Source of the DNA: a virus
IMG/VR virus record: IMGVR_UViG_3300034101_001551
Span: 1-20,390 of that record
Strand: one strand, 5' to 3'
DNA length: 20,390 bases
In this document: positions 1-20,390 of the stretch, in pieces
Numbering within the stretch: position 1 is the first letter of the stretch
How the letters are laid out: each line of letters starts with the position of its first letter
The notes under the pieces: generated by a model
What the model was told of the DNA's origin: nothing
The model's input: only the letters and a program-made list of their open reading frames with translations
Database searches by the model: none
Translations under genes and position numbers: made by a program

Positions 1-576
1 CTTGTATCCCTCATCCCATTCGGCTTTGCCGGCGATTGGGTGCATGTGCTCAACGATAACGTGATCAAGATAAGTCAGCGCTCCTAAATCCTGGCCTAGT
101 TTCTTCCAGAAGTTATCAAGGTATAAATGCTTCATCTTTGGCGGAACCATGCCATCAAGGGCTTTGACGATGTCGCTTGTCATCGCGATCATGGTTGGAA
201 GTCGTTCCCCTTGCAGCAAGTCGTTGCCGTAGGCCATTGACGGCCGCTTCTGCATCGCCTGGATAAGAATGTCATCCCACCCGGCTGTGCGTGGGCGGTG
301 GTCGTCGCCTAAGAAGGCGAAGTATTTATATTCGCCCTTCTTTGCGATCGCACTGGCTGCCTTGTTGATTGGGTAAGCCATCCCCCGGGTTTCGTTCTGA
401 ATTGTCATGCACTTGTGAGCGCCCACTTCGTATTCGTAGGCATCGTGCTCTGGGTCATTGGCGTCAATTACGAAGAGAATGTCTGAATGCGTGGAAAGTC
501 GATCATGCTCTGCCAATAGTTCGACTGCGTTGCGTGGGCGTCCTCTGGTTGGTACGAGGATAATCATTTCGTTCAT
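1..576 (-). CDS. Glycosyltransferase-like phage protein, 3' end cut by window edge
   Basis: I translated this frame by hand: 192 codons stay open from an ATG at 576 to the window edge, so the C-terminus is missing. The protein starts with a short beta strand and 'PTRGRP' (residues 9-14), typical of the nucleotide-sugar site of GT-A enzymes. It has FLGDDH at 88-93 as the likely metal/sugar-nucleotide acidic motif, and later YGNDLLQG, DNFWKKLG and VIVEHMHP (173-180), where the His/Glu could be catalytic or metal-binding. This pattern matches a family annotated as glycosyltransferase in many actinobacteriophages. Substrate is unknown: phage DNA, virion protein or host wall are all possible. The ATG overlaps the upstream gene's stop as ATGA, so translation is probably coupled. 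The general GT-A call is fairly safe; the acceptor is not known. Confidence 0.75.
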   Translation of the reverse strand, partial: MNEMIILVPTRGRPRNAVELLAEHDRLSTHSDILFVIDANDPEHDAYEYEVGAHKCMTIQNETRGMAYPINKAASAIAKKGEYKYFAFLGDDHRPRTAGWDDILIQAMQKRPSMAYGNDLLQGERLPTMIAMTSDIVKALDGMVPPKMKHLYLDNFWKKLGQDLGALTYLDHVIVEHMHPIAGKAEWDEGYK

Positions 577-836
577 TGATTCGTCGCAATCTCGCCGGCT
601 ATCGCTGCGTAGGCCGCTAAATCTACGAATGAGTCTTCTGTCTCCGTCTGCATCAAACGTGCGACTTTAACTAGCGCCATGCATATCGCCACTTGCTGTG
701 GGGTTATTTCGTGCTCCAGATATGTCGTCCATAAGTCTGCAATCCGGCGATGGTTGGTTCTTGGATCGCCGTAGATGTTCTGGCGGTCTTTGGCTGTGAG
801 TCGAGCTGCTTCTTGAAGAATATCCCCCCGATTCAT
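573..836 (-). CDS. DUF6378-like small phage protein
   Basis: An 87-residue, probably all-helical soluble protein. It carries an N-terminal 'R.NIYGDP..NHRRIADLW' block (about residues 18-36), then 'ITPQQVAICMALVKVARL' and a C-terminal 'DSFVDLAAYAAIAGE'. This succession matches my memory of the DUF6378 family, common in phage accessory regions and of unknown biochemical role. The paired acidic and His residues recall small helical nucleotide-handling proteins such as MazG-like folds, but that is only an impression. It starts 3 bases after the stop of the upstream hydrophobic gene, with a GGAG about 11 bases before the ATG. It ends in an ATGA overlap with the glycosyltransferase gene. Confidence 0.7.
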   Translation of the reverse strand: MNRGDILQEAARLTAKDRQNIYGDPRTNHRRIADLWTTYLEHEITPQQVAICMALVKVARLMQTETEDSFVDLAAYAAIAGEIATNQ

Positions 837-839
837 CGA

Positions 840-1034
840 CTACTTTGCTCCGCGTCCGAATTCGGTTGCTCTTGGATCGATGGCCTTTAATAGTGGGCCT
901 GCAACTGCTGCGATTCCTGCTGCAAGATATTCCTTGAGTGGGCGGTTCGGATCTGCCATATAAAGTGCTGCGACTGCCGCTGCTCCTGCTCGCAGGTAGG
1001 TCATTGCAATTGCTTCAAGTTGTTTCTTATCCAT
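840..1034 (-). CDS. Small hydrophobic protein, putative holin
   Basis: A 64-residue protein. I place the start at the ATG at 1034, not further upstream, because AAGGAG sits at a normal distance before it. The N-terminus is short and charged, followed by two Ala-rich hydrophobic segments (about residues 11-27 and 35-52) and a polar tail ending FGRGAK. Two short hydrophobic helices, small size and position directly after the endolysin (8-base overlap) fit a class II-like holin. Similar proteins ending in an '(E/A)FGRG' tail recur next to phage lysins. The helices are unusually Ala-rich and weakly hydrophobic, so a peripheral or structural role is possible. A second holin candidate lies on the other side of the lysin at 1520-1807. 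Confidence 0.55.
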   Translation of the reverse strand: MDKKQLEAIAMTYLRAGAAAVAALYMADPNRPLKEYLAAGIAAVAGPLLKAIDPRATEFGRGAK

Positions 1035-1536
1035 TTGTGATCTCCTTAAACTTTGGACGTCCAAATCCTACGATAAAGACTGGAAGTGATGGCTTTACTT
1101 TGCCGCGATTCTTCTTCTTGTATGCGCGTACCTTTTGGCAAACTTCGCCGCCGTTGCGCTGGTCGCCCTTCTTGTCGGGCGCTGTGTTGCCTTCAATTGT
1201 GGTGACTGTTCCATCGCCGTTATTTGTAATCACGATTCCAACGTGTGAAATGCGATCGAGCGCGTCTCCGGGGAAATCAAAGAAGACGATATCTCCTGGC
1301 TTTGGATCCGCTTGTTCTGCAAGTGTCCACGCCTTCTTGTCCATGAAGCCTGTTGCTCCTGCTGGCGTGTACGTGCAGTTTGGGATCTTAACTTCTGCCT
1401 GCTTTGCCACCCAGTTCACGAACGCTCCGCACCATGCTTGCTTTGGCTTCTGATATTTCGTTTCGTTATCTGCTGGCCCTTCAATGTAGCCGAGTTCTGC
1501 TTTGGCTACTTCAAGAAACTTATTTAATTGGCTCAC
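1027..1536 (-). CDS. CHAP-domain endolysin (peptidoglycan hydrolase)
   Basis: A 169-residue protein that is essentially one CHAP domain, which cleaves peptidoglycan as an amidase or endopeptidase at the end of infection. The catalytic Cys is C36 in 'QAWCGAFVNW', the His is H98 in 'RISHVGIV', and E115 or N117 in 'TIEGNT' completes the site. 'PGDIVFF' before the His is typical of the family. I see no separate wall-binding domain, only a short basic C-terminal tail, and no signal peptide, so a holin or pinholin should release it. The start is GTG, preceded by AAGGGGAAG. It overlaps the upstream membrane-protein gene by 17 bases and the downstream holin-like gene by 8, making a compact lysis cassette. 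A tail-associated hydrolase is less likely given the neighbours. Confidence 0.87.
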   Translation of the reverse strand: MSQLNKFLEVAKAELGYIEGPADNETKYQKPKQAWCGAFVNWVAKQAEVKIPNCTYTPAGATGFMDKKAWTLAEQADPKPGDIVFFDFPGDALDRISHVGIVITNNGDGTVTTIEGNTAPDKKGDQRNGGEVCQKVRAYKKKNRGKVKPSLPVFIVGFGRPKFKEITNG

Positions 1537-1807
1537 TTGCTTCCCCTTCTTGCTGTGGCTTCGGTTTAGATTTTAGCCCATTGGCACTAAGTATTCCTGC
1601 AAGCGTGCCGGTAAGAAAGACGCAGAGTGTGGAAACTAGATCGATAAATGCGGCATCGTTTGGGGCCTGTGCCATCGGTTGCGTAATGAAAAGCAGGGCG
1701 TATAAGAGGCTGAAAACGGAGCCGGCGAAGACGATCGCCAGAATGATGCCAATCGTTACGATCAGGCGTGCGTGAAGTTCTTCAGGGGTGAAACGCTTTC
1801 TAGCCAT
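1520..1807 (-). CDS. Two-transmembrane protein, holin candidate
   Basis: I choose the ATG at 1807 (95 residues, MARKRFTPEE...), because the longer frame would run deep into the lipoprotein gene; the ribosome site here is weak. A basic amphipathic N-terminus is followed by a long hydrophobic segment (about residues 15-42), a polar loop, a second membrane segment (about 52-74), and a charged tail rich in Lys, Pro, Gln and Glu. Two membrane spans, charged ends and a position just before the CHAP lysin fit a holin. I do not recognise a named holin family, so it could also be another membrane lysis or superinfection protein. It overlaps the lipoprotein gene by 8 bases and the lysin by 17. Confidence 0.6.
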   Translation of the reverse strand: MARKRFTPEELHARLIVTIGIILAIVFAGSVFSLLYALLFITQPMAQAPNDAAFIDLVSTLCVFLTGTLAGILSANGLKSKPKPQQEGEASEPIK

Positions 1808-1994
1808 TTTGTGTGTCCACTTCTGGGAGAAGGTCTTTCGTGCATTGGCCAATTGCTTCGCATCGCGGTGGCTTGCACTCTGGGTTGCTCCAGTTTTCAT
1901 ATTCCTGGCATGGATATCGAACCCATCCCTGATATCCGCATCCGCTAACGCTTACGGCGATCGCTGTTGCTAAGGAGCAGGCTATAAACTTCAT
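1800..1994 (-). CDS. Small lipoprotein, possible outer-membrane spanin (Rz1-like)
   Basis: A 64-residue protein with a short signal peptide: MKF, a hydrophobic stretch, then a V-S-G-C lipobox with the lipidated Cys at residue 19. The mature part is short, polar, Pro/Cys-rich ('YPCQEYENW', 'ECKPPRCE') and has four more cysteines. Its gene overlaps the preceding membrane/coiled-coil gene by 50 bases in another frame, the layout of Rz/Rz1 spanins, where an inner-membrane coiled coil meets a small outer-membrane lipoprotein to fuse the membranes. The lipoprotein call is well supported; the spanin role is inferred from size, overlap and lysis neighbours. If the host has no outer membrane, another role is needed, for example surface exclusion. 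Confidence 0.65.
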   Translation of the reverse strand: MKFIACSLATAIAVSVSGCGYQGWVRYPCQEYENWSNPECKPPRCEAIGQCTKDLLPEVDTQNG

Positions 1995-2157
1995 CGAGGC
2001 GCTTTTCCAATCGGTTCACTTGGTCTTTGACTGAGCTGCCCCCGTTTGGTTTTAATTCTGCAAGGTAATGCTTGACGAGCCATCTGGTCATCGCGATAAA
2101 GGCTCCGCCGATCGTAAGAAGTGAAACCGTCAGAGCTGCGTAATCCTGGGCGGTCAT
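1945..2157 (-). CDS. Membrane-anchored coiled-coil protein, possible inner-membrane spanin or holin
   Basis: I place the start at the ATG at 2157 (MTAQDYAALT..., 70 residues), which overlaps the upstream stop as ATGA; longer starts would intrude into that gene. An N-terminal membrane helix (about residues 6-24) is followed by 'RWLVKHYLAELKPNGGSS' and a heptad-like coiled coil (about 43-63, VKDQVNRLEKRLDEVYSLL), ending in a basic tail. This resembles a small family seen beside lysis genes in actinophages and uncultured aquatic phages. The topology (one N-terminal span plus coiled coil) and the 50-base out-of-frame overlap with a lipoprotein gene match an Rz-type spanin, though it is shorter than classic Rz. 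A holin accessory or tail-associated role remains possible. Confidence 0.65.
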   Translation of the reverse strand: MTAQDYAALTVSLLTIGGAFIAMTRWLVKHYLAELKPNGGSSVKDQVNRLEKRLDEVYSLLLSNSDRRKR

Positions 2158-2408
2158 TGGTTTACTTCCAGAACATAAACGAGCGCAGTTCCGGTGTTGG
2201 TTACGGCCCATACTTCTGTCGTCGCTGGCAGGTGCATCACGTCGTGGCTGTTGTTATCGACTTTGACTCCGTTTGAAGTGCTAACGGTGTTATCTCCGCC
2301 GATCCAAATGTTGCCAGATTCGTTATGAAGGTGGACTTCTCGAAATATGTTGCCGGTCGCCACGATCTTTGTCGGGCTAGTCGTTACTGTGACTTGGGAT
2401 GTGCGCAC
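2154..2408 (-). CDS. Small beta-rich virion-associated protein
   Basis: An 84-residue protein with a GTG start at 2408 and a good AGGAG six bases before it. It is rich in Thr, Val, Asn and Ser with alternating polar/hydrophobic runs ('SQVTVTTSPTKIVATGN', 'TGTALVYVLEVNQ'), suggesting a small all-beta fold with no membrane segment or signal. Small proteins with this 'xVTVTxxPTxI..GN' start and a 'VYVLE' end are frequent in phage tail regions, often as decoration or fibre-tip components, but I cannot name a family with certainty. It lies between tail-fibre-associated genes and the lysis cassette and overlaps the next gene by an ATGA. Confidence 0.7.
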   Translation of the reverse strand: MRTSQVTVTTSPTKIVATGNIFREVHLHNESGNIWIGGDNTVSTSNGVKVDNNSHDVMHLPATTEVWAVTNTGTALVYVLEVNQ

Positions 2409-2514
2409 GTTTCTCTCCTGGTTTCTTCTGGATCCCCGATGCTTCTACTTCGTCGACGGCGTCGTCGATCGTCCGGGTTGGTTCCCGGGTGCAATCGCCT
2501 TCTTGGTATCCCAT
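2377..2514 (-). CDS. Possible 45-residue unknown protein
   Basis: A short frame read by hand: MGYQEGDCTREPTRT..., ending ...IPSHSND at a TAG. It would fill an otherwise empty 106-base gap. Its ATG directly follows the stop of the upstream gene (TAAATG), so it could be translated by coupling, but no Shine-Dalgarno is visible. Its end overlaps the next gene by 32 bases. The protein is highly polar, with an acidic middle (DDAVDEVEASG) and a basic tail. No function recognised. Confidence 0.4.
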   Translation of the reverse strand: MGYQEGDCTREPTRTIDDAVDEVEASGIQKKPGEKRAHIPSHSND

Positions 2515-2739
2515 TTAAAGGGCGGCGATCTCGTCTTCTGTCAGGCCAAGAGCTGCAAGTTTGGCCCGGGCTGAGGCTTTGGCTGCCGCCTTCGCCTCGG
2601 CTTTGGTGTCTTCTTCGGCCTTCTGAGCTGCATAAGCGGCTGCATCGGCTTCGCGCTGTGAGATCTCTTCTGCGGAAAGCGGACGCTCAGTTACTTCGCC
2701 GGTTGCGCAGTTGACTTCAATTGCTGTTGGTATTGTCAT
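2515..2739 (-). CDS. Small Ala-rich helical protein downstream of tail fibres
   Basis: The start is set at the ATG at 2739 (74 residues, MTIPTAIEVN...), because AAGGAG lies just upstream; a longer frame exists but has no better signal. The N-terminus holds 'VNCATGEVTERPLSAEEI', a short beta-then-helix pattern I associate with small proteins found after phage tail-fibre genes. The rest is a charged Ala/Lys/Glu-rich helix likely to form a coiled coil, ending 'LAALGLTEDEIAAL'. It may be a chaperone or tip component of the neighbouring fibre proteins; that is inferred from position only. It follows the third fibre paralogue by about 10 bases. Confidence 0.75.
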   Translation of the reverse strand: MTIPTAIEVNCATGEVTERPLSAEEISQREADAAAYAAQKAEEDTKAEAKAAAKASARAKLAALGLTEDEIAAL

Positions 2740-2749
2740 TTTTGTCTCC

Positions 2750-3271
2750 TTATGATTTGAGTACGCCGTAAAGTGAAGCAGTTGAGTATTGTGCAAAGTT
2801 GCCGTAATCAAGCGTTATAGTTATTTGATTGATTGCGCCAGTGCCATTCCATAACCCAGCGCCTAGACCTAGCATGGCATCGTATGAGGCTACATTTTGT
2901 TCCGCTGAATTATCTATTGAATAAGATTTTTGATTACTTCCTGCATAATTTGGAATATAAATATCTGTATTGCTAAAAGTTGAAGCAGTCCAGTTGGAAG
3001 CATTCACATATCCTGCTAAAGCACCACCGTTAAAACTACTAGCCGCTGTTCCCTGTGTGCGCACCCATTTTGAAGTGTAAGTGCTAGATGTATTGTTGAA
3101 TTTAATATTAGATAAAAGTGCGTCTCGATCTGGTGATGTTGTTGTTCCTCTAGCACTTATTTTTAGAATTAAGTCTGTGTAAGTGCTAGGAATAGATGAG
3201 AAGTCAATAGTTGCTGCTCCACCAGAGCCAACAGTTACGGTGCTTCCAATTTGAATATAAGTATTAGGCAC
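2750..3271 (-). CDS. Tail fibre/tip protein, tandem paralogue 3
   Basis: A 173-residue beta-rich protein with a GTG start at 3271 and a GGGGTGAAA ribosome site. It shares a plan with its two upstream neighbours: a Gly/Thr-rich lead-in, 'DFSSIPSTYTDLILKI' near residues 23-38, a divergent Ser/Thr/Asn/Tyr-rich middle, and a C-terminal 'GLWNGTGAINQI...NFAQYSTASLYGV' end. Proteins with this SIPSTY...LYG plan are frequent in aquatic phage tail modules and are presumed surface-exposed fibre or receptor-binding components. The gene is clearly more AT-rich than the head genes (20 G+C in the 60 bases 2941-3000). It overlaps paralogue 2 by 8 bases. Role in host recognition is inferred. Confidence 0.75.
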   Translation of the reverse strand: MPNTYIQIGSTVTVGSGGAATIDFSSIPSTYTDLILKISARGTTTSPDRDALLSNIKFNNTSSTYTSKWVRTQGTAASSFNGGALAGYVNASNWTASTFSNTDIYIPNYAGSNQKSYSIDNSAEQNVASYDAMLGLGAGLWNGTGAINQITITLDYGNFAQYSTASLYGVLKS

Positions 3272-3764
3272 TTTTCACCCCATATAGCGTAAAGGTAGAG
3301 CCAGTATTAAAAGTATTAGAACCAAAACCACAACGAAGTTGAATAGTATTTATGGCGGCAGTTGAGCGCCATAACCCAACGATCGCCGCTGTTCCTTGAC
3401 TTGCTGTAGAGGATCTACCGATAGCAGTCTTAAAAGTGGTCGTGTTAGAGTAATTTTGAAAGTGAATTATGTTTGCGTTAAATTCGGTAGTGGTGGCTGG
3501 CATTTGGCTGAACTCCCAGAATGATGAAGCATATCTTCCTGATGATGCAGCTGATCCAGTACCTATCAAATAAGTAACTGAATAGATAGAAGTAGTATTT
3601 ACCGATCCGTTACCAACGCGAATACACATACTTTCTGTTGAGTTTTCCACCCAATTTGAAACGAGAATTAGGTCGGTGTAAGTAGTAGGGATGGAAGTAA
3701 AGTTTATTGTATTAGTGTTACTGCCTAGTGTTTGAGTCGCTATCGGTTCATAAGTTTTAGCCAT
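3264..3764 (-). CDS. Tail fibre/tip protein, tandem paralogue 2
   Basis: A 166-residue beta-rich protein with the same plan as its neighbours: 'NFTSIPTTYTDLILVSNW' near residues 21-38, a variable middle rich in Ser, Thr and Asn, and a C-terminal 'GLWRSTAAINTIQL...FTLYGVKSA'. The outer thirds align well with paralogues 1 and 3, while the middle has diverged almost beyond recognition, as expected of exposed host-contact surface. Its ATG overlaps the upstream stop (TAATG) and GGAG precedes it. AT-rich like its neighbours. No enzymatic motif, membrane segment or signal is seen. A tail-tip or fibre role is inferred from family style and position after the other fibre gene. Confidence 0.75.
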   Translation of the reverse strand: MAKTYEPIATQTLGSNTNTINFTSIPTTYTDLILVSNWVENSTESMCIRVGNGSVNTTSIYSVTYLIGTGSAASSGRYASSFWEFSQMPATTTEFNANIIHFQNYSNTTTFKTAIGRSSTASQGTAAIVGLWRSTAAINTIQLRCGFGSNTFNTGSTFTLYGVKSA

Positions 3765-4354
3765 TACTTCACTCCATAAAGTGCAAAGGTTGAATATTGC
3801 GCAAGATTGCCAGTTGAAGAACTAATATCAATTTGTGTAATTGCGTTTGTATTACGCCATAATCCAGACATTATATTCATTTCTTGATAAGAGCCACCGT
3901 TTGTATCTCCACCTGCAAGTGAACGAGTTGTCTTGAATTTATTTGTGTCTTTGTAGTCCAGCAAATCACAAATAACCGCGCTGAATGAGTTTGCAAGTGC
4001 TGAACTCTGCCAACAAGTGCCTACCGGCAAATTGCTTCGATTTACGCTGCCTGTCCCACCTGCTGCACTTCCATCTCCATAAAGCCAGTGAAATGCATAA
4101 TTTGCACCTGTGTCTGAATTAAACTTGAGAAGAATATAATCGCTGGCTGTGCCTGCCGAAGTATTTCTAGCAATTCCCCTAATTTGTAAATGCTTATAGG
4201 TGCTAGGTATTGAAGTAAAAGATGCGCTAGATGAACCGCCAGCGCCAACATTTACAGTTTGAATAGACTCATAATCGCCCGGGCCAGCAACAGCCGAAGT
4301 GAAACCGTAAGCGCTCGCGGCTAATCCGCCCCTTGCTCCTAGTATCGGTGACAT
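3764..4354 (-). CDS. Tail fibre/tip protein, tandem paralogue 1
   Basis: At 196 residues this is the longest of three tandem paralogues. It has an extra N-terminal Gly/Ala-rich stretch (about residues 1-30, 'SPILGARGGLAASAYGF') that may dock to the virion. Then comes the shared plan: 'SFTSIPSTYKHLQIRG' near 45-60, a variable middle, and 'GLWRNTNAITQIDI...YSTFALYGVK' at the end. The first copy keeps the docking segment and the later two lack it, so copies 2 and 3 may attach through copy 1 or act as alternative tips. AAGGGG precedes the ATG. Function inferred, not shown. Confidence 0.75.
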   Translation of the reverse strand: MSPILGARGGLAASAYGFTSAVAGPGDYESIQTVNVGAGGSSSASFTSIPSTYKHLQIRGIARNTSAGTASDYILLKFNSDTGANYAFHWLYGDGSAAGGTGSVNRSNLPVGTCWQSSALANSFSAVICDLLDYKDTNKFKTTRSLAGGDTNGGSYQEMNIMSGLWRNTNAITQIDISSSTGNLAQYSTFALYGVK

Positions 4355-4363
4355 GAATTCCCC

Positions 4364-5245
4364 TTATGCAAATTTCGTCTGGCTTGCGAATACTGTGTAG
4401 GTGGGCGTCGCCGCAGTCTTGACGACTGTGTAAACGTAGGCGTCAATACTTGAGGCGTTGCCGGCGGCGAATGCTGTTCCGCCCTGGTATTTCGGTGTTA
4501 CCGATGATCCGTCGATCTGCACTGCGTTATTGTAGTAGGCGGTGCTTCCCTGTGTGACGAGGTGCGTGACTGTGATCGCATCTCCTACGGCCAATATCGA
4601 GCTGAGTGTGGTTCCTGAATTGCCCCGAATGTTCAGCGTCCAGTTTGCGCTGGCGTTGCTGGTGAAATAAAGGACGCCCTGGGTTACGGCGTCGAAGTTG
4701 ATTGTACCTGTAGCTGCTGTGGCCGATACTGTGGTGCGCTCTTCTGGCCCGACAAGCGTTCCGCCGTTGATCACCGGTGTTGTCAGAGTCTTGTTTGTGA
4801 GCGTGTCTGTTGTGTCGCGTCCTACGATCGTGTCGGTCGAAGTTGGAAGCGTCAAAGTGCCGGTGTTGCTGATCGTGGCGATGATCGGTGCTGTCAGGGT
4901 CTTGTTGGTTAAAGTCTGAGCTGTGGTCTTGTCGACTGTGGTTGCTGTGTCGATTGCAACGGTTGGGATTGGGCCTGTTGCGCTCGAGATGCTGATTCCG
5001 GTTCCTGCTGTTAGCGCAGTGATATCGCCGGTTGCTCCGATCCAAGCGGATCCGTCATAAACTTCGAGGCTGTTTGTGTCTTGGAGATATGAAACCATGC
5101 CCTCTGCGATCACGCCGCTGAGTGCTGTGGTTCGAGCTGCTGAAGATGCGAAAACCATCACCGTCTGCTGCATCAGGTAAGTATTGACTTGCGCTGCCGT
5201 CAAAACGTCGCCTGTTGCGAATAGTTTGTATCCTGCTCCTGCCAT
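4364..5245 (-). CDS. Tail fibre / minor tail protein with TLTNKTLT repeats
   Basis: A 293-residue protein. The first 70 residues follow a module common in actinophage minor tail proteins: 'GYKLFATGDVLTAAQVNTYL', 'VMVFASSAARTTAL', 'GMVSYLQDTNSLEVYDGSAW'. It then has two copies of TLTNKTLT (residues 111-118 and 148-155), a motif typical of fibre shafts in aquatic phages. The C-terminal half is beta-rich and Gly/Thr/Ala-rich, ending in a compact head. This suggests an N-terminal virion-binding part, a thin trimeric shaft and a distal domain. A clear AAGGAG precedes the ATG. It lies between the minor tail protein and three small tip paralogues, consistent with a host-contact module. Trimeric state is inferred. 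Confidence 0.82.
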   Translation of the reverse strand: MAGAGYKLFATGDVLTAAQVNTYLMQQTVMVFASSAARTTALSGVIAEGMVSYLQDTNSLEVYDGSAWIGATGDITALTAGTGISISSATGPIPTVAIDTATTVDKTTAQTLTNKTLTAPIIATISNTGTLTLPTSTDTIVGRDTTDTLTNKTLTTPVINGGTLVGPEERTTVSATAATGTINFDAVTQGVLYFTSNASANWTLNIRGNSGTTLSSILAVGDAITVTHLVTQGSTAYYNNAVQIDGSSVTPKYQGGTAFAAGNASSIDAYVYTVVKTAATPTYTVFASQTKFA

Positions 5246-5257
5246 GATTTCTCCTTG

Positions 5258-6514
5258 TTAGTAACTGAGAACGCCTGCGACGCCCAGAATTCCTTGCGAT
5301 GTGCTGTCGAGAATAAACGCCTGGATAATGGGTTCGCTCGTCAGTATCTTAGTGGTGAATGTTGTCCTTGTTATGTCGTGTTGCAGTCCTTGTACGAATA
5401 ATTCGCTGGTGATTGATGTTGATCCCGGCATCGCCTTTGTAACGTTGACTAGGTCGAATATCTCCAAATTAACGCCGGCGATGTTGCGTGCTTCCTGGCC
5501 GTCGTCGACAAGGTTGAGCGTCATTGAATCAATGCGAAGCGTTGCGTTCTTGCGTGATTGCAAGATCATCGTTGCTTGGTCTAGTGATTCTGTGTCTGTC
5601 TGCACCAGAATGCCGGTTCTGGCTCCTGAATGGATGAAGTAGTTATCGATCGATGTCTGATCGCTTACGATCTGGTTTGTTCCGTTTAATCTTTGAACCG
5701 AGACGTTATTGACGATCAAGGTGTCATCAAAAGCCAGATCGATCTGGGCGTATCCGATTCCTGTGCCATCGTCGCTGAAAACTGTAGGGGTTGAGTCTGC
5801 GTACTGACTCACTGTGGTTCTGGAGTAGAAGGTTGCGTTTCCTTCTGCGTCCAAGAAGAAGCCACCGAATTCGCTATTTTCCACCGTTTGAATTGCTTCT
5901 AGAACGGTGCGATCTGGTGTTCCCGGATCTGCCTGCATGGTGCTATCGCCGGCGTTGATATCTCTTTGCGATGTGGGCCAGTCAACAACGTCTAGAAGTT
6001 TGTTGATGCGCGTTCCGCTTAGTTGCCCTGCTCCGGTATCTGGCACTGTGCTAATCGCTGCGTTATTGAGAAGGCGGAAGCCGTCGACGCATTGCAGGAT
6101 CACCCTAGAAACTTCATCGGCTCCAAGTGCAAAGGTGGTGTCGTAGCTGGTGATAAATCCTGAGAAAAGGTAATAGCGAACGCCTTCGTAATCTGCCCAG
6201 ATTCGGATCTTGCGCAAGGGTACGAGTTTGCCGTAGTAGGGGCCTGCGGTATTGGCCGGGTTCCAGTCGCCGGTTTCGTCTTTGATCTCAACGACGGCCG
6301 TTCCCGCTTCGAACTTGTTCAGAATGCGGTTGCGGCCTCTTCGAATTGATGAGCGCAGAATAATGTCTGAAATGTCGACCGAGTCGTCTGCGTCTGCAAG
6401 CTGCCCTGTTCCTAATACGCCCTTGATCGCGTCATCCAAAGTGAAGGCTGTCGAAATAAACGCCGGGCCGTTCACGAAGTCGATTGATGCTCCGAGCTGT
6501 GGAATGCCTGCCAT
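5258..6514 (-). CDS. Minor tail protein (distal tail/baseplate hub type)
   Basis: A 418-residue protein following directly on the tape measure gene; its ATG overlaps the tape measure stop (TGATG). An N-terminal region with 'RSSIRRGRNRILNKFEAG' and 'VVEIKDETGDWNPAN', then 'GVRYYLFSGFITSYD', matches the minor tail proteins that actinophages carry after the tape measure. The middle has 'VILQCVDGFRLLNN', a block I associate with hub proteins of the gp27/D type. The C-terminal part is beta-rich. I see no hydrolase motif. It probably forms the ring at the tail tip on which fibres assemble. The exact equivalence to Dit or Tal proteins cannot be decided by eye. Confidence 0.78.
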   Translation of the reverse strand: MAGIPQLGASIDFVNGPAFISTAFTLDDAIKGVLGTGQLADADDSVDISDIILRSSIRRGRNRILNKFEAGTAVVEIKDETGDWNPANTAGPYYGKLVPLRKIRIWADYEGVRYYLFSGFITSYDTTFALGADEVSRVILQCVDGFRLLNNAAISTVPDTGAGQLSGTRINKLLDVVDWPTSQRDINAGDSTMQADPGTPDRTVLEAIQTVENSEFGGFFLDAEGNATFYSRTTVSQYADSTPTVFSDDGTGIGYAQIDLAFDDTLIVNNVSVQRLNGTNQIVSDQTSIDNYFIHSGARTGILVQTDTESLDQATMILQSRKNATLRIDSMTLNLVDDGQEARNIAGVNLEIFDLVNVTKAMPGSTSITSELFVQGLQHDITRTTFTTKILTSEPIIQAFILDSTSQGILGVAGVLSY

Positions 6515-8841
6515 CAGAGTTGGATCGCTGTCTTCGTGATCGCCTGGCCGTTATTCTGCCCCTGAAGGATGGCGTTGCGGATCGCATTGACGAGGTCGCC
6601 TTCGCTGGTAACGCTGCCATTTACAACGATGTTGACGGTTGATCCGCCCATCGATCCCATCCGGTTGAGTGGAATTACGGCCTCTGGCCCTGCTTCGCCG
6701 ATCAAGGCTGCTGTGGGGCTGTTAACGATGCCGCCGTCTGCCAACATCGGCATCCGGTTGAGTTTGTTGATCAAGCCCTGGGTGGTGAAGTTGCTGGTTG
6801 ATGGTGCTGGCGTCGTTACCTTTGGAGCAACAGGCCCGATAAATCCTGAATCTCCTGGCTTGATTGGGCTTACTGGGAATACAACTTCTGGCTTGAAGCC
6901 AGGCGGTAGTGGCGTTCCTGCTACTGGCGCTGGCGTTACTGGTGCTTCAATCTTTGCGCCTGAAGCTGCAACGTATTTATTGAGCGCGTCAAGCGCGTCC
7001 TTCCATGATTTTGCCGCCGCATCTCCGGGTGCTGGCCAAAGCGCAGAAGGTGTTACTCCATCTGCGATCTTCTTTGAATAATCTGCTACTTCTTTGTTTG
7101 TCAGATTCCATTTAGTTGCAAGTTTATTGATCTCATCATCTGAAAGTTTGCCGTCGTTGAGCGCGGCAAAGAATTCTAGATACATCTGCGCCTGTGCTGT
7201 GGTTACGTTCCACTGGGTTGCAAGTGCGCCGACTTCTCTTGTGGAAATCTTTCCGTCGTTGACTGCGAAGATTGCGCTGGTGTAAGCAATGACGGCGTCT
7301 TTGCTGATTCCCCACTTCTGGGATAAGACGATTACTTCTTCTGGTGAAATCTTGGAATCTGCAACAACGCCGAGCAGGTCGGTGTATCGCTTGATCGCGT
7401 CGTTTGCCTTGAGTTGCGCTTCAAGATTTGCGAGGATCGCCTTGACTCGTTCTGCTTCTTGAAGGTTTGCTTGCTTTACAAGGTTGAGTCGTGCCGCTTC
7501 AAGTTGGATCGGATCTGTCTCGGTAGTTGGTTTGATGTTGAATTTCTTCAACGCCGCGAGCGCCTTTTGCGTCTGGATAAGTTTCAAGTCTGCTGCTGTG
7601 AGCGCCTTTGTGTTCTTTCCTGCTTTTCCAAGATCAATGTTGAGGCCTTTGAGTTGATCAAGAAATCCGTCGGTTGCTCCATCTAATCCATCAAAGGAGA
7701 AGGCTAAATCGTCGCCGGTGGTTTCTAGTTTGCTCATCTCGCTGTTGGCCTTCTTGGTTACAAGATAAAGACCGCCGAGTGTGGCTGTGAATGCGGCAAC
7801 GCCTGCGACAGCTGCTGCGACTGAAATTCCGCCGGTGGCTGCTGCCTGCGCCGCCGCTGCTCCAAGTGCTGCGGCTCTGATTGCTTGGTAAGCCTTGACC
7901 AGTGCCTGTATCGCTGTAACGAATGCGATCACTTTGGATGCTACAAAGGTTGCGGCAAATATCGCGCCGAGTGTTACGAAGATTTCTTTATGTTTTGCTA
8001 CAAATGAAAAGATTTTAAATAGTGCAAATCCGAAGGCGAGAATGGCTTTGAGGCTTTTAGTTAAAGCAGTAACAAGTTTATCTCCGTTCTCATTAACGAA
8101 TGCTTGAACGGCTGGAATAACTTTCGTCAGTAAAATTTGAGCAAAGTTTTCTAAGACTGGAATAAATGCATAACCTAATTGATCTAAGACTTGATTAAAA
8201 GCCAACTGAAGGCTGATCATTCTAAATTCAAAGGTTTGAGCACGTTTATCTGCTTGCCCTGCAAATGTTTCGCCAAGTGAGACAAGGATTGCATTGAGGT
8301 CTTTGGACTTTACTGCTGCTGCATCAAGTGGCACGCCGAGTCTGGTAAGTGCGCCAACATTTCCGCCTAGCGCTTTTGCGAGTGCCAATGAAACTGATTG
8401 CAAATCTTTTGAGGTTCCGGCAGAAATATCAAGAGCGAGGTTTTGTAGTATCTGTGCTTGCGTGACATTTTTTGTTGCTTGAACCAGGGTTTGAAGAGAT
8501 GGGATCAATTCTTCATTGTCTACGCCTACTGATAATTCTTTAGCATCTAGGTATTTGACTGTGGCGGCAATTGCTTCGTTTGTTGCTCCTGTTGTATTGC
8601 GTAGCGCAGTTGCTAGAGCGATTTGTTGTTTCTGATCTGCCATCGCACCTTTGACGGCGTCTGTGCCGATCTTGACTGCGAATGCGGCGCTGGCTGCCGC
8701 TGCGATGCCGAAGGATTTGGCTACCTTGCCTGCGAATTTATCAAAAGATTTTCCGAGTTTGTTGATATCGCGGCTTGCTGCCTTGCTGCCCTTGTCTGAG
8801 TATTGGGTAATAATCCGGGCGGTTACTGCGCCTATTGCCAT
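6514..8841 (-). CDS. Tape measure protein
   Basis: At 775 residues this is the longest gene here, placed after the tail chaperone pair as usual. Its length sets tail length, and it is ejected with DNA. The N-terminal 250 residues are Ala/Lys/Leu-rich helix. Two hydrophobic zones (about 261-315 and 335-362) could insert into the host membrane during DNA entry. Residues 495-596 hold three 34-residue repeats (separate entry). A Pro-rich linker (about 633-685) leads to the classic C-terminus 'LADGGIVNSPTAALIGEAGPEAVIPL' (two adjoining pieces from about 700), seen in many tape measure proteins. No lysozyme or peptidase motif noticed. By the usual rough 1.5 angstrom per residue rule it implies a tail of about 115 nm, an estimate only. 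Confidence 0.93.
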   Translation of the reverse strand: MAIGAVTARIITQYSDKGSKAASRDINKLGKSFDKFAGKVAKSFGIAAAASAAFAVKIGTDAVKGAMADQKQQIALATALRNTTGATNEAIAATVKYLDAKELSVGVDNEELIPSLQTLVQATKNVTQAQILQNLALDISAGTSKDLQSVSLALAKALGGNVGALTRLGVPLDAAAVKSKDLNAILVSLGETFAGQADKRAQTFEFRMISLQLAFNQVLDQLGYAFIPVLENFAQILLTKVIPAVQAFVNENGDKLVTALTKSLKAILAFGFALFKIFSFVAKHKEIFVTLGAIFAATFVASKVIAFVTAIQALVKAYQAIRAAALGAAAAQAAATGGISVAAAVAGVAAFTATLGGLYLVTKKANSEMSKLETTGDDLAFSFDGLDGATDGFLDQLKGLNIDLGKAGKNTKALTAADLKLIQTQKALAALKKFNIKPTTETDPIQLEAARLNLVKQANLQEAERVKAILANLEAQLKANDAIKRYTDLLGVVADSKISPEEVIVLSQKWGISKDAVIAYTSAIFAVNDGKISTREVGALATQWNVTTAQAQMYLEFFAALNDGKLSDDEINKLATKWNLTNKEVADYSKKIADGVTPSALWPAPGDAAAKSWKDALDALNKYVAASGAKIEAPVTPAPVAGTPLPPGFKPEVVFPVSPIKPGDSGFIGPVAPKVTTPAPSTSNFTTQGLINKLNRMPMLADGGIVNSPTAALIGEAGPEAVIPLNRMGSMGGSTVNIVVNGSVTSEGDLVNAIRNAILQGQNNGQAITKTAIQL
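7054..7359 (-). repeat. Three tandem 34-residue repeats inside the tape measure protein
   Basis: Residues 495-528, 529-562 and 563-596 align without gaps: each begins D(S/G)K(I/L)S..E, continues with a Leu/Ala helix, then 'W(G/N)(I/V/L)(S/T)', and ends in an aromatic-rich helix before the next N-D-G-K. The period is exactly 34 residues (102 bases). The D-G-K-I-S-x-x-E core matches positions 5, 6, 8 and 12 of an EF-hand loop but lacks acids at positions 1 and 3, so calcium binding is doubtful. The DNA copies have diverged, so the duplication is old. Confidence 0.8.
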
Positions 8842-8847
8842 GCTCGG

Positions 8848-9399
8848 TTATCCCTTCTCTTTATTGAAATTGGCTTGCAGGGTCTTCTGTGCGTCGTCCA
8901 TCGCTGATCTAATATTGGCGTAAATTCTGGGGCGATCGCGGTCAATGACGGCCCATATTCCACGACTGGCTTTGCGGAAGCGGTCATTCAAGTTGCCGAT
9001 CATCATGCGCCCGGTTCCTTGCCCTGGCGTCCTGCGTCCTGCAACTTCAAAGATAACGCCCGAGGCGGTCTTGTTAAATAGTGCGCCGGCGCTGGTGGTG
9101 TAATCGGCTCTCACGCGACCTTCTGTACGAGTTTTAACGATTCCCTGGCGAATGGCTTGCGGATCCCACGCTGGCCAGCCTTCGCCGCCTCTGGTGGTCT
9201 TTCGTGGGTTCTTTGCGGCCGTCGTTCTCCATCCACTCATAGGTGGCTTGGTTGGTATCTGGTCTTTGGCATCGTTTTCGGCTCGGCGCAGCTCGTCGTT
9301 GATTACTTTGTTCAGCCGACGAGCTGCGTCCTTGTCGAATTTCTTCAAGGCGGCGGTGGTTTCTTTGATGCCGCTAATTACAACGACTTCATTGGCCAT
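8848..9399 (-). CDS. HK97 gp10-like basic tail/neck protein
   Basis: A 183-residue basic protein. The N-terminus 'ISGIKETTAALKKFDKDAARRLNKVINDELRRAENDAKDQIP' (read in pieces; residues about 9-50) has the amphipathic helix seen in HK97 gp10-like proteins, which help join or complete tails. The middle is rich in Arg, Lys and Gly ('KNPRKTTRGGEGWPAW', 'GRRTPGQGTGRMMIG'), and the end is helical. Such proteins normally sit between connector and tail terminator; here it lies between the tail chaperone and the tape measure. Its start overlaps by 11 bases the end of the -1 frameshift product of the chaperone gene. Family call moderately sure, exact role inferred. Confidence 0.65.
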   Translation of the reverse strand: MANEVVVISGIKETTAALKKFDKDAARRLNKVINDELRRAENDAKDQIPTKPPMSGWRTTAAKNPRKTTRGGEGWPAWDPQAIRQGIVKTRTEGRVRADYTTSAGALFNKTASGVIFEVAGRRTPGQGTGRMMIGNLNDRFRKASRGIWAVIDRDRPRIYANIRSAMDDAQKTLQANFNKEKG

Positions 9400-9804
9400 G
9401 TTTGTTTGCCGCCTTTGCCTTCTCTTTGAGATAGATCACGATCGCTTCAAGGATGCCGTCTGGTGCATCCAATAAAGCAATCGGATCTATTCCTGTCTCC
9501 ACAGAAACTGCTGCGATTGAATATGTCAGGCTATCTCTGTGGATTCTGAATTTGGGTCTGTGTCTAGTTGCACTCCTTCAAGCGTATCTAAGAACTCCGG
9601 GCCGAACGGTTTCACAATTACTCCGTTGGATTTAAGTGCAAGCCATCCGAGATAATAGATATGTTCGAGCTTCTGTTCTTCGCCGATGAGTTTGGCTAGG
9701 CCTTTGCCGTACTTCTGTTCAAAGTCGACGATGATGCGTGGTCGCAATGAGAACGTTTTTTCCACGCCATCAGTCGTCTTGACTTTGATATTTAATCCAT
9801 CCAT
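9389..9804 (-). CDS. Tail assembly chaperone, -1 frameshift product (GT type)
   Basis: Reading 0 frame from 9804 to the slip site at 9550-9556, then -1, gives a 138-residue protein that ends at a TGA at 9389-9391. The extension beyond the slip reads 'FRIHRDSLTYSIAAVSVETG', then 'IDPIALLDAPDGILEAIVIY' and a Lys/Ala tail. This 'R...LTYS.A..SVETG..P..LLD.PDGILEA' pattern is the known C-terminal half of actinophage tail chaperones. Such GT fusions are made at low frequency and recruit tail-tube subunits to the tape measure protein; they are absent from the virion. The -1 frame has no start of its own, so frameshifting is the only sensible route. The join is between codons 85 and 86. Confidence 0.87.
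9526..9804 (-). CDS. Tail assembly chaperone, short product (G type)
   Basis: A 92-residue protein made when no frameshift occurs. Residues 20-75 ('LRPRIIVDFEQKYGKGLAKL', 'EEQKLEHIYYLGWLALKS', 'FGPEFLDTLEGVQ') are typical of the N-terminal domain of siphovirus tail chaperones, which coat the tape measure protein in the right ratio to the longer GT form. It ends soon after the slip site in an acidic tail (SESTEIA). The ATG at 9804 is preceded by a strong AGGGGGAAAA ribosome site, shared in form with two other genes here. It lies right after the two tail-tube genes and before the tape measure, the standard place. Confidence 0.9.
   Translation of the reverse strand: MDGLNIKVKTTDGVEKTFSLRPRIIVDFEQKYGKGLAKLIGEEQKLEHIYYLGWLALKSNGVIVKPFGPEFLDTLEGVQLDTDPNSESTEIA
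9550..9556 (-). promoter_or_regulatory. Programmed -1 ribosomal frameshift slip site C CCA AAT
   Basis: In the coding (minus) strand the heptamer is CCCAAAT, in the zero frame C CCA AAT, fitting X XXY YYZ. Slipping back one base gives CCC AAA, then opens a 53-codon frame with family-like sequence. The site is 8 codons before the zero-frame stop. I did not find an obvious strong stem-loop directly after it. Confidence 0.87.
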
Positions 9805-9822
9805 CTTTTCCCCCTACTTTCT

Positions 9823-10230
9823 TTAGGTTGTTGTCTTCGTAATTGCGCCGGAGATCGGCCAAGTTACAGATGCTGTTGCTAACTCACCGACGGATCCATT
9901 TAGCGGAGTCCATTCTGAAACAAGAGCAGAGAACGCGTATTGCGGATTCACTGCTGTTGTTGTTCCGGCGACTGGCTTTGCTACTACGCTTACTGCTGTT
10001 CCGAGCAACGGATAGATTGTTTGCTCGACTGCTGATGTTGCGTAGTCCTGATGAAATTCAAACGTCACAGAATTGTCTGCAAGCCCAGCAACACGTGTCT
10101 TTGCTGTGTTTCCGAATGCAGTGGTTTCTACGATGTCATATGTTGAATTGAGCGTGATGCTCGAAATATATGTACTCAGATCGGTGCTTCCAAATACAAC
10201 GGATGCGTTTGTTAATACAATTCTTGCCAT
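9823..10230 (-). CDS. Tail tube (major tail) protein, copy 2
   Basis: A 135-residue beta-rich protein. I take the ATG at 10230 (MARIVLTNAS...), which overlaps the stop of copy 1 as TAATG and aligns exactly with its start; the longer frame would run into copy 1. By hand alignment about 95 of 136 positions match copy 1 with one gap, strongest at 'KTRVAGLADNS', 'VEQTIYPLLG' and the C-terminal 'NGSVGELATASVTWP.SGAITK'. Tail-tube subunits stack as hexameric rings around the tape measure protein. Two copies may build mixed tubes or different zones of the tail, or one may be the terminal ring. It is followed 18 bases later by the chaperone gene. Confidence 0.83.
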   Translation of the reverse strand: MARIVLTNASVVFGSTDLSTYISSITLNSTYDIVETTAFGNTAKTRVAGLADNSVTFEFHQDYATSAVEQTIYPLLGTAVSVVAKPVAGTTTAVNPQYAFSALVSEWTPLNGSVGELATASVTWPISGAITKTTT

Positions 10231-10640
10231 TATGCGACCGCCTTCGTGATTGCTCCGGATACTGGCCAAGTTACAGATGCTGTGGCCAATTCACCGACGG
10301 ATCCGTTGATCGGAGTCCATTCTGAAATTATAGCACTGCATGAATATGACGGATTGAATGCGCTGGTGGTTGAGCCATTTGGCTTGACGATCACTGTTGA
10401 TGCTTGTCCGAGAAGTGGATAGATTGTCTGCTCCACTTCGCCGGTTGCGAAGTCTTGGTGAAATTCAAGCGTGATTGAGTTGTCTGCCAAACCAGCAACG
10501 CGTGTCTTTACTGCTGTTGACGCGAATGCGGTGGTTTCGACGACGTCGAATGTCGAATTGAGTGTTACTGACGCGACCAAATCGCTCAGATCCACTCCGC
10601 CGACGGAGATAAATGCGTTAGTGAGAACTATGCGAGCCAT
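10230..10640 (-). CDS. Tail tube (major tail) protein, copy 1
   Basis: A 136-residue protein beginning 'MARIVLTNAFISVGGVDLSD' and rich in Thr, Val and Ser, the look of the short tail-tube proteins of siphoviruses. 'TLEFHQDFATG.VEQTIYPLL' and 'SEWTPINGSVGEL' are typical of the fold's beta-hairpin regions. It lies after tail terminator and unknown genes and before the chaperone, where the tube protein is expected. Its ATG overlaps the upstream stop (TAATG). It is about 70% identical by eye to the next gene, so it stems from a tandem duplication. Which copy dominates in virions cannot be told; both have complete frames. Confidence 0.85.
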   Translation of the reverse strand: MARIVLTNAFISVGGVDLSDLVASVTLNSTFDVVETTAFASTAVKTRVAGLADNSITLEFHQDFATGEVEQTIYPLLGQASTVIVKPNGSTTSAFNPSYSCSAIISEWTPINGSVGELATASVTWPVSGAITKAVA

Positions 10641-10831
10641 TATTTAGTCGCTCCTTCTTCTGTTTCGGTTTTGATGGATGGGTTTTGTGGTGCTGTGTTA
10701 CTTGCTTTGATGTGGTTTCCAGCGATCAGGGTTTCTGCGCTGACTCCTGCATCTTGCAATTCTTTAGCGGTGATTGTGTCACCTTTGATTTTTCCGCAGA
10801 CTTCTCGGTTTGAGATTACTGTGTATGTCAT
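10640..10831 (-). CDS. Small unknown protein between tail terminator and tail tube
   Basis: A 63-residue soluble protein with strong AAGGAG before its ATG. It begins 'MTYTVISNREVCGKIKGDTI', probably a small beta hairpin. A helix follows ('TAKELQDAGVSAETLIAGNH'), then a polar tail of Ser, Thr, Glu and Lys likely to be disordered. 'ITAKELQDAGVSAETLIAGNHI' (read in two pieces) gives it the look of a small docking module. Its stop overlaps the start of tail-tube copy 1, so the two are likely co-translated. Small proteins at this place occur in actinophages without known function. No family recognised. Confidence 0.75.
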   Translation of the reverse strand: MTYTVISNREVCGKIKGDTITAKELQDAGVSAETLIAGNHIKASNTAPQNPSIKTETEEGATK

Positions 10832-10841
10832 GTGGTTCTCC

Positions 10842-11246
10842 TTATCCCCAGATTGTTAGGCGGTATCGGTACGAGAGAAATGTGTTCGATTGCGAGTCGT
10901 ATGTTCCAGACTCTGCGCCTATCACTCGCAATGTCTGGCATGTTCCGCCTAGCGTTCTATCTCCCTCTATTGCTGCTTTGATGGATGTTGCTCCTGTGCC
11001 TGCAAGGTATCCGTCGAGCTTGTCCTGGCCTGCTCGCTCTGAGAAGCGCTGGACGATCACATAAATATCTACGTTTGCTTGGTCTAATCCCCGGGCGTTA
11101 TCAATATCAAATGTGAAGTCGAGCTGGCCGACGATCGCGCATGGCGGTGTTACTGGTTCTGGGATCAATTCGTAAACGCGAAGCCCTGAAATGGTTTGAA
11201 GTCTTGTCTTGAGCGCGTCTCGCACCTGGCTTGGTTGCATCGGCAT
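10842..11246 (-). CDS. Tail terminator protein
   Basis: A 134-residue protein. 'VRDALKTRLQTISGLRVYEL' at residues 8-27, 'PCAIVGQLDFTFD' and 'ANVDIYVIVQRFSERAGQDK' follow the pattern of siphovirus tail terminators (gpU-like), which cap the tail tube and join it to the head. The end 'FLSYRYRLTIWG' is a final beta strand. It starts at an ATG overlapping the connector stop (TAATG); a second in-frame ATG two codons on is possible. The gene lies between head-tail connector and tail-tube genes, as expected. Other neck proteins of similar size are the main alternative. Confidence 0.72.
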   Translation of the reverse strand: MPMQPSQVRDALKTRLQTISGLRVYELIPEPVTPPCAIVGQLDFTFDIDNARGLDQANVDIYVIVQRFSERAGQDKLDGYLAGTGATSIKAAIEGDRTLGGTCQTLRVIGAESGTYDSQSNTFLSYRYRLTIWG

Positions 11247-11854
11247 TATTTAGCCAGCCCATTGTTCTTGCGGAATGGTCGAAGCAAGGCTTCAACGTCT
11301 GCGTCTAGTTTGGCTGTGAGGCGCACTGTGCCTAAGTCCGGGCTTCCTGCGATGCCGAATGGCGACTGGCGGCGTGTGAATAATCGAGCTGCTTGGATCA
11401 AGGTTGCCATGTTGATCTCTGCTGGCACTGCGTTCCATCCCCAGACGCCGGTGATTCGGCATGCCTGTGGCAAATAATAAGGCCAAACGTAGCGGCCGAT
11501 TGCGAGAATGCGGTTGACTGGCCAGCCGCGCTGTGGGTTATTTACTGGCTCGAGCATGTAGTCGCTGGTTGACCAGACGGTATCCCATGTCTGGTTGAAG
11601 TTATCGTCTGTGGCTACTTCGGTAATTGAAACGTTATCGTCCATGTTCATCGTCCAGGGATCGAGTGGGGTGTAATAACGCGCCACTGGTGATTGCGTCG
11701 TTCCATTGCGATAAAAGAAGCGCCCGGTGTAATCGTCGATCATGCGGCTCGTTGCTGTGATCGCTGCTTCTAGTGGGGTGTCGTCCACGCTGTCTGTGAT
11801 TGCAAGTGAGGCCTTTAATTCGGCTAGGGTGCAATAGGCATTAGTTAGGGCCAC
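11246..11854 (-). CDS. Head-tail connector/adaptor protein (gp6-like)
   Basis: A 202-residue protein. The N-terminus 'CTLAELKASLAITDSVDDTPLE' (in pieces, residues 8-29) followed by 'AAITATSRMIDDYTGRFFY' is the hallmark of the HK97 gp6/lambda connector family: a helical core that binds below the portal ring. The middle beta region ('DYMLEPVNNPQRGWPVNRIL') and 'PQACRITGVWGWNAVPAEI' fit the longer actinophage version, and the C-terminal helices include 'ATLIQAARLFTRRQSPFG'. It starts 14 bases inside the preceding small basic gene and ends in a TAATG overlap with the tail terminator gene. Confidence 0.85.
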   Translation of the reverse strand: MALTNAYCTLAELKASLAITDSVDDTPLEAAITATSRMIDDYTGRFFYRNGTTQSPVARYYTPLDPWTMNMDDNVSITEVATDDNFNQTWDTVWSTSDYMLEPVNNPQRGWPVNRILAIGRYVWPYYLPQACRITGVWGWNAVPAEINMATLIQAARLFTRRQSPFGIAGSPDLGTVRLTAKLDADVEALLRPFRKNNGLAK

Positions 11855-11966
11855 GCTTCGTCCTTCTTTCCGGTTTCGGCAGCATTGCGCGTTCTAGTTT
11901 GGGATCGGCGGTTGCTGTTTCCTTTGCCGGCTTGCGCCGGGTCTTCTTAATCTTTCCAAATATCAT
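11841..11966 (-). CDS. Small basic protein, probable
   Basis: A 41-residue protein (MIFGKIKKTRRKPAKETA..., ending PERRTKRGPN). I set the start at 11966 because a GGAAG lies about nine bases upstream inside the end of the glycosyltransferase gene; longer in-frame starts lack this. It is very Lys/Arg-rich and probably unfolded alone, so it may bind nucleic acid or the inside of the neck. It bridges the glycosyltransferase (20-base overlap) and connector genes (14-base overlap), leaving no gap, the main reason to believe it. No family recognised. Confidence 0.5.
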   Translation of the reverse strand: MIFGKIKKTRRKPAKETATADPKLERAMLPKPERRTKRGPN

Positions 11967-12630
11967 GATGAATTTCTTCCATCCAGAAGCTCTTCTGGTG
12001 CGGCAATATGGCAGCGGTGTTGACGTGGATCGTAAATCCGAGCGCCTTTGCCCTTCGACAGAATAATAAATCTTCGCCGATCCAATCTCCATTTACTGGC
12101 CCATCCCAGAACCAGCACCAGTCTGTTCCCTGATTCGGATCTGCGATTTCGCGCATCTTCTCTAGAACGCTTCGGTGAACGAGCATGCACCCGGTTCCTG
12201 CCGCGTCAATTTCGAAGACCGCGTTCTTGTCGTATTTGTAAAGTGGAAGGAAGCCCTTATCTGAGTCCTGAAATATGCAGGGGACTGGCTTTGGGTAAGC
12301 CTTGCCGGGAACTCCAAATCCTGCAAAGACAAGGCCTGCGACGATCGGGCGCTCTTTGTCATGGGCTGTGTCGATTAAGGCGTCAAATGCTGAAACGCTG
12401 AGCTGCTCGTCTGAGTCCAACATAAGAAGCCAGTCGCTGTCGGTGTTATCCAGAAATTGTTTGACCACTCGGTTGCGTTGCTTTGATAAAAGTCCCGAAC
12501 CCTTGATTCTTACAAATGGCCCGAGTCTGCTGCTTCTTGCTTGCGCAAGTTGGATTAGCATGTATGCGAATGATCCATTTACGGATCCGGGATCGCACGA
12601 ACCGATTGTTACTTTGTGTCCTGTCTTCAT
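11947..12630 (-). CDS. GT-A glycosyltransferase-like protein in the head module
   Basis: A 227-residue protein. 'VTIGSCDPGSVNGSFAYML' starts the nucleotide-sugar fold. 'SDWLLMLDSDEQLS' has the DxD motif at residues 72-74 for metal and sugar-nucleotide binding. 'FEIDAAGTGCMLVHRSVLEK' is the acceptor-side strand common in family 2 enzymes. 'GEDLLFCRRAKALGF' (185 on) has the catalytic acid pair, and H211 in 'ILPHQK' could complete the metal site. It may glycosylate capsid or other virion proteins, since it sits between capsid and connector genes, or act on the host surface. It has its own strong AGGGGGAAA ribosome site and follows the capsid hairpin, so its expression is likely set apart from the capsid. 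Acceptor unknown. Confidence 0.82.
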   Translation of the reverse strand: MKTGHKVTIGSCDPGSVNGSFAYMLIQLAQARSSRLGPFVRIKGSGLLSKQRNRVVKQFLDNTDSDWLLMLDSDEQLSVSAFDALIDTAHDKERPIVAGLVFAGFGVPGKAYPKPVPCIFQDSDKGFLPLYKYDKNAVFEIDAAGTGCMLVHRSVLEKMREIADPNQGTDWCWFWDGPVNGDWIGEDLLFCRRAKALGFTIHVNTAAILPHQKSFWMEEIHHDIWKD

Positions 12631-12648
12631 TTGTTTCCCCCTGTTTAG
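12631..12648 (-). promoter_or_regulatory. CTAAACAGGGGGAAA initiation element
   Basis: Directly before the glycosyltransferase ATG the coding strand reads CTAAACAGGGGGAAACAA. Nearly the same element (CTAAA, then AGGGGGAAA) precedes the methyltransferase (20321-20338) and, with a longer gap, the tail chaperone (9805-9826). Other genes here use AAGGAG. It may just be a strong Shine-Dalgarno variant, or a site for a regulator. Confidence 0.4.
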
Positions 12649-12650
12649 AA

Positions 12651-12693
12651 GTGTAGGGCGAGTGACTCGGGGGGTGGGCCACTCGCCCTACAC
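12651..12693 (-). terminator. Perfect 14-bp inverted repeat after the capsid gene
   Basis: GTGTAGGGCGAGTG (12651-12664) and CACTCGCCCTACAC (12680-12693) pair perfectly around a 15-base loop, 20 bases after the capsid stop. The stem is GC-rich, but the transcript after it reads TTCTAAACAG, not a U run, so it may attenuate or protect the capsid mRNA end instead of being a full intrinsic terminator. Genes on the far side are in the same direction, so some read-through is expected. Confidence 0.7.
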
Positions 12694-12713
12694 AATTTAG
12701 TGCTTGCCTTCGA

Positions 12714-14066
12714 TTAGAAGGTTGGTGCGCTTAGACCTGTGCCTGAAATGATCGAGGCTGCAAGTGGGTAGCGCTCTGCTGTGTATGCGGCGTAGCCGTA
12801 AACGACAGACTTGATTGTGAGGTTGCCAGCGCCAGTCGCGTCGAAACGAAGTGCGAATGGTGATCCTGGCTGCTCCCAGAGATGAGATTCGCTTGCTGTT
12901 ACGCAATAGATTTCATCCTGGTTTGTTGTTGTTCCGTATGTTGTTCCGATGTTTGCATCGGTGATGATTGGAAGTCCGAGCATCTGGTATCCGGAGTTTC
13001 CGTATGCTGGTGCTCCGCCTACGCCTACTGCGTTCATCGCGCCGTTTGCTGCTGGTACAACAAGTGGACGGTTTGTGCTGTCCACTGCTGCGAGCAAGAA
13101 TGCAAGACGACGTGGGTGAACTACCCAGTGTGAAGGTGAAACGAATGCGTTTGTCTGGATCTGTGCAATCGCATCAGCAAGCTTTGGATAAAGCAGGCCG
13201 ACTGTTGGTGCTGTTGATGTGAATGTGATTGCGTTTCCGCCTGAAGCACGAAGGCCTTTGATTGTGCCGGCTGTGCCTGCACCGTTGAGGATCTGTGAGT
13301 CAAGTGTTGTGTGCCATGACTTGATCAAGTCAGCGATTACGAATGAATCGATGCCTGTTCCGCGCTCTAGTGCCTGGCGAGAAATATCTTGCTGGCCTGC
13401 AATTGTACGGACGTTGATTGTTAGAAGTGTGTCGTCGATATCAGTTTCTGATACTGCGTCGTTCTGTGTAACTTGAACGGCTGTCGAACTTCCTGTGGTC
13501 ATGCGGCTAATATTCAGAGTCATTCCACTTGGTGGAAGTGCCATCTTGTTTGTCGCTGCATCTGCGAATGGGCGTCCTGCGCGTGCTAGTGGAGCTGCAA
13601 GGTCGACGAGGTATTGTGGAATTACAAGACCATCGAACTGTGCTGTTCCAACATCGCGGCGCTCGATTGACTCTTCACGCATGTGGCGTGCAAGGCGCTC
13701 GTTTGCTGCATAGTCATTTGAGAATTGCGCATTGAATGCGTCCTTCACGAATGATGCACCTGACTGTGGTGAGTATGTGCGCTCTTCGCGTGTGACTGTT
13801 GCAGTGCCTGTAGTGCGTGGCATTACGACGTCTGATACTGCTGAGCGGATTTCTGATGCCTTTGCATCTGCATCTGCCTGTGCTTTCATCTTTTCGATCT
13901 TTGTATCGAGTGAGCGTGATTCTTCTACGAGTGTATCCACTTTTGTGGTTTCCTCTTCTGTTAGGTCAGTGCGGTTCTCTTCTGCTACTGCTTCGAGAAC
14001 TGCGTCCATCTCTGACTTAACTGCATCACGACGCTCGATCAACTTATCAAGGAAAGACTTTGACAT
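12714..14066 (-). CDS. Major capsid protein, HK97 fold, with N-terminal delta scaffold
   Basis: A 450-residue protein. The first about 75 residues are charged coiled coil ('FLDKLIERRDAVKSEMDAVL', 'EESRSLDTKIEKMKAQADAD'), the delta domain that acts as built-in scaffold and is removed by the prohead protease. After a Ser/Thr-rich linker comes the mature shell protein: 'RDVGTAQFDGLVIPQYLVDL', 'PPSGMTLNISRMTTGSSTAV' and 'ERGTGIDSFVIADLIKSWHT' are typical HK97-fold blocks. Strong AAGGAG precedes the ATG, fitting high expression. It is flanked by a structured leader upstream and a perfect hairpin downstream. The exact cleavage point is not visible. No separate scaffold gene is needed. Confidence 0.93.
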   Translation of the reverse strand: MSKSFLDKLIERRDAVKSEMDAVLEAVAEENRTDLTEEETTKVDTLVEESRSLDTKIEKMKAQADADAKASEIRSAVSDVVMPRTTGTATVTREERTYSPQSGASFVKDAFNAQFSNDYAANERLARHMREESIERRDVGTAQFDGLVIPQYLVDLAAPLARAGRPFADAATNKMALPPSGMTLNISRMTTGSSTAVQVTQNDAVSETDIDDTLLTINVRTIAGQQDISRQALERGTGIDSFVIADLIKSWHTTLDSQILNGAGTAGTIKGLRASGGNAITFTSTAPTVGLLYPKLADAIAQIQTNAFVSPSHWVVHPRRLAFLLAAVDSTNRPLVVPAANGAMNAVGVGGAPAYGNSGYQMLGLPIITDANIGTTYGTTTNQDEIYCVTASESHLWEQPGSPFALRFDATGAGNLTIKSVVYGYAAYTAERYPLAASIISGTGLSAPTF

Positions 14067-14179
14067 GTGTTGATCTCCTTCTGATTAGGGTTTGGATCAA
14101 AGTGGTTTCACTTAATCTCGCGGCGCATATTGGGTGCGAGAGGCGCTCCGGCTTTGTATCTGCTGATTGCAGCAGAATT
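14067..14179 (-). promoter_or_regulatory. 113-base capsid leader with small hairpins
   Basis: This is the longest gene-free stretch between genes. It holds three small inverted repeats: CTGCTG-ATTG-CAGCAG (14160-14175), CTCGC/GCGAG (14117-14140) and AAGTG-GTTT-CACTT (14100-14113), then the capsid AAGGAG. None is followed by a U run. It may hold a capsid promoter or mRNA-processing site, but I see no convincing -35/-10 pair. Confidence 0.4.
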
Positions 14180-14959
14180 CTAGTTTGTATTGTTTACGAT
14201 TGCTTGCGCAAGGCGTAGCGAAATTGAACGAGGCGATGCTTCTTCGGCCATTGCTTCTTGTACTGGCACGTCTTCTACTTCGATTTCTGTTTCAATTTCT
14301 GATTCTGGTTCTGGTTGAATGCCGAGAACTGTTTCCAGCATTGATTTTCCTTCTCCAAGATATTCGTATGATTCGTCAATCTTGTCGAGGATGGCTTGAA
14401 TTACGATCAGGCTTTCGCCGGTGATCTCGCGTCCTTCTTTGATGGCTTGTCGAGCCGCTGCGATATGTTCCCTGGCTTCAACTGTGGTGGTTGGATATGC
14501 CGGGTAAGTAACGACTGAAACGTCGCCGTCTGCCAGCGATAATTCTGTAAGGGTGCGCTCGGTTCTTCCTTCGTTCCACTTCTGGCGGATCACTCGGAAT
14601 GCAAAGCTCATCTGATCAACGTCGCCGCGCTCGACCAGTGTGTAAAGGTCGCGAGCTGCCTGGGTATCTGGAAGGTCTGCGTCCATGTAAAGTCCGGCTT
14701 CGTCTTCTTTAAGGCGAAGAGTTCCGTTCTTTGTGCGTGCTAAAGGTAGGCCTTCGTGGTTGATCAAAAGGCGCACATCTGGTGTCTCGCTTAGCGTCTT
14801 GCGAAATGCGCCCGGTGCAATTCTTTCGATGAATGGAAGCGGCACGCTGTCGTCGTTGAATACGGCTGCGTATCCAGAGAGGCGCATGGTTCCGTCTTCT
14901 GCCTGGCGTGCTTCTACGTTCTTGATCGTGAAGGTGCGGCGTTCGATTTTCTTTGTCAT
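14180..14959 (-). CDS. Probable internal-start form of the prohead protease
   Basis: An ATG at 14957-14959, in frame at codon 180 of the 438-codon gene, has a strong AAGGAG four bases before it. Starting there gives a 259-residue protein, MTKKIERRTFTIK..., which is exactly the protease domain plus its C-terminal tail and nearer the usual length of stand-alone prohead proteases. The long and short forms would share catalysis, while only the long form carries the N-terminal modules. This recalls in-frame nested genes of phage head modules, such as lambda C/Nu3. Whether both are made is not shown by sequence alone. Confidence 0.6.
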   Translation of the reverse strand: MTKKIERRTFTIKNVEARQAEDGTMRLSGYAAVFNDDSVPLPFIERIAPGAFRKTLSETPDVRLLINHEGLPLARTKNGTLRLKEDEAGLYMDADLPDTQAARDLYTLVERGDVDQMSFAFRVIRQKWNEGRTERTLTELSLADGDVSVVTYPAYPTTTVEAREHIAAARQAIKEGREITGESLIVIQAILDKIDESYEYLGEGKSMLETVLGIQPEPESEIETEIEVEDVPVQEAMAEEASPRSISLRLAQAIVNNTN

Positions 14960-15496
14960 TTTGCTCCTTGAGTCTTCTTCTGCGTCGAGTGCGTCTATTT
15001 TTCTCTGCGCCCAGTTTTGTGCTCGGTCGCTGAAGTTGGAATCTCCGCCCCATAAGAGCCAGGCTACTAATCCTGCGCCTGGGTATCCGGGATCGGATGG
15101 GTTGCTGTTCTTCGGTGCTTGGCCGTCTACTTTGTGCCTTGCAAACCAGGGGGCCATTTTCCTGATCTTGTTTTCGGTTATGTTGCCTGCTGCCATCTCG
15201 CGAGCTGCTCGTTTGGTTCCTTCTGTGAGACCGTCGCCGCCATATCCCTCTGCTAAATATTTCAGGCCGCGTTCTGCGTTTGCCTGAATAAATGCCGGGA
15301 CTGATAAATCAACGGCTCGCTTGCTGACTTCGCCGCCTGGTTCCATGTCTTCTGCGATCGAAACGACCACCATCTGGTCGATGGCGTCCTGCTTATTTTC
15401 GTGGCATCCGATTGTGGTGTATGCGCCGTCTGCTTCTTCTTTAACGGTTGCCCATCCTGCGCAGTCGCTCTGGCTCTCGCTTATGAAATATGGCAT
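14180..15496 (-). CDS. Prohead protease with two N-terminal modules
   Basis: A 438-residue protein. Module 1 (about 1-50) has 'CAGWATVKEEADGAYTTIGC', a pattern seen at the start of actinophage capsid proteases. Module 2 (about 58-165) reads 'DLSVPAFIQANAERGLKYL', 'KIRKMAPWFARHKVDGQAP', 'GYPGAGLVAWLLWGGD', a helical domain of unknown role. Module 3 (181 on) is the HK97-type (U35) serine protease: H247 in 'LLINHEGLPLA', S297 in 'QMSFAFRV' and 'DVSVVTYPAYPTT' near 325-337. The end is a helix and an acidic tail. It cleaves the capsid delta domain and itself during head maturation. Its start directly follows the portal stop (TAAATG) with GAGGTGG before it. Confidence 0.9.
   Translation of the reverse strand: MPYFISESQSDCAGWATVKEEADGAYTTIGCHENKQDAIDQMVVVSIAEDMEPGGEVSKRAVDLSVPAFIQANAERGLKYLAEGYGGDGLTEGTKRAAREMAAGNITENKIRKMAPWFARHKVDGQAPKNSNPSDPGYPGAGLVAWLLWGGDSNFSDRAQNWAQRKIDALDAEEDSRSKMTKKIERRTFTIKNVEARQAEDGTMRLSGYAAVFNDDSVPLPFIERIAPGAFRKTLSETPDVRLLINHEGLPLARTKNGTLRLKEDEAGLYMDADLPDTQAARDLYTLVERGDVDQMSFAFRVIRQKWNEGRTERTLTELSLADGDVSVVTYPAYPTTTVEAREHIAAARQAIKEGREITGESLIVIQAILDKIDESYEYLGEGKSMLETVLGIQPEPESEIETEIEVEDVPVQEAMAEEASPRSISLRLAQAIVNNTN
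14964..14969 (-). promoter_or_regulatory. Internal Shine-Dalgarno in the protease gene
   Basis: AAGGAG on the coding strand, four bases (CAAA) before an in-frame ATG at the border between the N-terminal modules and the protease domain. It encodes part of 'EEDSRSK' in the long protein, so it is not forced by conserved residues. The capsid gene uses the same hexamer. Confidence 0.65.
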
Positions 15497-16888
15497 TTAT
15501 TCCACCTCATAAACCGAAGCCGGATCTGCCGGGTCAATTGTGCCGACTTGCTGGAGTTGCGTGCTTGGTACTCCTGTATGCGTCATTGTTGGTAATCCGA
15601 CGGCTTCTGTTACGGCCTTTGGATCGAAGCCGACCTGGATCAACATCGCCGCGATCTCTGCTCGCAGTTTGAGTCCTACATCTGGTGCGTCTCCTGCATC
15701 AATATTCTGGAGTGGGACTCTGAATTGATCGCCGGCTTCTCCGAGTGGCGCTAAATCTTCAACGGCTCGCACGTCGTTTAATGATAGGAAGCCTTCGCGA
15801 AGGCCCTTCGTGTATGCGTCGAATCGCTCAAGTGTGGTTCCACGAAGCAATGCATCAAGATTGAATTTGATGAAGCCGTCTGGCTCTGGAAGTAATTCCG
15901 ACATTGATTGTTCAATGCGTTCCAATAAAGGGCGAAGTGAATGTTGCACGAATGAAAGGTTCTGTGCTTCAACGCTGGCAAATGACATCGCTCCTGCTAC
16001 TGGGTGTCCTAGCAGGCTGATCGGTACTCGGAATAATCTGGCGATGTCTTCAACGTTGAAGCGTCTGGCTTCTAGCAGCTGTGCGTCTGCTGCGTTCAGT
16101 GTGAGTGGGCGGAATTGTGCGCCGCCTGAAAGGATTCCGATCTTGCCTGCCCGGTACGGCCCTGTGTGGGTGATGTTCCAATCGCGGCCGATGTCGCCTG
16201 CCTGCTCTTCTGTTAATTCGCCCGGCACTTCAATGACGCCGCCTGGGTTTGCTGCGTTGCCAAAGTAGGCGGCTGCGTATGTGTCTGCTGCCATCGCTGC
16301 GCCGATCGTGAGTCGAGCCGCTGCGATTGGGCCGAGGCCGTAAAGCGAACCGGGAAGTCTGAAGAGTGGAATGTGTTTCATTTCGCGTGAGGTCAAAATT
16401 CGCGAATATGTTCCTACTTCATCTCTCATCTTGTAGATGATTGGCTCTCCTGGACGTGGGCGTTCAATGCGAACGTCGTCTGGGTGTACGCAATAGACTT
16501 CTTGTACTTCGTCCATGTCGTCGCGAACGGTGAGAATGAATGCGTTGCCATGAATATTAAGTGAAGCGATTATCTGCTCGTAAAACTCTAGGCGCGATGC
16601 TTCTGGATTTGGTTTGTTGATCCAGGCTGGTTGTGATCCGTAAACGCTGGCGTATGAGATTCTGTTTCTTCCGCGTCGGACGTATGCTGCAAGTGGTAAG
16701 GAGGAAATCGTATCGCCAAGCAATCTTACGCATGCATAAACTGTTGACATGCGAATTGCAGAGTCTGCGTTTACATCGATTCCAGATGGGGCCATGTAAG
16801 CAGGGCGTCCTGGGATAAGTGGTTCGACCCATTGGCTATTGTTTGTGCGCTTCTGCTCTGCCGCTTTGATCCGCTTCGATAGACTCAT
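15497..16888 (-). CDS. Portal protein, HK97 type
   Basis: A 463-residue protein forming the 12-subunit ring at the head vertex through which DNA is packaged and leaves. 'IRMSTVYACVRLLGDTISSL' at about residues 45-64, then 'LEFYEQIIASLNIHGNAFIL', 'GPIAAARLTIGAAMAADTYA', 'QLLEARRFNVEDIARLFRVP' and 'LLGHPVAGAMSFASVEAQNL' are hallmarks of HK97 gp3-like portals. Length is usual. The C-terminal part is more acidic and Pro/Gly-rich. Its ATG overlaps the small membrane-protein stop (TGATG), and its stop touches the protease start, so stoichiometry may be tuned by coupling. Confidence 0.93.
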   Translation of the reverse strand: MSLSKRIKAAEQKRTNNSQWVEPLIPGRPAYMAPSGIDVNADSAIRMSTVYACVRLLGDTISSLPLAAYVRRGRNRISYASVYGSQPAWINKPNPEASRLEFYEQIIASLNIHGNAFILTVRDDMDEVQEVYCVHPDDVRIERPRPGEPIIYKMRDEVGTYSRILTSREMKHIPLFRLPGSLYGLGPIAAARLTIGAAMAADTYAAAYFGNAANPGGVIEVPGELTEEQAGDIGRDWNITHTGPYRAGKIGILSGGAQFRPLTLNAADAQLLEARRFNVEDIARLFRVPISLLGHPVAGAMSFASVEAQNLSFVQHSLRPLLERIEQSMSELLPEPDGFIKFNLDALLRGTTLERFDAYTKGLREGFLSLNDVRAVEDLAPLGEAGDQFRVPLQNIDAGDAPDVGLKLRAEIAAMLIQVGFDPKAVTEAVGLPTMTHTGVPSTQLQQVGTIDPADPASVYEVE

Positions 16889-17028
16889 CAGTTAGCCTTT
16901 TCTGTTATCCATACTAGGAATGTGCCTAGTGTAATTAATGCGATCGGCAATGAAAGCATTGCGATTCCTGTGGTTGCTAATGCTACGCCAGTCACTTCTG
17001 CTACGAGTGAGAAATCTATTTTTTTCAT
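16888..17028 (-). CDS. Tiny membrane protein between terminase and portal
   Basis: The start is placed at 17028 (46 residues, MKKIDFSLVAEVTG...), because AGGAG lies four bases before it, overlapping the terminase stop; a longer frame would run into the terminase gene. A short polar start is followed by one long or two short hydrophobic segments (about residues 9-42: 'GVALATTGIAMLSLPIALIT'), ending 'WITEKAN'. No lipobox and no charged loop. Small membrane proteins at this place occur in actinophages without known role; it might tie packaging to the membrane or act in superinfection. Function not recognised. Confidence 0.72.
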   Translation of the reverse strand: MKKIDFSLVAEVTGVALATTGIAMLSLPIALITLGTFLVWITEKAN

Positions 17029-17035
17029 TGCGCTC

Positions 17036-18571
17036 CTAAAGTTGAACCGAGAAGAATCGAGCCACTGGTGGCTTTGGTTCTGCTGGTTGCGTTGCTCTGT
17101 CATATCCGAAGATTGCTGCTACGGCCGCATCGACTTTCCGCTTCGAGCTTGCCTTCGCAACCATAACGCCCCGAGATGATTGCTTCGTGACGCAGTTTGT
17201 TATGTGCCTTGCCATTCTTTCATCGCCATCGTGGGTGAAGCTTTGATTCACTACGGCTTCGTAGAATTTTTGTGTTGCTGGAACCATGCGCTCTGCGCTG
17301 TTCGGGTAAGAAACGACTGGCATCCCTTGCTCGTCTAGAACCATAAAGGTGCGCTGCCATCGCGCCGGGTCGAAGACGATCTCTTTGGTTTGGAAGTTGC
17401 TATTCCTGAATGTATCAATGATCGTCTGTTCAACTTCGGCGACTGGCACGTGCCATCCCTGCTCTGCGTCGTCTGGTCGCTCCCAGATTCCTACAACCAT
17501 CAGATGCGGTTTGTCTCCGCCAAGCAGCCAGGCAATTAGCGCGGTGCTGTCGTTTGAGAACGCTCCATCAAATGCAAGAATTACATCTTCGCCCGATTCT
17601 GGTGTTCTCTCTGTGTCGATCAAGGCTTCCCATGATCCGGTTGGAAGCCAGGCGGTTGCTGTTGATACAAAGCAATTTGTGCGCTTGGTTCTGAATTCTG
17701 CTTCTGGCGTTCTCAATACTGCGCTCTCGAAATCTTCGGCGTCAACGATATCTGCGAAGCCGGGGTTTGATTCAATCCAGAGCTGCTTGTCTCTGTGATC
17801 TGCTTCTGGGTTCTTCGGTTCCCACCAGGCGAAGAAGAACGACGGATCTACAAGTTCGCCCTTTACGAGCTTCTGTCCGTATTGGTATAACGAATATGCG
17901 AGGCTGTCTTGTCCGTTTGCCTGCGTCTTTACTCCTGCTGTGGTTATGCCGAGGAGAAGTGAATCGGATCGTGCTCCGCCGGCGAGCGACATAACATCCC
18001 AGAGTTCGCGGTTTGGCTGCGCGTGGACTTCGTCGAAGATTACGATCGGTGAAGGGTTGAGTCCTTCTTTCGTATATGCCTCTGCTGAAAGTGCGCGGTA
18101 AACGGATCCCTTGTCTTTGTATTCAATTACGTCGCGATAAAGGGTAAACATCGAAGAAAGTTCTGGGTCAAGTTCAACCATTCGCTTTGCTGTTCCGAAT
18201 ACGATGCGTGCCTGATCTCGATCTGCTGCGCATGAATAAATTTCGGAACCGTTGCCGCCAAGTGTGAGCGCTGATAATCCCATTGAAGCTGCGAGCGCGG
18301 ACTTTCCATTCTTGCGTGCCATTCCGATCAGGGCGACTCTGTGTTTAAGTCTTCCATCTGGTCTGCGTGCAAGTGCGTAGTTGAGAAGTTCCTTCTGCCA
18401 ATCGCGCAGGTGCAAAAGTTCGCCGGCTGGTGCTGCTACCGAGTCTTTGGTTACTCTGCATACCGCTTCTGCAAATTCAGAATATAAAGGGCCGTCACCG
18501 CGTTTGCGGTCTGCCAAGTCCACCGGCGTTATCCAACGCGGCGGCCATGATTGGATTTTCTTTTTAGCCAC
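17036..18571 (-). CDS. terL: Terminase large subunit
   Basis: A 511-residue DNA-packaging motor. The ATPase half has 'LIGMARKNGKSALAA' with Walker A K90 and 'PIVIFDEVHAQ' with Walker B D180/E181; 'LLLGITTAG' follows as the coupling motif. The nuclease half has 'VILAFDGAFSNDSTALIAW' (D335), 'EIVFDPARW' (D401) and 'KVDAAVAAIFGYDRA' (D481), the usual acidic metal site of the RNase H-like fold. It packages DNA into the portal and cuts it to length. The start is GTG and overlaps the small-subunit gene by 8 bases. Whether packaging is cos or headful cannot be told here; P27-type partners often go with cos phages. Confidence 0.95.
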   Translation of the reverse strand: MAKKKIQSWPPRWITPVDLADRKRGDGPLYSEFAEAVCRVTKDSVAAPAGELLHLRDWQKELLNYALARRPDGRLKHRVALIGMARKNGKSALAASMGLSALTLGGNGSEIYSCAADRDQARIVFGTAKRMVELDPELSSMFTLYRDVIEYKDKGSVYRALSAEAYTKEGLNPSPIVIFDEVHAQPNRELWDVMSLAGGARSDSLLLGITTAGVKTQANGQDSLAYSLYQYGQKLVKGELVDPSFFFAWWEPKNPEADHRDKQLWIESNPGFADIVDAEDFESAVLRTPEAEFRTKRTNCFVSTATAWLPTGSWEALIDTERTPESGEDVILAFDGAFSNDSTALIAWLLGGDKPHLMVVGIWERPDDAEQGWHVPVAEVEQTIIDTFRNSNFQTKEIVFDPARWQRTFMVLDEQGMPVVSYPNSAERMVPATQKFYEAVVNQSFTHDGDERMARHITNCVTKQSSRGVMVAKASSKRKVDAAVAAIFGYDRATQPAEPKPPVARFFSVQL

Positions 18572-19001
18572 GTGCTCGCGTCATCAATTCCTGGATGCGT
18601 GTCTGTGCCTGGACTTCTGCGAGTCCAAGTCGCGAACGCTCGACCGGGTTGAATGCGATGAGTGAAAGCATTGCAGTTATCTGGTGATCAAGGTGGCGCA
18701 ATGCAACGCGGTCACGCCATTCTCCGCCTCTGAAAACTATCGCTCGAAGTTGAACGCGTTCATCCATCGTTTCGCAGAGAATCATTACGTGTTCGATGTC
18801 TGTCGTTGGAGAAATCCATGCGCGTCCTGCTTGCCAGATGCGTTCCCACATCTTCTGGCCTTCTGATCCAAGTGGGCGAAGTGGTTCTGGTGTTTCTTTC
18901 GCCATTGGTAATGCGATCAGGTTTGCTTTATCTGGAAGCGGTCGCTTTCCTGGGTTGCCAAGTTTGCGCTTCTGCTCGATTGTCTTTGGGGGATTAGGCA
19001 T
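18564..19001 (-). CDS. terS: Terminase small subunit, P27 family-like
   Basis: A 145-residue protein. It begins with 'EQKRKLGNPGKRPLPDKANL', the conserved 'GNPGKRPL' signature of P27-type small terminases. It continues as helices with 'LRPLGSEGQKMWERIWQAGR' and 'TDIEHVMILCETMDERVQLR'. It binds the genome start site and hands DNA to the large subunit. AGGAAG precedes the ATG. The gene overlaps its upstream methyltransferase gene and the downstream large subunit by 8 bases each, so all three are likely translated together. Confidence 0.9.
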   Translation of the reverse strand: MPNPPKTIEQKRKLGNPGKRPLPDKANLIALPMAKETPEPLRPLGSEGQKMWERIWQAGRAWISPTTDIEHVMILCETMDERVQLRAIVFRGGEWRDRVALRHLDHQITAMLSLIAFNPVERSRLGLAEVQAQTRIQELMTRARG

Positions 19002-20319
19002 TGTCGCTTCCTATGAAATCGTAAGGCTTGCCGGTGAGTTCGTTGATTGGAAGGATTCCAGTCAGTTCTTGCCAGCGCTTGCATATAACGTCTGCGTATA
19101 TCGGATCCAATTCAACAAGTGCTGCCGTCATTCCGAGCGTGTGAGCTGCGACCAGAGTTGATCCTGATCCGCCAAATGGATCCAGAACAACCGAGTCACG
19201 ATTCGCCGAGTTACTCAATATTCGAGTGATGAGGTTGATGGGCTTCATGGTCGGGTGTTCTGAATTTCTGCGTGGACGTGGCTCGCGGATAATGGTCGAA
19301 GATTCTCTTGCTGTTTCGATTATCTTTACGAGTTCTGTCTTGCTCAATGTGTCCAAGTCCTTCGTTGCGAAGTCGAGAACGGTTGAGTCATTGAATGGGC
19401 CAAACCAGGGATGCGCTGCTCCTGGTTTCCATCCGTAGATGATTGGTTCGTGTTGCCAGTTGTAATCCTGGCGGCTGAGTGTGAAGTTGTCTTTGACCCA
19501 GATAAGAATTTGCTTGAGCATAAATCCAGAAGTCTTGAATGCTGATCTGAATGTGACGCTGCTTCCATCTGCGTGGCAGACATAAATCGGGCAACCGTCT
19601 TTTGCGTTTGCGTACATCGCTCCGTAAGTTGCAAGGAGAAACGATTCGAATTCTAAGTCGCTCATCGAGTCGTTCTGAATTGTTAGGTTCTCATTTGTTC
19701 CGCCGGTGTATGCGACGTTGTATGGCGGATCTGTGAAGATGCAATCTGCAAGTTTGCCGCCGAGTGCCTTGCTTAGAATTTCTGGGTTTGTTGAGTCGCC
19801 AACAACAAGGCGGTGCGGCCCGAGGATCCATGTATCGCCTTCGATGCTGTGCGCTGTTCTTGACTTCGCTGGTGCTGCATCTAAGTCGCCAGCCATTGGA
19901 ATCTCTTCAACCGGCATCTTGAGAATTTCGGCAATCGCTTCTTGGCTGTAGCCGGCGTCGCTTACTAATTCTGGGTCAACGTTTACAAGCTGCGCGATCA
20001 TCGCTCGAAGTGCGTCTTCATCGTAAGTTCCAAGCTCGGCGGTTCTGTTATCGGCGAGCGCGAATGCGTGGGCTGTGTTGTCATCGTCGTCTGTCCAAAC
20101 GACGGCGATCTCGCTCCAGCCGAGTTGCTTCGCTGCTTGCCAAGTGTGGTTGCCGGCGATGATGGTTCCGTCGCTGTGCTTGGCAACGATCGGCTTGCGT
20201 TGACCGAAGCGCTCAAGCGACCGGGCTACGGCCGCGATGTCGCCCCTGCGTGGATTGCCTGGCAGTGTGTGCAAGTCGTCGATTGGCGTGGCCAAACTCT
20301 TCAAGCTTTCGTTGATCAT
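18994..20319 (-). CDS. ParB-like domain fused to DNA N6/N4 methyltransferase
   Basis: A 441-residue protein. Residues about 10-110 form a ParB/sulfiredoxin-like domain ('NPRRGDIAAVARSLERFGQR', 'GTIIAGNHTWQAAKQLGW'). The methyltransferase follows: 'ADCIFTDPPYNVAYTG' with DPPY at 197-200, then 'EHPTMKP' (354-360), then the AdoMet site 'VVLDPFGGSGSTLVAA' with FGGSG at 382-386 and 'ALVELDPIYADVI'. DPPY before FGGSG is the beta-class order, which methylates adenine N6 or cytosine N4. No restriction enzyme lies nearby, so it is an orphan enzyme that may guard phage DNA before packaging or mark the packaging site. Target sequence unknown. The fusion type is common in phages. Confidence 0.92.
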   Translation of the reverse strand: MINESLKSLATPIDDLHTLPGNPRRGDIAAVARSLERFGQRKPIVAKHSDGTIIAGNHTWQAAKQLGWSEIAVVWTDDDDNTAHAFALADNRTAELGTYDEDALRAMIAQLVNVDPELVSDAGYSQEAIAEILKMPVEEIPMAGDLDAAPAKSRTAHSIEGDTWILGPHRLVVGDSTNPEILSKALGGKLADCIFTDPPYNVAYTGGTNENLTIQNDSMSDLEFESFLLATYGAMYANAKDGCPIYVCHADGSSVTFRSAFKTSGFMLKQILIWVKDNFTLSRQDYNWQHEPIIYGWKPGAAHPWFGPFNDSTVLDFATKDLDTLSKTELVKIIETARESSTIIREPRPRRNSEHPTMKPINLITRILSNSANRDSVVLDPFGGSGSTLVAAHTLGMTAALVELDPIYADVICKRWQELTGILPINELTGKPYDFIGSDNA

Positions 20320-20390
20320 ATTTTCCCCCTGTTTTTAGTTTATCTTGCCAAACCCTGAAAACCCCTGAACTGCGACGGTGCGCGTTCTGG
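20320..20390 (-). promoter_or_regulatory. Leader of the packaging operon, window edge
   Basis: This gene-free end holds the CTAAAAACAGGGGGAAAA element before the methyltransferase ATG. Upstream on the coding strand is GATAAACT, a weak -10-like match (TAAACT), but no good -35 at 16-18 bases. A near-repeat with 10-base spacing, AACCCTGAA (20351-20359) and ACCCCTGAA (20361-20369) on the plus strand, could be a regulator site. It may also be the end of an upstream gene not visible here. Confidence 0.3.

Follow-up and report, generated by a model that had tools for sequence, protein, structure and literature searches.

Whether tandem repeats inside a tape measure protein act as a ruler or as something that folds is the question raised by a gene on the minus strand of a 20,390-base virus record (the window, meaning the whole stretch of DNA that was analyzed). 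No part of the siphophage tail is less well resolved than its tape measure protein, and repeats within such proteins are usually read as ruler marks. A preliminary description of this gene had noted three 34-residue repeats with an EF-hand-like core and proposed that they could be a length-tuning unit, or a calcium- or fold-switching module used during ejection.

The minus strand of the window carries a head-tail gene cluster. It runs from terminase through a portal-like gene, capsid, and connectors to two tail-tube-like genes in tandem, followed by a small gene that probably undergoes frameshifting, a gene resembling tail-completion genes (weak match to phrog_5), and an open reading frame (ORF) of 775 residues (6514 to 8841, minus strand). 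The 775-residue protein weakly matches the tape measure family phrog_2335 (E value of 7e-4), and its C terminus matches tape measure proteins annotated in Streptococcus phages and in Pontimonas phage phiPsal1. As in siphophage tape measures, the protein is long and mainly helical (the helical models being those of the array region), and its gene lies between the major tail and chaperone genes and the distal tail genes. On homology and gene order, this protein can be identified with confidence as a siphophage-type tape measure protein, as the preliminary description had it. Two further parts of the protein stand out: a hydrophobic region at residues 263 to 362 (7756 to 8055, minus strand), a candidate membrane-inserting part judging from its Kyte-Doolittle peaks, and a C-terminal part at residues 697 to 775 (GGIVNSPTAALIGEAGPEAVIPL..., 6517 to 6753, minus strand), which has more than 90% identity in close relatives and by analogy may be the tip anchor.

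The nearest named phage by terminase is phiPsal1 (48.7% identity), and most other matches are to phages of actinobacteria, so the host of the window phage is likely actinobacterial. The phiPsal1 tape measure has only its C terminus in common with the window protein (53% identity over residues 697 to 756) and contains no repeat unit.

A small gene with a slippery heptamer and an open −1 frame is the classical layout of tail assembly chaperones. The 92-residue ORF upstream of the tape measure gene (9526 to 9804, minus strand) is, by its position, length, and downstream frameshift, a probable G-like chaperone, and it has no NCBIfam family match. A CCCAAAT heptamer (9550 to 9556, minus strand; in frame C CCA AAT) probably joins it by −1 programmed frameshifting to an extension of 54 codons that ends at a stop (9389 to 9553, minus strand). 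The same arrangement can be read upstream of the tape measure gene in 167 of 174 related loci, with CCCAAAT as the heptamer in 134 and another heptamer of the X XXY YYZ form in 33.

Several other genes in the window deserve mention. The tandem tail-tube-like genes (9823 to 10269 and 10230 to 10640, minus strand) are 75% identical over 272 nucleotides and are probably a duplicated major tail protein. An ORF at 18994 to 20319 (minus strand) matches a ParB domain (residues 22 to 135) and a CcrM-type adenine methyltransferase (residues 184 to 419). The ORFs at 11947 to 12630 and 1 to 576 (minus strand) look like glycosyltransferases by eye (e.g., WLLMLDSDEQ), and one of the two sits within the structural gene cluster; this reading of the 11947-to-12630 ORF found no support in NCBIfam. 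An endolysin-like ORF (1027 to 1536, minus strand) matches TIGR02594 and a cell wall endopeptidase family, both below the cutoff.

The array itself consists of three gapless 34-residue units at residues 481 to 582, phased on predicted helices: unit 1 (residues 481 to 514, DAIKRYTDLLGVVADSKISPEEVIVLSQKWGISK; 7300 to 7401), unit 2 (residues 515 to 548, DAVIAYTSAIFAVNDGKISTREVGALATQWNVTT; 7198 to 7299), and unit 3 (residues 549 to 582, AQAQMYLEFFAALNDGKLSDDEINKLATKWNLTN; 7096 to 7197), all on the minus strand and defined by self-comparison, relatives, and spacing, with helices in the model. Residues 583 to 596 (7054 to 7095, minus strand) correspond to the opening helix of a fourth unit that is left incomplete, at the place where four-unit relatives have a full unit 4. 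In the upstream flank (residues 440 to 480, TETDPIQLEAARLNLVKQ...; 7402 to 7524, minus strand), the drop in identity between array types starts at about residue 450 to 480.

Periodicity in the three units is far beyond chance. The ungapped BLOSUM62 self-score at an offset of 34 is 138, compared to a maximum of 60 in 1,000 shuffles over all offsets from 10 to 119, and the three-way repeat score is 180, compared to a maximum of 74 in 5,000 shuffles; pairwise identities among the three window units are 13, 14, and 8 of 34 residues. The motifs DSKIS, DGKIS, and DGKLS begin at residues 495, 529, and 563, exactly as first described, with residues 495 to 596 corresponding to positions 7359 to 7054 (minus strand). 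Repeat similarity begins upstream of that frame, with helix-phased unit 1 starting at residue 481 rather than 495. Because unit similarity also stays above background in a profile alignment and the periodicity is kept in relatives, the repeat survives the refutation test proposed in the preliminary description.

AlphaFold modeling of the 121-residue array with 97 alignment rows gave helix-turn-helix units at moderate confidence (mean pLDDT of 79.5, pTM of 0.72). A first model of 241 residues that included the flanks (pLDDT of 63.7) was too weak for fold searching except to find homologs. In each 34-residue unit, a first helix (about 15 residues) would lead through a tight D-G-K-I/L-S/T-x-x-E turn into a second helix (about 10 residues) that ends in an invariant Trp and is followed by another tight turn, G/N-h-T/S-x-x. 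In the first turn, the first helix is stopped by Gly (or a residue in its place), which is followed by a hydrophobic residue and a capping box. Among 85 nonredundant units, the capping box (S/T/D-x-x-E/D) is present in 82 and the hydrophobic staple in 84; the second turn (W-G/N-h-T/S) carries capping signals of the same type, and helix boundaries in both AlphaFold models coincide with these signals. Conservation in the same 85 units is 100% for Y6 and W30, 98% for D15 and L26, and 95% for E22. The models thus predict a tandem set of alpha-hairpins for the array, which lies in the distal half of this siphophage tape measure.

Searching with the 121-residue model found no convincing solved analog (best E value of 0.23), the matches at E values of 0.2 to 1.2 being EF-hand photoproteins, designed toroids, and tandem homeodomains. 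Tetratricopeptide repeats (TPRs) and designed alpha/alpha toroids are likewise two-helix repeats of 34 residues or similar length, and the designed toroids rank near the top of the fold search, at an insignificant E value of 0.4. Homology to TPRs was rejected, as the hhalign comparison with consensus TPR gave a P value of 0.76 and a score under the mean of shuffled TPRs. TerB-like domains (PDB 2h5n) are also helical and have a D-G-x-I/V-x-x-x-E turn motif, but the spacing from this motif to the next turn appears to differ from that of the repeat unit; the profile match to them is weak and not significant (E value of 0.05), and TerB_C matches below threshold in 4 of 43 members. PDB sequence matches such as mitochondrial ribosomal mL64 were set aside as chance level.

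Relatives of the array come from metagenomic contigs. A whole-protein scan recovered 33 relatives covering the array, nearly all with DG/DS motifs in the same places, and the array is somewhat better conserved than the rest of the protein (84% versus 73% identity). Among the first 100 loci, all 99 ORFs that carry units have three of them, some of these loci being duplicates of a single contig. An unbiased DNA pattern for the core (D-G-K-h-S/T-x-x-E-h-x-x-L-x-x-x-W) matched at least 118 loci, and among the matches listed, the unit profile finds units in 114 of 118, in one ORF per locus: 55 with one unit, 25 with three, 33 with four, and one in which two were detected. That locus (L134), like L190, has three units on reading, with a degenerate middle unit. 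The remaining 4 of the 118 pattern loci have two short unrelated ORFs of 174 residues (L108 and L215) and 94 residues (L110 and L125), which carry a D-G-K-I-T...W motif and do not match the unit profile.

After further scans, the family comprised at least 223 distinct ORFs of uncultured phages in the tape measure position, with 53 having one unit, 76 having three, and the remainder essentially four. These class frequencies, among the matches listed, are not estimates of abundance. Neighboring units are spaced by 34 residues in 419 of 445 cases among the matches listed and by 35 in 14 more, and no two-unit array is among the matches listed. One locus (L118) probably carries five units, the fifth being degenerate and seen by eye only; other arrays with five hits were rejected, as reading showed four units together with either a partial hairpin or a weak match upstream.

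Outside this set, the array has no significant match in named phages and no convincing match in Pfam, PHROGs, or solved structures, and no relative was confirmed by tblastn when bacterial genome contigs were scanned for units. The earlier remark that no such module had been described in tape measures therefore holds for Pfam, PHROGs, the PDB, and the literature searched. A protein of an uncultured member of the Caudovirales in BFVD (A0A6J5SLR2), labeled just "uncharacterized protein," matches the 241-residue model in structure with 36% identity (E value of 2e-10) and is probably an unannotated family member. Among the weak structure matches in the same database is a 658-residue protein, also from an uncultured member of the Caudovirales, named "EF-hand domain-containing protein" (A0A6J5M7Z8), possibly a family member mislabeled through its loop motif.

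Copy number changed at least 8 times on a tree of 91 nonredundant N-terminal regions. Orthology among units follows position. The third unit of three-unit arrays has 57% identity to the third unit of four-unit arrays and 43% to the fourth; the fourth is most similar to the third (47%), and the single unit of one-unit arrays most resembles unit 1. Because units differ from each other and are orthologous by position across classes, recent slippage is not supported as the source of copy number in the window, whose own array has no sign of recent duplication. Pairs of close relatives suggest instead that the array is exchanged between phages as a block by recombination. For example, nucleotide identity between L034 and L146 is 0.72 to 0.96 up to codon 450, 0.38 to 0.69 over codons 450 to 690 (the array and the stretch after it), and 0.86 to 0.92 at the C terminus. 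Two other near pairs with different unit counts (L092/L174 and L091/L256) have the same upstream edge, with identity mostly 0.72 to 0.96 up to about codon 450 and 0.38 to 0.69 in the array and shortly after it. The case for exchange comes from these three contig pairs, with both edges visible in L034/L146 alone; as identity does not return at the C terminus in the other two, a swap of the entire C-terminal half fits them as well, and fast divergence of the array could mimic exchange. As an ordered cassette of 1, 3, 4, or 5 units, the array seems to change copy number largely through exchange by recombination rather than by recent slippage in place.

What such a cassette might do can be approached from tail architecture. 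The tape measure trimer forms a rod of about 20 Å in the tail channel with its C terminus at the tip, and it is proposed to be expelled C terminus first and to refold in the envelope at infection (PMC11445458; PMC10721106). That channel is unlikely to hold three compact three-unit stacks next to one another, yet the units are evidently under selection to fold, so folding should matter outside the tube: most probably once the tape has been ejected, and with less probability while the chaperone assists assembly. Within the virion, the array would be threaded through the tail channel as a largely extended chain, flanked by the hydrophobic part and the tip anchor. Given a helical rise of 0.15 nm per residue, if that value is valid here, it would lie about 30 to 45 nm above the tip. 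As the tape is expelled, the array would fold up at or within the host envelope as a compact stack of helices, serving as a deployable spacer or docking domain, with unit number setting the size of the folded array and adding 34 residues per unit to the tape. An exchanged alpha-hairpin cassette that folds after ejection as a spacer or docking domain is the best explanation overall, held tentatively and at a little less than an even chance; it comes close to the "fold-switching module used during ejection" of the preliminary description. The array could instead fold before assembly or bind the chaperone.

The closest competitor is that the array is a length-tuning unit, phages changing unit number mainly to shift tail length by 34 residues (about 5 nm) at a time. 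Copy number does differ among homologous tape measures (1, 3, 4, and probably 5), and tape measures with more units are longer, with medians of 609, 784, and 930 residues for 1, 3, and 4 units. Repeat deletion in the TP901-1 tape measure shortens the tail proportionally, but there tail length follows total residues deleted, repeat or not, and the 11-residue repeat can be replaced by alanines (PMC5099701). Subtracting the units from the median lengths here still leaves 575, 682, and 794 residues, so the units add to tape length without explaining it: they supply only 68 of about 175 residues of the difference between 1 and 3 units and 34 of about 146 between 3 and 4. Moreover, the window's own clade keeps three units throughout, and the strong folding signals in the units would be needless in a passive ruler. 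Of the length-tuning proposal, variable copy number stands; tuning as the main role of the units appears rather unlikely.

Known tape measure repeats, those of TP901-1, p2, and staphylococcal and clostridial phages, have periods of 11, 18, and 40 residues (PMC5099701, PMC3271669). The present array resembles them in being tandem, in having regularly placed aromatics, and in differing in copy number between phages. It differs in its period of 34, its two helices and two capped turns, its D-G-K-I/L-S/T-x-x-E core, its 1 to 5 copies only, its place in the distal half of the protein, and a copy number that seems to change by replacement of the whole array rather than by unit-by-unit duplication. 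Its invariant aromatics, at unit positions 6 and 30, are spaced by 24 and 10 residues, and no Trp/Phe spacing of 11 or 18 residues was found.

For other tape measures, regularly spaced Trp/Phe residues have been suggested to anchor chaperones (PMC3271669; PMC5099701), and in the present units the invariant Trp and Tyr might likewise anchor the frameshifted chaperone as it coats the tape before the tube polymerizes. The probable chaperone gene upstream, in the window as in nearly all relatives, fits this role for the units as docking marks. However, most one-unit relatives would have a single mark, the chaperone arrangement is not specific to multiunit tape measures, and a helical core would need the Trp and Tyr as well, which makes chaperone docking improbable.

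Still less credible are tandem DNA-binding helix-turn-helix units that hold or guide the packaged DNA end. Below-threshold matches to homeodomains and Xre-type helix-turn-helix domains and a local fold similarity to homeodomains (about 42 residues, root mean square deviation of 1.7 to 1.9 Å) speak for them; all these matches are insignificant, sequence comparison to homeodomains is at background (homology to them was rejected on this ground), many helical proteins share the turn motif, and the unit loops are acid rich (D15 and E22 conserved), leaving this reading highly doubtful.

Resemblance of the core to the second half of an EF-hand loop was borne out. Like EF-hands (Pfam EF-hand_1, _5, and _7; calmodulin), the unit is a helix-loop-helix with the Asp-to-Glu loop spacing of D-G-x-I-x-x-x-E and a hydrophobic residue at loop position 8, and EF-hand loop positions 5 and 12 are conserved. 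Calmodulin aligns in phase over three units (hhalign probability of 5.7%, P value of 0.0067), and the score of the trimmed alignment is reached by only 1 of 200 shuffled calmodulins. EF-hand_5 is among the weak Pfam matches in 15 of 43 members (best EF-hand E value of 6e-4), and EFCAB6 is the best PDB sequence match of the profile (E value of 1.6e-4 for the whole chain, 0.69 for the best single stretch). In the window protein, no Pfam match reaches its cutoff (EF-hand_5, 13.6 bits against 25.9; EF-hand_7, 12.8 against 30), and the two EF-hand photoproteins among the fold matches are insignificant, at E values above 0.2. When the loop is aligned to that of an EF-hand, ligands X, Y, Z, and −Z fall at unit positions 11, 13, 15, and 22. 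D/N/S occupies position 1 (X) in only 12 of 85 units and X, Y, and Z together in 0 of 85; position 3 (Y) is hydrophobic in every one of the 85. The models have helix-turn-helix units without the EF-type beta bridge that links loops; compared to calmodulin, the linker is about two residues shorter, and arrays with odd copy numbers occur. Calcium-binding EF-hands that change shape with calcium during ejection are therefore largely refuted by their missing ligands and are the least probable reading. Most of the EF-hand look is accounted for by signals that stop and cap helices: a Gly stop, a hydrophobic staple, and an S/T-x-x-E capping box. What resemblance is left is weak and marginal. Descent from an EF-hand, shortened and calcium dead, is possible, and convergence of capped helical hairpins is slightly favored.

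In its fullest form, the preferred reading of a cassette that folds after ejection would describe a class of tape measure modules so far undescribed: alpha-hairpin arrays exchanged by recombination among uncultured, probably actinobacterial, phages, threaded unfolded and folding into a host-envelope domain on ejection, with unit number matched to the envelope and not to tail length. Taken with all its parts, that claim is unlikely. The array also cautions against automatic "EF-hand" labels, A0A6J5M7Z8 already being so named. A family whose members carry 1, 3, 4, or 5 fold-encoding units at near-perfect spacing, with close pairs that differ in the array and hardly at all upstream of it, offers natural constructs for separating ruler length from a folded function.
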